From Streptomyces lincolnensis (GTDB lineage Bacteria; Actinomycetota; Actinomycetes; Streptomycetales; Streptomycetaceae): DNA of 64,000 nucleotides. Under the pieces are notes generated by a model that saw nothing but the letters and a program-made list of their open reading frames with translations, ran no database searches and was not told where the DNA came from. The stretch spans positions 6,200,001-6,264,000 of the forward strand of contig NZ_CP016438.1 of assembly GCF_001685355.1 (NCBI RefSeq). The letters are read 5' to 3'. Each line of letters starts with the position of its first letter. Position 1 is the stretch's first letter. Of this stretch, positions 1 to 64,000 are shown piece after piece. Both the position numbers and the translations under genes were made by a program.

Positions 1-712
1 CGCCCTCAGCCAGGGCCGCGTCGACGCGATCCTGGAGGACTGGGGCCATCCCGAGCAGGAACAGCGCTACGTCAAGGACAAGAAGACGATCACGCCCGGC
101 GGCGACCTCGGCGTCACCGGGCACATCGGCTGGTTCGTCCCGACGTACTTCGCGAAGAAGCACCCGGACGTCACCGACTGGAAGAACCTCAACAAGTACG
201 CCTCGCAGTTCCGCACCGCGGAGAGCGGCGGCCAGGGGCAGTTGATGGACGGCTCCCCGTCGTACGTCACCAACGACAAGGCCCTCGTGCAGAACCTCGG
301 CCTGGACTACAAGGTCGTCTTCGCGGGCTCCGAGGCGGCGCAGATCACCCAGATCGAGCAGTTCGCCAAGGAGAACAAGCCCTTCCTGACCTACTGGTAC
401 AAGCCGCAGTGGCTCTTCGAGAAGGTGCCGATGACGGAGGTGAAGCTGCCCGCGTACAAGGAGGGCTGCGACGCCGACCTGGAGAAGATCAAGTGCGCCT
501 ACCCGCACACGCCGCTCCAGAAGTACCTCAACACCGACTTCGCCGAGAACGGCGGCAAGGCGGCCGCCTTCCTGAAGAACTTCAAGTGGAGCGAGGCCGA
601 CCAGAACGAGGTCGCCCTCGATATCGCCGACAGGAAGATGTCCCCGCAGGACGCGGCGAAGAAGTGGATCGAGGGGCATGAGCCGACGTGGCGGGAGTGG
701 TTGCCGAAGTAG
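1..712 (+). CDS. Glycine betaine/proline-type ABC transporter substrate-binding protein (5' truncated by window)
   Basis: The reading frame is already open at base 2 and ends with TAG at 710-712, so only the C-terminal ~236 residues are present. The sequence has the features of the OpuAC-like family (type II periplasmic binding fold): GGQGQLMDGSPSYV, FAGSEAAQITQ and a Trp/Tyr-rich stretch TYWYKPQWLFEKV. Proteins of this family capture quaternary amines such as glycine betaine, choline or carnitine outside the membrane and pass them to an ABC permease. The usual permease and ATPase genes would lie upstream, outside the window. The exact substrate cannot be decided from this fragment. The next gene is convergent, 25 bases away. 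Confidence 0.85.
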   Translation, partial: ALSQGRVDAILEDWGHPEQEQRYVKDKKTITPGGDLGVTGHIGWFVPTYFAKKHPDVTDWKNLNKYASQFRTAESGGQGQLMDGSPSYVTNDKALVQNLGLDYKVVFAGSEAAQITQIEQFAKENKPFLTYWYKPQWLFEKVPMTEVKLPAYKEGCDADLEKIKCAYPHTPLQKYLNTDFAENGGKAAAFLKNFKWSEADQNEVALDIADRKMSPQDAAKKWIEGHEPTWREWLPK

Positions 713-737
713 GTTGGCCGCGGGGTGGTCGCCGGGC

Positions 738-1466
738 TCAGGTCAGGCGGTCGGCGACCTCCCTGAGCGCGGCGGCCGCCCGCCGCTGGAGTCCCGGCCC
801 GAACGTGACGCGGGTGGCCCCGAGTTCACCGAGTTCGGTGGGCGAGGGGCCGCCGTCGAGCTCCGCGAACACGTTGAGCGGCCCCTGGATCCCGGACCGC
901 AGCAGGGGCAGTACGGTCGTCGGGGCGCCGATCGGATACACGCAGTCGGCGCCCGCGGCGACGTACAACGCGGCCCGCTCGATGGCCCGTGCGGGATCGG
1001 ACACGCCCCGCACGAAGGTGTCCACGCGCGCGTTGACGAAGAGCAGGTCGCCGGCCGCGTACCGCACCTCGGCGAGCCGGTCCGCGTGCTCGCGCGGGTC
1101 CTGGAGGACGCCCCCGACGGAGTCCTCCAGGTTGCAGCCGACGGCGCCCGCCTCCAGCAGCCGCTCGACCAGCTCCTTCGGCGCGAGTCCGTAACCGCCC
1201 TCCACGTCCGCCGACACCGGCACGTCCACGGCCCGGACGATCCGCGCCACCGCGGCGAACATCTCGTCGGCCGGGGTCTTCCCGTCCTCGTACCCGAGCG
1301 AGGCGGCGACCCCCGCGCTGGGTGTGGCGAGCGCGGGGAACCCGGCCTCCTCCAGGACCCGCGCACTGGCCGCGTCCCAGGGGCCGGGCAGGACAAGGGG
1401 CTTCTCCGGAGTGCGGCCGCGGTGCAGGGCACGGAAGATCTCGACCTTGGTCACAGTGGGTGTCAC
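738..1466 (-). CDS. Isocitrate lyase/PEP mutase family protein
   Basis: A 242-residue protein of the PEP mutase/isocitrate lyase superfamily (TIM-barrel fold, Mg2+-dependent C-C or P-C bond chemistry on 2-oxoacid-like substrates). Family marks are the N-terminal LPGPWDAASARVLEEAG, SADVEGGYG (metal and substrate region), GCNLEDS and NARVDTF. It is shorter than true isocitrate lyase and lacks its KKCGH signature, so it belongs to the small carboxyphosphonoenolpyruvate/oxaloacetase-like group whose substrates are mostly unknown. It is the last gene of a three-gene minus-strand operon; its start overlaps the stop of the upstream AhpD-like gene by four bases, indicating translational coupling. Confidence 0.85.
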   Translation of the reverse strand: MTPTVTKVEIFRALHRGRTPEKPLVLPGPWDAASARVLEEAGFPALATPSAGVAASLGYEDGKTPADEMFAAVARIVRAVDVPVSADVEGGYGLAPKELVERLLEAGAVGCNLEDSVGGVLQDPREHADRLAEVRYAAGDLLFVNARVDTFVRGVSDPARAIERAALYVAAGADCVYPIGAPTTVLPLLRSGIQGPLNVFAELDGGPSPTELGELGATRVTFGPGLQRRAAAALREVADRLT

Positions 1467-1909
1467 AGTGGATGGCCTCCCGGCGGGATCCGGCGCGAGA
1501 CCATCACCCGGTTCCAGTTGTTGATGGCGGCGATCAGCCCGACGAGATGGGCCAGTTGCCCGGCGTCGAAGTACTGGGCGGCCCGCTCGTACACCGCGTC
1601 CGGCACGAACCGGTCCGTCAGGACCGTCACCGCCTCCGTCAGCGCGAGGGCCGCCCGCTCCCGTTCGTCGTAGACGTCCTCCGCCTCCTCCCAGGCGCTC
1701 AGCAGATCGAGCTGCCTCTCGCTCACCCCGTGCTCGCGCGCGATCGCGAGGTGCATGTCGAGGCAGAACGCGCAGTGGTTCAGCTGCGAGGCCCGGATCA
1801 CCACGAGCTCGGCGAGCGCGGGGTCCCCGAGGCCCTTCTTCGCGGCGGCGCTGAGGGCGGACATCGCCCGCCCGACCGCCGGGTCCAGCAGCCGGGTGCG
1901 GGTCGTCAC
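1463..1909 (-). CDS. Carboxymuconolactone decarboxylase/AhpD-family protein (first copy)
   Basis: A 148-residue all-helical AhpD-fold protein. The hallmark peroxidase-type motif is visible as NHCAFCLDMHLAIAREHG, with the redox CxxC pair and the following His; AELVVIRASQLNHC and the C-terminal AAINNWNRVM are typical of this family. Proteins with this motif reduce hydroperoxides using the Cys pair or act as decarboxylases; the substrate is not known. It overlaps the upstream paralogue by the ATGA arrangement at 1906-1909 and the downstream gene at 1463-1466. The paralogue next to it shares the same motif and C-terminus, suggesting local gene duplication. Confidence 0.88.
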   Translation of the reverse strand: MTTRTRLLDPAVGRAMSALSAAAKKGLGDPALAELVVIRASQLNHCAFCLDMHLAIAREHGVSERQLDLLSAWEEAEDVYDERERAALALTEAVTVLTDRFVPDAVYERAAQYFDAGQLAHLVGLIAAINNWNRVMVSRRIPPGGHPL

Positions 1910-2439
1910 TTGTACTGCCCCGGCTCGTAGTGCCCCGGCGCCATACGGCAGGTCACCCCGAACCGGTTCCAGGCGTTGATCACCGTGATCGCGGCGATGA
2001 CCCGGGCCAGCTCGGCCTCGTCGAAGTGCCGGGCGGCGTTCTCGTAGACCTCGTCGGGCACGAAGCCGTCCGTCAGGACCGTCACGGCCTCCGTCAGCTC
2101 CAGCGCCGCGAGCTCCTTGGCGGTGTAGAAGTGCCGCGACTCGTCCCAGGCGCTGAGCTGCACGATCCGCTCGACGCTCTCCCCGGACGCGAGGGCGTCC
2201 TTGGTGTGCATGTCGATGCAGAAGGCGCAGTGGTTGATCTGGGAAGCGCGGATCTTCACCAGCTCGTACAGCGTGTGGTCGAGTCCCTTCCGGGCGGCGG
2301 TCTCCAGCCGGACCATCGCCTTGTAGACCTCGGGCGCGTGCTTGGCCCAGTCCAGCCGGGCGGGCCGCTCGGCGGTGTACCCCGCTCTGTGTTCCGCGGT
2401 GTGCTCCGCGGTCGTCGTGTCATCGGTGTACGTCGTCAT
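1906..2439 (-). CDS. Carboxymuconolactone decarboxylase/AhpD-family protein (second copy)
   Basis: A 177-residue AhpD-fold protein and the first gene of the minus-strand operon that ends at 738. The motif INHCAFCIDMHTKDA carries the CxxC and His of AhpD-like peroxidases, and VIAAITVINAWNRFGV matches the C-terminal end of its neighbour. It has a 30-residue N-terminal extension rich in Thr, His and Asp that the paralogue lacks. The start (ATG, 2437-2439) lies only 47 bases from the start of the divergent MocR gene, so the two transcription units must share a promoter region. MocR proteins commonly control the adjacent divergent operon. Confidence 0.88.
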   Translation of the reverse strand: MTTYTDDTTTAEHTAEHRAGYTAERPARLDWAKHAPEVYKAMVRLETAARKGLDHTLYELVKIRASQINHCAFCIDMHTKDALASGESVERIVQLSAWDESRHFYTAKELAALELTEAVTVLTDGFVPDEVYENAARHFDEAELARVIAAITVINAWNRFGVTCRMAPGHYEPGQYK

Positions 2440-2486
2440 GTCCTCGACCCTAGGAGTGAGGCAGCCCAGGGGTATGGTCCATTTCC

Positions 2487-3872
2487 ATGGCGAGATCTTG
2501 GGCCACTCTGGGGGTCGACCTGCATGTGGAGCCGACCGGGCCGGGCCTGCGCCGGGGCCTGACGGATGCCCTGCGGGAGGCGGTACGCACCGGCCGGCTG
2601 GCCCCAGGCACCCGGCTGCCGTCCTCCCGGGCGCTCGCCGTCGACCTCGGCATCGCCCGTAACACCGTCGCCGACGCCTACGCCGACCTGGTCGCCGAGG
2701 GCTGGCTCACCGCCCGCCAGGGCTCGGGTACACGCGTCGCGCACCGCACGGTCGTCCCCCCGTCCGGCACACCCCACGCCCGCCGGGAGAGCACCCGCCC
2801 GACCTACGACCTGCGCCCCGGCACCCCCGACCTCGCCGCCTTTCCCCGCGCCGAGTGGCTCAAGGCCACCCGCCGCGCCCTCACCGCCGCCCCCAACGAG
2901 GCTTTCGGCTACGGCGATCCGCGCGGCCGTGTCGAACTGCGCACCGCCCTCGCCGACTACCTCGCCCGCGCCCGCGGAGTCCGCACGGACCCCGACCGGA
3001 TCCTCGTCACCTCCGGCTTCCGACACGGCCTGCGCATCCTCGGCACCGCCCTGCGCGCACACCGGACCCGCTCCGTCGCCGTCGAGTCGTACGGCCTCGT
3101 CTTCCACGAACAGCAGCTGACGGCGGCGGGACTGCGCACCGCACCCCTGCCGTTCGACGACCTCGGCACGAACGTGGCCGGACTGACGGACGAGGGCGCC
3201 GTCCTGCTCACCCCCGCCCACCAGTTCCCGATGGGCCTCCCCCTGCACCGCGACCGGCGGGCCGCCCTCGTGGAATGGGCGCGACGCACCGGCGGACTGG
3301 TCCTGGAGGACGACTACGACGGCGAGTTCCGCTACGACCGCCAGCCCGTCGGCGCGCTCCAGGGCCTGGACCCCGACCACGTCGTCTACCTCGGCACCGC
3401 GAGCAAGTCCCTCGCCCCCGGCCTGCGGCTGGCCTGGATGGTGCTCCCGCCCGCCCTGGTGGAGGCGGCGGCGGACGCCAAGGGAGGCGGCGAGACCTGC
3501 GGGGTGCTGGACCAGCTGACCCTGGCCGAGTTCCTCACCTCCGGCGCCTACGACCGCCACGTCCGCTCCTCCCGGCTCCGCTACCGCCGCCGCAGGGACG
3601 CCCTCGTCGCCGCCCTCGCCACCCATGCCCCCGATGTGCACGTCACGGGGATCGCCGCCGGCCTGCACGCCGTCCTGAGCCTCCCGCCCGGCACCGAACA
3701 GACCGTGGTCCAAGCAGCCGCCTGGCAGGGCCTGGCCCTCCACGGCCTCTCCTACTTCCGCCACCCCTCGGCCACCACAGGCCCGACGGACGCCCTCGTC
3801 GTGGGCTACGGCACACCGCCCGACCACGCGTGGGCGGGGGCGCTGGAGGCACTGTGCCGGGTGCTGCCCTGA
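2487..3872 (+). CDS. MocR-type transcriptional regulator (GntR winged helix fused to aminotransferase domain)
   Basis: A 461-residue PdxR/MocR-family protein. The N-terminal ~70 residues form a GntR winged helix (GTRLPSSRALAVDLGIARN then GWLTARQGSGTRV). The rest is a fold-type I aminotransferase domain with the PLP-lysine motif GTASKSLAPG (Lys307) and LEDDYDGEFRY. Such proteins bind PLP and usually regulate a divergently transcribed neighbour rather than act as enzymes. The neighbour here is the AhpD/PEP-mutase-like operon, 47 bases away. The stop codon is followed directly by a tandem 32-base duplication. Confidence 0.92.
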   Translation: MARSWATLGVDLHVEPTGPGLRRGLTDALREAVRTGRLAPGTRLPSSRALAVDLGIARNTVADAYADLVAEGWLTARQGSGTRVAHRTVVPPSGTPHARRESTRPTYDLRPGTPDLAAFPRAEWLKATRRALTAAPNEAFGYGDPRGRVELRTALADYLARARGVRTDPDRILVTSGFRHGLRILGTALRAHRTRSVAVESYGLVFHEQQLTAAGLRTAPLPFDDLGTNVAGLTDEGAVLLTPAHQFPMGLPLHRDRRAALVEWARRTGGLVLEDDYDGEFRYDRQPVGALQGLDPDHVVYLGTASKSLAPGLRLAWMVLPPALVEAAADAKGGGETCGVLDQLTLAEFLTSGAYDRHVRSSRLRYRRRRDALVAALATHAPDVHVTGIAAGLHAVLSLPPGTEQTVVQAAAWQGLALHGLSYFRHPSATTGPTDALVVGYGTPPDHAWAGALEALCRVLP

Positions 3873-3937
3873 CCGGCGGATACGCCAACGGTCCTCCCGT
3901 GCCACCGGCGGATACGCCAGCGGCTCCTCCCGTGCCA
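3873..3937. repeat. Tandem duplication, 32/33-base unit, directly after the MocR stop codon
   Basis: Two adjacent copies (3873-3904 and 3905-3937) beginning CCGGCGGATACGCCA and ending TCCTCCCGTGCCA differ by one substitution and one inserted C. The first copy starts on the base after TGA. It is one of several short tandem duplications at gene 3' ends in this window. Confidence 0.9.
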
Positions 3938-4290
3938 GCCGCCGCGCGTACGCGGCCTCGTCCCGGGCCGTCCCCGGCTCTTCCCCATCGCATTGGGTCT
4001 TACCCCGCATCGCCCGGACGGCGCCCCACCACCTCGAACGCCGGCTCGGAGGCCGCCCGGGAGCGATCCCCGTCCCGCGGCGCGTGCACCCGCCCGTCGA
4101 AGAGTTCCGCCAAGAGGGCCCCGACCGGATCCCGAGTCCGCCACAAGTTCCGCCCGAACCCTGCCCAGTTGGCGTAGTTCCCCGGCTTTCCCCACGGCCC
4201 CCGCCTCCGGGCTGGATCCTGGAACCGAGCCAACGTACGGACACGGCCACCGGCCGGCTGCGCCGCGGGTCGTGCCTCGGGGGAGGGGTT
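3938..4290. other. Intergenic region without a recognisable gene
   Basis: Apart from the tandem repeat just upstream, I see no convincing gene, RNA or terminator between the MocR gene and the LAL regulator. The plus-strand reading frame of the regulator is open back to 4084, but the Shine-Dalgarno-like GGGGGAGGGG at 4279-4288 places the start at 4291/4294. The minus strand is also open here, but only as a continuation of antisense frames through neighbouring genes. Confidence 0.6.
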
Positions 4291-7050
4291 GTGATGGACG
4301 CTGCCATGCCCGGGGGACGCGGCAACGGAGCGGCGTTCCTGGGACGCACGGACGAACTCGCCGCACTGCGCCGACTGTACGAACAGGCGTCCGCGGGCCG
4401 CCCGCGGCTGGTCGTCGTCGAAGGACCCGCGGGCATCGGCAAAACGGCCCTCGCCAGGCACTTCCTCACCACCGCCCGCGGCCACGTCCTGACCGCGGCC
4501 GGAGCGGAGAACGAGACCGACCTGCCGTACGGCGTCCTGAGCCAGCTCCTGTGCCGCCCCGTGCTCAGCGACCCGCTCACCGCCGGCGCCGAACTCCTCG
4601 ACCCCCTCGGTGAGTTGCAGCGCGACGAACCCGTCGTGGTGCTCGTCGACGACGCGCACTGGGCCGACACCCCCTCCCTGCACGCCCTCACCTTCGCCCT
4701 GCGCCGACTACGCGCCGACCGCGTCCTGGTCCTGCTGGCCCTGCGCGAGATCCACGACCGGCGGCTGCCCGGCGGACTGCGCAGGCTCCTCACCGACGAC
4801 ACCGCCGTACGACTGCGCCTGGCCGGGCTCGCGACCACCGACCTGGTCGGACTCAGCGCCCGCTTCCTCACCGAACCGCTGCCACCCGCCGCCGCCCGGC
4901 GCCTGCACACCCACACCCAGGGCAACCCGCTGCACTGCCGCGCCCTCCTGGAGGAAGTACCGGCCACCGCGCTTTGCTCCCCCGAGGCCACCCTGCCCGC
5001 CCCGCGGTCGTACACCTCCTTCGTCCTGGACCGGCTCGCCCGCTGCGGACCGGCCGCCCGCCGGCTGGTACGGGCCGCGGCCGTCCTCGGCACGCACTGC
5101 ACCCTGGCCCGCGCCGCCCGCCTCGCCGACACCCCCGACCCCCTGCCCGCCCTCGCCGAGGCCCTGACCCACGGGCTGCTCCAGGAGGCCCCGCACGACA
5201 CGGCGACCGGCATCGCCTTCACCCACCCCCTGGTCCGCGCGGCCGTCTACCACGGGCTCGGTCCCGTGCTGCGCACCGCACTGCACGCCCGGGCCGCCCG
5301 GACCGAGGACGACGAGTTCACCCGCCTGCACCACCGCGCCCTCGCCGCCCACGGCCCCGACGACTCACTGTCCGCCGAACTAGCCGACGGCGCCCGGCGA
5401 CGCGGCGCCCTCGGCCGCTGGGTGGAGGCCGCCCCCCTCCTGCGCTACGCGGCCCGACTGGCCTCCCACCCCCGGGAACAGGGCCGACTCGACTGCGAGG
5501 CCGTCGAGGCCTATCTGTTCGACGGCCGGGAGGAAGAGGCCGCCGCCGTCGCCGCGGCACTCCCCGACGCGACCGACGACGCCGTACGGTGCTGCGCCCG
5601 CGGCCATCTCGCCCTGCTCACCGGACGCATCACCCAGGCCAGGGCCCTGCTGGACGAGGCATGGCGGCTGCGCACCCCCGGGGCGGACCCCGCACTCGAC
5701 GCGCGGATCGCGGAACAGCAGGTGATGGTCCACATGCTGGGCGGCCACGCCTCCCAGGTGTGCCAGTGGGCCGAACCGGCCCGCTACGACAGCGGCCGGG
5801 CCCGCTCCGGCGGCACCCTGCGCTTCGTCCACCTCGCCGCCCTCGGGCAACTGGGTGCCTTCGAAGAAGGGTTCCGGCTGGCCGACACACTCCCCGAAGC
5901 CCCGCTCGTCGGACCCGAGGACATCGAACTCCTCATGGGCAAAGGAGCGTTGTACCTGTACACCGACCGCCCGACCCGGGCACGCCCCGAGCTGGAGCGG
6001 GCCGCGGAACTCGCCCGCCGGGGTCCCGTGCCCCTCAGGGTGATCTCCTTGACCATCCTGGCGAAGACCGAATTCCTCTGTGGTGCGTGGGATCTGGCGA
6101 TGCTGCACTGGGAGACGGCCACCTCGGTCGCCGTCGACCTCGGCCAGGGCTGGATGGCCCCCGTGGTGCACGCCGAGGCCGCGCTCCTGTTCGCCGCCCG
6201 GGGCGAGTTCGAGCGGGCCGAACGGCACGTGACCCTCGCACGCGAGCATCGCATGGTCCAGGAGTCCGCGATGATGGAGATCTTCGTGACCTACGGGGCC
6301 GCCCACCTGGCCCTCCTCCGCGGCGCCCCGGAGACCGCGGTCACCCTGCTGCGGACCCTCCTCGCCCACGAGGATCTGGACTTCACCGCCGAGCCCGGCG
6401 TCGTGCCCTGGCGCGACCTGCTGGCCGACGCCCTGGTCGCCACGGGTCGGCTCGACGAGGCCGAGGAGGTGCTGGACGCCCTGGAACAGCGGGCCCTGCG
6501 CCGCTCGCGTGCCTCGACCCTGGCGTCCGTCTGCCGGATCCGCGGCACCCTGTACGCCGCCCGCCGCGACCCGAAGTCCGCCCGGGACGCCTTCGCCGAG
6601 GCCCTCGACCGCGCCGCCCGCGTCGACCTGCCTCTCGAACGGGCCCGCACCGAACTCGACTTCGGCGCCTTCCTGCGCCGCACCGGCCGCCGCGGCCCGG
6701 CCCTGGAACATCTCCGGGCGGCCCGGGCCCGCTTCGCGCGGCTCGGCGCCGTCCCCTTCCTGCGGCACTGCGACCGGGAACTGACCGCCTGCGGCGCGGC
6801 CCCCGACGGCGCCACCACTCCCGCGGCTCTCCCGCGGTCGCGGGAACACCTGACACCCCAGGAGTACGCCGTCGCCCAACTCGCGGTGACCGGGCTGACC
6901 AACCGCCAGATCGCCCGCGAGCTGGTGCTCAGCGCGAAGACCGTCGAGTACCACCTGAGCCACGCCTACGCCAAGCTCGGCATTCGGTCGCGGGTGGAAC
7001 TCGTGTCCCGGGTGGGTGCGCCTACGGAAGGATCTGGAACGTCTGGCTGA
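4291..7050 (+). CDS. Large ATP-binding LuxR-family regulator (LAL)
   Basis: A ~919-residue protein. An N-terminal AAA/STAND-type ATPase has Walker A GPAGIGKT (residues 45-52) and a Walker B-like VVVLVDDAHWAD around residue 115. A long helical-repeat (TPR-like) middle follows, and a C-terminal LuxR helix-turn-helix (LTPQEYAVAQLAVTGLTNRQ, then KTVEYHLSHAYAKLGI). This is the MalT/LAL architecture, common in Streptomyces as pathway activators of antibiotic or sugar genes. The start is GTG 4291 or ATG 4294, both after a strong ribosome-binding site. The last 29 bases overlap the convergent gene at 7022-7438. No obvious target cluster lies beside it, so its regulon is unknown. Confidence 0.9.
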   Translation: MMDAAMPGGRGNGAAFLGRTDELAALRRLYEQASAGRPRLVVVEGPAGIGKTALARHFLTTARGHVLTAAGAENETDLPYGVLSQLLCRPVLSDPLTAGAELLDPLGELQRDEPVVVLVDDAHWADTPSLHALTFALRRLRADRVLVLLALREIHDRRLPGGLRRLLTDDTAVRLRLAGLATTDLVGLSARFLTEPLPPAAARRLHTHTQGNPLHCRALLEEVPATALCSPEATLPAPRSYTSFVLDRLARCGPAARRLVRAAAVLGTHCTLARAARLADTPDPLPALAEALTHGLLQEAPHDTATGIAFTHPLVRAAVYHGLGPVLRTALHARAARTEDDEFTRLHHRALAAHGPDDSLSAELADGARRRGALGRWVEAAPLLRYAARLASHPREQGRLDCEAVEAYLFDGREEEAAAVAAALPDATDDAVRCCARGHLALLTGRITQARALLDEAWRLRTPGADPALDARIAEQQVMVHMLGGHASQVCQWAEPARYDSGRARSGGTLRFVHLAALGQLGAFEEGFRLADTLPEAPLVGPEDIELLMGKGALYLYTDRPTRARPELERAAELARRGPVPLRVISLTILAKTEFLCGAWDLAMLHWETATSVAVDLGQGWMAPVVHAEAALLFAARGEFERAERHVTLAREHRMVQESAMMEIFVTYGAAHLALLRGAPETAVTLLRTLLAHEDLDFTAEPGVVPWRDLLADALVATGRLDEAEEVLDALEQRALRRSRASTLASVCRIRGTLYAARRDPKSARDAFAEALDRAARVDLPLERARTELDFGAFLRRTGRRGPALEHLRAARARFARLGAVPFLRHCDRELTACGAAPDGATTPAALPRSREHLTPQEYAVAQLAVTGLTNRQIARELVLSAKTVEYHLSHAYAKLGIRSRVELVSRVGAPTEGSGTSG

Positions 7051-7438
7051 CGGCGAACGTCGAGCCGGGCTTGGTGTTGCCGTACACCACCGAGCCGTAT
7101 GCCTGGACCAGGTGGCCCCGGTGGTTCTTGAGGTCGGCACTGTTCATCACGAACCCGAAACTGGCCGGGAAGTCCACCCAGTTGGGGTCCCTGAAGCGCC
7201 CCTTCACCTCGCCGGGCTTCGACGCGTTCGGCACCTGCGCCGGAATGGCGGTGCCGTCGCTGAGGTCACGCACCACGAGCGTGACGAGATAGTCCCCGCC
7301 GCCGTCGTGCAGCGTCTCCCCGGCCTCCGCCTCCAGTACGACCTCGCCGTCGGCGTTCGGGTTCAGTGTGAGGTCCGCGACGGTTCCCTTGAGCCCTCGG
7401 CTGAACACCCGCACGATCTGAGCGTCGTTCGGTCCCAT
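7022..7438 (-). CDS. Hypothetical protein, probable beta-rich fold
   Basis: A 138-residue protein with no family I can name. The start ATG 7436-7438 has a good ribosome-binding site (GGGGG five to nine bases upstream). The sequence is rich in alternating hydrophobic/polar stretches (GEVVLEAEAGETLHDGGG, YLVTLVVRDL, ASFGFVMNSADLKNHRG, GSTFAVSQTFQI), suggesting an all-beta sandwich. There is no signal peptide or membrane segment, so it is probably cytoplasmic. Its 3' end overlaps the 3' end of the LAL regulator by 29 bases in convergent orientation. Confidence 0.65.
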   Translation of the reverse strand: MGPNDAQIVRVFSRGLKGTVADLTLNPNADGEVVLEAEAGETLHDGGGDYLVTLVVRDLSDGTAIPAQVPNASKPGEVKGRFRDPNWVDFPASFGFVMNSADLKNHRGHLVQAYGSVVYGNTKPGSTFAVSQTFQILP

Positions 7439-7500
7439 GACTACCCCCTGTTGTGTTCCGGCCGGCCCTCCGGCCGATACGCGGAACAGTAGGAAGCCCG

Positions 7501-8427
7501 TCAGGCCCCGGTCCTCCGGGAAGACCCCGGGGAAATCCCCGGGTCGGCCGGGGCCGGCTCCTGCGGTGCCTCACCGAACCGTGCCAGCGCCAGCGCCCCC
7601 GCCACGCCCACCAGGAACCCCAGCACGGCGAGCCACGCCAACCCCTCCCGCGTACGGTCTCCCAGCCACACCACGCCCACCAGCGCGGGCCCGATGGTCT
7701 CGCCGATCACCAGCCCCGCGGTGGCGGTGGTCACCGACCCCCGCTGGAGTGCCGAGGTCAGCGAGAGGAACGCGGCCCCGCCACCCAGCAGCAGCGCGTA
7801 CACCGCCGGATCGGCGACCAGGTCCGACGGCGCGAGCGAGTCGATCAGCCGCACCGCCACCTCCACCACCCCGAACCCGAACCCGGCCCCCAGCCCGAGC
7901 AGCAACGCCCGCGCCCGCTCCGGCAGCAGTCCGCCGCCCAGCCCGATCAGCAGCACCGCCACGGCGACGGTGAGCATCGCGTACCCCAGCCAGGCCGGTC
8001 CGCTCCGGTCCCCCTCCGTCCCCGACGCCACCCCGAGCATCGCGAGTCCGGCGCACACCACCGCGACCGCGCCCCACTCGCTCCCGCTCAGCCGGACCCG
8101 CAGCAGCCGGGCCGCGACGACCGCCGTCACCGCCAGACTCGACGCCAGCGCCGCGCCCACCGCGTAGATCGGGACCGACCGCAGCGCGGCCACCTGGAAC
8201 AGGAACCCCAGCCCGTCCAGCGCCAGTCCGGCCAGATACCGCCATTGCCGGACCGCCCGCAGGAACAGCGCCGCCTCGCCTCCCCCGCCGGTGCCTGCCG
8301 CCCGCGCCGCCATCGCCTGCAACACCGTCGCCGTACCGAAGCAGACCGCGGCACCGAGCGCACACACCATTCCAAAGAGCACAAAGCGACTGTAGGGGAG
8401 GGGGACAGGAGCGGCCTGGCCGTGCAC
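7501..8427 (-). CDS. Multi-span membrane protein, DMT/EamA-like transporter
   Basis: A protein of up to 308 residues with about nine to ten hydrophobic helices in two halves, as in drug/metabolite transporter (EamA/NIPA-like) proteins. The first helix reads MVCALGAAVCFGTATVLQAM; the second half contains GLVIGETIGPALVGVVWLGD, a typical EamA-repeat end. The C-terminal ~25 residues are Pro/Ser-rich and probably cytoplasmic. The start is uncertain: GTG 8427 gives the longest frame, but ATG 8370, just before the first helix, is also plausible. Substrate unknown. Confidence 0.75.
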   Translation of the reverse strand: MHGQAAPVPLPYSRFVLFGMVCALGAAVCFGTATVLQAMAARAAGTGGGGEAALFLRAVRQWRYLAGLALDGLGFLFQVAALRSVPIYAVGAALASSLAVTAVVAARLLRVRLSGSEWGAVAVVCAGLAMLGVASGTEGDRSGPAWLGYAMLTVAVAVLLIGLGGGLLPERARALLLGLGAGFGFGVVEVAVRLIDSLAPSDLVADPAVYALLLGGGAAFLSLTSALQRGSVTTATAGLVIGETIGPALVGVVWLGDRTREGLAWLAVLGFLVGVAGALALARFGEAPQEPAPADPGISPGSSRRTGA

Positions 8428-8586
8428 ACCCTCTTACCGATCTCTAGGCTGACGCCGACCTCCGCGCCCTCGTCGCGTCACCGCCGCACTCCGGTCGCAG
8501 GCAAGGACCCTGAACCCCTCGCAGACCTCGCCCGGATGGTGGACGTGGCCCCGTGGCGCGTCGGCATGCCCGGTAGGCTGGCCGAC

Positions 8587-8668
8587 AGGCCGTGACTGGC
8601 GCGCTGGGATGGGACGGACCATCGGGGAGCGGCCTGCGAGTGTGAACAAGTGCCGTGCGCCTGGGCCG
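8587..8668 (+). promoter_or_regulatory. ZTP (pfl-motif) riboswitch in the glyA leader
   Basis: The leader carries, in order, the conserved blocks of the pfl/ZTP aptamer: CCGTGACTGGCG (8590-8601), a short hairpin region, ACCATCGGGGAGCG (8618-8631), a variable linker, and GCGCCTGGGCC (8656-8666). The spacing and the GGGGAGC and GCCTGGGC signatures fit the consensus as I know it. ZTP riboswitches sense ZTP/ZMP, which accumulates when 10-formyl-tetrahydrofolate is scarce, and switch on one-carbon genes including glyA. The next gene is a serine hydroxymethyltransferase, exactly the expected target. The ribosome-binding site at 8705-8709 lies ~40 bases further down, so control could act on translation or on early termination. 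Confidence 0.88.
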
Positions 8669-8714
8669 AACCGTGAACCGTGACCGTTTCAAGCCACGCA
8701 GCCCGGAGGCCGCC

Positions 8715-10166
8715 ATGTCAGAGCAGCAGCCCCTCTCCCACGAGTCCACCGCCTTCCGCGCGGCCCTCGACGTGATCCGCGCCGTCGAGCCGCGCGTCGC
8801 CGACGCCATCGGCCAGGAGGTGGCCGACCAGCGCGAGATGCTCAAGCTGATCGCCTCCGAGAACTACGCCTCCCCGGCCACTCTGCTGGCCATGGGCAAC
8901 TGGTTCAGCGACAAGTACGCCGAGGGCACCATCGGCCGCCGCTTCTACGCCGGCTGTCGCAACGTCGACACCGTCGAGTCCCTCGCCGCCGAGCACGCCA
9001 AGGAACTCTTCGGCGCCCGCCACGCCTACGTCCAGCCCCACTCCGGTATCGACGCCAACCTCGTCGCCTTCTGGTCGGTCCTCGCCCAGCGTGTCGAGGT
9101 CCCGGCTCTGGAGAAGGCCGGCGTCCGCCAGATCAACGACCTCTCCGAGGCCGACTGGGCCGAGCTCCGGCAGGCCTTCGGCAACCAGCGCATGCTCGGC
9201 ATGTCCCTGGACGCCGGCGGCCACCTCACCCACGGCTTCCGCCCGAACATCTCCGGCAAGATGTTCAACCAGCGCTCCTACGGCACCGACCCCGCCACCG
9301 GCATCCTCGACTACGAGGCCCTGCGCGCCACCGCCCGCGAGTTCAAGCCGCTGATCATCGTCGCCGGCTACTCCGCCTACCCCCGCCTGGTGAACTTCCG
9401 CATCATGCGCGAGATCGCCGACGAGGTCGGGGCGACCCTGATGGTGGACATGGCGCACTTCGCCGGACTGGTCGCCGGCAAGGTGCTGACCGGCGACTTC
9501 GACCCGGTCCCGCACGCCCAGATCGTCACCACCACCACCCACAAGTCGCTGCGTGGCCCCCGCGGCGGCATGGTGCTGTGCGACGACTCCCTGAAGGACC
9601 AGGTCGACCGCGGTTGCCCGATGGTTCTCGGCGGCCCGCTCCCGCACGTGATGGCCGCCAAGGCGGTCGCGCTGGCCGAGGCCCGGCAGCCCTCCTTCCA
9701 GGACTACGCCCAGCGCATCGTCGACAACTCCCGCGCCCTCGCCGAGGGCCTGATGCGGCGTGGCGCCACCCTCGTCACCGGCGGCACCGACAACCACCTC
9801 AACCTGATCGACGTCGCCTCCTCCTACGGCCTCACCGGCCGCCAGGCCGAGGCCGCCCTGCTCGACTCGGGCATCGTCACCAACCGCAACGCCATCCCGT
9901 CCGACCCCAACGGCGCCTGGTACACCTCTGGCATCCGGATCGGCACCCCCGCCCTGACCACCCGTGGTCTCGGCACCGCCGAGATGGACGAGGTCGCGGG
10001 CCTCATCGACCGCGTCCTGACCACCACGGAGGCGGGCACCACCAGCAAGGGCGCCCCGTCCAAGGCGCAGCACGTCCTCGACCCGAAGATCGCGGACGAG
10101 ATCTCCCGCCGCGCCACCGACCTGGTGGCCGGCTTCCCGCTGTACCCGGAGATCGACCTCGGCTGA
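8715..10166 (+). CDS. glyA: Serine hydroxymethyltransferase
   Basis: A 483-residue PLP enzyme that converts serine plus tetrahydrofolate into glycine plus 5,10-methylene-tetrahydrofolate, supplying one-carbon units for purines, thymidylate and methionine. Visible marks: [26 protein letters not shown] (cofactor and substrate site) and the PLP-lysine motif [14 protein letters not shown] (Lys277). The protein is about 60 residues longer than the usual ~420, because of an insert between roughly residues 115 and 175 seen in this GlyA2-type actinobacterial group. The frame stays open upstream to 8655, but ATG 8715 has a GGAGG six bases before it and lies downstream of the ZTP riboswitch, so I chose that start. 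Confidence 0.96.
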
Positions 10167-10212
10167 CCCCACCCGGTCTGCGGACACCCTCTTGAGTTGT
10201 CAAGGATCGGCG

Positions 10213-10248
10213 ACTCTCACGGATCGATGAACTCTCACAGATCGATGA
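10213..10248. repeat. 18-base tandem duplication spanning a stop codon
   Basis: Two adjacent copies of ACTCTCACRGATCGATGA (10213-10230 and 10231-10248; one mismatch). The second copy covers the last codons and the stop of the minus-strand gene that ends at 10235, so the duplication sits exactly at a gene 3' end. Confidence 0.85.
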
Positions 10249-10957
10249 GTTCCTGTCGTGGCTCCTCCCGCGGCGGTCCGGCCCCCGGCCGGGCCGCCGC
10301 GCGGCGTATCAGCAGGGTGCCGCCGACCCCTGCCACGAACCCCACGGCGAGCCCCGGCACCGCCCACCAGGCCCCATCGGCCGACCACCCCTCCGAGGAG
10401 CCGTCACCGGCTCCGGCATCCCTGCCACCGGAGCCGTCGAGCAGCCCCGCCCGGTCCATCCGGTCGAGGGCCGAGCGTGGTGCCCGGTGCCAGCGGATGT
10501 CGTCGTCCCTCACCTCCGGCGCCATGTCGGAGCGCACCCACGGTGTGCCGCTCCCGTCCACGACCAGCTGATCCTGCCGCCACATCGCCACATCCCCACC
10601 CGGCGCCGAGTTCGTCTGCGGCCAGCCTCCGACACCTGTCAGCCCCCACAGCACCGTGATCCGCACCGTCGGAAACCGGCCCTCGGACCACGCCTCCGGC
10701 ACCCGCTCGGTGCCGGTGAAGGTCGGCCGCAGCACCTGCCAGAGGCGGTCGAAGGCCTCCTCGCCGGACCGCACCGTCGTCGTCCGGCCCGTACCGCCCG
10801 CGACGACCACCGCCATATCGGGAAGGTCCGGCTCGGGACCCTGCGGCGCCGCCTCGGCCGCCGGCGTCCCGAACACCGCCGCCATCGCCATGGCCACCGG
10901 CACGAGGGTCGCGAGCCGCACCCGCACCGACCCCGCCCGTCTCCTCCGAGTCGTCAT
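10235..10957 (-). CDS. Secreted, membrane-tethered hypothetical protein
   Basis: A 240-residue protein with an N-terminal Sec signal (Arg-rich start, then LATLVPVAMAMAAVFGT and AEA/AP cleavage-like site), an extracellular domain of ~150 residues, and a C-terminal helix (WWAVPGLAVGFVAGVGGTLL) followed by a basic tail ending EEPRQELIDL. It is clearly paralogous to the broken gene upstream (11003-11770): same architecture, a shared WHRA..(S/P)..L segment and a near-identical tail (PRQEL). Function unknown. Its position behind an ECF sigma/anti-sigma pair and an ECF-type promoter suggests it is a target of that sigma factor and acts at the cell envelope. Confidence 0.75.
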   Translation of the reverse strand: MTTRRRRAGSVRVRLATLVPVAMAMAAVFGTPAAEAAPQGPEPDLPDMAVVVAGGTGRTTTVRSGEEAFDRLWQVLRPTFTGTERVPEAWSEGRFPTVRITVLWGLTGVGGWPQTNSAPGGDVAMWRQDQLVVDGSGTPWVRSDMAPEVRDDDIRWHRAPRSALDRMDRAGLLDGSGGRDAGAGDGSSEGWSADGAWWAVPGLAVGFVAGVGGTLLIRRAAARPGAGPPREEPRQELIDL

Positions 10958-11002
10958 TCGTTCCCCTTCAGGTGCCGGCCGTCGTCCGTCCCCCTCCGCA
11001 CG

Positions 11003-11770
11003 TCACACGTCCCGCAGTTCCTGCCGCGGCCCGGGGTCCCGGCGCAGACGGCCCCACGGCATCCGTGGCGCGACGGCCCGCAGCGCCAGTGCCAGCACGG
11101 CTCCGACCGCCGCGCCGGGCAGTGCCCACCACCACCGCGTGTCGTCCTCCGCCGTCGGCGTGCCCACCGCCACGGTGGTGGTCGTCGTGTCGGGCGGATC
11201 GGTCGCCGTGCCGGTGTCCGTGCCCAGGTCCGTCCCGCTTGTCTCCCAGGGCGCGGGGAAGATGCCGGGCGCCCTCTCCGACGAGGCATCGTCCATCCCA
11301 CCCATCACGCCCAGCCGGTCGAGCAGGGCGCGGAGCCGGTCGGGGTTCTCGGCGCGGTGCTAGTAGCCGTTGACCGACTGGGGCAGCGTCGCCGCCGTAT
11401 GTATCCAGACCTCGCCGGAGTCGGCCTCGGGTGACGGGAAGACCCGGTCCACCCGCCAGGGCGAGACATCGTGGACCATCCACGTGACGTTGATCTGTCG
11501 GCCGCCGATCAGGGTCGCCTCCGGCGGCTTGTCCCGGGTACCGGTGCCCGCCTCTCCCAGCAGCCGCTCCAACTCGCCGTACTCCTCGTCCGATTGATAG
11601 AGCGAGGCCGTCTCCATGCTCTGCGGGGAGACCACGAGCACGCTCGTCGGTCCACCCGCCGACGCGGCGGACGCCCCCCACACCATCAGCGTGAACACCA
11701 CCGCCAACGCCCCTGCCAACGCCGCCAGTTCACGACATCGGCCCTTGCGTACTTCTCCGAGCCCACGCAT
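11003..11770 (-). pseudogene. Secreted membrane-tethered hypothetical protein, broken by an in-frame TAG
   Basis: A signal peptide (LAALAGALAVVFTLMVWG, then AASA/GG), an extracellular domain, and a C-terminal helix (WWWALPGAAVGAVLALAL) with the tail PRQELRDV make up one protein of ~255 codons. The frame is interrupted by a single amber codon, TAG, at 11360-11362. Upstream and downstream halves are in the same frame with no gap. Alignment with the intact paralogue at 10235-10957 (…WHRAPRSALDRMDR…) places the TAG at the Trp of WHRA, so a single TGG to TAG change explains it. The start chosen is ATG 11770 (GGGGG nearby), although TTG 11782 is possible. An ECF-type promoter motif lies ~60 bases upstream. 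Confidence 0.8.
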
Positions 11771-11827
11771 GCGAACCCCCAACCGGATCCATCCCCGTGC
11801 GGCCCGTCCGCGAGCCGCGTGTCACTT

Positions 11828-11860
11828 CTGGTACACCGCCCGACCCGCCGGGGTTCCCAC
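11828..11860 (-). promoter_or_regulatory. ECF-type promoter motif before the broken envelope gene
   Basis: Read on the minus strand: GGGAAC as a -35 element, a 16-base spacer, and GTGTACC as a -10 element. The same elements with the same spacer length occur before the ECF sigma gene itself (13383-13415). This supports a sigma regulon consisting of the sigma gene and the secreted proteins. Confidence 0.7.
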
Positions 11861-11892
11861 CCCGCGCCCACTATTTGGAGGACGCTGTCCGG

Positions 11893-12775
11893 CTATTGCG
11901 AGGACGCCTTGTCCGGCGCGGCGAGCGACCTCGCGATCTGTACCGCCCGTGCCTTCGAGGCCACGCCCTCCAGCCGGAGCGTCACCTCCTCGTCGCCGGT
12001 GCCGTGGGTCCACAGCAGCGTCGGCCCGGCCGTCCGCTCCTGGCGTGTGTAGCGCCTGCCGTCCTCGCCCACCAGCCAGAAACTCAGCACATGCGGTCGC
12101 GGGAACCACAGGGCGGGATCTCCCATGCCGCCGGCGGAGGCACCGGCCTTCAGATCCACCCACTCCGGCTGCTCACGGACGGTCTTGGCGAAGGTGATGT
12201 CCAGGCTCGCCGCGAACTCGTCCAGCCGGATCACCCGGCCCTGCTCACGCCAGCACAGGCTGGTCACGAAACGCCCCCGCGGCTCGCCGCTCACCGTCAC
12301 CGCGTCCGGCACGCCCAGCGCCCGCGGGATCAGCGGCCCGAACCCGGCCCGGCGCTCGGCCTGGGCGAACGACAGCGACCGCCCGCACCCGGGCACCTCG
12401 ACGCCGGCCGAAGGCACCGCCGAGGGGTCGTGGCGCACCTCGACCCCGCCGAAGTCGAACCAGTCGACCACCGCCGCCCGCACCGGGGGTGTGAGCACCA
12501 GTACCGTCAGCAGTCCGCACAGCGCCGCCGTCAGCGACCGCCACCGTGCCCGCGCCCAGAGCCGGGCCGCCCGCACCCGCCGCCCGGCCCCCGGCGGCTC
12601 GGCCACCGGCACCGGGAGCTGCTCGGCGAGTATCTGCCCCAGCACCCGCTCGACCATCGTCTCGGACCCGGCACCGCCCGGCGGATCCAGGGACCGGCCC
12701 AGCGCCCGCAGCTCCTCCGGCAGCCGGGAGGCAGGCTCGCGCGGCCCCCCGGCGGCGCCGCCACCGTCGTACGGC

Positions 12776-12792
<17 letters not shown>
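11893..12792 (-). CDS. Probable transmembrane anti-sigma factor
   Basis: A 299-residue protein with a cytoplasmic N-terminal ~85 residues, one membrane helix (LTAALCGLLTVLVLTPPV, about residues 88-105) and an extracytoplasmic C-terminal domain of ~190 residues. It begins (GTG 12792) 17 bases inside the end of the ECF sigma gene, so the two are translationally coupled; this position and topology are typical of membrane anti-sigma factors that release the sigma in response to an envelope signal. I see no zinc-binding HxxxCxxC motif in the N-terminus, so it is not a ZAS-type anti-sigma. The role is inferred from context. Confidence 0.7.
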
Positions 12793-14492
<1,700 letters not shown>

Positions 14493-14642
14493 CGCGCACC
14501 GCCGCACACGCCGTACCACTGGGCAGAGCGCTGCACATCACTTCCGTTGCGCCTGCCCACAGCACACCCGTGGCCGTACAGTCGATAGCCGGACGGCCGA
14601 CACCCAACCGGACAGCGACGACAAGTGACGACAGGAGACGAC

Positions 14643-15227
14643 GTGGGGACCGTAACGATCGGTGTGTCGATCGCGGTCCCGGAGCCTCACGGCAGCCTGC
14701 TCCAGGAGCGGCGCGCGGGCTTCGGCGACGCCGCTGCTCACGGTATCCCCACGCATGTCACGCTGTTGCCGCCGACGGAGGTCGAGGACACCGACCTGCC
14801 GGCCATCGAGGCCCATCTGACCGAGGTGGCCGCGGCCGGCCGGCCGTTCCCGATGCGCCTGTCCGGGACGGGCACCTTCCGGCCCCTGTCGCCCGTCGTC
14901 TTCGTCCAGGTCGCCGAGGGCGCCGAGGCCTGCACCTGGCTCCAGAAGCAGGTCCGGGACGCCTCCGGACCGGTCGCACGCGAGCTTCAGTTCCCGTACC
15001 ACCCGCACGTCACGGTCGCGCACGGCATCGAGGACGAGGCCATGGACCGCGCCTTCGAGGCGCTCGCCGACTACGAGGCCGAGTGGCCCTGCACCGGCTT
15101 CGCGCTCTACGAACAGGGCGCCGACGGGGTCTGGCGCAAGCTGCGCGAGTACGTCTTCGGCGGGACCGTGGTCCCCCCGCAGGCGACCCACGTGGAGCGC
15201 GGCTCCCTGCCCACCAGCCAGCTGTAA
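14643..15227 (+). CDS. 2'-5' RNA ligase family (2H phosphoesterase) protein
   Basis: A 194-residue protein with the two histidine motifs of the 2H superfamily: THVTLLPP (~residues 38-45) and HPHVTVAHG (~residues 121-129). Such enzymes ligate or hydrolyse 2'-5' or cyclic phosphate linkages in RNA or nucleotides; the cellular substrate here is unknown. GTG 14643 is preceded by AGGAG at 14633-14637. It follows trpS and may be co-transcribed with it, although the 150-base gap leaves this open. Confidence 0.85.
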   Translation: MGTVTIGVSIAVPEPHGSLLQERRAGFGDAAAHGIPTHVTLLPPTEVEDTDLPAIEAHLTEVAAAGRPFPMRLSGTGTFRPLSPVVFVQVAEGAEACTWLQKQVRDASGPVARELQFPYHPHVTVAHGIEDEAMDRAFEALADYEAEWPCTGFALYEQGADGVWRKLREYVFGGTVVPPQATHVERGSLPTSQL

Positions 15228-15276
15228 CTCCGATCACAGGGCTGTGTAACTCCAGTTACATAGTCTGTACCTCCCG

Positions 15277-16032
15277 TTACAGCGGCAGCCGCCGGAACAG
15301 CCCGCGCGGCACATGCCTCAGCGCCGACATCACGACCCTGAGCGCGCCCGGCACCCACACCGTCTCCGAGCGGCGGCGCAGGCCCAGCTCGATCGCCGCG
15401 GCGACCGCCTCCGGTGTCGTCGCGAGCGGTGCCTCCTCAAGACCCGCGGTCATCTTCGAGCGGACGAATCCGGGGCGTACGACCATCACGTGGACGCCGG
15501 TGTCGTGGAGCGCGTCGCCCAGCCCCTGGGCGAAGGCGTCCAGACCGGCCTTGCTGGAGCCGTAGATGAAGTTGGAGCGGCGGGCCCGCTCGCCGGCCAC
15601 GGAGGAGAGCACGACGAGGGATCCGTGGCCCTGGGCCTGCAACGCGCGCGCGGCGACCAGTCCCGACGACACAGCGCCCGTGTAGTTGGTCTGCGCGACG
15701 CGCACCGCGGCGGCCGGTTCGCGCTCGTCGCGCGCCTGGTCGCCGAGGACACCGAAGGCGAGCAGCACCATGTCGACGTCGCCCTCGGCGAAGATCTTGC
15801 CGAGGGCCGCCTCGTGGGAGTCGGCGTCGAGCGCGTCGAAGGCGACCGTGTGCACGTCGGCCCCCTGGGCGCGCAGGTCCGCGGCGGCCGTCTCCAGTGC
15901 GGGGGAGGGACGTCCGGCCAGCCACACGGTGCGGGTGCGGCGGGCGATCAGACGGCGCACGGTGGCCAGCGCGATCTCGGACGTACCGCCGAGGACGAGC
16001 AGGGACTGGGGGATGCCGAAGGCGTCCTTCAC
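15277..16032 (-). CDS. dprE2: Decaprenylphosphoryl-2-keto-ribose reductase (SDR family)
   Basis: A 251-residue short-chain dehydrogenase. The NAD(P)-binding motif is LGGTSEIALAT at the N-terminus and the catalytic Ser/Tyr/Lys region reads VVLSSVAGERARRSNFIYGS then SKAG. These are characteristic of DprE2, which reduces decaprenylphosphoryl-2-keto-ribose to decaprenylphosphoryl-arabinose. The gene lies 61 bases downstream of dprE1 on the same strand, as expected for the two-step epimerase. GTG 16032 has an AGGAG seven bases before it. The C-terminal basic stretch RHVPRGLFRRLPL may associate with the membrane where the lipid substrate resides. Confidence 0.9.
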   Translation of the reverse strand: MKDAFGIPQSLLVLGGTSEIALATVRRLIARRTRTVWLAGRPSPALETAAADLRAQGADVHTVAFDALDADSHEAALGKIFAEGDVDMVLLAFGVLGDQARDEREPAAAVRVAQTNYTGAVSSGLVAARALQAQGHGSLVVLSSVAGERARRSNFIYGSSKAGLDAFAQGLGDALHDTGVHVMVVRPGFVRSKMTAGLEEAPLATTPEAVAAAIELGLRRRSETVWVPGALRVVMSALRHVPRGLFRRLPL

Positions 16033-16093
16033 GAACAGCTCCTATGACGAAGGGTCCGGGGGCGTGGATGCCCTCTGGGGGCTGCCACGCCTC

Positions 16094-17449
16094 CTAGAGG
16101 GCGAGACGGCGGGCCAGGTCCGACACAAACACTCCGCGCGGGTCCAACTCCGCGCGCAGCGCCCGGAAGTCGTCGAGGCGCGGATACATGCCGGCGAGCA
16201 GTTCGGGCCGCAGCCGGGAGTCCTTGGCGAGGTAGACGCGCCCGCCCGCGGCGGCCACCTCCTGGTCGAGTTCGTCGAGGAAGGTGCCGAGGCCGGGCAG
16301 TCCCGCCGGGATGTCCAGGGCCAGCGTCCAGCCGGGCACGGGGAAGGAGAGCCAGCCCGGGTCGGCGTCCCCGAAGCGCTTCAGGACGGCCAGGAAGGAC
16401 GGACAGCGCCGCTCCGAGACCCGCCGCACGATCCGGCGTACGGCGTCCTCCTGGCCGTGTCCGACGACGAACTGGTACTGCACGAACCCGCCGCGGCCGT
16501 AGATCCGGTTCCAGTGCGGAACCCCGTCCAGGGGGTGGAAGAACGTGGAGATCCGCTGGAGCTCGCCGGTACGCGCGCGGGGGGCCCTGCGGTACCAGAG
16601 CTCGTTGAACGCTCCCACGGTCGTGCGGGTGAGCAGACCCTCCGGGAGGAAGGCGGGGGCGGCCGGGAAGCGGGAGGTGCGGAAGGCCAGCGGCTCTCTC
16701 CGCGCGCGCGTGCCCCTCGGCAGCGCGTCCAGGGGTGCGTGGTCGCCCCGTGTCAGCACCGCGCGCCCCGTCGTCGCGCCGCGCGCCAGCAGGTCGATCC
16801 ACGCGACCGAGTAGCGGTGGCGGTGGTCGCCGGCAGTCAGGCGGGCCATCAGGTCGTCGAGGTCGCGGGCGCGTTCGGTGTCGACCGTCATCAGGGAGGT
16901 CTCGACCGGCTGGAGCCGGACGGTCGCGGTGAGGATCATGCCGGTCAGGCCCATGCCGCCGCAGGTCGCGTCGAACAGGGGGGTGTCGCGGCCGACGGTG
17001 CGGATCTCGCCGTCGGCGGTGAGCAGTTCGAGCGAGAGCACGTGCCGGGAGAAGGAGCCCGACACATGGTGGTTCTTGCCGTGGATGTCCGCGCCGATCG
17101 CCCCGCCGACCGTGACGTAGCGGGTGCCGGGCGTCACCGGCACGAACCAGCCGAGCGGCAGCAGCACCTCCATCAGCCGGTGCAGGGAGACCCCGGCGTC
17201 GCACAGCACGATCCCGGCGGCGGCGTCGATGACGTGGATCCGGTCGAGCCCCGTCATGTCGAACACGGCGCCGCCGGCGTTCTGCGCCGCGTCCCCGTAG
17301 GCCCGCCCCAGGCCCCTGGGGATGCCCCCGCGGGCCCCGCAGTCCCGGACGGCGGCCGCGGCCTCCTCGTACGTCCGTGGACGGATCAGACAGGCGGCGG
17401 TGGGAGCGGTGCGGCCCCAGCCGGTGACGGGAACGGTGTCGGCAGGCAT
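16094..17449 (-). CDS. dprE1: Decaprenylphosphoryl-beta-D-ribose 2-oxidase (FAD)
   Basis: A 451-residue VAO-type flavoprotein that oxidises decaprenylphosphoryl-ribose at C2. The FAD domain includes RGLGRAYGD, GTRYVTVGGAIGADIHGKNH and HVSGSFSRHV; the C-terminal substrate domain ends DPRGVFVSDLARRLAL, nearly the mycobacterial ending. At the position of M. tuberculosis Cys387 (context PGWNICVDFP) this protein has Ala377 (PGWTLALDIP, codon 16319-16321). Cys387 is the covalent target of benzothiazinones; Ala at this site is associated with natural resistance. The gene is divergent from the PAP2/UbiA/GtrA genes that complete the pathway. Confidence 0.92.
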   Translation of the reverse strand: MPADTVPVTGWGRTAPTAACLIRPRTYEEAAAAVRDCGARGGIPRGLGRAYGDAAQNAGGAVFDMTGLDRIHVIDAAAGIVLCDAGVSLHRLMEVLLPLGWFVPVTPGTRYVTVGGAIGADIHGKNHHVSGSFSRHVLSLELLTADGEIRTVGRDTPLFDATCGGMGLTGMILTATVRLQPVETSLMTVDTERARDLDDLMARLTAGDHRHRYSVAWIDLLARGATTGRAVLTRGDHAPLDALPRGTRARREPLAFRTSRFPAAPAFLPEGLLTRTTVGAFNELWYRRAPRARTGELQRISTFFHPLDGVPHWNRIYGRGGFVQYQFVVGHGQEDAVRRIVRRVSERRCPSFLAVLKRFGDADPGWLSFPVPGWTLALDIPAGLPGLGTFLDELDQEVAAAGGRVYLAKDSRLRPELLAGMYPRLDDFRALRAELDPRGVFVSDLARRLAL

Positions 17450-17591
17450 GCCGATGACCGTATCGCCCCGCTATGAGCGATTAGTTTGAAAACAACCGAA
17501 ACATTAACTCTCTCCCCGAAATGGGTGATTAATGGGATGTCGCTCAATATTGCCGGAGTTCCGGAGGGGTGGGCGTGAACAGTGAGTCCCC
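17450..17591. promoter_or_regulatory. Relatively A+T-rich divergent promoter region of the DPA locus
   Basis: This 142-base gap separates dprE1 (minus) from the PAP2 gene (plus) and contains an unusually A/T-rich core for the window (around 17470-17550, e.g. TTAGTTTGAAAACAACCGAA). Both half-operons of the locus must start here. I do not identify exact -35/-10 boxes. Confidence 0.5.
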
Positions 17592-18122
17592 ATGGACCCC
17601 ATGGACCAGATGGACCGGATGGACCGGCAGATCCTGTCGACGTTCCGTGCGTACGGCGGCGACCCGCGCGTAGCCGTCGCCGCGCGCGCCCTGTCCTGGG
17701 CGGGTGAGCACGGAGCGCTGTGGCTCGCGGCGGGCCTCACGGGCGCCGCCGTGGACGGGGCGCGGCGCGGCGCCTGGTTGCGCGGCACGGCGCTCACCGC
17801 GGGCGCGCACCTCGTCAGCATGGGGGTGAAGAGGGTGGTGCGCCGCCCGCGTCCGGCGCATGTCGCGCCCCTGGTGCGCACCGCGGGCCGGCACTCCTTC
17901 CCGAGCTCGCACGCGACCTCCGCCGCGGCCGCCGCCGTCGCCTTCGGCGCGCTGGGCGCGCACGGCGTCCCGCCGCTCGCCGCCGTGATGTGCCTGTCGC
18001 GCCTGATCGTCGGCGTCCACTACCCCTCGGACGTGGCGGCCGGCGCGGCCCTCGGAGCACTCACGGCACGCGCCGGAGCGCGCTGGATGAGAAGCACACC
18101 GACCGGGAGGGGGCGCGCATGA
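17592..18122 (+). CDS. PAP2-family phosphatase, probable decaprenylphosphoryl-5-phosphoribose phosphatase
   Basis: A ~176-residue membrane PAP2 phosphatase with the three motifs KRVVRRPRP, SFPSSHA and SRLIVGVHYPSDV. Beside a UbiA-type phosphoribosyltransferase and dprE1/dprE2 it is the expected enzyme that removes the 5-phosphate from decaprenylphosphoryl-phosphoribose (Rv3807c role in mycobacteria). The start region holds four tandem nine-base units each beginning ATGGACC (17592, 17601, 17610, 17619), so any of these ATGs could initiate; I give the first. The stop overlaps the next gene's ATG (ATGA). Confidence 0.88.
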   Translation: MDPMDQMDRMDRQILSTFRAYGGDPRVAVAARALSWAGEHGALWLAAGLTGAAVDGARRGAWLRGTALTAGAHLVSMGVKRVVRRPRPAHVAPLVRTAGRHSFPSSHATSAAAAAVAFGALGAHGVPPLAAVMCLSRLIVGVHYPSDVAAGAALGALTARAGARWMRSTPTGRGRA

Positions 18123-19105
18123 CCGAGACAGCGCCGATGGCGACCAGCGCCCGCACCCGGGAGACGGCGCTGCTGGAACAGCGCACGCCTCCACGCCACG
18201 CCACCACCCCGCCGCCCCCCAAGGGCTCGCTTCTCGGAGGCCTGCTCAGGACCGCGCGCCCCAAGCAGTGGGTCAAGAACGTCCTGGTCGTCGCCGCCCC
18301 GGCCGCCGCGGGCCAGCTCTTCTCCCAGCACGCCGTCACCCAACTCGTCCTCGTCTTCGCCCTCTTCACCGCCTGCGCCGCCGCCGTCTACCTGATCAAC
18401 GACGCCCGCGACGCCGAGGCCGACCGCGCCCACCCCACCAAGCGCCGCCGCCCGGTCGCCGCGGGACAGGTCCCCGTACCCGTCGCGTACGCCGTCGGAG
18501 GCGCCCTCGGGATCCTCGCGCCGGCCACTGCGGCCTGGCTGGTCTCCCCGGCCGTGGCCGCGCTGCTGACGGCGTACCTGGCCATGCAACTGGCGTACTG
18601 CGTCAGCCTCAAGCACGTCCTGGTCGTCGACCTCGTCGTCGTCACGACCGGGTTCCTGATGCGGGCCATGGTCGGCGGCCTCGCCCTCGGCATCCCCCTG
18701 TCCCGCTGGTTCCTGATCACGACCGGGTTCGGGGCGCTGTTCATGGTGTCCGCCAAGCGCTACTCCGAAGCGGTCCAGATGGCCGGGAAAGCGGGCGCCA
18801 CGCGCGCGTTGCTCACCGAGTACACCACCGGCTACCTGCGCTTCGTCTGGCAGCTCGCCGCCGGAGTCGCCGTCCTCGGCTACTGCCTGTGGGCCCTGGA
18901 GGAGGGCGGCGTCCCGCACACCAGCGTGCTGCCCTGGCGGCAGCTGTCGATGGTCGCCTTCATCCTCGCCGTGCTGCGCTACGCCGTCTTCGCCGACCGC
19001 GGCACCGCGGGCGAACCCGAGGACGTCGTCCTCCACGACCGCGCCCTCGCCCTGATCGCCCTGGTGTGGATCGCCATGTACGCCCTGGCGGTGGCCAATT
19101 GGTGA
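18119..19105 (+). CDS. ubiA: Decaprenyl-phosphate phosphoribosyltransferase (UbiA family)
   Basis: A 328-residue UbiA-superfamily prenyl-acceptor transferase with ~9 membrane helices after a 45-residue cytoplasmic N-terminus. The first Asp-rich motif is YLINDARDAEADRAHP, followed by KRRRPVAAG; RPKQWVKNVLV is the family-specific N-terminal signature. It transfers phosphoribose from PRPP to a polyprenyl phosphate (Rv3806c role), the first step of DPA synthesis. ATG 18119 overlaps the stop of the PAP2 gene and follows GGGAGGGGG. Confidence 0.92.
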   Translation: MTETAPMATSARTRETALLEQRTPPRHATTPPPPKGSLLGGLLRTARPKQWVKNVLVVAAPAAAGQLFSQHAVTQLVLVFALFTACAAAVYLINDARDAEADRAHPTKRRRPVAAGQVPVPVAYAVGGALGILAPATAAWLVSPAVAALLTAYLAMQLAYCVSLKHVLVVDLVVVTTGFLMRAMVGGLALGIPLSRWFLITTGFGALFMVSAKRYSEAVQMAGKAGATRALLTEYTTGYLRFVWQLAAGVAVLGYCLWALEEGGVPHTSVLPWRQLSMVAFILAVLRYAVFADRGTAGEPEDVVLHDRALALIALVWIAMYALAVANW

Positions 19106-19530
19106 GCCTCCCGCCCCGACAGGAGCTGCTGTCCTTCGCCACCGCGGGCCTCCTCGCCTACGCCTGTGACCTGGCCCTCTTCACCTGGCTCCGCGGTCCC
19201 GGCGGGCTCGACCCGCTCACCGCCAAGGTGCTCTCCTTCGCCGCCGGCTGCACGGTGGCGTACGCGGGCAACGCGCTCGGCACGTACCGGCACACCCGGC
19301 CCAAGGGCCTGCGCCCCTACGCCGTGTTCGTCGCGGTGAACATCGCCGGGGCCGTCGTACAGCTGTTGTGTCTGGCCGTCAGCCACTACGGCCTCGGCTT
19401 CACCTCGCAGCGCGCTGACACCGTGTCGGGGGCCGGTATCGGTATGGTCCTGGCCACTGTCCTGCGGTTCTGGGGCACCCGGACATGGGTCTTTCGCAAC
19501 GAGGGCAGAGTCGGATCATGGACTGGCTGA
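19102..19530 (+). CDS. GtrA-family membrane protein
   Basis: A 142-residue protein with four membrane helices and the GtrA ending GTRTWVFRN (LRFWGTRTWVFRNEG). GtrA-like proteins are proposed to flip or position polyprenyl-phosphate sugars; the mycobacterial homologue Rv3789 sits in the DprE1/E2 locus. GTG 19102 overlaps the ubiA stop (19103-19105), so the two are coupled. The 3' end overlaps the next gene by 13 bases. Its position strongly suggests a role with decaprenylphosphoryl-arabinose. Confidence 0.87.
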   Translation: MSLPPRQELLSFATAGLLAYACDLALFTWLRGPGGLDPLTAKVLSFAAGCTVAYAGNALGTYRHTRPKGLRPYAVFVAVNIAGAVVQLLCLAVSHYGLGFTSQRADTVSGAGIGMVLATVLRFWGTRTWVFRNEGRVGSWTG

Positions 19531-20426
19531 AGAAGCTTCCCGTCGTCGGGCCGCTGTGGACGCGCCTGACGGCCACGCACGCGTGGCGGTCGTACGAGCG
19601 GCTGGACCGGGTGAAGTGGACGCGGCTGGCCGCCGCCATGACGTTCACGAGCTTCGTGGCGCTGTTCCCGCTGCTCACCGTGGCCGCCGCGATCGGTGCC
19701 GCCACGCTCAGCACCCGGCAGCAGAACGAACTCCAGGACAAGATCGCCGAGCAGGTGCCCGGCATCTCCGACCAGCTGGACGTCGACGCCCTGGTCCAGA
19801 ACGCCGGCACCGTCGGTCTCATCGCCGCCGCCGCGCTGCTGTTCACCGGCATCGGCTGGGCCGGCTCGATGCACGAGTGCCTGCGCGCGGTGTGGGAGCT
19901 GCCCGACGAGGAGGAGAACCCGGTCCTGCGCAAGGCCAAGGACCTCGGCATCCTCATCGGCCTCGGCGGCGCCGTGCTCGTCACGATCGCCGCCTCCGCC
20001 GTGGCGTCCGCCATGGTCGGCTGGATCACCGACCAGCTCGGCATCGACCGGGCCGGCTGGGGCAGCCTGCTGCTGCGGACCGCCGCGTTCGGCGTCGCCG
20101 TACTCGCCGACTTCCTGCTGCTCCTGTACGTCCTCACCCTGCTGCCGGGCGTCGAGCCGAGGCGCCGGCGGCTGGTCGTGGCCGGGCTGACCGGAGCGAT
20201 CGGCTTCGAGCTGCTGAAGCTGCTGCTCAGCGGCTATATGCAGGGTGTGGCCGCGAAGAGCATGTACGGCGCGTTCGGCGTGCCCGTCGCCCTGCTGCTG
20301 TGGATCAACTTCACGTCGAAACTGGTCCTGTTCTGCGCCGCCTGGACGGCGACGCAGAGCAAGGAGGCCGAGCTCACGGACGAGGGCGACGACGTACCAG
20401 ATCCGGCAGCGGCCAGCGGCGGTTGA
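19518..20426 (+). CDS. YihY/BrkB-family inner membrane protein
   Basis: A 302-residue protein with about six membrane helices. The YihY signatures AAAMTFTSFVALFPLLTVAA and YGAFGVPVALLLWINFTSKL are present. The family is often called ribonuclease BN in old annotation, but it is a membrane protein of unknown function, sometimes linked to envelope integrity. ATG 19518 lies inside the last codons of the GtrA gene. The last 53 bases overlap the convergent D-Ala-D-Ala carboxypeptidase gene. Confidence 0.9.
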   Translation: MDWLKKLPVVGPLWTRLTATHAWRSYERLDRVKWTRLAAAMTFTSFVALFPLLTVAAAIGAATLSTRQQNELQDKIAEQVPGISDQLDVDALVQNAGTVGLIAAAALLFTGIGWAGSMHECLRAVWELPDEEENPVLRKAKDLGILIGLGGAVLVTIAASAVASAMVGWITDQLGIDRAGWGSLLLRTAAFGVAVLADFLLLLYVLTLLPGVEPRRRRLVVAGLTGAIGFELLKLLLSGYMQGVAAKSMYGAFGVPVALLLWINFTSKLVLFCAAWTATQSKEAELTDEGDDVPDPAAASGG

Positions 20427-21717
20427 CCAGGAACGCGGCCCCCGCGAGCAGCACCAGCACCCCGCCGGTGATCGCGAACGCGATGCCCATGCCGCCGGAT
20501 CCCGTCTGGGCCGTGGAACTCGCGACGGGCTTCGAGGACGCCCCGCCGGACCCCGCGCCCCCGGCCTCGCCGGAGGCGTTGGAGCCCGGCTGGGCGGACT
20601 GCATGGCGCTCTTCGGCGGCACCAGTTCTCCGACCGGCTCCACCTTGCCGGCCGCCTTGAAGCCCCAGTCGAAGAGCTTGGCGGTCTCCTTGTAGACCTC
20701 GTTGGGCTCGTCCTTGGCCGGGTTCATGATCGTGACGAGCAGCACCTTGCCGCCCCGCTCGGCGACGCCGGTGAAGGTGGCGCCCGCGTTGGTGGTGTTG
20801 CCGTTCTTCACACCCGCGATGCCCGGGTAGACGGAGAGCCCGGAGGCTCCGGTCAGCAGCCGGTTGGTGTTCTGGATCTCGAAGGTCCCGCGGACCGTCT
20901 TGCCCTTCTTCTTCGTGGTCTTGCCCGGGAACTTCGCGGTGACCGTGGAGCTGTACTCGCGGAAGTCCTTCTTCTGGAGCCCGGAGCGGGCGAACAGCGT
21001 CAGGTCGTACGCGGAGGAGACCTGGCCGGGAGCGTCGTAGCCGTCGGGGCTGACCACGTGCGTGTCGAGGGCCTGGAGCTCCTCGGCGTGGGCGTTCATC
21101 TCCCTGACGGTGGTGTCGACGCCGTCGTTCATCGTCGACAGCACGTGCACGGCGTCGTTGCCGGAGCGAAGGAAGACACCGAGCCACAGGTCGTGGACGG
21201 TGTACGTCTCGCCCTCCTTTATCCCGACCATGCTGGAGCCGGCCCCGACGCCGACCAGGTCGGAGGGGACCACCTTGTGCTTCTCGGTCTTGGGGAACTT
21301 CGGCAGCACGGTGTCCGCGAACAGCATCTTCAGCGTGCTCGCCGGGGGCAGGCGCCAGTGCGCGTTGTTCGCGGCCAGCACGTCACCGGACTCTGCGTCG
21401 GCGACGATCCACGAGCGCGCGCTCAGGTCCTTGGGCAGCACCGGCACCCCGCTCGCCAGATTGACCTGCGGTCCGGCCTGGCCGAGCCGGGCGCCGCCCA
21501 CGCTCGACATCGTCGCCGGGGGAGTGGCCGACGGACTCGCCGAGGGGCTGCCCGACGGACTGCCCGACGGGTTCGGCGACGGACTCCCCGACGGACTCGG
21601 CGACGGCTTGGGAGCCGCGACGGCGGGCAGCGCGGGCACGGCGGTCAGCGCGAGTGACGACAAGGCGACTGAGGTGACCAGCAGGGATCGCCTGGCGGTC
21701 TTTTTCGGAGCGGGCAC
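20374..21717 (-). CDS. Serine-type D-alanyl-D-alanine carboxypeptidase (S11 family)
   Basis: A ~447-residue exported penicillin-binding protein that trims the terminal D-Ala of peptidoglycan stem peptides. Order: signal peptide (residues 1-35), Pro/Ser/Gly-rich linker (36-75), peptidase domain with SxxK as S127TLK, SxN as S185GN, and a third motif at 304-306, then a linker and a C-terminal membrane helix (~415-435). The third box reads KNG (GVKNGNT) rather than the usual KTG. The frame is open to 21900; I chose GTG 21717 because the signal peptide begins there, but no strong ribosome-binding site is visible. The 3' end overlaps the YihY gene by 53 bases. Confidence 0.88.
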   Translation of the reverse strand: MPAPKKTARRSLLVTSVALSSLALTAVPALPAVAAPKPSPSPSGSPSPNPSGSPSGSPSASPSATPPATMSSVGGARLGQAGPQVNLASGVPVLPKDLSARSWIVADAESGDVLAANNAHWRLPPASTLKMLFADTVLPKFPKTEKHKVVPSDLVGVGAGSSMVGIKEGETYTVHDLWLGVFLRSGNDAVHVLSTMNDGVDTTVREMNAHAEELQALDTHVVSPDGYDAPGQVSSAYDLTLFARSGLQKKDFREYSSTVTAKFPGKTTKKKGKTVRGTFEIQNTNRLLTGASGLSVYPGIAGVKNGNTTNAGATFTGVAERGGKVLLVTIMNPAKDEPNEVYKETAKLFDWGFKAAGKVEPVGELVPPKSAMQSAQPGSNASGEAGGAGSGGASSKPVASSTAQTGSGGMGIAFAITGGVLVLLAGAAFLVNRRWPLPDLVRRRPRP

Positions 21718-21808
21718 GCTCAGGAACGTACATGGCACTGGGCGTGAAGTCCCGCGGCCCATCCGACCCCGGAGTCGGAACAGGACACCGGACGGCGATA
21801 CTGGAGGC

Positions 21809-22048
21809 ATGAAGCTCAGCCGCCCCGTCTCCTGGTTCCTGCTCGCCTTCGGGGTGTGGAGCTGGGTCATCTGGGTCACTTTCGTCAAAAACCTGATCAA
21901 GGACGGCAGCGGGCTCGCGTTCGACGACGGTCACCCGACGGCGTACTTCTGGGTGCATCTGCTGCTCGCCGTCGTCTCCTTCGTATTGGGGACGGTCATC
22001 GGGGGCATCGGGTTGCGCGGAGTACGCGCACTGCGGCGGAACTCATAG
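21809..22048 (+). CDS. Small two-helix membrane protein, SCO4848-like
   Basis: A 79-residue protein with two membrane helices (VSWFLLAFGVWSWVIWVTF and VHLLLAVVSFVLGTVIGGI) and a basic C-terminus. ATG 21809 follows GGAGG by three bases. I recall this family as a conserved actinobacterial 'SCO4848 family' small membrane protein found next to the D-Ala-D-Ala carboxypeptidase, as here; function unknown. Confidence 0.8.
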   Translation: MKLSRPVSWFLLAFGVWSWVIWVTFVKNLIKDGSGLAFDDGHPTAYFWVHLLLAVVSFVLGTVIGGIGLRGVRALRRNS

Positions 22049-22072
22049 TCGGCCCTCAGGAGTTAGCACACC

Positions 22073-23404
22073 GTGGTCATCGTCTTCGCGCTCATCGCGC
22101 TGACCGTTCTCGTGACGGCCAACTGGTATCTGTGGCGCCGCCTGTTCCGCGACACGACGCGGGGTCCGGGCTGGGTGCGCCGCGGTGGCGTGGTGCTCGT
22201 CGCCGGTGGCTGGGCGCTGGCGGTCGGTGCGCTCGTCGCCGAGCGCACCGGCGCCCCCTTCTGGCTCCAGCGCGTCCTGGCCTGGCCCGGTTTCATGTGG
22301 CTGGCCCTGTCGATCTACCTGCTGCTGGCCGTCGTCGTGGGTGAGGTCGTACGACCGCTGCTGCGGCGGTTCCTCGAACGGCGGGACCGTAGCCGGGCGG
22401 TGGACCAGGTCGCGGTGGCGCGGCCGGAGCCCGCGACAGCCGTGCCGCAGCCGGAATCCGTGCCGGCCGGGGCACAGGCGGGACCCGGTGCGTCCGGAGC
22501 GCAGCCGTCGCCGACCGGAGCAGAGCCTCCGTCGGCCGAGGAGCCGCCGCCTGCCGGGCCGTCAGGGCTGGTGGCCGCGCCCTCCCGGCGGCTCTTCGTC
22601 TCCCGTGTCATCGGAGGCGCCGCCGCGGCGGCCGCCCTCACCACCGTGGGTGTCGGCACCTACGGCGTCTTGAACGGGCCGACGGTCAAGCGGGTCACCG
22701 TTCCACTGGCCAAGCTCCCGCGCGCGGCGCACGGTTACCGGATCGCCGTGGTCAGCGACATCCACCTGGGCCCGGTCCTCGGCCGCGGCTTCGCCCAGAC
22801 GGTCGTCGACACGATCAACTCCACCCAGCCCGACCTGATCGCGGTCGTCGGCGACCTGATCGACGGCAGCGTGAAGGACCTGAGACCGGCGGCGGCGCCG
22901 CTGTCCCAGCTCAAGGCCCGGCACGGGAGCTACTTCGTCACCGGCAACCACGAGTACTTCTCCGGCGCCGAACAGTGGGTCGCGGAGGTGCGCCGGCTCG
23001 GTCTGCTCCCCCTGGAGAACGCCCGGACGGAACTGCCGTGGTTCGACCTGGCCGGCGTCAACGACATCGCGGGCGAGAGCGAGGGCCAGGGCCCCGACTT
23101 CGCCAAGGCCCTCGGCGACCGGGACCGGGCACGCGCGTGCGTGCTCCTCGCCCACCAGCCCGTCCAGATCCACGACGCCGTCGACCACGGCGTAGACCTC
23201 CAGCTCTCCGGCCACACCCACGGCGGGCAGCTCTGGCCCGGCAACTTCCTCGCCGCGGCGGCGAACCCGACGGTCGCCGGCCTGGAGCGGTACGGCGACA
23301 CCCAGCTGTACGTCAGCCGCGGCGCCGGCGCCTGGGGCCCGCCGACCCGGGTCGGGGCACCGTCGGACATCACGGTGATCGAGCTCGCGAGCAAGCAGGC
23401 GTGA
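22073..23404 (+). CDS. Membrane-anchored metallophosphoesterase
   Basis: A 443-residue protein. The N-terminal ~110 residues hold three membrane helices, then a Pro/Ala/Glu linker (~125-180), a further helix (VSRVIGGAAAAAALTTVGVG), and a calcineurin-like phosphoesterase domain from ~210. Metal-binding motifs are complete: VVSDIHLG, VVGDLIDG, TGNHEYF, LLAHQP and SGHTHGGQ. YkuE/LpxH-like members hydrolyse phospholipid or UDP-diacylglucosamine-type substrates; the substrate here is unknown. GTG 22073 follows an AGGAG. The stop is followed at once by a threefold 18-base repeat. Confidence 0.88.
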   Translation: MVIVFALIALTVLVTANWYLWRRLFRDTTRGPGWVRRGGVVLVAGGWALAVGALVAERTGAPFWLQRVLAWPGFMWLALSIYLLLAVVVGEVVRPLLRRFLERRDRSRAVDQVAVARPEPATAVPQPESVPAGAQAGPGASGAQPSPTGAEPPSAEEPPPAGPSGLVAAPSRRLFVSRVIGGAAAAAALTTVGVGTYGVLNGPTVKRVTVPLAKLPRAAHGYRIAVVSDIHLGPVLGRGFAQTVVDTINSTQPDLIAVVGDLIDGSVKDLRPAAAPLSQLKARHGSYFVTGNHEYFSGAEQWVAEVRRLGLLPLENARTELPWFDLAGVNDIAGESEGQGPDFAKALGDRDRARACVLLAHQPVQIHDAVDHGVDLQLSGHTHGGQLWPGNFLAAAANPTVAGLERYGDTQLYVSRGAGAWGPPTRVGAPSDITVIELASKQA

Positions 23405-23406
23405 GC

Positions 23407-23460
23407 GGAGGCGCGGGCCTGACCGGAGGCGCGGGCCTGACCGGAGGCGCGGGCCTGGGC
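23407..23460. repeat. 18-base unit in three tandem copies after a gene
   Basis: GGAGGCGCGGGCCTGACC at 23407-23424 and 23425-23442, with a third copy differing at two bases at 23443-23460. It begins three bases after the metallophosphoesterase stop codon (23402-23404) and fills much of the gap to the next gene. Confidence 0.92.
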
Positions 23461-23495
23461 GGAGAAGCAGACGTGAGCGGAGGAGCGCGAGCGGC

Positions 23496-23825
23496 ATGGG
23501 TGTCGACGTCCTGCTCATGAGGGTGACCCAGCCCGGCACCAGCCCTCGGCGCCGACGGCTGACCGAGATCGACGCCCACGCGGACCTGACGGACGCCTTC
23601 GCCCGTCTGTGCTCCGGGACCGGCCTGCCCCTGCTGAGCCGGATCGACCCGTACGGCTCACTCGCCCTGACACCCGCCGACATGGACCAGCTCCTCGACG
23701 AACTCGCCGTGCTGCGCGGCCGGACACCCGACGAGACGGACCGCACCCTGCTCGACGAGATCGCCCGCCTCGCCCGCGGCTGCGCGGCCGACCCGTCGAC
23801 ACAGCTCTGCTTCGAGGGCGACTGA
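23496..23825 (+). CDS. Small hypothetical protein
   Basis: A 109-residue acidic, probably helical cytoplasmic protein without a membrane segment. The central part (LSRIDPYGSLALTPADMDQL) is followed by helices rich in Leu, Asp and Arg. I do not recognise a named family. ATG 23496 follows purine-rich GGAGGAG about 12 bases upstream. The coding 3' end, including the stop, has been duplicated in tandem (23804-23853). Position after the metallophosphoesterase suggests co-transcription. Confidence 0.7.
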   Translation: MGVDVLLMRVTQPGTSPRRRRLTEIDAHADLTDAFARLCSGTGLPLLSRIDPYGSLALTPADMDQLLDELAVLRGRTPDETDRTLLDEIARLARGCAADPSTQLCFEGD

Positions 23826-23853
23826 GCGGCTCTGCTTCGAGGGCGACTGAGTC
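23804..23853. repeat. 25-base tandem duplication including a stop codon
   Basis: GCTCTGCTTCGAGGGCGACT with its following TGAGC/G is repeated with a 25-base period (23804-23828, 23829-23853). The first copy carries the last six codons and the stop of the preceding gene; the second copy is untranslated. Confidence 0.92.
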
Positions 23854-24008
23854 CGCCGCGAAACATGGCCGAAACGCGGCGCGGTAATGACTTGACCAAC
23901 TCCGCAAACCTCTCTTCCCCCACGCGAAACTCCTGTGATTAGGTGATCCGCGCCACTAGGGGAGTGGCATGTGCTGGGGCCGTGAAGGGCCCGGGGAGGG
24001 CAAAACCG

Positions 24009-25565
24009 ATGCGCTCGGTTCGGGTGCGGATACTCGCGACACTGCTGGTGCTTGCGGCCATAGGGATCGGCGGCCGGCAACTGCTGCCGGCGCGGGGCGA
24101 CGAGGGCAGGACCATCAAGGTCGGCACCTCGGACACCGTCACGTCCCTCGATCCGGCCGGTGCCTACGACGCCGGTTCCTGGGCCCTGTTCAGCAACGTC
24201 TTCCAGTCACTGCTGACCTTCGAGCCGGGCGGCTCCTCACCCGTGCCGGACGCGGCGGAGAAGTGCGCCTTCGTCGGCAGCGGTCTGCGCACCTACCGCT
24301 GCGAGCTGCGCGAGGGGCTCACCTTCCCGAGCGGCCGCAAGGTGACCGCCGAGGACGTGAAGTACTCCTTCGACCGGGTCAAGAAGATCAACTCCGATGT
24401 CGGTCCCGCCTCCCTGCTGTCCACCCTGAAGTCGGTGAGCGCGAGCGGCCGGACCGTCACCTTCCATCTGTCCTCGCCGGACGCCACGTTCCCGTTCAAG
24501 GTCGCCACCGGTGCCGGCTCGATCGTCGACCGCACCAAGTACCCGGCGACCGCACTCCGCGACGGCGACGGCGTCGACGGAACCGGCGTGTACGACCTGA
24601 CGGCGTACGCGAAGGGCAAGAGAGCGGTCCTCGCGCCCAACAGCCGCTACAAGGGAGCCGTCAAGGACGCCGGGCGGCCCGTCGAGCTGAGCTTCTACGC
24701 CGACGGCGACCGGCTCGACGACGCCTGGAAGGCCAAGCGGATCGACGTCGCCACCCGGACACTGCCGCCGAAGGTCCTCGCCGGCCTGAACGCCAGCGAC
24801 CCGAGCCAGCGGGTCTCCGAGGTCGACAGCTCCGAGACCCGCAACCTCTACCTCGACACCCGCGCCGGCTCCCCGCTGCACGACAAGCGCGTCCGGCAGG
24901 CCATGGCCTGGCTGATCGACCGCGAGCGACTGGCCGCCACGGTCTACGACGGCACCGTCGACGCCCTGTACTCGCTGATCCCGACGGGCATCACCGGCCA
25001 CACCACGTCGTACTTCGATCTCTACCCGAAGCAGAGCACCGCGGAGGCGCGCCGGCTGCTCACCGAGGCCGGTGTCACCCTCCCGGTCCGCTTCACCTAC
25101 GGCTACGGCACCGGTCGTGGCGCCGCCGCCGAGGAGGCCGCGGAGATCAAACGGGAGCTGGAGGCGAGCGGTCTGTTCAAGGTGACCGTCAAGGGGTACG
25201 AGTGGACCGACTTCCAGAAGCGCTGGGCCACCGGCAGGCTGGACGCCTACGCGGTCGGCTGGGTGGCCGACTATCCCGACCCCGACACCTTCGGCGCCCC
25301 GCTCGTCGGCACCGACGGCACGATGAACACCGGGTACCGAAGCAAGGCCGTCGACCAGCTGATTCAGGACAGTCAGCGGTACGCCGACCGCAGTGAGGCG
25401 GACCAGGACTTCCGTGAGCTGCAGCAGGCCGTCGCGGCCGATGTGCCGGTGATTCCGCTGTGGCAGGCCAAGGAATACGTCGTCAGCAACGAGGATGTCG
25501 GCGGCGGACAGTATCTTTCGGACGGCACCGGCGTCTTCAGGCTCTGGCGGCTGACGTGGATATGA
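24009..25565 (+). CDS. Peptide-type ABC transporter substrate-binding protein (SBP_bac_5)
   Basis: A 518-residue extracytoplasmic binding protein of the OppA/DppA family. After a basic start and hydrophobic segment (ILATLLVLAAIGIGG), the mature part shows the family marks TSLDPAGAYDAGSW, REGLTFPSGRKVTAEDVKYS (with FDRVKK next) and the C-terminal DVPVIPLWQAKEYVV. There is no lipobox cysteine, so unlike most Gram-positive binding proteins it is probably not a lipoprotein but anchored by an uncleaved signal or released. No permease or ATPase genes are adjacent, so it is an orphan component. ATG 24009 follows GGGGAGG; the frame is open upstream to 23943. Confidence 0.9.
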   Translation: MRSVRVRILATLLVLAAIGIGGRQLLPARGDEGRTIKVGTSDTVTSLDPAGAYDAGSWALFSNVFQSLLTFEPGGSSPVPDAAEKCAFVGSGLRTYRCELREGLTFPSGRKVTAEDVKYSFDRVKKINSDVGPASLLSTLKSVSASGRTVTFHLSSPDATFPFKVATGAGSIVDRTKYPATALRDGDGVDGTGVYDLTAYAKGKRAVLAPNSRYKGAVKDAGRPVELSFYADGDRLDDAWKAKRIDVATRTLPPKVLAGLNASDPSQRVSEVDSSETRNLYLDTRAGSPLHDKRVRQAMAWLIDRERLAATVYDGTVDALYSLIPTGITGHTTSYFDLYPKQSTAEARRLLTEAGVTLPVRFTYGYGTGRGAAAEEAAEIKRELEASGLFKVTVKGYEWTDFQKRWATGRLDAYAVGWVADYPDPDTFGAPLVGTDGTMNTGYRSKAVDQLIQDSQRYADRSEADQDFRELQQAVAADVPVIPLWQAKEYVVSNEDVGGGQYLSDGTGVFRLWRLTWI

Positions 25566-25693
25566 CAGCGGTCTGAGATCGGCGCCCGCAGATCTGACGC
25601 GATTGCGCGGTAGCGACCTTCGCCGGAGTGACGCCGATCCGCGCCTCGACGCAGCACCATGTGACGGAGGTGTGTGCGGGGTGAGGAGCAAAC

Positions 25694-26101
25694 GTGTTGA
25701 GACGCAACTCCTTCCGGTTGCCCCGGCATCCGGCTTCCGTCGGTATAGCCCGGCGCCGGGTCCGGGACCATCTGGCCGACTGGGGCCACGGCGTGGACGA
25801 CCCGGCGCTCGCCGACGCGGTGCTGCTCGTGTCCGAGCTGGCCACCAACGTCGTACGCCATGGGCCGCTGCTGGAGCGTGAGTTCGAGGTGGCCGTCACC
25901 GCGCTCGCCGACGGCTCCTGTCTGATCGAGGTCTCCGACGAGGGGAGGATGGAGCCCCGGCTGAGGCTGGTGGGGGAGTGGGAGGAGACCGGCCGGGGCC
26001 TGCACCTGGTGGAGAACATCGCCGCGGCCTGGGGCGTGTGGGGCAGGGGCCGGCACGGCAAGACGGTGTGGGCGCTGGTGCTCGCCCACGCGAACCCGTG
26101 A
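25694..26101 (+). CDS. HATPase_c-fold regulatory protein (anti-sigma-factor kinase-like)
   Basis: A 135-residue stand-alone GHKL ATPase domain. The N box is LLVSELATNVVRHG, and the ATP-lid/G-box region reads VSDEGRMEPRLR and GRGLHLVENIAAAWG. Such small RsbW/SpoIIAB-like proteins are abundant in Streptomyces and typically bind or phosphorylate anti-anti-sigma partners; neither a partner sigma nor an antagonist is adjacent here. GTG 25694 follows GAGGAG at 25683-25688. Confidence 0.88.
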   Translation: MLRRNSFRLPRHPASVGIARRRVRDHLADWGHGVDDPALADAVLLVSELATNVVRHGPLLEREFEVAVTALADGSCLIEVSDEGRMEPRLRLVGEWEETGRGLHLVENIAAAWGVWGRGRHGKTVWALVLAHANP

Positions 26102-26141
26102 GCACCTCGGACCGTGAGCACCTGAGCCCTCCGAAGGACCC

Positions 26142-27623
26142 TTACGACCCCGACTCCGACCCCGACCCCGACTCCTGGCCCGCCGCCCCCGCAGGCAGAC
26201 CGACCGTCACCGCCAGCCCCTCGCCCGGTGCCGTCCGTACCGTCACCTCGCCGCCGTGGGCCTGCACCACCCCCTGCACGATCGCCATGCCGAGCCCGCT
26301 GCCCGCACCGCCACCCGCCCGGAAGAACCGGTCGAAGACGCGCGCCGCGTCCTCCGCGCAGAGCCCCGGCCCCTGGTCCGCGACACACAGCCGTACCTGC
26401 CCGTCCGCGCGCTCCACACCGAGCCGCACCGGGACGTCGGCGGGTGTGTGCGTGCGTACGTTGGCCACCAGGTTGCCGAGGACCTGCCGCAGCCCGGACT
26501 CGTCGGCGCGCACCAGCAGCGAACCGGCCGCGTCGACCGCTATGGGCCGCTCCGGCTGCTGCACCCGCAGATCCTCGGCCGCGTCCCGCACCAGCCGGCT
26601 GATGTCGACGTTCCTGAGGCGCAGTTCGGGCTGCTGGTCGAGCCGGGCGAGGGTGAGCAGCTCGTCCACCAGCCGCCCCATGCGGTCCGTCTCCGCCAGC
26701 ACCCGCACCCAGGCCCGCTTGCGCTCGTCCGGATCGGAGAGCATCCCCCGGTCGTAGAGCTGGAGGTAGCCGCGTATCGCGGACAGCGGGGTGCGCAGTT
26801 CGTGCGAGGCGTCGGCGACGAAGCGGCGCAGCTGGGCCGCGCTGCGCTCGCGGGTGCGGTACGCCGACTCCACCTGGTGGAGCATGGAGTTCAGGGCGAC
26901 GCGCAGCTGCTCGACCTCCAGGGTCGCCTCGCGGCTGGAGGGAACGCGCCGGGTCAGATCGCCCTCGGCGATAGCCGACGAGGTCTCCACCATGTCCTCC
27001 AGCGGCTGCATCCGGCGTCGGACGCTCACCATCGTCAGACAGGCCAGCAGCGCGAGCAGCAGGCCGCCGATGGCGAGGTTCATGCGTACGGCCTTGGCGA
27101 CGCCGTTGTGGAGGAGTTCGGTGGAGGTGGCGAGCAGGACGTACGTGCCGTCGGGCAATCGCGTCGCGGTCGTGCGGTAGGCGGTGCCGCCCACGGTCAC
27201 GTCGTGCGGCTCGGGATCCGCGGTGAGCGCCTTCGGGTCGTCCACGGCGCCCGCCAGCCCGCGCTGGGCCTCGGTCGGCTGGAGGCCGAGGACGCCGACC
27301 GACTCGCCCCGGCCGTCGACGGCGGTGAAGATCGAGTCGGGTGTCCGGTCCTGGTTCCGTGCCTCCGGCACGAGCCGGTCGCGCGCGAAGCTCAGCACGT
27401 TCAGCGAGTCCAAGTCCCGCAGGGTGAGCCGCGTGCTGCCGAGGGAGTCCCGGGTCTTGACGAGATTGCCGTCGATCTGGTCGAGCAGGTAGTACCGCAT
27501 GCCCATGACGCTCACCGCCGTCGCGGCCACGATGCCGATCGCGAGCAGCGCGACGTTGGCCAGCGTCAGCTTGCCGCGCAGGGAGTGGATGCCGTGCCTG
27601 CCGCCGGGGCGCCCGGCCTTCAT
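26142..27623 (-). CDS. Two-component sensor histidine kinase
   Basis: A 493-residue membrane histidine kinase. Order: cytoplasmic start, first membrane helix (~21-43), extracellular sensor (~45-175), second helix (MNLAIGGLLLALLACLTMVS), HAMP linker, dimerisation/phosphoacceptor domain with ASHELRTPLSAIRGY (His274) and the ATPase domain with LGNLVANVRTHTP, DQGPGL and SGLGMAIVQGVV. The extreme C-terminus is a low-complexity Gly-Ser-Glu tail encoded by hexamer repeats. The ATG overlaps the response-regulator stop (27620-27623), so the pair is one operon. It probably senses an envelope signal and may control the divergent MMPL transporter. Confidence 0.94.
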   Translation of the reverse strand: MKAGRPGGRHGIHSLRGKLTLANVALLAIGIVAATAVSVMGMRYYLLDQIDGNLVKTRDSLGSTRLTLRDLDSLNVLSFARDRLVPEARNQDRTPDSIFTAVDGRGESVGVLGLQPTEAQRGLAGAVDDPKALTADPEPHDVTVGGTAYRTTATRLPDGTYVLLATSTELLHNGVAKAVRMNLAIGGLLLALLACLTMVSVRRRMQPLEDMVETSSAIAEGDLTRRVPSSREATLEVEQLRVALNSMLHQVESAYRTRERSAAQLRRFVADASHELRTPLSAIRGYLQLYDRGMLSDPDERKRAWVRVLAETDRMGRLVDELLTLARLDQQPELRLRNVDISRLVRDAAEDLRVQQPERPIAVDAAGSLLVRADESGLRQVLGNLVANVRTHTPADVPVRLGVERADGQVRLCVADQGPGLCAEDAARVFDRFFRAGGGAGSGLGMAIVQGVVQAHGGEVTVRTAPGEGLAVTVGLPAGAAGQESGSGSESGS

Positions 27624-28309
27624 GCCAGCCCGTATCCCACGCCCCGCCGGGTGGTGATCACCGGCGGCCCCAGCGTGTCGAGCTTGCGCCGCAGATAGCT
27701 GATGTAGGTCTCCACCACGGTCGATTCGGGCGGCGTGTGCTCGTACTGCCAGACGTGGCGCAGGAGTTGCTCCTTGGGCACGATCCGGCCGCCGTTGCGC
27801 ACCAGGAAGCGCAGCAGGGCGTACTCGGTGGGGGTCAGTTCGACCGTGCGGCCGTCGCGGTGCACCGAGTACGTCGTCTCGTCCAACTCCAGGTCGCCGT
27901 AGCGCAAGGGGGGACGCTGCGGGATGACGTCGGCCGGGCGGGTGCGGCGCAGCACCGCAGTGATCCTGGCGACGACCTCGTCGATGTTGAACGGTTTGGT
28001 GATGTAGTCGTCGCCGAAGCCGAGGGCGCCGACGACCTCGGCGGGCGAGTCACGGGCGGTGAGGAAGACGAGCGCCAGGTCGGGCCGCTCGGCGCGGAGT
28101 TGGCGGCCCAGGGCGCGGCCGTCCCCGTCGGGCAGCATGACGTCGAGCAGCGCCACGTCCGGGCGGGTGCGCTCGCTGAGCGCGCGCGCCTCGCGGACGG
28201 TGCCCGCCGTCATCACCTCGAACCGGTGGTAGCGCAACGCGATCGCGAGGACGTCCGCGATGCTCTCCTCGTCCTCCACGACCAGCACGGTGCCTGGAGC
28301 CGTCGTCAT
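27620..28309 (-). CDS. OmpR-family response regulator
   Basis: A 229-residue regulator with a receiver domain (VVEDEES acidic pocket, phospho-acceptor Asp56 in LLDVMLPDGDG, Lys in ITKPF) and a C-terminal winged helix (LTPTEYALLRFLVRNGGRIV, then VVETYISYLRRKLD). The frame is open for hundreds of bases upstream, but ATG 28309 begins the receiver domain and follows GGGGG. It is the first gene of the operon with the kinase, and is divergent from the MMPL gene 156 bases away, a likely target. Confidence 0.95.
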   Translation of the reverse strand: MTTAPGTVLVVEDEESIADVLAIALRYHRFEVMTAGTVREARALSERTRPDVALLDVMLPDGDGRALGRQLRAERPDLALVFLTARDSPAEVVGALGFGDDYITKPFNIDEVVARITAVLRRTRPADVIPQRPPLRYGDLELDETTYSVHRDGRTVELTPTEYALLRFLVRNGGRIVPKEQLLRHVWQYEHTPPESTVVETYISYLRRKLDTLGPPVITTRRGVGYGLA

Positions 28310-28465
28310 GCCCCCAGTATCGGCACGACCACTGACAGTCGGCCCCGGTTCGCACTTTGGAGTTCCTTGAGAGTCATGGGCGTCCCGTGTCCACACCCGC
28401 GCCGCCCCCCGATTCTGTTGCCCAGGACCCGGGGGACCGACCGACGACCGACTGGGGTGTGGAAC

Positions 28466-30907
28466 GTGGCGGCATTGGCACGGTGGTGCTATCGGCACCG
28501 GCTGGTGGTCCTGTTGCTGTGGGTGGGGGCGTTGTTCGGGCTCGGAGCGGCCGGTTCGGCCGCGGGCACCGACTACGCGAACGTCTTCTCCCTTCCGGAC
28601 ACGGACTCCAAGCGCGCGTACGACCGGATGACGAAGGCGTTCCCGCAGACGGCCGGGGACACCGACACGGTGGTGTGGAAGGTTGACGAGGGATCGGTGC
28701 GGGACGCCTCCGTACGGTCCCGGATCGAGCCCGCGCTGGAGGAGATCGGCGCGATGCGGGGCATCGGTGAGGTCACCGACCCCTACGCCGCGGACGGCGC
28801 GGCGCAGATCAGCCGGGACGGGCGGATCGCGTACGCCCAGGTCACCTTCGCCGAGCAGGCGAACGCCGTACCCAAGGAGCTCATCGAGGACGTCGTCGGC
28901 ACGGCGCAGGCGGCCGAACGGGACGGTCTTCAGGTCGAGTTGGGCGGCCAGGCGATCGCCCGCACCCAGGAGCCCCCGATGGGCACCGCCGAACTGGTGG
29001 GTATCGTGGCGGCGGCGGTCGTGCTGTTCCTCGCCTTCGGCTCGCTGTTCTCCATGCTGCTGCCGCTCGTAGTGGCGATCGCCGGTGTCGGCAGTGGCCT
29101 GATGTCCACCTCGCTGCTCAGCCACGTCACGGACATGCCCGAAGTGGCCCCGCTGCTCGGCTCGTTGATCGGACTCGGCGTCGGCATCGACTACGCCCTG
29201 TTCATCGTCACCCGGCACCGGCGGGGCATCCTGCGCGGCACGGATCCCGAGGAGGCGGCCGTCACGGCCCTCAACACCTCGGGCCGAGCCGTGCTGTTCG
29301 CGGGCGGCACCGTCTGCATCGCGCTCGCCGGCATGCTGGTGATGAACATGCGCTTCCTGGACGGCGTGGTCATCGCCACCTCGCTGACCGTCGTGCTGAG
29401 CGTGCTGGCCGCGACGACCCTGCTGCCCGCCCTGCTGGGGCTACTCGGTGTGCGGGTCCTCAGCCGCAGGCAGCGGCGCCGGCTCGCGGTGACGGGGCCG
29501 GAGGCGGACGAGACGAGCGGGCTCGCGGCGCGCTGGTCGTCGTACGTCCAAAAGCGTCCGCGGTCGGTCGCCGCGCTGGCCCTCGCGGTCATGATGGTCC
29601 TCGCGCTGCCCGTGCTGTCGATCCGGCTCGGCGCCACCGACCAGGGCAACCACCAGGAGTCGCAGACCACCCGGCAGGCCTACGACCTGCTCGCCGAGGG
29701 CTTCGGGCCCGGCTTCAACGGCCCGCTCCAAGTGGTCGTCGTGGAGGGCGACGCGGCCGGGCTGGCCTCCCGCATCGAGTCGACCGAGGGGGTGGCCCAG
29801 GTCGCCGCCGCCCCGCCCGCGAACGGCGTCTCGGTGATCCAGGTCGTCCCGACGACGTCACCGCAGTCGGAGAAGACGGACCAGCTGATCGACCGGCTGC
29901 GCGACGACGTGATCCCCGCCTCCGGCACCGAGGCCCATGTGGGCGGTGTGACGGCCGTGTTCAAGGACTTCGCCTCCGTGACCGGCGAACGGCTGTCGTA
30001 CTTCATCGCCGCGATCATCGGGCTGGGCTTCCTGCTCCTGCTGATCGCCTTCCGTTCGATCGTGGTGCCGCTGACGGCGGCCCTGATGAACCTCGTCGCC
30101 GCCGCCGCGTCCTTCGGTGTCCTGGTCGCGATCTTCCAGTGGGGCTGGGGGACGGAACTCCTCGGCATCGGCAAGGAGGGCCCGATCACGGCGTTCCTGC
30201 CGGTCATCATGCTCTCCCTGCTCTTCGGCCTCTCCATGGACTACCAGGTCTTCCTGGTGAGCCGGATGCACGAGGAGTGGGTGCACACACGCGACAACGC
30301 GCGCGCGGTGCGCGTGGGCCTCGCCGAGACCAGCCGGGTCATCAACTGCGCGGCCCTGATCATGATCTGCGTGTTCAGCGCGTTCGTGCTGAGCGGCGAC
30401 CTGGAGGGCGCCATGGCGGGCATCGGCCTCGCCGCCGCCGTCGCCCTGGACGCCTTCATCCTGCGTACGGCGCTGGTGCCGGCCGCGATGCATTTGCTCG
30501 GCGACTCCAACTGGTGGCTGCCTCACTGGCTGGAGAAGCGGCTGCCGCATCTGGCGGTGGAGCCGAGGGAGGAGGCCGTGCCGCCTCCCTCGGAGAAGCC
30601 GGCGGACGGTCCCGCCTCGGTCGTCCACGGCTTCGTCCGTACGGCGGAGGGGGAGCCGGTGGAGGGGGCCGCGGTGTCGCTGCTGTCGCCCGGGGGCCGT
30701 CGACTGGACCGGGTCCTGTCGCTGGCCGACGGCTCCTACATCCTCTCCGTCCCGGCACCGGGCAGGTATCTGCTGTCGACCGAGGACGCGTCGTACGGCT
30801 CACGCGCGCGGGACGTCGTCGTGGGGGCGGGGCCCCTGGTGTACGACGTGGAGCTCGCCGAGGTCTCAGCGGCGGACTCGGAGGACGAGGTGGACGCGGT
30901 CAACTGA
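28466..30907 (+). CDS. MMPL-family RND transporter with C-terminal carboxypeptidase-regulatory-like domain
   Basis: A ~813-residue MMPL/RND-type exporter. Two repeats each contain an extracellular loop and a five-to-six-helix bundle; diagnostic segments are GLGVGIDYALFIVTRHRRG and FGLSMDYQVFLVSRMHEEW, with the proton-relay Asp-Tyr pairs. MMPL proteins export lipids, polyketides or siderophores. After residue ~705 there is a charged linker and a soluble beta-sandwich-like domain (VVHGFVRTAEGEPVEGAAVS through GRYLLSTED), resembling carboxypeptidase-regulatory domains, a fusion I do not regard as standard for MMPL proteins. The start is GTG 28466 (GTG 28457 also in frame). The gene is divergent from a two-component system and convergent with a TetR gene. 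Confidence 0.9.
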   Translation: MAALARWCYRHRLVVLLLWVGALFGLGAAGSAAGTDYANVFSLPDTDSKRAYDRMTKAFPQTAGDTDTVVWKVDEGSVRDASVRSRIEPALEEIGAMRGIGEVTDPYAADGAAQISRDGRIAYAQVTFAEQANAVPKELIEDVVGTAQAAERDGLQVELGGQAIARTQEPPMGTAELVGIVAAAVVLFLAFGSLFSMLLPLVVAIAGVGSGLMSTSLLSHVTDMPEVAPLLGSLIGLGVGIDYALFIVTRHRRGILRGTDPEEAAVTALNTSGRAVLFAGGTVCIALAGMLVMNMRFLDGVVIATSLTVVLSVLAATTLLPALLGLLGVRVLSRRQRRRLAVTGPEADETSGLAARWSSYVQKRPRSVAALALAVMMVLALPVLSIRLGATDQGNHQESQTTRQAYDLLAEGFGPGFNGPLQVVVVEGDAAGLASRIESTEGVAQVAAAPPANGVSVIQVVPTTSPQSEKTDQLIDRLRDDVIPASGTEAHVGGVTAVFKDFASVTGERLSYFIAAIIGLGFLLLLIAFRSIVVPLTAALMNLVAAAASFGVLVAIFQWGWGTELLGIGKEGPITAFLPVIMLSLLFGLSMDYQVFLVSRMHEEWVHTRDNARAVRVGLAETSRVINCAALIMICVFSAFVLSGDLEGAMAGIGLAAAVALDAFILRTALVPAAMHLLGDSNWWLPHWLEKRLPHLAVEPREEAVPPPSEKPADGPASVVHGFVRTAEGEPVEGAAVSLLSPGGRRLDRVLSLADGSYILSVPAPGRYLLSTEDASYGSRARDVVVGAGPLVYDVELAEVSAADSEDEVDAVN

Positions 30908-30943
30908 CCGGCCGGGTCCGGGTCCGGGTCCGGGTCCGGGTTC
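30908..30943. repeat. Hexamer repeat GGGTCC after the MMPL gene
   Basis: Four uninterrupted GGGTCC-type hexamers (about 30914-30941, ending GGGTTC) lie between the stop of the MMPL gene and the stop of the convergent TetR gene. No terminator hairpin is evident in the 34-base gap. Confidence 0.85.
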
Positions 30944-31715
30944 AGGCGGGGCGCTCGTGCTCACCCTCGGTGGGTGCGGGCGCCCCCTGCCGTGCGGCCG
31001 GGTCCGGCATCACCTTCGTCATCCCCGGCAGGAAGTCCGTGAACAGTTCGTGCACCTCCCGCACGAGCGGCCGCAGCACCCGGAACCGGGCCAGCGAGAC
31101 GCCCCGCGCGGTGAGCCGGGCACCGCGCGCGGCGAGCCGGTAGCTGCGTTCACGCCCCTCGGTCCGGTCGAAGATCCAGTACAGGACCAGGCCCATCTGG
31201 GAGAGCCACATCAGCTCCGGCAGGATGTCCCGCAGCTCCTCGGGGACCTTGGTCTTCGCCCCCCGCAGCACCTCCCGGTGCACCCCGATCGCCTCCACGC
31301 GCGCGTGCTCCGACTCGGGGGAGAAGGGGCTGAGCGGGCTGTCGGGGTCGGCGGCGTTCTTGAAGAACTGCACCGCGAACTCGTGGTACGGGGTGGCCAC
31401 GTCCAGCCACACCCGCAGCACCCCGGCGAGCCGCGCCTCCAGGTCGGTCTCCCGGTTCAGCACCTCCCGCACCGCCGCCCGGTGCTCGGCGGCGAGACGG
31501 TCGTAGAACCCCTGGATCAGGTGTTCCTTGCCCGCGAAGTAGTAGTACGCGTTGCCGACGGAGACCCCGGCCTCCTGGGCGATGGCCCGCATCGTCGTCT
31601 TGTCGTACCCGCGCTCCTGGAACAGCCGCATCGCCGTCTCCAGGATCAGCGCGCGGGTCTGCTCGGACTTGCTCGGGGTACCGCCCACTTCGGGGCCGTC
31701 TTGGTTCGCAGGCAC
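30942..31715 (-). CDS. TetR-family transcriptional regulator
   Basis: A ~257-residue regulator with an N-terminal TetR helix-turn-helix (TRALILETAMRLFQERGYDK, then AIAQEAGVSVGNAYYYF and KEHLIQGFYDRL) and a TetR_C-type ligand domain. The start is uncertain: the frame is open to TTG 31760; GTG 31715 leaves a short N-terminus before the HTH, and neither has a strong ribosome-binding site. It is convergent with the MMPL gene; TetR regulators next to MMPL exporters often repress them, but the binding site would have to lie elsewhere. Confidence 0.88.
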   Translation of the reverse strand: MPANQDGPEVGGTPSKSEQTRALILETAMRLFQERGYDKTTMRAIAQEAGVSVGNAYYYFAGKEHLIQGFYDRLAAEHRAAVREVLNRETDLEARLAGVLRVWLDVATPYHEFAVQFFKNAADPDSPLSPFSPESEHARVEAIGVHREVLRGAKTKVPEELRDILPELMWLSQMGLVLYWIFDRTEGRERSYRLAARGARLTARGVSLARFRVLRPLVREVHELFTDFLPGMTKVMPDPAARQGAPAPTEGEHERPA

Positions 31716-31817
31716 GGGACGAGAGCCTAATTCCTTCGCAGCGGCCCCCGAGGCGTCCAACGAGTGGTACGGACCCCGGCCGTCGTGGGCGGTCCCTGCC
31801 CGGACGGGTTCACCGGG

Positions 31818-32225
31818 TCACCGTCTCGCGAGTTCGGGCCGCTTGCTGTAGTCGGTGAAGCCGAAGACGTTGCCCCAGGGGTCGGCGAGCTCGACGGTCC
31901 AGCCGGTGGCGACGGAGGCGGGCTCGTCGAGGAGCGGGATGCCGACGTCCCGCATGCGCCGGGCGGCGGCCTGCGCGTCCGGCACCTCCAGCCACAGGCG
32001 CGGCGAGGGCCACGGCGGCGGGCGGTGCCCGATCTCCTCCTCCTGCCGCAGCAGGATCCCCGGCGTCTCCGGCCCCACCTTCAGCTGAGCGAGCCCGCCC
32101 TCGTCGAAGCGGAACCCCACGGTGAACCCGGCGCGCTCGTAGAAGTCGACGGCCTCGGCGAGGTCCCCGACGGGGAACAGGACGTTGTCGAAGCCGAGCA
32201 GTTCGTACGACTCTTCGTCTGACAT
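31818..32225 (-). CDS. VOC-superfamily (glyoxalase/bleomycin-resistance-like) protein
   Basis: A 135-residue two-module VOC fold. The N-terminal half reads LGFDNVLFPVGDLAEAVDFY then ERAGFTVGFRFDEGG; the C-terminal half has RMRDVGIPLLDEP and the signature ELADPWGNVFGFTDYSKRP. VOC proteins are metal-dependent isomerases, dioxygenases or binding proteins; nothing in the context fixes the substrate. ATG 32225 is divergent from the small ubiquitin-like gene, with 68 bases between them. Confidence 0.9.
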   Translation of the reverse strand: MSDEESYELLGFDNVLFPVGDLAEAVDFYERAGFTVGFRFDEGGLAQLKVGPETPGILLRQEEEIGHRPPPWPSPRLWLEVPDAQAAARRMRDVGIPLLDEPASVATGWTVELADPWGNVFGFTDYSKRPELARR

Positions 32226-32293
32226 ACCGTCAGAGTAGGCCGATGATCCGCCGGATCCCTGGATTGTCAGTGCTGCCTCGTACTGTCGGCGGC

Positions 32294-32686
32294 ATGGGAA
32301 TCGTGATGTTCGTCGATGAGACGACCAGCGGCGGCCGCACCGACGGCTGGGGCCTGGAGATCGCCGAGGAGCGGCTCGCCGTGCGCGAACTGATCCGCCG
32401 CCGGGTGTTCCAGGAGGTCGCGGAGTACAACGCGCGCACGCCGGGGGTCTTCCAGGGCCTGGTCCAGCCGGCCGACGCCGAGCGGGTGCTGAACGGCTAC
32501 GCGCTGCGTACACCCCGGCGGATAGACCCCGAGAAGCAGACCGAGCTGGCGCTCAGGGCCTTCGCGGGCAACGGCTTCCTGGTGCTGGTGGGGAACCGCC
32601 AGGTCACCGACCTCGACGAGGAGATCGACCTCGTGCTCGGCACCGAGGTCACCTTCCTGAAGCTCGTACCGCTGGTCGGGGGCTGA
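32294..32686 (+). CDS. Small putative ubiquitin-like (beta-grasp) protein ending in Gly-Gly
   Basis: A 130-residue protein. The ends look like a beta-grasp fold: an N-terminal hairpin (MFVDETTSGG, GWGLEI), a helix (ERLAVRELIRRRVFQEVAEYN), an insert of ~45 residues, and a final part reading FLVLVGNRQVTDLDEEIDL then GTEVTFLKLVPLVGG-stop. That ending matches, by eye, both ubiquitin (a VxGxQLxD turn, an ST/TEV strand, then Gly-Gly at the very end) and the MoaD/ThiS ending. It stops one base before the DUF4132 gene starts, so the two are co-translated. No E1, E2 or JAB gene is in the window. I chose ATG 32294; ATG 32306 is equally possible. Function is inference from fold-like features only. Confidence 0.6.
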   Translation: MGIVMFVDETTSGGRTDGWGLEIAEERLAVRELIRRRVFQEVAEYNARTPGVFQGLVQPADAERVLNGYALRTPRRIDPEKQTELALRAFAGNGFLVLVGNRQVTDLDEEIDLVLGTEVTFLKLVPLVGG

Positions 32687-32687
32687 C

Positions 32688-35153
32688 ATGCCGTACATCC
32701 AGACGTACAAGGAGCTGATCGCGCAGCGCGTCGCCGAGGGCGACACGGGTGCGCTCGCCGTCGACATGCTGAAGGCCGCGGCCGTCAACAACGGCGACTG
32801 GACCGGCCGCTGGACCCAGGTCCTCGGCCGGCTGCGCGAACTGCCCGCGGACGCGCGCAAGGCGCTCGCCGACGCCCTCGTGGAGCAGTACCACGCGGAC
32901 CGGGCCGGACCGGACGCCCGCGGCCATGCCCTGACCCTGCTGGGCATCGTGGCCCGGGACCTGCCCGAGGACTTCCTCTCCACCGAGCGGCTGAAGAAGC
33001 TCGACGAGCTGTCACGGCAGCACTCCTTCTGGCACGGCTCGTCCTACGAGGCCCTCGCCGAGGCCGAGCTGGCGACCGGCCGCGCCCTCGCGCCCGCCGT
33101 GGTGGCCGTCATCCGCCGCTCCGCCATGGACACCTACAGCCCGGCGTCCCTGACCCGGCTCGCGGCGAGGCTCACCACCCCCGCCCTCAACGTCGGCGAG
33201 GAATGGGCCGAGCAAGCCCTACGAGACACCGCCGACCCCGACTGGCAGGCCCTGCTCGCCCACACCACCACCGCCACCGCGGCCAGGCCGACGCCCCAGT
33301 GGAACCACCGCGCGGCCGCCCTGATCGACGCCCTCGGCGCCGACCGAATCCGCGAGACGATCCTGCCCTGGCTCGCCCTCGTCGGCCGCCCCCGCACCTT
33401 CCCGCTGGACCGCGCCGCCCACCAGCCGGACCACAACCACGCCTACGACCCCTACAACGCCAACGCCCTGCGCGGACTCACCTGGATCCTCGCCCTCCTG
33501 CCGCCGCACCCCGACACCACGCGCGCGCTCGGCGCCCTCGTCGACACCTCACTGAAGAAGGTCGCCGGCCTGGGCCCACGCAACCCCAAGGTCGCCAACG
33601 CGGCCGTCAACGCCCTCGCCCGCCTCGACGGCGAGAGCGCCCTCGCCGAACTGGCCCGCCTCGCCACTCGCGTCACCTACAAGGGCACGCTCAAGCCGCT
33701 CAACACCGCCCTGGACACCCGCGCCGAGGCGATGGGCCTCAGCCGCGAGGAGATCGAGGAACTGGCCGTCCCGGCCTACGGCCTGACGGAGATCGGCCGC
33801 GCCGAGCACCGCCTGGGTGACGTCACGGCGCTGATCGAGATCCACCGCACCAGAGCCCTGCTGACCTGGCGCAACGCCGCGGGCAAGCCGGTGAAGACGG
33901 TCCCGGCGTCCGTCCGGCGCGACCACGCCGACGACCTCAAGGACCTCAAGGCCGCTGCCAAGGACATCGACAGGATGCTCTCCGCCCAGAGCGAGCGCCT
34001 GGACCGCCAGTTCCTGGCCCGCCGCACCTGGCCGTACGCCGCCTGGCGCGAGCGCTACCTCGACCACCCCCTCGTGGGCACCCTGGCCCGCCGCCTGCTC
34101 TGGACGGTCGACGGCACGACGGTCGGACACGCCGACGGCGCCCTGCGCACCCTGACCGACGACCCCGTGGAGGACGGGCGGGAGGTGCGCCTGTGGCACC
34201 CGGTCGGTCACGACCCCGCCGAGATCGTCGCCTGGCGCGACTGGCTGGAGCGCCACGCGATCACCCAGCCGTTCAAACAGGCCCACCGCGAGGTCTACCT
34301 GCTAACGGACGCCGAACGCACCACGGCCACCTACTCCAACCGCTTCGCGGCCCACTTCCTGCGCCAGCACCAGTTCCACTCCCTGGCCGCCGTCCGGGGC
34401 TGGCACAACAAACTCCGCCTGTCCGTCGACGACGAGGCCCCGCCGGCCGTCCGCGAACTCCCGCAGTGGGGACTGCGCGCCGAGTACTGGATCGAGGGCG
34501 ACGGCGGCGAGAACTACGAGGACATCACCGAATCCGGCAGCTTCCTCCGCCTGCGCACCGACCAGGTCCGCTTCTACCCGATCGACGCCCCCGAGAACTC
34601 CGCCCACTGCTGCGGCGGCGAGTACCACATGTGGCTCCGCGACGGCCGGGACCCGGTCGACCCCCTCCCCCTGGACTCCGTCCCGCCCCTGGTCCTGTCC
34701 GAAGTCCTCCGCGACGTCGACCTCTTCGTCGGCGTGGCCAGCGTCGGCAACGACCCCACCTGGCAGGACGGCGGCCCGAGCGGCCGCTTCCGCGAGTACT
34801 GGACGTCGTACGGCTTCGGCGAACTCACCCAGAGCGCCGAGACCCGCCGCGTCCTGCTCGAACGCCTGATCCCGAGGCTGGCCATAGCCGACCGCTGCAC
34901 CCTCGAAGGCCGCTTCCTCCACGTCAAGGGCGAACGCCACACCTACAAGATCCACCTCGGCTCCGGCAACATCCTCATGACCCCCAACGACCAGTACCTC
35001 TGCATCGTCCCCAAGTCCGCCCCGGGCAGCGCCCCGCAGACCGGCTACCTCCCCTACGAGGGCGACCGCATGCTGGCGGTCATCCTCAGCAAGGCGATGC
35101 TGCTGGCGGACGACACGAGGATCACGGACCCGACGATCCTGAGCCAGCTGTGA
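32688..35153 (+). CDS. DUF4132 domain-containing protein
   Basis: An 821-residue cytoplasmic protein. The N-terminal two thirds are helical and rich in Leu/Ala/Arg (HEAT-like appearance). The C-terminal ~330 residues show the DUF4132 pattern: QPFKQAHREVYLLTDAE, YSNRFAAHFLRQHQF, RFYPID and TLEGRFLHVKGERHTYKIHL then GSGNILM. E. coli YehI/MolR-type proteins belong here; the biochemical activity is unknown. Translation is probably coupled to the small Gly-Gly-ending protein one base upstream, so the two likely function together. A truncated nucleotidyltransferase-like remnant follows directly after the stop. Confidence 0.88.
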   Translation: MPYIQTYKELIAQRVAEGDTGALAVDMLKAAAVNNGDWTGRWTQVLGRLRELPADARKALADALVEQYHADRAGPDARGHALTLLGIVARDLPEDFLSTERLKKLDELSRQHSFWHGSSYEALAEAELATGRALAPAVVAVIRRSAMDTYSPASLTRLAARLTTPALNVGEEWAEQALRDTADPDWQALLAHTTTATAARPTPQWNHRAAALIDALGADRIRETILPWLALVGRPRTFPLDRAAHQPDHNHAYDPYNANALRGLTWILALLPPHPDTTRALGALVDTSLKKVAGLGPRNPKVANAAVNALARLDGESALAELARLATRVTYKGTLKPLNTALDTRAEAMGLSREEIEELAVPAYGLTEIGRAEHRLGDVTALIEIHRTRALLTWRNAAGKPVKTVPASVRRDHADDLKDLKAAAKDIDRMLSAQSERLDRQFLARRTWPYAAWRERYLDHPLVGTLARRLLWTVDGTTVGHADGALRTLTDDPVEDGREVRLWHPVGHDPAEIVAWRDWLERHAITQPFKQAHREVYLLTDAERTTATYSNRFAAHFLRQHQFHSLAAVRGWHNKLRLSVDDEAPPAVRELPQWGLRAEYWIEGDGGENYEDITESGSFLRLRTDQVRFYPIDAPENSAHCCGGEYHMWLRDGRDPVDPLPLDSVPPLVLSEVLRDVDLFVGVASVGNDPTWQDGGPSGRFREYWTSYGFGELTQSAETRRVLLERLIPRLAIADRCTLEGRFLHVKGERHTYKIHLGSGNILMTPNDQYLCIVPKSAPGSAPQTGYLPYEGDRMLAVILSKAMLLADDTRITDPTILSQL

Positions 35154-35172
35154 CCTGTACATCGACTTGCCG

Positions 35173-35652
35173 ATGAGCTCCGTCGGCCCGGCGCCGGGGA
35201 TTCTCCCGCGCCTTGCGGACGGCCTACGGGGCGAGAAATGGGAGGTCGCCGTGGTCGACGTCGGACCGCTCGAAGCGCGGTTGCTCGACACTGATCCCGT
35301 CGGTGACGATGCCTGCGTGGTCGATCTCGAAGACCTGGTGGTCATGAAGGTGCGCGCCCTCGGCGATCGTGGTCTGCCGCGGGACGTGATCGACGTACAT
35401 GCCGCCTGCCGGCACTACTCCGTGATCGAGCTCGAACAGCTGGGGCTGCGCGACGAGGCGGAGTTCGACCTGGCCGAGCTGCGGGAGCGGCTGGAGAGCG
35501 TCGTATGGGTGAGTGACGAGGAGTTCGCGGCGTACGGGCTGGGGCAGGAGGAGATCGTGGAGTTGCGGCGGTGGGCGTTGGACTGGGAGTCCGATCTCGG
35601 GCTGCGGCTCGCTGAGGAGTATGACGATCCGGAAGACGACGACACCGAGTAG
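35173..35652 (+). pseudogene. N-terminally truncated AbiEii/AbiGii-type nucleotidyltransferase remnant
   Basis: The segment DLEDLVVMKVRALGDRGLPR then DVIDVHAACRHYSVIELEQL resembles the C-terminal part of actinobacterial AbiEii/AbiGii-type nucleotidyltransferase-like proteins, as far as I recall them. The N-terminal half that would carry the catalytic GS-x-D motif is absent: the frame begins (TTG 35167 or ATG 35173) only ~15 bases after the DUF4132 stop and has no ribosome-binding site. It therefore looks like a remnant joined to the end of the DUF4132 gene by a deletion or insertion. It could still be translated as a ~159-residue protein. Confidence 0.5.
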
Positions 35653-35670
35653 TGCTGTCTCCCGGTCGCT

Positions 35671-36960
35671 TCAGACCCCGCGGTAACCGTCCCTCACGAC
35701 CTCCCGTGCCAGAGCCTTTCGGGCACCTGTCAGTTCGGTGGCGATGAGGTCGGCCCGTCCCGCGTCGGCCGTCACCGTGGCGGGCGCCGGTGGGCCGGTG
35801 AGGAGCAGTCGGCGGCGCAGGTGGGTCGGAGGGTGGGTGGAGTCGACGCTGTGGCCGCGGAGGGCGGCGGCGCGGCGTTGGCGGTCGTACTCGGAGGGTG
35901 GGATGGAGGTCATGTGGGCGGTGAGGGCCTCCCACAGGCCTTCGGAGTCGTCCGTGGAGGACTGGCCCGGGCGGCGGGTGCGGCGGCTGTTGGTCTCGCG
36001 GTGCAGGGTGGTGACGACCGAGTCGGTGACGAGGAGGCGGTCCATCAGGCCGACCGCGGCCTCGGTGGAACCGGCGCGAGCCGCCACCGCGTCGGCCAGG
36101 TACTCGCTGCGTTGTGACGCCCGCGCTGTCAGCAGGTCCAGCAGCATCAGCACGCCTTGGATCAGTGAACGAGGCACCAGGTAGACCAGGTTGACGAACA
36201 TCTCCAGGAGCGTCGGGTTAGGGGTCGGGGCGAGGAAGTAGTGCCACAGGGACAGTGACCGGTAGGCGGTGCCGACCACCAGGCCGTGGCGGGTGTCCCC
36301 GTTGGTGAAGTGGCCCAGTTCGTGGCCCAGGAGCGCGATGCGCTGCTGCGGGGTGAGGACCTCCCAGAGTGGGATCCCGAGGGTCAGGAGGCGGCGGCCG
36401 AGGCCGTAGTGCGTCACGCTCGCGTTGACCTCGGTGTCGACGACGATCGTGTCCACGCCCTTGGTGCCCAGTGTCCGCGCGATCTCGTCGACGAGCCCGT
36501 ACAGCTCGGGCGCTTCCGTGCGCGTCAGGACGCGGGCGTCCTTGGGCAGCCGGTTCAGCCTCGGGCGCAGGGGCCAGGCCAGGGCGAGCAGCAGAATGCC
36601 AAGGCCCTTGGCGACAGCCCCTGAGCCGGCGATCAGGATCCAGAGTCCGCTCGCGACGAGGGTGGCGGTCACGCCGTGTACCGCGAGCGCGATGGCGTAC
36701 GCGAGAATGCCAGCGGTGTCCCGGCCGCCACGCCGCTGCTCACCCTCGGCGCTCAGCTCGGCCAGCAACTGCTCGCCGTACCGCTGCGCCAGCTCGTGGC
36801 GCAGGCTCTCCAGCCTGCTCCGCTTCTCGTCCGACTCCGCCCGCTCCGGATCGACGTTCCAGTCGCAGGCCGCACACCATCTGGTGAAACGCGCGTCTGT
36901 ACGGATCTCGGTCCCGCACTGCGGGCACGGCTGGAGCGTTTCCTCCCCTACGGCACGCAT
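35671..36960 (-). CDS. M48-family membrane metallopeptidase with zinc ribbon
   Basis: A 429-residue protein. The N-terminus has a zinc ribbon (CPQCGTE and, 20 residues on, WCAAC), followed by a helical segment, two membrane helices (~95-145), the M48 peptidase domain with the zinc site LLGHELGHFTNGD, and further hydrophobic segments (LVPRSLIQGVLMLLDLLTA). HtpX/Ste24-like M48 enzymes degrade or process membrane proteins. The frame is open to 37143, but ATG 36960 precedes the zinc ribbon and has GGGAGAG eight bases upstream. The zinc-ribbon fusion is common in Streptomyces members. Confidence 0.9.
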   Translation of the reverse strand: MRAVGEETLQPCPQCGTEIRTDARFTRWCAACDWNVDPERAESDEKRSRLESLRHELAQRYGEQLLAELSAEGEQRRGGRDTAGILAYAIALAVHGVTATLVASGLWILIAGSGAVAKGLGILLLALAWPLRPRLNRLPKDARVLTRTEAPELYGLVDEIARTLGTKGVDTIVVDTEVNASVTHYGLGRRLLTLGIPLWEVLTPQQRIALLGHELGHFTNGDTRHGLVVGTAYRSLSLWHYFLAPTPNPTLLEMFVNLVYLVPRSLIQGVLMLLDLLTARASQRSEYLADAVAARAGSTEAAVGLMDRLLVTDSVVTTLHRETNSRRTRRPGQSSTDDSEGLWEALTAHMTSIPPSEYDRQRRAAALRGHSVDSTHPPTHLRRRLLLTGPPAPATVTADAGRADLIATELTGARKALAREVVRDGYRGV

Positions 36961-37157
36961 GAGCGCGCTCTCCCCCCCCCATGCTGCGCCTCTTCCCCAA
37001 GAGGCGGCGTGTACATGATCGAGGTAGCTGATCACATTCGAGTGGTGGAGTAAAGCTGACATCGGGGGGTGCGGGCGGATCGTCGATTCATCAGGCCAGA
37101 CCCCCTCCCTCTGTTCTGTGACGCCGCGCCCCATACTGAACACCGCTCAAGGGGCGT

Positions 37158-38105
37158 ATGGGGAGGGCGGGCTTCGTGCGACGGGTGCTGGCGGTGCATT
37201 TCGTGCCGTGTGCGCTGTTCGTCGGCGGGGTGCTCGCGCTGGTACGGGCGGGGAGCTTTTCGGGGCGGAGTGACTGGGGTGCCGTGTGGCCGGAGCGGCC
37301 GGCGGAGGTGGTCGGCCTGCTGGCCACGGTTGTTGGCTGCGCGTCGCTGCTCGGTCTGTTGTTGCAGCCGTTCCAGGTGCGGGCGGTTCGGGTCCTGGAG
37401 GGGTACTGGGACCGCTGGCCCGCTACGGCGTGGCTCGCCGACGCGGTGGGCCGTGTGCAGCGTCGGCGGTGGCGGTCTTTGCGGGAGCGGGCTCACGGGG
37501 CTGCGGGCGGAGGCCGGGAGCTACGGGTGCAGGCGGATGCCCGTCGTCGCCTCGCCGGCCAGCCGCCGGCCAACCTCCTGCTGCCCACGGCATTGGGAAA
37601 CGCTCTGCGCGCCGGAGAGCTGACCGCCGGAGAGCGCTATGGACTGACGACCCTGTCCTCCTGGCCGCGCATCTACCTCCAGGTGTCCGACCGCATGGCC
37701 GAGGTGCTCCGCTCGGCCCGCGACGCGCTCGACACGGCGGTCAACCTGTGCTGGTCCTTTCTCGCGCTGACCGTGACGAGCGCGTCCGCCCTGTACGACG
37801 AGCCGTCTCACTGGTGGCTGTGCGGCGCCGGTCTGGCGTCGGCGTCGGTCGCGTACAAGGGCGCGGTGACGACGGCGCAGGGCTACTCGGGTCTGATGCA
37901 CCTGGTGTACGACCTGCACCGCTTCGATCTGCTGGAGGCCCTTCACTATCCGCTGCCCGCGGACCGGGACAGTGAGGAGGAGGTGTTCTCGGATGTCTCG
38001 GACCTGTTCGCGGGGAGCAGACCGGAAGGGCTCGGATACGACCACCCGGGAGTGCCGGACCGTTCGGCCTCGGGGCACGACAGCGGTGGTGCCACGGGCG
38101 CTTAG
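37158..38105 (+). CDS. Hypothetical four-helix membrane protein
   Basis: A 315-residue protein. Two N-terminal helices (VLAVHFVPCALFVGGVLALV; VVGLLATVVGCASLLGLLL) are followed by a ~120-residue basic cytoplasmic region and two further helices (AVNLCWSFLALTVTSASALY; WWLCGAGLASASVAYKGAV), then an acidic ~60-residue tail. I do not recognise the family. ATG 37158 is used; the stop TAG is followed by a 22-base tandem duplication. It is divergent from the M48 protease gene, and convergent with two other unknown genes that encode another membrane protein and a small cytoplasmic protein. Confidence 0.7.
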   Translation: MGRAGFVRRVLAVHFVPCALFVGGVLALVRAGSFSGRSDWGAVWPERPAEVVGLLATVVGCASLLGLLLQPFQVRAVRVLEGYWDRWPATAWLADAVGRVQRRRWRSLRERAHGAAGGGRELRVQADARRRLAGQPPANLLLPTALGNALRAGELTAGERYGLTTLSSWPRIYLQVSDRMAEVLRSARDALDTAVNLCWSFLALTVTSASALYDEPSHWWLCGAGLASASVAYKGAVTTAQGYSGLMHLVYDLHRFDLLEALHYPLPADRDSEEEVFSDVSDLFAGSRPEGLGYDHPGVPDRSASGHDSGGATGA

Positions 38106-38110
38106 GTCCA

Positions 38111-38154
38111 CAGTTCCTCAAGTCCTTGGGGTCAGTTTCTCAAGTCCTTGGGGT
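38111..38154. repeat. 22-base tandem duplication after a stop codon
   Basis: CAGTTCCTCAAGTCCTTGGG with its following GT at 38111-38132 is repeated with one mismatch at 38133-38154. It begins six bases after the stop of the membrane-protein gene (38103-38105) and lies before the end of the convergent gene at 38171. Confidence 0.92.
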
Positions 38155-38170
38155 GGAGGCTTCGCCCCGT

Positions 38171-38515
38171 TCAGCCGGAGGCCTGGTCGCCCCGGGCGCG
38201 GGCGTCGGTCAGTTCTTGCAGGGCGTCCCGCAGTTGCTCGATGGCGTCCCTGTTACGGTCGCCCGTGCACAGGGCGTGGACCACGGGCGGCAGGTCCGCG
38301 ATCAGGCAGCCGGGCTTGTGCCTGCCCCGGAATTCGGCGTTGTACTTGGCCAGGTAGGCGTCGATGGCGGTCGGCCCCGAGCGCAGCGCGCGCTTCCACA
38401 ACTGACGGTGGAGCATCGTGTTGGACACGATCCCGAGGTTCGCGTAACAGCCTTCGATGATGCAGGTGGTCGGAGGTTGTTGGTAACCGGGCAGAACCAC
38501 CGCGTGCATGGTCAT
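38171..38515 (-). CDS. Small hypothetical protein coupled to a membrane-protein gene
   Basis: A 114-residue cytoplasmic protein. ATG 38513-38515 has a good GGAGG six bases before it and overlaps the stop of the upstream membrane-protein gene (38512-38514), so the two form a coupled pair. The middle part (CIIEGCYANLGIVSNTMLHR, then LIADLPPVVHALC) contains Cys residues that might bind metal, but the spacing does not match a known zinc finger. The C-terminus is helical (DAIEQLRDALQELTDARAR). No known family. Confidence 0.68.
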   Translation of the reverse strand: MTMHAVVLPGYQQPPTTCIIEGCYANLGIVSNTMLHRQLWKRALRSGPTAIDAYLAKYNAEFRGRHKPGCLIADLPPVVHALCTGDRNRDAIEQLRDALQELTDARARGDQASG

Positions 38516-39114
38516 GAAGAGCCTCCTTGGCCGATTCCGGGACGCTTGCGCTGTGACCGGTCGTTGACTTCGCGTCTGAGTTTCAGCTGCCAGGAGATCT
38601 CGCCGACGGCGCAGAGGAGGACGACGCCCGCCGCCCACCACCGCCAGGACGGCTGGTTGCTGTCCTTGCCGGGGGCCAGAGCCGCGGCGACACCGAACGC
38701 GAGGAGCACGGTTCCCCTGTTGAAGTAGCGGTTCGCTCCCCTGATGTACCTCTCCCAGACCTTGAAGTCGGTGCTCTGGGCCCGGCGCAGCTCTTTCCAC
38801 AGCAGGGGCTGGCTGGCGATGTCGGCGCCGTACCAGTCGAGAACGTCCTGCTGCGAGTACAGGAACTTACGTGCGTGGTAGGCCAGCTGAATGCTGTAGA
38901 TGAGGGACATGGCCGACAGGACGAGCATGAGCAGCGTCGGCCCCGGTAGGAGGAACACCTTCTCCCTGGCCGCTGCCACCACTCCGGCGAGGCCGAGCGC
39001 GGCCGCCGCCAGCAGCGGAGCGGCGACGAACTGGGCTTCTTTGGCGCCATGCCCGTACCCCAGTGGAGTTGGCTGTTGCCAGCCGGGTGTCAGTTCTTCT
39101 TCCGGTGTCGTCAC
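38512..39114 (-). CDS. Hypothetical membrane protein with SLATT-like appearance
   Basis: A ~200-residue protein with two pairs of membrane helices: PLLAAAALGLAGVVAAA and PTLLMLVLSAMSLIYSIQL; then, after a cytoplasmic ~55-residue part (WKELRRAQSTDFKVWERYIR), VLLAFGVAAALAPG and WWAAGVVLLCAVGEISWQL. GTG 39114 fits a GCGGGGG site; the frame is open to 39216. The overall layout recalls small 2TM+2TM effectors such as SLATT proteins, but I see no diagnostic motif, so this is only a resemblance. It is coupled to the small gene at 38171-38515. Confidence 0.65.
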   Translation of the reverse strand: MTTPEEELTPGWQQPTPLGYGHGAKEAQFVAAPLLAAAALGLAGVVAAAREKVFLLPGPTLLMLVLSAMSLIYSIQLAYHARKFLYSQQDVLDWYGADIASQPLLWKELRRAQSTDFKVWERYIRGANRYFNRGTVLLAFGVAAALAPGKDSNQPSWRWWAAGVVLLCAVGEISWQLKLRREVNDRSQRKRPGIGQGGSS

Positions 39115-39208
39115 GCACCCCCGCCTTCTCGAACTCCCGTGAACGGTCGGGACGTTCGAAAGGAGTGTGACGGGGGAATGCGCCGACCGGCAGGAGCGCG
39201 AACCGGCC

Positions 39209-39255
39209 AAAAACACCAGAGGGCCCTGTTCCCCAAGTGAAGGAAACAGAGCCCT
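39209..39255 (-). terminator. Intrinsic terminator of the sdh operon
   Basis: On the minus strand, an 11-base stem with one mismatch (AGGGCTCTGTT pairing with AACAGGGCCCT, at 39245-39255 and 39220-39230) closes a 14-base loop. It is followed after seven bases by TTTTT (39213-39209). It lies 18 bases after the sdhB stop and is correctly oriented to end sdh transcription. Confidence 0.85.
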
Positions 39256-39272
39256 GAGGCGCTAAAGGGAGA

Positions 39273-40052
39273 TCAGAAGCGGCGCGTGATCAGCGCTCGC
39301 TTCACTTCCTGGATCGCCTTCGTGACCTCGATGCCGCGCGGGCACGCGTCCGTGCAGTTGAAGGTGGTGCGGCAGCGCCACACACCGTCGCGGTCGTTGA
39401 GGATCTCCAGGCGCTGCTCGCCCGCCTCGTCACGGCTGTCGAAGATGAAGCGGTGGGCGTTCACGATCGCGGCCGGGCCGAAGTACTGGCCGTCGTTCCA
39501 GAAGACCGGGCAGGACGACGTGCAGGCCGCGCACAGGATGCACTTCGTCGTGTCGTCGAAGCGCTCGCGGTCCTCCGCCGTCTGGAAGCGTTCGCGGGTC
39601 GGCTCGTTCGTGTCCTTGGTGATCAGGAACGGCATGACGTCGCGGTAGGCCTGGAAGAACGGCTCCATGTCGACCACGAGGTCCTTCAGGACCGTGAGGC
39701 CCTTGATGGCCTCGACCGTGATCGGCTTCTCGGGGCTGAGGTCCTTGATCAGGGTCTTGCAGGCGAGGCGGTTCTTGCCGTTGATCCGCATGGCGTCGGA
39801 GCCGCAGATGCCGTGGGCGCAGGAGCGGCGGAAGGTGAGGGTGCCGTCCAGTTCCCACTTGATCTTGTGGAGGGCGTCGAGGACGCGCTCCTTCGGGTCG
39901 ATCTCCACCTGGAAGTCTTCCCAGGTCGCCTCCGCCGAGACTTCGGAGTTGAAGCGGCGGATACGGAACGTGGCCGTGATGTACGGGGAGTCGGCGAAGC
40001 CGGGCTCGGGCGTGCCGGCCGCGTCCGCCTTGTCCAGGATCGGGGTTGCCAT
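39273..40052 (-). CDS. sdhB: Succinate dehydrogenase iron-sulfur subunit
   Basis: A 259-residue subunit of respiratory complex II that passes electrons from the flavin to the membrane quinone site. All three clusters are visible: [2Fe-2S] in SCAHGICGSDAM with a later Cys, [4Fe-4S] in CILCAACTSSCPVFW, and the [3Fe-4S]/[4Fe-4S] pair in CRTTFNCTDACPRGIEVTKA. ATG 40052 overlaps the sdhA stop by one base. It is the last gene of the sdhCDAB operon and is followed by a terminator. Confidence 0.98.
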   Translation of the reverse strand: MATPILDKADAAGTPEPGFADSPYITATFRIRRFNSEVSAEATWEDFQVEIDPKERVLDALHKIKWELDGTLTFRRSCAHGICGSDAMRINGKNRLACKTLIKDLSPEKPITVEAIKGLTVLKDLVVDMEPFFQAYRDVMPFLITKDTNEPTRERFQTAEDRERFDDTTKCILCAACTSSCPVFWNDGQYFGPAAIVNAHRFIFDSRDEAGEQRLEILNDRDGVWRCRTTFNCTDACPRGIEVTKAIQEVKRALITRRF

Positions 40053-41806
40053 CAGTACTTACGCTCCATCGGCTGGTAGCGGGTCTGGACGACCGGCTTG
40101 TAGTCGAGACGGATGGACTCGGTGCCGTCGTCGCCCACCTCGCGGTACGCCATGGTGTGGCGCATGAAGTTGACGTCGTCGCGGTTCGGGTAGTCCTCGC
40201 GGTAGTGACCGCCGCGGGACTCCTTGCGGGCCAGGGCGGACACGGCCATGACCTCGGCCAGGTCGAGCAGGTTGCCCAGCTCGATGGCCTCCAGCAGGTC
40301 CGTGTTGAACCGCTTGCCCTTGTCCTGGATCGAGACGTTCAGGTAGCGCTCGCGGAGCTCCGCGATCTTCTCCACCGCCGTCTTGATCGTCTGCTCCGTG
40401 CGGAACACCATGACGTTGGCGTCCATGGTCTCCTGGAGCTCGCGGCGCAGGACCGACACGCGCTCGGTGCCCGTCGCGTCCCGCAGGCGCTCGACCTGCG
40501 ACACCACCAGCTCCGCCGGGTTCTCGGGCAGCTCGACGTAGTCCGCCTTCTGCGAGTACTCGGCGGCCGCGATACCGGCCCGCTTGCCGAACACGTTGAT
40601 GTCCAGCAGCGAGTTGGTGCCGAGGCGGTTCGCGCCGTGGACGGACACGCAGGCGACCTCGCCGGCCGCGTACAGGCCCGGGACGACCGTCGTGTTGTCC
40701 GCCAGGACCTCACCCTCGACGTTCGTCGGGATGCCGCCCATCGCGTAGTGCGCGGTGGGCTGGATCGGGATCGGGTCCGTGTACGGCTCGATGCCCAGGT
40801 AGGTGCGCGCGAACTCGGTGATGTCGGGCAGCTTGGCGTCCAGCTGCTCCGGGGGAAGGTGAGTCAGGTCCAGGTAGACGTGGTCACCCTCCGGGCCGCA
40901 ACCCCGACCCTCGCGGATCTCCGTGTAGATGGAGCGGGACACGACGTCACGGGACGCGAGGTCCTTCATGACCGGCGCGTACTTCTCCATGAAGCGCTCG
41001 CCGTCCTTGTTGCGCAGGATGCCGCCCTCACCGCGGGCGCCCTCCGTCAGCAGGATGCCCATGCGCCAGATGCCGGTCGGGTGGAACTGGAAGAACTCCA
41101 TGTCCTCCAGCGGCAGGCCCCGGCGGTAGACGGCCGCCTGGCCGTCGCCGGTCAGCGTGTGCGCGTTGGACGTCACCTTGAAGAACTTGCCGCAGCCGCC
41201 GGACGCGTAGATCACGGCCTTCGCCTGGAAGACGTGGATCTCGCCGGTCGCCAGTTCGTAGGCGACGACACCGGCCGAGCGCTTGACGCCGTCGACCTCG
41301 GTGATCAGCTGGTCCAGGACGTAGAACTCGTTGAAGAACTCCACGCCCTCCTTGACGCAGTTCTGGTACAGCGTCTGGAGGATCATGTGGCCGGTGCGGT
41401 CGGCCGCGTAGCAGGAGCGGCGGACCGGGGCCTCGCCGTGGTTGCGGCTGTGACCGCCGAAGCGGCGCTGGTCGATGGTGCCGTTCGGGGTGCGGTTGAA
41501 CGGCAGGCCCATCTTCTCCAGGTCGAGGACCGAGTCGATGGCCTCCTTCGCCAGGATCTCGGCGGCGTCCTGGTCGACCAGGTAGTCACCGCCCTTGACC
41601 GTGTCGAAGGTGTGCCACTCCCAGTTGTCCTCCTCCACGTTGGCCAGCGCGGCGGCCATGCCGCCCTGCGCGGCGCCCGTGTGGGAGCGGGTGGGGTAGA
41701 GCTTGGTCAGCACGGCGGTGCGGCTGCGCTTCGTCGACTCGATGGCCGCGCGCATGCCCGCGCCGCCGGCGCCGACGATGACGGTGTCGTACTTGTGGAT
41801 CTTCAT
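40052..41806 (-). CDS. sdhA: Succinate dehydrogenase flavoprotein subunit
   Basis: A 584-residue flavoprotein that oxidises succinate to fumarate. The FAD-binding [10 protein letters not shown], the covalent histidyl-FAD site [14 protein letters not shown], the active-site Arg region [12 protein letters not shown] and [18 protein letters not shown] are all present. ATG 41806 begins at the FAD motif; the frame is open upstream, but the upstream segment overlaps sdhD. Gap to sdhD is 23 bases and to sdhB -1 base, so sdhC-D-A-B is one operon. Confidence 0.98.
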
Positions 41807-41829
41807 GAGTGGTTGCCTCAGCCCCGTGC

Positions 41830-42312
41830 CTAGCGGATGTTCGGGTCGAAGGTGAAGATCACCAGCGTGCCCAGCAGGATGGTGAACACCGTGGCGGTGT
41901 AGAGCAGGCCCTTCAGCCACAGGCGGGTGTTCGCGCGCTCCGCGTAGTCGTTGATGATCGTGCGCAGGCCGTTGGCGCCGTGCAGCATGGCCAGCCACAG
42001 CATCAACAGGTCCCAGACCTGCCAGAACGGCGAGGCCCAGCGGCCCGCCACGAAGGCGAAGCCGATCTTCGACACGCCGCCGTCCAGCACCAGCTGGATC
42101 AGCAGGTGGCCGATGACGAGGACGACCAGCACGATGCCCGACAGGCGCATGAACAGCCACGCGACCATCTCGAAGTTGCCCCGAGTGCTCTTCGGGGTCT
42201 TCTTGGTGCGCTTGCGCGGGGCCTCGATCAGGGGGGCCGGGTTGTCGACGCCGTAGAGGGAATCGCCCTCGACGGGGCCGATACCGGACGCGGTCTTTTC
42301 AGCAGTGGACAT
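41830..42312 (-). CDS. sdhD: Succinate dehydrogenase membrane anchor subunit
   Basis: A 160-residue hydrophobic anchor with three membrane helices ([59 protein letters not shown]) and a ~45-residue charged N-terminus. GHLL and LHGANGLR place the histidines for heme/quinone near the membrane surface, as in SdhD proteins. It stops 23 bases before sdhA and starts six bases after sdhC. Confidence 0.93.
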
Positions 42313-42317
42313 GCGCG

Positions 42318-42698
42318 TCAGCTCCCGAACAGTTCACGAGCGGCGTGGCCGAGGACGGGGTAGATCGCCCCGATCATCAGTACGACCCACACACCGACGA
42401 CGGTCCAGAGCATCTGCTTCTGGTAGCGCGGGCCCTTCGACCAGAAGTCGACGGCGATGACGCGCAGGCCGTTGAGCGCGTGGAACAGGATGGCGGCGAC
42501 GAGGCCGTACTCCAGGCACGCGACGAGCGGGGTCTTGTAGGTGGCTACGACCTTGTCGTAGTCCTCGGGGGAGACACGGACGAGCGCGGTGTCCAGCACG
42601 TGAACGAACAGGAAGAAGAAGATGAGGACGCCGGTGACTCGATGAGCCACCCAGGACCACATTCCTTCCCGGCCGCGGTACAGCGTTCCAGCCGGCAC
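42318..42698 (-). CDS. sdhC: Succinate dehydrogenase cytochrome b556 subunit
   Basis: A 126-residue anchor with the SdhC signature WSWVAHRVTGVLIFFFLFVH and the heme-ligand region AILFHALNGLRVIAVDF. Three membrane helices are clear. The frame begins GTG 42698 (MPAGTLYRGREG). It is the first gene of the operon, so the operon promoter must lie in the 42699-42855 region, in which I do not identify boxes with confidence. Confidence 0.94.
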   Translation of the reverse strand: MPAGTLYRGREGMWSWVAHRVTGVLIFFFLFVHVLDTALVRVSPEDYDKVVATYKTPLVACLEYGLVAAILFHALNGLRVIAVDFWSKGPRYQKQMLWTVVGVWVVLMIGAIYPVLGHAARELFGS

Positions 42699-42855
42699 GG
42701 AAGAACCCTCCGGGAGCGGGGATTGGGGCCGCGCCGGCTTCTGTGTCGGACGGGCCCGGCCGGGTACGGTCCACCGGCCCCCAGCATCGTAGCGAGGCGC
42801 TGGCGCTGGGCTTACGCCGGGCCTATCTGTGTGATCAAAGTGGCACGCGTATGGG

Positions 42856-43452
42856 TTAGCGTTGCGGCGTATGGGGTGGTGTGTGACGTTGTGTGCCGGG
42901 TGCGGCGCCGTCGTGGCTTGTCGCGCCGTTCCCCGCGCCCCTTAGGTGGGACAGCAGCCGTCCTCTCGCAAGGCGCCGTAGCTCCTCCGCCGCGACCACC
43001 CGTTCCTCCTCCGGATCGTTTGTCAATCGTGACCGGATGCCTGCCAGGACGTGGTCCAGGGCTTCCTCGGGGGCCAGGCCGTCGAGACAGATGACGAACT
43101 GGTGACCGAATCTGGCTTCGTACGCCGCCTGCGCCGCGTCCAGTGCCATGTGCGCGGCGCCGTACGCGTCCGTCGGCAGCCCCGGCAGGGTCTCGCCCGC
43201 CAGGGCCTCGGCCAGATCGCCCGGCGTCAGGTCGTACGACGCCTCGTCCGACGCGGCGAGGAGGGCGTCCACATCCGGGTACGGGCGGTGGGCCGCGATG
43301 CGGGTGGCCCAGCGGTGGCTGCGGAGGCAGGTGAGGAGGGTGGGGCGGAGATCGTCGACGGGGGCGGTGTTGAACCGGTCCAGAGGGGCGCTGCGAGGCT
43401 GCTCGGGCAGCGACGGTATGGCGACTCGGCCAGGAAGATGTGTGGGCGTCAC
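42856..43452 (-). CDS. 2-oxo-4-hydroxy-4-carboxy-5-ureidoimidazoline (OHCU) decarboxylase
   Basis: A 198-residue member of the OHCU decarboxylase family, the last step from urate towards S-allantoin. Family features are RFNTAPVDDLRPTLLTCLRS, SHRWATRIAAHRPYPDVDAL, AAYEARFGHQFVICLDGL and NDPEEERVVAAEELRRLARG. A typical enzyme ends soon after that helix; the last ~25 residues here (from about NGATSHDG) are encoded by a common Streptomyces repeat (42909-42942). Other purine-catabolism genes are not in the window. GTG 43452 is the start; the frame is divergent from the hexosaminidase gene. Confidence 0.92.
   Translation of the reverse strand: MTPTHLPGRVAIPSLPEQPRSAPLDRFNTAPVDDLRPTLLTCLRSHRWATRIAAHRPYPDVDALLAASDEASYDLTPGDLAEALAGETLPGLPTDAYGAAHMALDAAQAAYEARFGHQFVICLDGLAPEEALDHVLAGIRSRLTNDPEEERVVAAEELRRLARGRLLSHLRGAGNGATSHDGAAPGTQRHTPPHTPQR
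42909..42942 (-). repeat. Dispersed Streptomyces repeat, copy 1
   Basis: On the minus strand the sequence begins AGGGGCGCGGGGAAC and ends AGCCACGACG. It matches the copy at 59047-59080 at 32 of 34 positions. It falls inside the 3' end of the OHCU decarboxylase frame and supplies its C-terminal residues. I recall this motif as very frequent between Streptomyces genes. Confidence 0.85.
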
Positions 43453-43606
43453 GTGTGTTTCGACAGGGGAAGCTGTGAGCGATGTGGCGCCACGTTATCG
43501 AGTGACGCCCGGACGTGTCCGACCGATGCGCGAATTTCATCCGAACGGGAGAGTTTGCGAACGTGTGGTGGACGTGACGGGACGCCCGAGGCCCTAGGTT
43601 GGCGCC

Positions 43607-45322
43607 GTGAACCAGCACAGGCGCAGTCAGCACGGACAGGGCCGGAACGGATGGAGCCGGAGCGGGCGCGGGGCCAACGGACCCGGGGCGAACGGACCCG
43701 GGATGTCGGCCAGAGCGGCCCTGCGGCGGACCTGGGTGCTGGTCCTCGCGGTGGTCGTCGTGACGGTCGCGGCCGGGGTGGGCCTCGGTCTGTGGGCCAC
43801 CGGCGGTGACGGCGACGGCGGCGGGCCCGCCGGGGCGTCCCAGGACACGGCCGCCGGCCCGAGCCCGACTCCCACGCCCAGTCCGACCCGCTGGTACCCC
43901 CTGTCCAAGGCCCCCCGCACCATCCCCGCCGTCCGCTCGCACACCCCCGCGCGTGGCCCCGGCTGGAAGCCGGAGAAGGGGCTGCGGGTCGTCGTGAGCG
44001 ACGGGGACCTGGCCGACGAGGGGCGGCTGCTCGCCGGAGAGCTGGGGATGTCGTACGCGGGCGAGACGGCCGACGTGCGCGCCGGGGACGTACGGCTGGC
44101 GCTCAGTGGTGACGAGGGGGCGGACCCGGAGTCGTACACCATGACCGTGCGCGGCGGGCGGGTGACCATCAGCGGGCCCGCCGACGCGGGTGTGTTCTAC
44201 GGCACCCGCACGCTCAAGCAGGAGGTGCGCCGCGGCGGTGCGGCGCCGGAGGGCGTCGTACGGGACGAGCCGGCCAAGCCGGTGCGCGGGCTGATGGTGG
44301 ACATCGCGCGCAAGCACTTCACGGCCGCCTGGATCGAGGACCGGGTGCGGGAGCTCGGTGATCTGAAGTTCAACCAGCTGGGCCTGCACTTCTCCGACGA
44401 CCAGGGGTTCCGCATCGAGTCCGACTCGCACCCGGAGGTCGTCTCGCGGGACCGTCTGACCAAGGCGCAGGTGCGGCGGATCGTCGCGCTCGCGGCCCAG
44501 CGGCACATCACCGTCGTACCGGAGATCGACTCGCCCGGGCATCTGGGGGCCGTCATCGACGCACACCCCGAACTGCAGCTGCGCAGCGCGGCCGGGCTGG
44601 CTCCGCAGGGGGCCATCGACATCTCCAAGCCCGCCTCCGCCGAGATCGTCGACGATCTGCTGAAGGAGTACGCCGAGCTGTTCCCCGGCGCGGAGTGGCA
44701 CCTCGGCGGCGACGAGTACCGCGCGCTGATGGTCTCCAACCCGGCGGCCACCTATCCGCAGCTGGCCACCGCCGCCCGGGAGGCCTACGGCTCCGGCGCC
44801 ACCGTCTCGGATCTGACGACGGGGTGGCTCAACGACCGCGCAGCCACCGTCCGGGCGCTCGGCAGGACCCCGCGCGCGTGGAACGACGGCTTCTTCCGGG
44901 GTACGTCCGTCCGGCCCGCGGACGATCTCCGGGTCGCCTACTGGACGGGCAAGGAGATCGGCGCGCGGCCGCCGGCGGAGTACCTCGGCGCCGGGCGCAA
45001 GCTCGTCAACTACAACGACGAGTTCCTGTACTACGTCCTCGGGCAGCCGCTCACCTTCGTCTATCCGACGGGGCAGCGGATCTACGAGCGCTGGACACCG
45101 CTCGTCGTGCGCGGCACGCAGGCGGTGCCCTCGAAGTACGACGACCAGATCCTCGGCGGGTCCTTCGCGGTGTGGGGCGACCTGCCGAACTCCCAGACGC
45201 AGGCGCAGGTCGCGGCCGGGATCCGGATGCCGCTCAGGGCGACCGTGCAGAAGCTGTGGGATCCGCGCGAGCCGGCGCTGTCCTGGACGGAGTTCAGGGC
45301 GCTCGCCGACCGGCTGGGCTGA
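43607..45322 (+). CDS. Secreted beta-N-acetylhexosaminidase (GH20)
   Basis: A 571-residue GH20 glycosidase removing terminal GlcNAc/GalNAc from chitin oligomers or peptidoglycan fragments. Order: cytoplasmic Gly-rich N-terminus (~1-40), membrane helix/signal anchor (WVLVLAVVVVTVAAGVGLGL, ~45-64), Pro/Thr/Ser linker, GH20b-type domain (GETADVRAGDVRLALSGDEG) and the catalytic barrel. The catalytic Asp-Glu pair is D369E370 in WHLGGDEYR. Other conserved pieces are KHFTAAWIEDRVRELGDLKF, VVPEIDSPGHLGAVIDAHPE and WNDGFF. GTG 43607 is the start. It is divergent from the OHCU gene. Confidence 0.92.
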   Translation: MNQHRRSQHGQGRNGWSRSGRGANGPGANGPGMSARAALRRTWVLVLAVVVVTVAAGVGLGLWATGGDGDGGGPAGASQDTAAGPSPTPTPSPTRWYPLSKAPRTIPAVRSHTPARGPGWKPEKGLRVVVSDGDLADEGRLLAGELGMSYAGETADVRAGDVRLALSGDEGADPESYTMTVRGGRVTISGPADAGVFYGTRTLKQEVRRGGAAPEGVVRDEPAKPVRGLMVDIARKHFTAAWIEDRVRELGDLKFNQLGLHFSDDQGFRIESDSHPEVVSRDRLTKAQVRRIVALAAQRHITVVPEIDSPGHLGAVIDAHPELQLRSAAGLAPQGAIDISKPASAEIVDDLLKEYAELFPGAEWHLGGDEYRALMVSNPAATYPQLATAAREAYGSGATVSDLTTGWLNDRAATVRALGRTPRAWNDGFFRGTSVRPADDLRVAYWTGKEIGARPPAEYLGAGRKLVNYNDEFLYYVLGQPLTFVYPTGQRIYERWTPLVVRGTQAVPSKYDDQILGGSFAVWGDLPNSQTQAQVAAGIRMPLRATVQKLWDPREPALSWTEFRALADRLG

Positions 45323-45439
45323 ACGCCGGCGTGCCGGGGGCGGATTGTCCCGTCTGCCTGCGAACTGCCGTACGACTGTGGTGTATTCGGCCCAAGCTGC
45401 GCTGAGTCGCGCCGAGCAGCCGGGGGGATCGGGACGGAC

Positions 45440-46030
45440 ATGGGTTTCTGGGGATATTTCGTCGTGGGCCGCGCCGAGCGGCCCCTCGCGGAGCTGAGGA
45501 CACTGCCGAACGCGGAGGGCATGGTCCTGCGCGTGTCGGCGCCGGACGGGTGGCAGGTCTGGGAGTACCCGGGCGAGGGGGACGTCGGGAAGATGAGCGC
45601 GCTCGCCGGGGAGACCGGGGCGCCCGCGCTCTTCGGGTACGTCATGGACAGCGCGTCGGTGGTCGTGGAGGCGGCGGGGCCGGAGAGCGGGGTGTGGACG
45701 GCCTGTCTGGCCCGCACCGCGATGGCCGCGCACCTCGGCGTCGACACAGGTGACGACGACGGTCCCGCGGGGTCGGGCGAAGAGGCCGATGACGCGGATG
45801 ACGCGGATGGCGTCGATGACACCGAGGAACGGCCCGTCCTGGAGGACTACTTCCTGCATCCCCGGGACGCCGCCGAGCGGGCCGTCGCCTGGGCCGCCGA
45901 GGCCGGGCAGGTCGTGGCCGCCCAGCCGGTGCTCGACGTGCTGTTCGCCGACCCCGACAGCGGCGCGGGCGAGTTGGCCGAAAACCTGTTCTTCCGCCTG
46001 CTCGACCGGCTCGGCGTGGTGCCCCTGTGA
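45440..46030 (+). CDS. Conserved hypothetical acidic protein
   Basis: A 196-residue cytoplasmic protein. It starts MGFWGYFVVGRAERPLAEL after GGGGGGA, has an aromatic strand region (WQVWEYPGEGDVG) and a very acidic stretch at ~110-135 (GEEADDADDADGVDD), then helices ending LAENLFFRLLDRLGVVPL. I do not recognise a named domain. It is the first of three same-strand unknown genes (45440, 46106, 46836). Confidence 0.7.
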   Translation: MGFWGYFVVGRAERPLAELRTLPNAEGMVLRVSAPDGWQVWEYPGEGDVGKMSALAGETGAPALFGYVMDSASVVVEAAGPESGVWTACLARTAMAAHLGVDTGDDDGPAGSGEEADDADDADGVDDTEERPVLEDYFLHPRDAAERAVAWAAEAGQVVAAQPVLDVLFADPDSGAGELAENLFFRLLDRLGVVPL

Positions 46031-46105
46031 CACTCCCGGTCCGTCGCGCGCAGTAAGGGGAAGTGCGGCCTCCGTTAGGGACGGCCGTCCGGTGAGGGAG
46101 GTCTG

Positions 46106-46669
46106 ATGAGCCTGGTGGAACTGATCGGTCAGGCCGACGAACGCGGGCTGGCCGCCAGCGGGTTGGCTTGTTTGGACCGGTGTCTGCCTCTGCTGGGCGG
46201 GGACGACGAACTGCTGCGGCCGCTGTGGGCCGGGCTCGCGGAGGACGGGTACGCCGACCGGTGGGGCGAGCTCTGGGAACAGGTGCGCAGCAAGGCCGGT
46301 GACGCCGGTACCGGTGGCGACGAGGAGGCCGCGCTGCTCGCCCGCCGTATGCTCGCCGCCGCTCCCGCAGACCTGGCCGCCGCCGAGATACGGGTGTGGG
46401 CCGACGCCTGTTCGGTGGCCGCGCTCCGGATCCACCGGCTCCTGGAGGTCGGCGCGCCCGCGGCGGACGACGGGGTCGAGGCGCGCAGGGAAGGCCGTAC
46501 GGAAGGAATGTCGCCGCTCGTCTCCGCCGAACTGAGGCGCCAGACCCTCGTCCTGGAGCTGCTCGCCGAACACGGGGCGGGCGGGCTGCGCCGGGCGCGG
46601 GAGGTGTCGACCGAGGGGCGGCGGGTGCTGCGCGCGGTGGTGTCGCGCCGGGCGCGCGGGCGGGGCTGA
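46106..46669 (+). CDS. Conserved hypothetical helical protein
   Basis: A 187-residue, mostly helical cytoplasmic protein with no clear motif. It opens MSLVELIGQADERGLAASGL then ACLDRCLPLLGGDDELLRPL, which looks like the start of a helical-repeat protein. ATG 46106 follows GGGAGG. The 75-base gap to the previous gene suggests co-transcription. Function unknown. Confidence 0.65.
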   Translation: MSLVELIGQADERGLAASGLACLDRCLPLLGGDDELLRPLWAGLAEDGYADRWGELWEQVRSKAGDAGTGGDEEAALLARRMLAAAPADLAAAEIRVWADACSVAALRIHRLLEVGAPAADDGVEARREGRTEGMSPLVSAELRRQTLVLELLAEHGAGGLRRAREVSTEGRRVLRAVVSRRARGRG

Positions 46670-46705
46670 CGGAGCCGGCCCGGGCAGGCTCCGGGCGGGT
46701 CCTGA

Positions 46706-46721
46706 CAGGGGTAAACCCCTG
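46706..46721 (+). other. Small perfect hairpin between two hypothetical genes
   Basis: CAGGGG-TAAA-CCCCTG forms a six-base stem with a TAAA loop 37 bases after the preceding stop. A second five-base stem (ACCCC/GGGGT) lies at about 46785-46801. No T-run follows, so it is not a classic terminator; the role is open. Confidence 0.4.
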
Positions 46722-46835
46722 TTCCTGGGCGAGTCCTGTGACTGTCGTGCGGGGGAGGTGGGGCAGTCCTGCACCGGTCCCGGGAACCCCTCGAATCGGG
46801 GTGACGAAACGCTGTCCCGTGGCGCTTTCCGGGAT

Positions 46836-47231
46836 GTGACGACTCAGCAGGAGACCAGGCCCTCGGCTGCGACCAAGCCGGTTCGATGGGCGGCGGACGC
46901 GGTGACGGCGCTGCGCGAGGGGGCACGGCTGCGCCTCGACTACTCGGCGCAGAGCCTCTGGCGCCTCGACCGCATGATCGACGACATACGCCGGGAACGA
47001 CCTCCGTACCCCGCCGTGGCCGACGTGCTGCGCGGATTCGGGGCCTACGCCGGTGAGGTGATCGTCCGCCAGACCGGCGCCGAGTGGCTGGCGACCGGCG
47101 GCGAGCACTGGATCCGTACCCCCGACGGGAGATTGTGGGACCCGATCGACGAGGCGCGCCGGTGCTTCGCCGGGGACGGGTCGCTGCGGCTGCTGTGCCG
47201 GGACGCGACGGCGGCGGCGAACGGGTTCTGA
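46836..47231 (+). CDS. Hypothetical protein, DUF3806-like
   Basis: A 131-residue protein. The second half (VADVLRGFGAYAGEVIVRQT, then GEHWIRTPDGRLWDPIDEAR) resembles DUF3806-type proteins in which a helical domain carries a GxYxGEV motif; this assignment is tentative. The start is GTG 46836 in a frame open to 46758; the ribosome-binding site is weak. It is followed by a strong inverted repeat shared with the convergent amidase gene. Confidence 0.62.
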   Translation: MTTQQETRPSAATKPVRWAADAVTALREGARLRLDYSAQSLWRLDRMIDDIRRERPPYPAVADVLRGFGAYAGEVIVRQTGAEWLATGGEHWIRTPDGRLWDPIDEARRCFAGDGSLRLLCRDATAAANGF

Positions 47232-47263
47232 CGGATCCGGTGCCGCCCGGCGCGTGAACGACG

Positions 47264-47314
47264 AGGGCGCCCCGCCCGGCCCGGGTCTGCTCCGGGTCCG
47301 TGGCGGGGCGCCCT
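47264..47314. terminator. Bidirectional intrinsic terminator
   Basis: A perfect 13-base stem (AGGGCGCCCCGCC at 47264-47276 and its complement GGCGGGGCGCCCT at 47302-47314) with a 25-base loop, followed by TTTCG on the plus strand. It lies between two convergent genes that end at 47231 and 47332, so it probably ends both transcripts. Confidence 0.8.
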
Positions 47315-47331
47315 TTCGCGCCGGTATGGCC

Positions 47332-49986
47332 CTAAGGCGTCAGCGTCTGGCCCAGGCGGCCGTCGGTCGGGGTGCCGAGGGTGGACTTGCTGTAGAGGAC
47401 GGAGTCGCCGTAGCCGAGGCCCGTGCTGTTGCTCGGGAGGTACAGCAGGATCCCGTCCGTGCCGTCCTCGCCGTCGGCGCCGAACGTCAGGTCCGCGCGG
47501 CCGTAGCCGGACAGGTCCGTTAGGGACACCGCCGAGCCGAACCGGTCGCCGGTCTCGGTGGCGCCCGGGAGGGCCGAGGTGTCCTGGGAGATGCCCACGG
47601 AGCCCGAGCCGGTGAGGCCGGAGGCGCTGCCCCTGAGGAGGATCGCGTTGCCGGCGTCCGCGCGGCCCGCGCCGTCGCGGGTGAGGTCCTCGCCGGGGGC
47701 GCCGGCCAGGGCGTCGGCGTAGCCGTCGGCGTTGAAGTCGCCGACGGCTACCGAGGAGCCGAGGGCGTCGCCGGACTCGTTGCCGCCCGGGACGTACGCC
47801 GTGTCCTGGTGGATCACGGTCATGCCGGTGGTGGTGAAGCCCGCGGACGTGCCCGGGACCATGGTGATCTGGCCGCCCGACCTGCCGCCCGACTCGGAGG
47901 CGACCGGCTGGCCGATGACGATGTCGTCGTAGCCGTTGCCGTTGACGTCGCCCGCGGCGATCGAGCGGCCGCCCTTGACGGAGATCACGCCGACCTTGGC
48001 CAGGCCGGCCGAGGAGCCCGCGAAGCGGACGACCCGGCCGATGCCGCCGGTGTCGCGGTAGTTGAGGGCGACGTCGGCGTAGCCGTCCCGGTTGAAGTCG
48101 CCGGTCGCGGCGTCCAGGTAGGCGAGGGAGCCGGTGGCGGAGGTGAGCTTGCCGTAGGTGTACCTGGTGCTGCTCAGCCGGACGTTCCAGGTGCCGCCGC
48201 GGCCCGCGCCGGCCGAGAAGACGTCCGCCTTGCCGTCGCCGTTGAAGTCGCCGACGGTGAGGGCGGAGCCGAGCCTGGCGCCCGCGGCCGTGACGCCCGA
48301 GGTGTTGTACGAGAAGCCGGTGGTCAGGGCCGGGCCGTACATGACCGTGACCGCGCCGCGGTCGGCGTTGCCGCTGGTGTCGTCCTCGCCGGGGGCGCCG
48401 ATCGCGAGGTCGGCGTGGCCGTCGCCGTTGACGTCGCCCCAGGCGGTCGCGGCGCCGAAGGCGTCACCGGTCTCGGTGGAGCCGGGGACGCCGGGGCTGT
48501 TCTGCGTGAGTGACACCTTCGCCGCCGGGACCGGGCCGTCGACGCCGCCGGGGACCACCTTGACCGTGTTGGCCTTCGGCACGCCCGCGACCAGGTCGCT
48601 CACGCCGTCGCGGTTGTAGTCGGAGGTGGCCAGGGCGTGCGAGACGCCCGGGGTCTTCGCGAGCGCGGCGATCAGCGGGAGCTTGGGGTAGAGGTTCTTG
48701 CCGGGGCAGGCCGTGGCGTTGGTGTCCCGGTGGCCGAAGACGCGCGGCAGGGTGACCGACTGGCCCTTGGCGATCCTGTTGCCGTCGACGCCCGCGTCCA
48801 CGCCGGAGGTCAGCGTGACCTTGCCCGTCGGGTCGATGCCGTACATCCCGAACTTCCAGGCGACGATCCGGGCGATCGCGTCGAGGGCGGCGCGGCTCGG
48901 TTTGGCGGACTCGTAGTTGCCGATGTACGAGATGCCGACCGTGTTGCTGTTGAAGCCGACGTCGTGCGCGCCGGTCACCGGCAGGTCCGTGCCGCCGCTG
49001 CGGCCCTCGAAGATCTGCCCGCACCGGTCGACGACGAAGTTGTAGCCGATGTCGTAGTAGCCGCGGGAGAAGTGCTCCTGCTGGATGGAGCGCATCCGGG
49101 CCCGGGACTTGGCGCAGGACAGCGTGTTGTCGCTGTCCGTGCCGGTGTGGTGGATGACGGCGGCCTTGATCTCGGTGCCGTAGCCCGGCGTGCCGTCGTA
49201 GTCCGTGGAGGCGCCCCACTCGGCCTGCGTGATGACCGGCGGCTTGACGACCGTCGAGGGGCGGGGGGCGGGGACGGTGGGGGTCGGGGAGGCGGACACC
49301 GTCGGGGACGCCGTGGCGGTGGGCGTGGGTGTGGCTGTCGCCGGGGGCGTCGGGGTGGCCGATTCGGTGGCGGGCGCCGACGTGGGGTCCGTGGGCGTCG
49401 CCGTCGGCGTGCCCGTCTCCTCCGCGTACGCCGCCGGCTCCAGGCCTTCAGGGGCGTGCGGGTCGGTGCCCGGGTCCAGGAGCTTGACGTCCATGCCGGC
49501 CGGCTGGCCGCCGGCCTCGGTGCCGTCGGCCTTCACGAGGCGGACCTCGACGCCGTCGGAGTCGCCGGTCCACAGCGAGGCGGTGCCGCCGCGCACGGCC
49601 GCGCGCTCGCCCTCGGCGCCGTCGGCCTGGTTCGGCTCGTGCTCCAGCTGCTGCCAGCCGGACCACCTGCCGGTCCTCAGGTCCCGGGTGCGCACCTCGG
49701 GGGTGCCCTTGGCGTCGGCCTGGGGGTCGTTCCAGGTCAACAGCACCGCGCTGAAGCGGTCGGTGGCCCGGCGGTCCAGCACCCGACGGCCCGAGCCCTC
49801 GCTCTTGAGCTTGAGGGTGTGGATCGACGGCTTGCGGCCCTGCGCCCCGGCGTCGGTCCGCGCGGACGGATCCGCGATGGCGTACGTCACGACGCCCGCG
49901 CCGCTCAGGACGACGGCCCCGGCCGTCAGCCAGGCTCTTCGCCCGAGACTCAACGGCTTGTACGCATGGGTCTTACGCGGACTCAC
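47332..49986 (-). CDS. Secreted PGRP/amidase-2 domain protein with FG-GAP repeats
   Basis: An 884-residue secreted protein. Order: signal peptide (RRAWLTAGAVVLSGAGVVTY), an N-terminal beta domain (~50-170), a Thr/Pro/Ser linker (~190-240), a zinc amidase/PGRP domain (~245-425) with ligands in AAVIHHTGTDSD and GHRDTNATACPG, then six or seven FG-GAP-like repeats to the C-terminus (VAVGDFNADGYADALAGAPG, ITFG-type Ca2+-loop sequences DxNxDGxxD). It likely cleaves N-acetylmuramoyl-L-alanine bonds, with the repeats forming a beta-propeller for binding. GTG 49986 is the start. A hairpin with a T-run lies 26 bases upstream of the start on the same strand. Confidence 0.9.
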   Translation of the reverse strand: MSPRKTHAYKPLSLGRRAWLTAGAVVLSGAGVVTYAIADPSARTDAGAQGRKPSIHTLKLKSEGSGRRVLDRRATDRFSAVLLTWNDPQADAKGTPEVRTRDLRTGRWSGWQQLEHEPNQADGAEGERAAVRGGTASLWTGDSDGVEVRLVKADGTEAGGQPAGMDVKLLDPGTDPHAPEGLEPAAYAEETGTPTATPTDPTSAPATESATPTPPATATPTPTATASPTVSASPTPTVPAPRPSTVVKPPVITQAEWGASTDYDGTPGYGTEIKAAVIHHTGTDSDNTLSCAKSRARMRSIQQEHFSRGYYDIGYNFVVDRCGQIFEGRSGGTDLPVTGAHDVGFNSNTVGISYIGNYESAKPSRAALDAIARIVAWKFGMYGIDPTGKVTLTSGVDAGVDGNRIAKGQSVTLPRVFGHRDTNATACPGKNLYPKLPLIAALAKTPGVSHALATSDYNRDGVSDLVAGVPKANTVKVVPGGVDGPVPAAKVSLTQNSPGVPGSTETGDAFGAATAWGDVNGDGHADLAIGAPGEDDTSGNADRGAVTVMYGPALTTGFSYNTSGVTAAGARLGSALTVGDFNGDGKADVFSAGAGRGGTWNVRLSSTRYTYGKLTSATGSLAYLDAATGDFNRDGYADVALNYRDTGGIGRVVRFAGSSAGLAKVGVISVKGGRSIAAGDVNGNGYDDIVIGQPVASESGGRSGGQITMVPGTSAGFTTTGMTVIHQDTAYVPGGNESGDALGSSVAVGDFNADGYADALAGAPGEDLTRDGAGRADAGNAILLRGSASGLTGSGSVGISQDTSALPGATETGDRFGSAVSLTDLSGYGRADLTFGADGEDGTDGILLYLPSNSTGLGYGDSVLYSKSTLGTPTDGRLGQTLTP

Positions 49987-50011
49987 TACCCCACCCCTGG
50001 AAATCGGTCAC

Positions 50012-50037
50012 AGAAAACCCACCTGTCCCACAGGTGG
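50012..50037 (-). terminator. Possible attenuator hairpin in the amidase leader
   Basis: On the minus strand CCACCTGT-GGG-ACAGGTGG (50037-50019) is a perfect eight-base stem directly followed by GTTTTC. It lies 26 bases before the amidase start codon, so it could terminate transcription entering the gene or act as an attenuator. A perfect 12-base palindrome GTCACCGGTGAC (50068-50079) lies 30 bases further upstream. Confidence 0.55.
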
Positions 50038-50152
50038 CACTCACAGAGCGCACAGGGATGCGCGGATGTCACCGGTGACGTTTTCGGGGCCGTCTGCGCT
50101 GGGGTGAACGACCGGTGCGAGACCGGCGGGCCGGAGAGATGGCTGACGAGCA

Positions 50153-50878
50153 GTGACACTTCTGTGGGATCCGACGCTGAGGACCGTGGGGGCGGAGGCG
50201 ACGGCGGCGAAGCCGCACGACGCGGCTCCGCCACGGACTCGGTACGGACGAGGACAGTTCTTGGGCCAGGGAGGCGAACCCCGCCGCGCGCAGGCGTACG
50301 ACGGGGAACTGGGCGCGGCCGTCGCGCGGGCCCAGCAGGGTGACGAGACGGCCTTCGCGGTCGCCTACCGCATCGTGCAGCCCGCGCTGCTCGGGTATCT
50401 GCGCGGGATCGTCGGCGACGACGCCGAGGACGTGGCCTCCGACGCCTGGCTGGAGATCGCCCGCGACCTCGGCCGGTTCCAGGGCGACGGCGCCGGGTTC
50501 CGGGGCTGGAGCGCGACCATCGCCCGGCACCGGGCCCTGGACCACCTGCGCCGGCAGAAGGTACGGCCCCGGCCGAGCACGCTCGAACAGGACGTCCTGG
50601 ACCTGCCCGGGCCCGGCAGCACGTACGACCAGGCGCTGGAGTCCATGTCGACGGAGTACGCCCTGGACCTGGTCCGCGGTCTGCCGCGCGACCAGGCGGA
50701 GGCCGTACTGCTGCGCGTCGTCGTCGGTCTGGACGGGCCCGCCGCCGCCCGCGTCCTCGGCAAGCGGCCCGGCGCGGTACGCACCGCCGCCTACCGGGGG
50801 CTGAAGCGGCTCGCCCGGCAGCTGGGCGCGGAGGGTGTGACGGATGAGAGCCCCCGAACGCTGGGGGAGTCGACATGA
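50153..50878 (+). CDS. ECF-like RNA polymerase sigma factor (module 1)
   Basis: A 241-residue sigma factor. Region 2 includes LLGYLRGIVGDDAEDVASDA then WLEIARDLGRFQGDGAGFRG; region 4 is LPRDQAEAVLLRVVVGLDGP then AAARVLGKRPGAVRTAAYRG. It is a close paralogue of the second sigma factor at 52377-53039, with the same unusual region 4 (LGKRPGAVRTAAxRGLKRLA). Relative to it there is a ~45-residue N-terminal extension. GTG 50153 is the likely start. The membrane-protein gene that begins 150 bases downstream is paralogous to the one behind the second sigma. Confidence 0.9.
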   Translation: MTLLWDPTLRTVGAEATAAKPHDAAPPRTRYGRGQFLGQGGEPRRAQAYDGELGAAVARAQQGDETAFAVAYRIVQPALLGYLRGIVGDDAEDVASDAWLEIARDLGRFQGDGAGFRGWSATIARHRALDHLRRQKVRPRPSTLEQDVLDLPGPGSTYDQALESMSTEYALDLVRGLPRDQAEAVLLRVVVGLDGPAAARVLGKRPGAVRTAAYRGLKRLARQLGAEGVTDESPRTLGEST

Positions 50879-51028
50879 CCGGCGACATGACCGGCGGCAG
50901 GGCCTGCGGCATGACCGTTGGCAGGGTCGGCGCGGCGGATGCCGGGGCGGTGGCCCCTGAGGGCGGACAGCACGGCAACGGATGCGCCGCGATCGGGTCG
51001 TACAGGGACGGACAGGGACGGTCAGGGC

Positions 51029-51958
51029 ATGGGTGAGCGGAAGAAGGACGACGGGGGCCACGGCCGTCGGCGTGTCTCCGGGCGCCCCGGCGGTGCGACG
51101 GAACCCCCTGTATTCGGCCCTCACGGGACCGGACGCCCTGATACCGGTTCCGTCGGTCTGAGCACCGTGGAGGCCCTGCTCGGTGCCGCCCTGCGCGTGG
51201 ACCGGGTCGACGCGGAGGCGGAGCAGCGGGCCGTGGCCGCCTTCCGGGCGGCGCGGGACGCGGGCACGCACCGGGCCCGTACCCGCCGCCGGGACGACTG
51301 GCGGCCCCGTGAGCGGCGCGCCTCGCGCTCGCTGCGGACCACTCTCTCCGTGGTGCTGGCGAGCCTCACCCTGGGCGGCGCCGCGTTCGCCGCGATCGGC
51401 ACCTCGCATCCCGCCGCGGGCGGTACCGACGACGACCGGGGCCGTCCGCACCCCTCGGCGAGCGGCTCGACCCGGCCGGACGGCTCGCCCTCCCCGGGCT
51501 CCCGCGCCACCGCCGTACCGTCGGACCGGCCGGCCACGGCGAAGGACCTCCTGGCCCACTGCCGTGCCTACGACGAGGTCGGCGGCGACGGCAACGCGCT
51601 CCAGGCGACGGCCTGGCGGCGACTGGTCACGGCGGCGGGCGGCGAGACGAAGGTCACCGCCTACTGCGCCGAGCGACTGAAGGACGCGGCGGCGGCCGAG
51701 AAGAACACGGGCAAGCCGGCCTCGCCGGGCAAGGCACCCGAGGCCAACGACGGCACGGGCACCAAGCAGAACGAGCGCCCGACCGGAGGTGACCGGCCCG
51801 CCGACAGGACCGGACAGAGCGGCCAGGACGACCAGGGCGACCAGAGCGGCACAACAGGCCGGACCGGCACGACGGGTCAGAGCGGCACGACAGGGGAGTC
51901 GGGCTCGGGCGCCGACAAGGCCGGTCCGCCCGCCGACGCGGCCCAGGAGAAGAACTAG
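51029..51958 (+). CDS. Membrane protein paired with sigma module 1 (putative regulator)
   Basis: A 309-residue single-span membrane protein. Cytoplasmic N-terminus (~110 residues, with STVEALLGAALRVDRVDAEA then EQRAVAAFRAARDAG), one helix (TTLSVVLASLTLGGAAFAAI), a Ser/Pro linker, a small extracellular domain with two Cys (LLAHCRAYDEV ... GGETKVTAYCAERLKD) and a Gly/Ser/Thr-rich tail with near-repeats (SGTTGRTGTTGQSGTTGESG). The same layout, including the C..(15-30)..YC motif, is seen in the protein at 53036-54184, so these are paralogous partners of paralogous sigma factors. An anti-sigma role is likely but not shown by sequence. ATG 51029 is the most plausible start. Confidence 0.75.
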   Translation: MGERKKDDGGHGRRRVSGRPGGATEPPVFGPHGTGRPDTGSVGLSTVEALLGAALRVDRVDAEAEQRAVAAFRAARDAGTHRARTRRRDDWRPRERRASRSLRTTLSVVLASLTLGGAAFAAIGTSHPAAGGTDDDRGRPHPSASGSTRPDGSPSPGSRATAVPSDRPATAKDLLAHCRAYDEVGGDGNALQATAWRRLVTAAGGETKVTAYCAERLKDAAAAEKNTGKPASPGKAPEANDGTGTKQNERPTGGDRPADRTGQSGQDDQGDQSGTTGRTGTTGQSGTTGESGSGADKAGPPADAAQEKN

Positions 51959-52376
51959 CGGTTCAGGTGCCTCCCGCAGGATCCCCGCACGGGGATCGCA
52001 CTGCCGGGTGAGGCCGAGGTGAGTCCTCTGACCGCCCGGTAAACCGCGGAGACGGCCGGGGCCGCCACCCCCCACAGGAGAGGCCCCGGCCGTCGCGCGG
52101 CACGGGCCGCGCGGCGGCCCGTACTTTCTACAGCGTCGCGCACGCGTTTTCTGTCACACCCCCGCCGCCGGGCATCGCATCACAAGCTTGTTGCACCTTG
52201 TGCGGACATGGACGAGCAGCGGTTTCAGGTCGTAACGTGCCTTTCGCGCCGGGCGCGAAAAGTTGAATGATCATTGCGACCATCAGGGGCCCGAAGCCCA
52301 TCAGGGGGCCGAGGCCACGAGCGACGACTCGACCATGTCGCGACCATCGACTCGACCATGTATGAGGACTTAGCGG
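51959..52376. other. Intergenic region between the two sigma modules
   Basis: No gene is evident in these 418 bases. They hold the terminator at 52052-52093, a hairpin TTTCGCGC/GCGCGAAA (52242-52260), a palindromic TGATCA-containing stretch near 52268, and a 14-base direct repeat CGACTCGACCATGT at 52325-52338 and 52348-52361 (period 23) just before the second sigma gene. The direct repeat could be an operator. Confidence 0.6.
52052..52093. terminator. Hairpin after sigma module 1
   Basis: A perfect 12-base stem, ACGGCCGGGGCC (52052-52063) with GGCCCCGGCCGT (52082-52093), loop of 18 bases. It follows the membrane-protein stop by about 95 bases. There is no T-run, as is common for Streptomyces terminators. 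Confidence 0.7.
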
Positions 52377-53039
52377 GTGCTGGGGGACGACGCGGAGCTG
52401 ACGACCGCGGTGCTTGCGGCACAGGACGGGGACGAGACCGCGTTCCGGACTGTGTACCGCGCCGTGCACCCACGGCTGCTCGGGTACGTCCGGACACTGG
52501 TCGGCGACCCGGACGCCGAGGACGTCACGTCCGAGACCTGGCTCCAGATAGCGCGTGACCTGGAGAGGTTCAGCGGGGACGCGGACCGCTTCCGCGGCTG
52601 GGCCGCCCGGATAGCCCGCAATCGCGCACTGGACCACATACGCATGCGCGGCCGCCGCCCGGCCATCGGCGGTGACGAGACGGAGCTGACCGGCAAGCCC
52701 GCCGAGTCCGACACCGCGGGCGAGGCGATGGAGTCGATGGCCACCGACAGCACGCTCTCCCTCATCGCCCGGCTGCCGCAGGACCAGGCCGAGGCCGTCG
52801 TCCTGCGCGTGGTCGTCGGCCTCGACGCGAAGACCGCCGCCGAGACGCTCGGCAAGCGCCCGGGCGCCGTCCGGACGGCCGCGCACCGTGGTCTGAAACG
52901 GCTCGCCGAGCTGCTCGACGGCGATCCGGACGCGGCCGGTGTGCTCGACGCGCTGCCGCCGCAGCGAGAACCGCGCGCCGACGCGGTGACGTCCGCAGGT
53001 GTGACGCATATGCGCGCACGGACGCAGAAGGACATGTGA
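52377..53039 (+). CDS. ECF-like RNA polymerase sigma factor (module 2)
   Basis: A 220-residue sigma factor and a paralogue of the one at 50153-50878. Region 2 contains LLGYVRTLVGDPDAEDVTSE then TWLQIARDLERFSGDADRFR; region 4 contains RLPQDQAEAVVLRVVVGLDA then KTAAETLGKRPGAVRTAAHR. GTG 52377 follows GAGG nine bases upstream. The stop overlaps the GTG/ATG start of the adjacent membrane-protein gene, so the pair is coupled. Regions 2 and 4 are both complete, so it should be functional. Confidence 0.92.
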   Translation: MLGDDAELTTAVLAAQDGDETAFRTVYRAVHPRLLGYVRTLVGDPDAEDVTSETWLQIARDLERFSGDADRFRGWAARIARNRALDHIRMRGRRPAIGGDETELTGKPAESDTAGEAMESMATDSTLSLIARLPQDQAEAVVLRVVVGLDAKTAAETLGKRPGAVRTAAHRGLKRLAELLDGDPDAAGVLDALPPQREPRADAVTSAGVTHMRARTQKDM

Positions 53040-54184
53040 TGGCCGACGAGCGCTGTGATTTTCCGGGGGACACCCCTCGGACCCCCGGCCGGTGGCTGAA
53101 CCGCGAAACGGCGGAGCTTCTGCTGAGCGGAGCCTCACTCGAAGCTGTCGACGCGGCCGACCGCGACCAGGCCGAACGTCTGGCGAAGACCCTCGACTCG
53201 CTCTCCGTGGAACCCCCGCCGGGTGCCGAACTCCCCGGCGAGGCCGCCGCGTTGGCCGCCTTCCGCAAGGTCCGCGCGGACCGCGCGGACGACTGGATCG
53301 GCGTGCCCGCCCCCGGTCACCGCACCCGTGTCCCCTCCTCCGACTCCTCCGACGCCGGACTCGTGCGCATCGGCGACCCCGCCGACCGTGCCGACGATCC
53401 GCGCCCCCGCCGAGGCCGTGCCCTGCGCCTCGGGCTGGCCGCCGCGCTGACCGTCGGGATGGTCGGCGGGGTCGCCGCCGCGGTCGGCATCGGATTCCTG
53501 CCCGGCGTGGGCGACAGCGAGCCGGACCCCGCCGCCACGGTCTCGGCGGCGGCGACCCCGAACCGCCCGTTCGTCTCCCCGTCGCCGCCCGCCGCCCACA
53601 GCGAGCCCCGGCCCGACGGAGCCGAGAACGACACCGGCCGGCAGCCTCCGAGGGACACCGCACGGGAGGGTTCCGCGCCCCCCGGGACCGGAACCGGCAG
53701 CGAGGGCCGGTCGAAGCAGCCCGGCGCCTGGCGCGGCGCTCCCTCGGCCTGCCGCGACGTACGGGACGGCAAGAACCTGAACGCCGACCGCAGACGCACC
53801 CTGGAGGGCGCGGCGGGCGGCCCCTCGCAAGTGAAGGACTACTGCAAGGGCCTGCTGGCCGCCCCGAACTCCGCCGACGGCTCCACCGGGCGCTCCGACA
53901 CCGACGTCAGGAACGGCGTCAGGAAGGACGGCCGGGGCGACGACGAAGGCGGCGACAAAGGCAGGGGGAGGGGCAGGGGCGGCGACGGGCACCGGGACGA
54001 CCGGGAGCGGGACGACCGGGACCGGGGCAGAGGGGAGAGCGACGGCTACGGCGGCCGCCACCTCGGTCACGGACGGGTCGGGTTCGGTGTGAACAGCGGT
54101 GCCGCCCCTCTCAAGAGCCTTGCGAAGGACCCCTCTGAGCTGCGGTTTTCCAGGACTTCGAACTTTTTCGCCGGAAGGGTGTGA
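53036..54184 (+). CDS. Membrane protein paired with sigma module 2 (putative regulator)
   Basis: A 382-residue single-span protein. Cytoplasmic N-terminus (~125 residues; LLLSGASLEAVDAADRDQAE and GEAAALAAFRKVRADRAD), one helix (LGLAAALTVGMVGGVAAAVG), a Pro/Ser-rich linker, a small extracellular segment with Cys pair (SACRDVRDGK ... SQVKDYCKGLLA) and a long Gly/Asp/Arg/Lys-rich low-complexity tail (~290-370). It is paralogous in layout to 51029-51958. GTG 53036 overlaps the sigma stop; ATG 53039 is the alternative. Likely a membrane anti-sigma partner, by context. Confidence 0.75.
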   Translation: MMADERCDFPGDTPRTPGRWLNRETAELLLSGASLEAVDAADRDQAERLAKTLDSLSVEPPPGAELPGEAAALAAFRKVRADRADDWIGVPAPGHRTRVPSSDSSDAGLVRIGDPADRADDPRPRRGRALRLGLAAALTVGMVGGVAAAVGIGFLPGVGDSEPDPAATVSAAATPNRPFVSPSPPAAHSEPRPDGAENDTGRQPPRDTAREGSAPPGTGTGSEGRSKQPGAWRGAPSACRDVRDGKNLNADRRRTLEGAAGGPSQVKDYCKGLLAAPNSADGSTGRSDTDVRNGVRKDGRGDDEGGDKGRGRGRGGDGHRDDRERDDRDRGRGESDGYGGRHLGHGRVGFGVNSGAAPLKSLAKDPSELRFSRTSNFFAGRV

Positions 54185-54342
54185 CGTTTCCGGCCCCTCC
54201 GGCGCAGTAATGAGTGAGCCGACTGGTCATCGGCCGCCGCACAGAGCCGGGGGTTCCCCCCGTACCCACGGCTCGTGCACCTCGGCGCGGGCGGGACACG
54301 TTCCCCCGGTCCCGCCCGCGCCCCATATCCGCACCCCGCGCC

Positions 54343-55185
54343 TCACCAGTGGACGACGACCTTGTCGCCGTTCCTCACCTGCGCGAACAGATCCGCGATC
54401 GCCGCCTCGTCCCGGACGTTGACACAGCCGTGCGAGGCGCCGGCGTAACCGCGGGCCGCGAAGTCGGACGAGTAGTGCACGGCCTGGCCGCCGCTGAAGA
54501 ACAGGGCGTACGGCATCGGCGAGTCGTAGAGCGTCGACACATGGTGGCGGGACTTCCAGTAGACGCTGAACACACCCTCGCGGGTGGGCGTGTACTGCGA
54601 GCCGAAGCGGACCGGCACGGTGGTGACGGTCCGCCCGTCGATCATCCAGCGCAGGGTGCGGCTGGTCTTGCTGATGCACAGCGCCCGGCCGGTCAGACAG
54701 CGCGGGTCCGGATCGTCGGCCGGCTGCCCGCCCATCAGATACAGGTCCCACCGGCCGGGCTCCTGGGTCATCCTCAGCAGCCGCTGCCAGGTGACGGTGT
54801 CCGTCCGCCCCGTCCGCGGCAGCCCGCGCTTGCCCTGGAAACCCCTGACCGCCCGCTCCGTGAGGTCGTCGTACGTCCCGGTCGGACCGTCGAAGAGCCA
54901 GGCGACCTGGCGCAGCCGGGCCTGGAGCTCGCGGACGTCACGGCCGGTGTCGCCCCGGGACCACAGGACGGCGGGCGCGGCCCTGGTGGCGGGCGGCGTG
55001 CGGCTCGGTCCGCTCGGCTCCGGGTCGTCGTCCGCGGGCGGTGTGCCGCGCTGCGGCACCTCTATGCGGATGGGGCCCTGCGGTTTCCCGTCCTGGTCGG
55101 TGGCCTCGACCGTGCAGCCGCAGACGGCGACCGCCGTCAGCGCCAGCAGTGCGGTGAACGCTCTCCCCATGCCCGTACTACGCAT
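54343..55185 (-). CDS. L,D-transpeptidase (YkuD) lipoprotein with peptidoglycan-binding domain
   Basis: A 280-residue lipoprotein. Signal and lipobox: [12 protein letters not shown] with a lipidation Cys at 24 (or 22). A PG_binding_1-like domain (~75-130; [20 protein letters not shown]) is followed by a YkuD catalytic domain (~150-280) with the motif [12 protein letters not shown] (Cys254). L,D-transpeptidases make 3-3 cross-links or attach proteins to peptidoglycan and are insensitive to most penicillins. ATG 55185 is chosen because GGAGGG precedes it; ATG 55170 is also possible. Confidence 0.9.
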
Positions 55186-55293
55186 CCAGGCCCTCCGTCG
55201 TCTCACCGGCACCTTCCCAGATGTCTCCCCAGGGGTGACCGGTTGCGAACGGTTCCGGGGCGCCTCGGCCGAGACCGCAATACCGTGGTGGGC

Positions 55294-56874
55294 ATGACGC
55301 GTGAGTCGGAGTCCGGACTGCCCATCGAACCCGTCTACGGCCCCGAGGCCCTGGAAGACTGGGACCCCGCCGAGAAACTCGGCGAGCCCGGGGCCTACCC
55401 CTACACCCGCGGTGTCTACCCGTCGATGTACACCGGCCGCCCCTGGACCATGCGCCAGTACGCCGGTTTCGGTACGGCCGCGGAGTCCAACGCCCGCTAC
55501 CAGCAGCTCATCGCCAACGGCACGATGGGCCTGTCGGTCGCCTTCGACCTGCCCACCCAGATGGGCCACGACTCCGACGCGCCCCTCGCGCACGGCGAGG
55601 TCGGCAAGGTGGGCGTCGCCATCGACTCGATCGACGACATGCGCGTGCTGTTCGGCGGGATCCCGCTGGACAAGGTGTCGACGTCGATGACGATCAACGC
55701 GCCGGCCGCGCTGCTGCTGCTCCTCTACCAACTGGTGGCGGAGGAGCAGGGCGTCGGCGCGGACCGGCTGACCGGCACCATCCAGAACGACGTGCTGAAG
55801 GAGTACATCGCGCGGGGCACGTACATCTTCCCGCCCAAGCCCTCGCTCCGGCTGATCGCCGACATCTTCCGGTACTGCAAGGCCGAGATCCCGAAGTGGA
55901 ACACCATCTCGATCTCCGGCTACCACATGGCCGAGGCGGGCGCCTCGCCCGCGCAGGAGATCGCGTTCACGCTGGCCGACGGCATCGAGTACGTCCGCAC
56001 GGCGGTCGCGGCCGGCATGGACGTCGACGACTTCGCTCCCCGGCTGTCCTTCTTCTTCGTCGCCCGTACGACGATCCTGGAGGAGGTCGCCAAGTTCCGG
56101 GCCGCCCGCCGGATCTGGGCGCGGGTGATGAAGGAGGAGTTCGGCGCCGAGAACCCCAAGTCGCTGATGCTGCGCTTCCACACCCAGACCGCGGGGGTGC
56201 AGCTGACGGCCCAGCAGCCCGAGGTGAACCTGGTGCGCGTCGCCGTCCAGGGGCTCGCGGCGGTGCTCGGCGGCACCCAGTCCCTGCACACCAACTCCTT
56301 CGACGAGGCGATCGCGCTGCCCACCGACAAGGCGGCGCGGCTGGCTCTGCGTACCCAGCAGGTGCTCGCCCACGAGACCGATGTGACCGCGACGGTCGAT
56401 CCCTTCGCCGGGTCGTACGTCGTCGAGAGGATGACCGACGACGTGGAGGCGGCCGCGCTGGACCTCATGCGGAAGGTCGAGGACCTCGGTGGGGCGGTCG
56501 CCGCGATCGAGCACGGGTTCCAGAAGGGCGAGATCGAGCGCAGCGCGTATCGGATCGCTCAGGAGACCGACGCCGGCGAGCGGGTCGTGGTCGGCGTCAA
56601 CCGGTTCCAGCTCGACGAGGAGGAGCCGTACGAGCCGCTCCGGGTCGATCCCGCGATCGAGGCGCAGCAGGTGGAGCGGCTCGTGAGGTTGCGGGCGGAG
56701 CGGGACCAGGCGGCGGTGGATTCGGCGCTGGGCGCTCTGCGGAAGGCGGCGGAGGGGGAGGACAACGTGCTGTATCCGATGAAGGACGCGTTGCGGGCCC
56801 GGGCGACGGTGGGGGAGGTGTGCAATGCGCTGCGCGGGGTGTGGGGGACGTATGTTCCGTCGGACGCGTTCTGA
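55294..56874 (+). CDS. Acyl-CoA mutase large subunit (methylmalonyl-CoA mutase family), without B12 domain
   Basis: A 526-residue protein covering only the TIM-barrel substrate domain of a B12-dependent acyl-CoA mutase. Conserved parts are [53 protein letters not shown] and [17 protein letters not shown]. There is no C-terminal DxHxxG cobalamin-binding domain, so a separate small subunit must supply it, as in IcmA/IcmB. At the two positions I remember as discriminating, it has Tyr (RQYAGF) and Arg (ARGTYIFPP) like methylmalonyl-CoA mutase, not Phe and Gln like isobutyryl-CoA mutase. The exact substrate is uncertain. ATG 55294 is the start. Confidence 0.88.
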
Positions 56875-56886
56875 GGTCCGACTGCC

Positions 56887-58320
56887 TCAGGCACCTACTC
56901 GTGCCGTGTACTGCGGCAGACCGACCGGGGTTTCGCCGGCCCAGCCGACGTAGCCGTCCGGGCGGATCAGGAACAGGCCCCTTCCGTACGTCGGTTGCTC
57001 CTCACCGGTGACCACATGGACCGACGTGGCTGGTTCCGAGGGCTCCACCCCTATCGCGAGCAGCGTCCAGTGCGGGCCCCGGAACGCGTCGAACAGGCGT
57101 AGGCCGCCCAGCGTGCCGTCGGGGGCGCGGTCGCCGGCCCGGATGGGTCCCGGTTGAGGCCGGGTCTCCTCCGTGAGGGACGAGTCCCGGTAGCCGAGGC
57201 CGAGTTGGCGGGTCGCGTCGCCGCGGCGGGTCTCGCCCCGGTGGACGCTGGTGGAGAGGCCGAGCACGGCGGAGGCGACGGGGCGGCGCTCCTCCTCGTA
57301 GGTGTCGAGCAGGGCCGGGTCCGCCCCGCCCCGCAGGACCGCACCGAGCTTCCAGCCCAGGTTGTAGGCGTCCTGGACGCTGGTGTTGAGGCCCTGGCCG
57401 CCCGCGGGGGAGTGGATGTGGGCGGCGTCGCCCGCGAGGAAGACCCGGCCGTGCCGGAACCGGTCGGCGAGGGCCGCTCGCGGGCGGAAGTCGGAGGCCC
57501 AGCGCACCTGCGTGACGGCCTGCGCGGCGAGGTGGGAGCGGGCGGCGACGACCTCGCGGATGCCGTCGAGGGAGCGGGCGGCGACGACCTCGCGGATGCC
57601 GTCGAGCGAGAGGTCGACCGCCGTGCCCTCCGGGAACCGGGCCATGACCTGGAAGTCCTCCGTACCGGCCAGGGGGCAGATCGCGAGGAAGCCGTCGGTG
57701 TCCGCGCTGGGCGGGAAGAGGTGCCAGTTGTCGCGGTCGAGGCCGGTGATCCGGACGTCCGCGACGAGGGTCGGGTTCGGGTCCACCGTCTCGCCGGTCA
57801 GGGCGATGCCGAGGGCGCGGCGGACGGTCGAGCGGCCGCCGTCGGCGGCGACCAGGTAGCGGGCGCGGAGGTCCGGGCCGGTCGCGAAGCCCACCGTCAC
57901 GCCCTCGGCGTCCTGCGTGAGCCCGGTAGCCTCCCGCCCGAAGGCCACCTTGCCGCCCAGTTCCTCCAGCCGTGCGAACAGCACCTCCTGGGTGCGCCAC
58001 TGCGGCACCATCCAGGGCTCGTTGTAGGGGGAGTCGTCGGTGACCTCGGCGGCGTCGAACATCCGGTGCTCACCGGCCCGTTCGCCGTCCTGCCAGATCA
58101 TCCCGACCGGATAGCCGCCGCCGACCGCGCGGATCGCCGCCAGGACGCCCAGGTCGTCGAAGACCTCCATCGTGCGCGGCTGGATCCCCTTGCCGCGCGA
58201 GCCCGGGAACAGCCCGTCGCCCTTCTCCACCACCAGCGCGTCCATCCCGCGCCGGGCCAGGTCGATACCGAGCGCGAGCCCGCTCGGCCCCGCGCCGACG
58301 ACCAGTACGTCGGTGTCCAT
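56887..58320 (-). CDS. FAD-dependent aromatic monooxygenase (PheA/TfdB-like)
   Basis: A 477-residue class A flavoprotein hydroxylase. Motifs: GxGxxG in VVGAGPSGLALGIDLARRGM, the DG motif in VAADGGRSTVRRALGI and the GD motif in VFLAGDAAHIHSPAGGQGLN. Such enzymes hydroxylate phenols, polyketides or antibiotics such as rifampicin and tetracycline. An internal 36-base tandem duplication repeats the 12 residues SLDGIREVVAAR. It is divergent from a TetR gene; two palindromic operators lie between them. ATG 58320 is the start. Confidence 0.92.
   Translation of the reverse strand: MDTDVLVVGAGPSGLALGIDLARRGMDALVVEKGDGLFPGSRGKGIQPRTMEVFDDLGVLAAIRAVGGGYPVGMIWQDGERAGEHRMFDAAEVTDDSPYNEPWMVPQWRTQEVLFARLEELGGKVAFGREATGLTQDAEGVTVGFATGPDLRARYLVAADGGRSTVRRALGIALTGETVDPNPTLVADVRITGLDRDNWHLFPPSADTDGFLAICPLAGTEDFQVMARFPEGTAVDLSLDGIREVVAARSLDGIREVVAARSHLAAQAVTQVRWASDFRPRAALADRFRHGRVFLAGDAAHIHSPAGGQGLNTSVQDAYNLGWKLGAVLRGGADPALLDTYEEERRPVASAVLGLSTSVHRGETRRGDATRQLGLGYRDSSLTEETRPQPGPIRAGDRAPDGTLGGLRLFDAFRGPHWTLLAIGVEPSEPATSVHVVTGEEQPTYGRGLFLIRPDGYVGWAGETPVGLPQYTARVGA
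57536..57607 (-). repeat. In-frame 36-base tandem duplication inside the monooxygenase gene
   Basis: Two adjacent 36-base copies (57536-57571 and 57572-57607) are identical except the last base. They encode the peptide SLDGIREVVAAR twice. The duplication preserves the frame and adds 12 residues to the substrate-side domain. Confidence 0.95.
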
Positions 58321-58332
58321 ACGGCCACTCTC

Positions 58333-58347
58333 CTTAACGCTGTTAAG
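58333..58347. promoter_or_regulatory. TetR operator 1
   Basis: The 15-base inverted repeat CTTAACGCTGTTAAG with CTTAAC half-sites. It lies 13 bases upstream of the monooxygenase start and pairs with the second copy at 58370-58384. Confidence 0.82.
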
Positions 58348-58369
58348 TTCCATCGGGTACGACCATGCC

Positions 58370-58384
58370 CTTAACGTTGTTAAG
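58370..58384. promoter_or_regulatory. TetR operator 2
   Basis: CTTAACGTTGTTAAG, the same inverted repeat as operator 1 with one central change. It lies ten bases before the TetR start codon; centre-to-centre distance to operator 1 is 37 bases. The two sites predict repression of both divergent genes. Confidence 0.85.
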
Positions 58385-58393
58385 CTGTCAAGC

Positions 58394-59101
58394 GTGACTA
58401 CGGAACGCCGGACGCCCCTGGACCGCACACGGGTCGCGGACACCGCGCTGAAGCTCCTGAACGAGGTCGGCCTGGACGGCCTGACCCTGCGTGCCATCGC
58501 CAAGGAGCTGGACGTCAAGGCGCCCGCCCTGTACTGGCACTTCAAGGACAAGCAGGCGCTGCTCGACGAGATGGCGACCGAGATGTTCCGCCGCATGGTC
58601 GCCGGGACACCGCTCGACCCGGACGACACCTGGCAAGAACGGCTGCTGAAGTCCAACCGCGGACTGCGCGCGGCACTGCTCGGCTACCGCGACGGCGCGA
58701 AGGTCTTCAGCGGGTCACGGTTCACCGGGCTGGTGCACGTGGAGCAGATGGAGGACGGCCTGCGCCTCCTCACGGCCGCCGGGTTCACCCTCCCCCAGGC
58801 GGTCCGCGCGACCTCCACGACATACCTCTACACCCTCGGTTTCGTCACCGAGGAACAGGGCGTCGAACCCCTCCCCGGCGAGCGCCGCGAGGGGTACGAC
58901 CTGACCGAACGCACCCGCCTGATGGCCGACTTCCCCCTGTCGGCCGCGGCGGGCACGGAAATCTTCCAGAACTACGACGAACACTTCGAGGAGGGCCTGG
59001 AGCTGGTGCTCGCAGGAATCGAGAAACGGTACGTCAGCGCCCCTTCAGGGGCGCGGGGAACTGCGCGACCAGCCACGACGAACCCGCGGACAACCACTTA
59101 G
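58394..59101 (+). CDS. TetR-family repressor (TetR/tetracycline-type C-terminal domain)
   Basis: A 235-residue regulator: helix-turn-helix (TALKLLNEVGLDGLTLRAIA then KELDVKAPALYWHFKDKQAL) and a TetR_C domain of the tetracycline-repressor type (LLLSxAGFT-like region LRLLTAAGFTLPQAVRATST). It is divergent from the FAD monooxygenase, with two palindromic operators in the 73-base gap, so it probably represses both until a small aromatic ligand is bound. GTG 58394 is the start. The C-terminal ~20 residues (from SAPSGARGTARP) are encoded by a dispersed Streptomyces repeat, so the ancestral protein was probably shorter. Confidence 0.93.
   Translation: MTTERRTPLDRTRVADTALKLLNEVGLDGLTLRAIAKELDVKAPALYWHFKDKQALLDEMATEMFRRMVAGTPLDPDDTWQERLLKSNRGLRAALLGYRDGAKVFSGSRFTGLVHVEQMEDGLRLLTAAGFTLPQAVRATSTTYLYTLGFVTEEQGVEPLPGERREGYDLTERTRLMADFPLSAAAGTEIFQNYDEHFEEGLELVLAGIEKRYVSAPSGARGTARPATTNPRTTT
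59047..59080 (+). repeat. Dispersed Streptomyces repeat, copy 2
   Basis: AGGGGCGCGGGGAACTGCGC and its continuation to AGCCACGACG, 32 of 34 bases identical to the copy at 42909-42942. It lies inside the 3' end of the TetR frame, adding its C-terminal residues. Confidence 0.85.
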
Positions 59102-60003
59102 CCGCGCCCCCTCAACCCCTTCCGCACCGCCCGCGTAACAACAGGCGGCAGCAGATCCACAGCGACCCGCCGCACAGGCGACCGCCGCCGCTTGGGCACC
59201 GGGGCGGAAACCGACGTAGCAACCGGCTCAGGCGCAGTGGCAACGTAATGCCGCGACCGCGGAAACTCCGGCTCCCGCATCCCCTTCGACCGCGCCCGCA
59301 CCAGCCGGTGCCCCGCCGCGTGCTGCACGCTCAGCCCGACGTCCGACCGGCCGCGGAGCATCTCCAGCAGTTCTTCCTGCACGGCCTCGGGATCCCCCCA
59401 CGTGCCGTACAGCTTCTGCGTGCTGAGGCAGATCGGCCGCAGCCCGCGGTTCAGCACCGCCTCCCACGTGGCGACCGAGACGCCGGGGGTGTGCTCGGAG
59501 CGGAAGTCGTCGAGGACGACGATGCCGTCGGGGAGCAGGATCTCGTGGGCCGCGCCGATGTCGTCGTGGACGTGCTCGTACAGGTGCGAGGCGTCGATGT
59601 GGACGAAGCGGCAGGTCTTCGGGGCCACCTCGCCGGAGATCACGGAGGTCGGCGCCTCGATCACGCGCGGCAGTTCGGGGTGGAAGGAGAGGTAGTTGCG
59701 TTCGAAGGCCTGGCGGGTGAGGGAGGAGTAGGACTTCGCGGTCTCGGCGCGGTTGGCGCCGTCCGGTGCCTCGCCGCCGAACAGGTCGCAGACGGTGAAG
59801 TGTTCGCCGTCCTGCCGGTGCCGGCCGAGGAGGATCGCGCTCTTGCCGAGGTATACGCCGAGTTCCAGCAGGTCGCCGCGGAAGCCGCCGGCCTCCTGCC
59901 GGTCGAGGAGCCAGGTGAACAGCACCTGGTCGAGCGGGGGGAACCAGCCCGGGACGTCCGAGAGTTCGCCGGGCAGCCTGTCAGTGGGGTGTGCAGTCGC
60001 CAT
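59098..60003 (-). CDS. Class I SAM-dependent methyltransferase (TylF/Methyltransf_24-like)
   Basis: A 301-residue protein. The SAM-binding start is GDLLELGVYLGKSAILLGRH; a metal-site-like segment is FVHIDASHLYEHVHDDI followed by GIVVLDDFRS. The layout matches the TylF/macrocin O-methyltransferase group, which methylates sugar hydroxyls. In this gene order (acyltransferase, sialyltransferase-like, GT8) it may modify a cell-surface glycan. The C-terminus is Arg/Pro-rich. ATG 60003 is used; the frame is open to 60084. The 3' end overlaps the TetR gene by four bases, convergent. Confidence 0.85.
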   Translation of the reverse strand: MATAHPTDRLPGELSDVPGWFPPLDQVLFTWLLDRQEAGGFRGDLLELGVYLGKSAILLGRHRQDGEHFTVCDLFGGEAPDGANRAETAKSYSSLTRQAFERNYLSFHPELPRVIEAPTSVISGEVAPKTCRFVHIDASHLYEHVHDDIGAAHEILLPDGIVVLDDFRSEHTPGVSVATWEAVLNRGLRPICLSTQKLYGTWGDPEAVQEELLEMLRGRSDVGLSVQHAAGHRLVRARSKGMREPEFPRSRHYVATAPEPVATSVSAPVPKRRRSPVRRVAVDLLPPVVTRAVRKGLRGRG

Positions 60004-60090
60004 GCATGGGTATCTGCTCGCTGCGCGCCGGAGAATCGGTCGGCCGGCTGAACGTCCCGTGAACAGCTCGGCGTGCCCCCGCACACCGGC

Positions 60091-61230
60091 TCATCGCATC
60101 TTCGCCAGTGCCGCCCGCAGTCGTGGGGTCAGCGGCTTCTCGACGTACCGGTTCAGCAGCCAGGCGAGGACCAGCATCGACAGGACGGTGAGGGCGAAGG
60201 TCTCCGCGGACGGCAGGCCCAGGCCGATGTGCAGGGCGCGCACGACGACCCAGCCGAGGTGCTCGTGGACCAGGTAGAACGGGTACGTCAGCGCTCCGGC
60301 GACCGTCAGCCAGCGCCAGTTGGCCCAGTTCAGCCAGCCCAGCGCGATCGCCGCGACCGCGACGAAGCCGAGGGCGACGACGAGGGCGATGCCGAACGAG
60401 GTGCGGTGGGCGAAGGCGTTCGGGTCGGCGGCGTTCCACAGCTCCTTGACCGCGTAGTGCTGCCCGATCAGGAAGCTGACGGCCACGATGCCCCAGCCGT
60501 AGACGTCCTTGCGGTCGCGGTGGACGAGGTAGAGGCCGACCCCGCCGATGAAGAAGGGGGCGTACTCCGGCATGAAGACGATGTCCAGCAGCGGCTGCCG
60601 CGCGCCCTGGGTGATCGCCGCAGCCAGGGTCCAGCCCGCGCAGAACAGGATCACGCGGCGGCGGGTGGCGCCGGGCAGGACCACGCACAGCGCGAACAGG
60701 GCGTAGAAGCGGACCTCCGCCCACAGCGTCCAGCACACGCCGAGGACGCGGTCCACGCCCAGCGGGTACTGGAGCATCGTCAGGTTGACGAGGGTGTCGC
60801 TCGGGGAGAGGGCCTTGTAGGTGACCATCGGCAGCGCGAACACGGCCGTCACCAGCAGAACGGCCGCCCAGTAGGCGGGCAGCAGCCGGGAGGCGCGGGA
60901 GGCGAAGAACGACTTCAGCGGTCTGCCCCAGCCGCTCATGCAGATCACGAATCCGCTGATCACGAAGAAGATCTGGACGCCGAGACAGCCGTAGGCGAAA
61001 TAGTTGTGCAGCGTCGGGAACTGCTTCTCCGGGGAGCTTCCCCAGGCATGGGTGATCTCGCCGCCGCGGCCGCCGTAGTGGTAGGCGGCCACCATCAGCG
61101 CGGCGACCAGGCGCAGGCCGTCCAGGGCGCGCAGGCGGGGTTCCGGACGAGGGGTCGTGCGTTCCGGCCGGCGGGGCTCGGTCGCGTCCAGGGGCGCGTC
61201 GGGCACCGGTCGGACGGTCATGCTGGTCAC
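60091..61230 (-). CDS. Acyltransferase family (acyltransferase 3) membrane protein
   Basis: A 379-residue integral membrane acyltransferase with ~10 helices. Conserved pieces include LDGLRLVAALMVAAYHY (the catalytic His region), GVQIFFVISGFVI and SRASRLLPAYWAAVLL. These enzymes O-acetylate or O-acylate surface polysaccharides, antibiotics or lipids. GTG 61230 is chosen because GAGGGGA lies just upstream; the frame is open to 61251. Adjacent methyltransferase and glycosyltransferases suggest a polysaccharide substrate. Confidence 0.9.
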   Translation of the reverse strand: MTSMTVRPVPDAPLDATEPRRPERTTPRPEPRLRALDGLRLVAALMVAAYHYGGRGGEITHAWGSSPEKQFPTLHNYFAYGCLGVQIFFVISGFVICMSGWGRPLKSFFASRASRLLPAYWAAVLLVTAVFALPMVTYKALSPSDTLVNLTMLQYPLGVDRVLGVCWTLWAEVRFYALFALCVVLPGATRRRVILFCAGWTLAAAITQGARQPLLDIVFMPEYAPFFIGGVGLYLVHRDRKDVYGWGIVAVSFLIGQHYAVKELWNAADPNAFAHRTSFGIALVVALGFVAVAAIALGWLNWANWRWLTVAGALTYPFYLVHEHLGWVVVRALHIGLGLPSAETFALTVLSMLVLAWLLNRYVEKPLTPRLRAALAKMR

Positions 61231-61444
61231 GAAAATCCCCTCACCGGGCATTCCAACAGGTACTTGCCAGCACGCTAGTCCGAATCACAGGGGGGTCCTG
61301 GACGCCCGGCCAACGATTGGCCGTCTGGTCCCGGTGAGTTCACCTGAATGTCGTTTTGGCTTCCTAAGTTTCCCCAGAATCCCCCCACGTCTCGATAAAC
61401 CCAAGAACACAGCCAAAGCTGGGTAAAAAAACAACGGGAGTGCC

Positions 61445-62908
61445 ATGACGACAGTCCAGAAGAGGCGTGCACGTGCGCGTGGAGGGGAGCTGGACGAATG
61501 CCTGCGCGCCTGCGCGGCGCACAGCGGCAAGGTCGTGGGCAGCGTCGACCGCCGCCGGGTCGAACTCGGTGAACAGCTGCGCAGGCTGCTGGTCGTCTGG
61601 GGGACGACCGGCGCCACCGCTCCCGCGCCCGCCCCGGCCGGCGGCGCCACCGCGCTGCTCAAGCGGGCCGTCAAGGGCGCCGCGACCCCGGCCCCCGGCA
61701 TCCCGGCCGAGCTGCTGGACGCCCTGCTCGCCGTCGCCAACAAGGCCCTGGAGTGCGGCTACGACGACGAGCTGAACCTCGCCCTGGTCATCAGCGACAC
61801 CGTCCTCGCCCAGCGCAGGAACTCCCGCGCCGGCTGGCGGCTGCGCGCCCGCCTCCTGGAGACCCTCGGCGAGGACGGCGAGGCCCTGGAGGCGTACGAG
61901 CGCTACCTCGCCCTCACCGACGACGACGGTTTCGGCGTCCGCGCCCGCGTCGACGGCCTGCGCACCGCGGCGCGGACGGAGCGCGAGCTGTACGCACTGC
62001 TCGGGCGGCAGTGCCCGCGCGCCCGGGAGTTCACCGGCGCCCCGGCCACCGAGGTGTGGGCCGAGGGCCTGGCCGCGCACGCCGTCGGCGACTGGACCGC
62101 CGCCGAGCCCCGGCTCGTGGGAGCGCTCCTCACCCTGGCCGCCGAGAGCGCCCCGGTGCAGGACCGGCAGGAACTGCTCAGCCAGTACCTCGACCTGCGC
62201 CTCACCCGGGAGACCGACCTGCCCGCGCTCACCGAGGCCGTCGCCCTCTACGCCGAGCAGCGCCGCAACCGCATGCGCGGCCCCGTCACCGACCCCACCG
62301 TCGGCGGCGTGCAGTGGATCACCCTCGGTGAGTTCCGCAACCAGATCGCCGGCAAGTCGATCTGCCTGATCGCCAACTCCGGGCGGGTCGGCGCCAGTTC
62401 GATGGGCTCGCGGATCGACGACTACGACCTCGTCGTGCGCTTCAACTCCTACCGGATCGACCCGAAGCACACCGGTGGCCGCACCGACATCCACGTCACC
62501 ATCCACAAGCACGGCTTCAACTGGGACCAGCGCGTCACCACCCGGCTGGTGTTCGGCGGGGTCTCCGGCGACTGGAAGTACTCGCTGCGCAACCGCCTGG
62601 TGCCCGGCGCCCAGACCTACCTCGGCGACGAGTCGCTGCGCTGGCCCGTCCGCAACATCGGCAAGGTCTCCACCGACGTCTGGTCGGGCATCCCGACCTC
62701 CGGCTTCAACATGCTCTGGCTGTTGGACTTCCTGGACGTCAGCCCCACCCTCGACCTGATCGGCTTCGACTTCTACGAGAGCGGCGCCTACCGGGTGCCC
62801 GAGGCGATGAAGCTGGCCATCACGTCCGTGCACGAGTACACCAGCGAGAAGGAGTGGGTCATGCAGCGGGCCCAGAGCGTGACCGACATGAGGATCTCCC
62901 TGCGATGA
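61445..62908 (+). CDS. Sialyltransferase-like protein (GT29-type) with helical N-terminus
   Basis: A 487-residue protein. The N-terminal ~280 residues are Ala/Leu/Arg-rich helices (TPR-like). The C-terminal part carries the two sialyltransferase-like motifs: an L-type motif SICLIANSGRVGASSMGSRI with DDYDLVVRFNSYR (~303-335) and an S-type motif PTSGFNMLWLLDFLDVSPTL with DLIGFDFY (~416-440), then HEYTSEKEWV (~461), at the position of the VS-motif His/Glu. By the family pattern it would transfer a sugar from a CMP-activated donor. GT29 enzymes are classic eukaryotic sialyltransferases, and bacterial examples are unusual. The stop overlaps the ATG of the following GT8-like gene (ATGA). ATG 61445 is the start. 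Confidence 0.78.
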   Translation: MTTVQKRRARARGGELDECLRACAAHSGKVVGSVDRRRVELGEQLRRLLVVWGTTGATAPAPAPAGGATALLKRAVKGAATPAPGIPAELLDALLAVANKALECGYDDELNLALVISDTVLAQRRNSRAGWRLRARLLETLGEDGEALEAYERYLALTDDDGFGVRARVDGLRTAARTERELYALLGRQCPRAREFTGAPATEVWAEGLAAHAVGDWTAAEPRLVGALLTLAAESAPVQDRQELLSQYLDLRLTRETDLPALTEAVALYAEQRRNRMRGPVTDPTVGGVQWITLGEFRNQIAGKSICLIANSGRVGASSMGSRIDDYDLVVRFNSYRIDPKHTGGRTDIHVTIHKHGFNWDQRVTTRLVFGGVSGDWKYSLRNRLVPGAQTYLGDESLRWPVRNIGKVSTDVWSGIPTSGFNMLWLLDFLDVSPTLDLIGFDFYESGAYRVPEAMKLAITSVHEYTSEKEWVMQRAQSVTDMRISLR

Positions 62909-64000
62909 CCACGACCTCCCCGATACCCGCCGCCACCCGGGCGCCCGCGACCGACGCCCACGCCCTCACCGGCAAGCGCCGCATCGCCTTCGCCAGCTAC
63001 GTCGACGAGAACTACCTCCCTGGCTTCCTCGTCCTGCTCAAGAGCCTCGCCCTGTCCAACCCGGGCGTGTGCGAGGACTTCGTCGTCCTCTACGACGACC
63101 TGCGCCCCGGCTCGATCGCGAAGATCCGCGACCTGCACCCGCGCATCGTCCTCAAGCGGGTCGACGCCGACCACTACGACGCGTACAAGAAGGGCGACCA
63201 GGACAACTACCTGGTCCGCAAGGCGTACTTCATCCTGGACGTGTTCCGGATCCGCGAGTACGACACGATCATCACGCTCGACACCGACATGGTCGTCCTC
63301 GGCGACCTCGGTGAACTCCTGCGCCTGCGCGAGGGGCTGGCGGCCGTCCCGCAGTTCTTCTACGGCCGGCACAAGCTCAACTCCGGTCTGCTGGTCATCC
63401 AGCGCGAGTACCTGACCGACGAGTTCTGCGCGAAGCTGGACCGCTGCGGACGCTCCGGTGACTACGAGCTGGACAAGCACGACCAGGGCATTCTCAACGC
63501 CGTCCTGGACGGCGACTTCCTGCGCCTCGACGCCCGCTACAACTTCGTCAAGCGGCGGCTCTCCGGCGACCTGCCCGTCCCGGACGACACCGCGATCCTG
63601 CACTTCACCGGCCGCCACAAGCCCTGGCAGGGCGGCGAGAGCGGGTACTCCCAGGCGGAGGAGCGCTGGCGGTCGTACGACCTGGACGACGCCGACTTCC
63701 ACGCCGCGTACCTGGCCTGCTCCGGCGGCCTCCACCACGACCTGCTCGTCCACTACGGCACCCCGCACGTGGCCCGCACCGGTGACGTCGAGGCCGCCCG
63801 CAAGGTGGCCGCCGCGCACATCGCGTCCGGCGACTACCAGGACGCCGTCGACATCCTGAGCGGTGTGCACATCCCGCTGGACGAGGCCTGGCCGCACGAG
63901 GTCCTCGGGCACGCCCTGATGAGCGTCTCCCGGTACGAGGAGGCCAGGACCCAGCTGCTGCTGGCCGCCGCCGCCCCCAACCGGGCCGCCACCGCCTACG
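62905..64000 (+). CDS. GT8-like glycosyltransferase (3' truncated by window)
   Basis: At least 365 residues are present; the gene continues beyond the window. A GT-A/GT8 pattern is visible: KRRIAFASYVDENYLPGFLV at the start, YDTIITLDTDMVVLG with the DxD metal motif, KLNSGLLVIQREYL, DKHDQGILNAVLDGDFLRLD and ILHFTGRHKPWQGGE. GT8-like enzymes use UDP- or other NDP-sugars. After residue ~280 a helical part begins (VAAAHIASGDYQDAVDILSG), like the TPR-type helices in the upstream protein. ATG 62905 overlaps the upstream stop by four bases, so the two are coupled and probably act on the same glycan. Confidence 0.85.
   Translation, partial: MTTTSPIPAATRAPATDAHALTGKRRIAFASYVDENYLPGFLVLLKSLALSNPGVCEDFVVLYDDLRPGSIAKIRDLHPRIVLKRVDADHYDAYKKGDQDNYLVRKAYFILDVFRIREYDTIITLDTDMVVLGDLGELLRLREGLAAVPQFFYGRHKLNSGLLVIQREYLTDEFCAKLDRCGRSGDYELDKHDQGILNAVLDGDFLRLDARYNFVKRRLSGDLPVPDDTAILHFTGRHKPWQGGESGYSQAEERWRSYDLDDADFHAAYLACSGGLHHDLLVHYGTPHVARTGDVEAARKVAAAHIASGDYQDAVDILSGVHIPLDEAWPHEVLGHALMSVSRYEEARTQLLLAAAAPNRAATAY

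Follow-up and report, generated by a model that had tools for sequence, protein, structure and literature searches.

In bacteria, the Bil systems are ubiquitin-like conjugation operons in which the glycine terminus of the modifier is conserved with its partner enzyme. For cGAS, passages of one report describe a terminal glycine or alanine that is conserved only where Cap2 is present (PMC10097602), and excerpts of another portray Pup as intrinsically disordered, ligated by PafA and belonging to a system with ties to the PafBC damage response (PMC8223512), with PafBC acting through RecA-NDp according to part of a further study (PMC6789036). MolR is mentioned in connection with the LexA regulon in a section of PMC8533742. 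A stress peptide of Deinococcus radiodurans, DRA0165, was published as confined to Deinococcus and with a predicted structure resembling 5MPO and SAMP1 3PO0, i.e., MoaD-like, in a paper whose main text contains neither of the words DUF4132 and ubiquitin (PMC9650054). In the literature that we searched (few subscription papers and no preprints), we found no report joining the small protein described below to DUF4132 or naming a ubiquitin-like system here.

The locus lies in a window of 64,000 nucleotides (the whole stretch of DNA that was analysed, positions 6,200,001-6,264,000 of the 10.3 Mb Streptomyces lincolnensis genome) and comprises the gene of a predicted ubiquitin-like protein, UbL, and that of a DUF4132-DUF7737 protein (Table 1). 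An earlier note, made from the sequence alone, had described a 130-residue protein ending in Gly-Gly directly before the stop codon and a DUF4132 gene one base further on, and this is what the DNA holds: the ORF 32294-32686 ends in FLKLVPLVGG followed by TGA, and the ATG of the DUF4132 ORF stands at 32688. The start of a longer mechanical ORF at 32243 is unlikely to be the true one because the promoter motif falls within the additional part and the ATG at 32294 is common to homologues.

Table 1. Features of the UbL locus (positions in the window).
Feature	Positions	Strand	Basis
RecA-NDp (PafBC-type DNA-damage) promoter motif TTGTCAGTGCTGCCTCGTACTGT, start 30 bp 5' of UbL ATG	32264..32286	+	Consensus match
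Ubiquitin-like (beta-grasp) protein UbL	32294..32686	+	ORF of 130 aa; AF2 model, structural matches, homologues
Gly129-Gly130 codons (GGG GGC), directly before TGA	32678..32683	+	Read from sequence; conserved across homologues
DUF4132-DUF7737 protein, 821 aa, presumed co-transcribed with UbL (1-base gap)	32688..35153	+	Pfam; AF2 model, pLDDT 87.3
N-terminal helical HEAT/ARM-like solenoid, residues 1-359	32688..33764	+	Model helices; structural matches
DUF4132 domain, residues 399-572	33882..34403	+	Pfam, 1.8e-53
DUF7737 domain, residues 717-821, co-occurring with UbL	34836..35150	+	Pfam, 1.3e-40
Cys772 codon (LCIVP), conserved DUF7737 cysteine, candidate Gly-Gly acceptor	35001..35003	+	121/129 distinct DUF7737 domains; codon checked

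The AF2 model of UbL (pLDDT 83.3) is a beta-grasp with its predicted core of hairpin, helix and further strands in one sheet, and the helix that had been noted behind an N-terminal hairpin appears at residues 30-48 after strands at 2-10 and 19-23. The tail (residues 126-130) falls below pLDDT 50 and forms a flexible end with no residue beyond the Gly-Gly. The model is closest to a MoaD-type subunit and ubiquitin, with the small subunit of human molybdopterin synthase as top match, and the 50 VIA-align matches listed are, judged by their titles, chains of molybdopterin synthase, ubiquitin, UBL proteins or the U11 snRNP, the last of which we take to be UBL-bearing. A structure other than a beta-grasp had been named beforehand as fatal to the ubiquitin-like reading, which has thus come through this check as far as prediction goes. 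At the sequence level, neither UbL nor five distant homologues matched any Pfam profile up to E 1, ThiS/MoaD (PF02597) included, and a sequence search against solved structures returned nothing for UbL. Its profile gave only chance-level rows against solved structures (best E 0.52), and an hhalign comparison with a small ThiS/CysO-type profile (no more than 10 sequences) was not significant (E 0.15-0.25). An Hsp33 assignment (NCBIfam) was dismissed as a chance match, with E 0.095 and 11.8 bits where the cut-off is 244.

A scan of named genomes gave 104 related loci, 80 of which were retained; 64 of these belong to Streptomyces and the others to Kitasatospora, Actinacidiphila, Actinomadura, Micromonospora, Nonomuraea and Nocardiopsis. 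UbL has the distribution of an accessory family, being present in 9 of 61 relatives, in 38 of 150 genomes within the genus and in 19 of 396 within the phylum; no relatives were found in phages at E 0.01, and none were confirmed in viral contigs with a single peptide pattern. For the tail, 165 rows were reduced to 123 distinct proteins from outside Deinococcus, Novosphingobium and Bacteroides, of which 118 (69-141 aa, with an insert of variable length) were scorable once three decayed copies (L082, L008, L210), a homologue of branch f25 without Gly-Gly whose match ended early (L106) and a probably false hit (L109) had been set aside. Gly-Gly ends with a DUF4132 gene at most 1.3 kb away are seen in 108 of these 118, neither feature in 7, and Gly-Gly without DUF4132 in the fetched stretch in 3, two of which are short stretches (G050 and G457, with DUF7737 about 2.6 and 14 kb from UbL) and the third a Nocardiopsis locus (L081). 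Among the 111 proteins ending in Gly-Gly, all four glycine codons are used at both positions (Gly129: GGT 63, GGG 25, GGC 16, GGA 7; Gly130: GGC 87, GGA 16, GGG 5, GGT 3), and it is therefore the residues and not the DNA that are conserved, so that the Gly-Gly is no product of chance.

Homologues without a terminal Gly-Gly had likewise been announced as counting against the reading, and this check is passed wherever the partner gene is next to UbL: all 108 of 108 homologues with an adjoining partner end in Gly-Gly, whereas eight partnerless ones, all from branch f25, do not. The fetched stretches of these eight contain no clustered-type DUF4132 gene and their genomes gave no DUF7737 match, while a ninth genome of the branch (G154) keeps both Gly-Gly and DUF7737; DUF7737 is found in four of the five Gly-Gly homologue genomes used for this comparison, the exception being the Nocardiopsis genome of L081. 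In all three decayed copies, a DUF4132 remnant lies directly behind or overlaps the UbL remnant. Ahead of the Gly-Gly, F121, L124 and L127 are invariant and K123 and V125 nearly so in an alignment of 26 rows. We conclude with high confidence that UbL is, as modelled, a beta-grasp protein with a functional Gly-Gly tail.

The search for the same pair in other genomes that the earlier note had proposed was successful beyond the Streptomyces relatives. Four distant Deinococcus loci, DRA0165-DRA0166 and three relatives, share the gene order, and all four small proteins end in LTALAGG; DRA0165 (SEP068184) was placed in the UbL family by gene order, this C-terminus and alignment, and its partner is longer than the Streptomyces one with a DUF5724-DUF4132-DUF7737 architecture. 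In Novosphingobium, likewise distant, the small protein ends in LTPLKGG and its gene overlaps that of the DUF4132-DUF7737 protein.

The partner protein is where the original claim had to be trimmed. Among 150 Streptomyces-genus genomes, UbL is present in 38, DUF4132 in 88 and DUF7737 in 40, and DUF7737 occurs in all 38 UbL genomes against 2 of the 112 others, which hold only a fragment (G518, positions 66-96) or a match below the cut-off (G546). UbL is absent from all 51 genomes with DUF4132 but without DUF7737. The coupling to DUF4132 that had been proposed is therefore real but narrower: UbL truly pairs with those DUF4132 proteins that carry DUF7737 at their C-terminus. Fisher's exact p for this co-occurrence is 1.4e-33, a value that ignores relatedness and therefore overstates the independent evidence. 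Gene order varies, with the partner downstream of UbL in most Streptomyces, Micromonospora and Nonomuraea and upstream in Actinomadura and some Streptomyces-genus genomes, and the pair therefore stays together across rearrangement (parts of the neighbourhood data rest on a simple home-made gene caller). Extra DUF7737 genes without adjoining UbL exist (e.g., G000 at 8.675 Mb, and L177) and, the two remnants aside, are confined within the 150 genomes to those with UbL, which may therefore serve them in trans. Altogether, we have high confidence that UbL is a functional partner of DUF4132-DUF7737. In the model of the large protein, the VIA-align rows listed place importin-, PP2A- and AP2-type solenoid matches in the N-terminal part only, and Foldseek gave no match below E 0.001; relatives of the Bacteroides DUF4132 protein were not found in phages or viral contigs. 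A link to a MoxR/DUF5682/vWA cluster was dropped since DUF5682 is present in 146 of the 150 genomes and its presence is therefore no test, and the small genes upstream of DUF4132 genes in Acetobacter and Burkholderia are not UbL-like by eye, the Burkholderia one matching a helix-turn-helix family.

Two features of the locus, the promoter motif and a conserved cysteine of the partner, were absent from the earlier note. With TTGTCRGTGN8TANNNT as what we take to be the RecA-NDp consensus, TTGTCAGTGCTGCCTCGTACTGT is an exact match near the gene start, as in members of the PafBC regulon. The exact motif stands at the same position in 71 of 98 fetched stretches (the S. lincolnensis site included and a few genes counted twice); of the 118 distinct homologues, 68 have it in exact and 13 in approximate form, while 37 lack it, among them every one of the 12 whose partner lies upstream. 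Across the 10.3 Mb genome, the motif occurs 35 times and the reversed pattern once. When the 34 other regions were fetched, our home-made gene caller assigned a downstream gene in 32 (two far away), and 9 of 10 that were picked by eye as probable repair genes for Pfam scanning, and therefore illustrate rather than estimate a rate, are repair or replication genes: recA, uvrA, uvrB, ruvC, dnaX and genes for an O6-methylguanine methyltransferase, for two helicases (RecD2-type and Helicase_C_2) and for an AlkZ-like glycosylase. SCO6735 of S. coelicolor combines a RecA-NDp promoter with UV induction according to part of PMC5087735, and as counter-evidence the PafBC motif of M. smegmatis did not, in an initial search, seem to be conserved in S. 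venezuelae (PMC9380542). For Deinococcus, parts of the published record point the same way: DRA0165 is reported to be upregulated by irradiation and oxidation, Table 2 of PMC8533742 places it among the genes that satisfy the transcriptomic, ChIP-seq and RDRM criteria of that study and gives its RDRM as -83, and a legend there makes damage induction of tagged DRA0166 dependent on IrrE and DdrO; PMC9650054, unlike PMC8533742, reports no RDRM at DRA0165. The case for placing the pair in the DNA-damage response is therefore good in Streptomyces by its motif and supported by the literature in Deinococcus.

Cys772 of the partner is invariant in an alignment of 46 rows and present in 121 of the 129 distinct DUF7737 domains that the fetched loci supplied. 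The domains without it are the four middle copies of Actinomadura tandem triplets (two sister copies keep the cysteine), those of Acetobacter, where no UbL-like ORF was seen upstream, and of Bacteroides, whose UbL ends in LSGRLW and not in Gly-Gly, and two fragments (L082 and L268); the degenerate domain of G546, which lacks UbL, also has no cysteine. From the sequences, this pattern is suggestive of loss of the terminal glycines or of UbL together with the partner cysteine, but the independent events are few, and in Actinomadura the middle copies demonstrate that a Gly-Gly UbL can persist where the cysteine is lost. We have moderate confidence that the UbL tail acts on or through Cys772.

With regard to activating enzymes, one MoeZ-like ThiF query gave no tblastn match at E 1e-3 in the 176 stretches fetched, whose lengths vary widely, and none at E 1 within the window, and Pfam scans of 20 neighbours (10 at Actinomadura/Micromonospora loci, 10 in the window) detected neither E1, E2 or JAB proteins nor MoaE-, ThiG- or CysM-type acceptor enzymes. 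The lack of an E1 in the window that had been pointed out earlier is thus borne out; an E1 in the operon, the mark of Bil or Cap2-Cap3 types, is not seen in these searches, and the conserved neighbour is DUF4132-DUF7737, with no companion of MoaD, ThiS or CysO among the 20 neighbours scanned. ThiF copy number does not differ between genomes with and without UbL and gives no sign of a dedicated E1. ThiF proteins occur in 150 of 150 Streptomyces-genus genomes, and activation of UbL in trans is therefore possible.

Our computations support the predicted fold, the tail conservation, the DUF7737 partnership, the promoter motif and the cysteine conservation; the interpretation of the earlier note survives in its fold, in its tail where the partner adjoins and, narrowed, in its coupling. 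Together, the beta-grasp prediction, conserved Gly-Gly, co-inherited partner and damage motif therefore suggest that the DNA-damage response includes a ubiquitin-like system that has been overlooked. As a mechanism, we infer induction, activation, a thioester, a target and an outcome as follows. UbL would be a free-standing beta-grasp protein with a tail that is mature as made; DNA damage would turn on both genes, in Streptomyces via the RecA-NDp/PafBC-type promoter; and the tail would be required for the work of UbL with DUF4132-DUF7737. Most likely, either a housekeeping MoeZ/MoeB-type E1 or the partner itself would activate the terminal glycine, which would then be handed to Cys772 of DUF7737; with a target bound by the HEAT-like N-terminal half, UbL would either become attached to this target or switch the DUF4132 machine. 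To this explanation as a whole, of a damage-induced ubiquitin-like protein whose Gly-Gly putatively works on or through DUF4132-DUF7737, we give an even chance. A more far-reaching version, damage-induced ligation with no E1, E2 or E3 of its own and with DUF4132-DUF7737 as a single-protein ligase that takes the modifier tail to Cys772 and then to a repair-related target, strikes us as rather unlikely; equally tentative are its range, which would span Actinomycetota under PafBC control, Deinococcota under DdrO control and some Pseudomonadota, and the union of a HEAT-like target-binding half and a cysteine domain in one protein. Our confidence descends from fold and tail through the partnership, the damage response and the role of Cys772 to the putative conjugation to a target.

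The tight co-occurrence and joint decay of UbL and DUF7737, the small-large gene order and the failure to find a dedicated E1 would equally suit a non-covalent regulatory subunit whose Gly-Gly tail docks into DUF7737 near Cys772 as an on/off switch, with nothing conjugated, and the conserved tail residues F121, L124, L127, K123 and V125 resemble a binding motif. A set of 157 proteins co-purified with DRA0165 whichever of the four N- and C-terminal tagging schemes was used (PMC9650054), which lends no support to a modifier whose C-terminus must be free. However, docking gives no obvious reason for a Gly-Gly that is strictly terminal on the flexible tail of a beta-grasp, nor does it by itself predict a conserved cysteine, and we regard it as doubtful, if worth serious attention. 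A damage-type promoter is unexpected for the operon of a MoaD/ThiS/CysO-like sulfur carrier, whose tail MoeZ would thiocarboxylate and whose sulfur DUF4132-DUF7737 would take via Cys772. The best structural match (molybdopterin synthase) and the ubiquitous ThiF proteins speak for such a carrier, as do two YeeE/YedE genes and a thioredoxin gene beside the D. radiodurans pair and the mutual pull-down of DRA0165 and Trx1 (PMC9650054). The other three Deinococcus pairs have no such YeeE/YedE and thioredoxin neighbours, however, which led us to reject this sulfur link, and the 10 scanned Actinomadura/Micromonospora neighbours are not sulfur enzymes; we consider a sulfur carrier improbable. Least credible by far is a toxin-antitoxin-like pair with UbL as antidote of the DUF4132 protein, in keeping with a small-large operon that overlaps or nearly does and with an accessory distribution (38/150 genomes) including some plasmid-borne copies: deletion of the distant homologue DRA0165 is viable in D. 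radiodurans, leaves DRA0166 expression unaffected and raises H2O2 resistance, which overexpression lowers (PMC9650054), DUF4132-DUF7737 paralogues without adjoining UbL exist, and UbL has no PADLOC match (best E 0.32).

If the preferred reading of a damage-induced ubiquitin-like protein working with DUF4132-DUF7737 is true, many actinomycetes and Deinococcus own a ubiquitin-like system of the beta-grasp kind that forms part of their DNA-damage responses, in actinomycetes besides Pup, with a cysteine-bearing partner unlike known E2 and RING enzymes. Two domains of unknown function, DUF4132 and DUF7737, would gain a concrete role, the MoaD-like look of the published Deinococcus stress peptide would find a reason, and exact predictions would follow for the two final glycines, a single cysteine and a tryptic remnant of defined sequence.

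Among known systems, MolR/YehI-type WGR-DUF4132 proteins share the DUF4132 domain with the UbL partner, but the one example scanned (L179, 6517-10140) carries WGR and no DUF7737. The sulfur carriers MoaD/MOCS2A and CysO are like UbL, as modelled, in their beta-grasp and C-terminal Gly-Gly; UbL differs in having no Pfam match or significant profile alignment to them, no moa, thi or cys partner among the scanned neighbours, a DNA-damage promoter motif and an insert of variable length. Pup is likewise a small actinobacterial protein, whereas UbL is predicted to be a folded beta-grasp with a Gly-Gly end and does not qualify as Pup. Bil and the Cap2/CD-NTase CBASS systems resemble UbL in a glycine terminus that is conserved where the partner enzyme is present; in contrast to them, UbL has no E1, E2 or JAB seen alongside in our limited search and no counterpart in PADLOC, and its partner is DUF4132-DUF7737.

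The two genes that lie in the window behind the UbL pair (the predicted beta-grasp protein UbL and its DUF4132-DUF7737 partner) are listed below together with other loci considered here; the 159-aa ORF gave no match in Pfam at a cut-off of 1e-5.

Positions of the genes and clusters discussed in this part
Feature	Location	Coordinates	Strand	Remark
159-aa ORF	window	35173-35652	+	behind UbL pair
M48-family peptidase	window	35671-36960	-	behind UbL pair
DUF5691, SWIM, AAA_5 MoxR-type, DUF5682, VWA_CoxE cluster	source genome (G000)	6,153,654-6,162,047 (L178 9155-17548)		outside window, ~74 kb from UbL pair
Second DUF4132-DUF7737 gene	source genome (G000)	8.673-8.676 Mb (L177 5131-8185)
RecA-NDp motif and WGR-DUF4132 (MolR-like) gene	L179 (G185)	6439-10140
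UbL homologue	L225, Bacteroides finegoldii plasmid	1419-1838		C-terminal end LSGRLW

RecA-NDp motifs, the PafBC-type DNA-damage promoter motifs, were seen in front of the SWIM gene of the cluster, whose DUF5682 is present in 146 of the 150 same-genus genomes, and on the 5' side of the WGR-DUF4132 gene, which is oriented divergently from a DUF4132-DUF7737 gene. The second DUF4132-DUF7737 gene of the source genome is preceded by a 119-aa short gene, which we take to be YjbR-like and which has a RecA-NDp motif of its own.

Several UbL homologues are unusual in length or tail. The one at L205 (G543) has 69 residues, with the N-terminal hairpin, a helix stub and the GG tail retained and DUF4132 still adjoining. 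Homologues of the f25 branch (L098-L103, L105, and L106) lack GG, and their genomes gave no match to DUF7737. The Bacteroides finegoldii homologue adjoins a DUF5724-DUF4132-DUF7737 protein with alanine at the position of the conserved cysteine (Cys772 in the window's large protein).

At four Actinomadura loci (L083, L085, L087, and L089), UbL is preceded by three tandem DUF4132-DUF7737 genes, and the conserved cysteine is gone from the middle copy in all four. In this respect the middle copy resembles a pseudo-enzyme.
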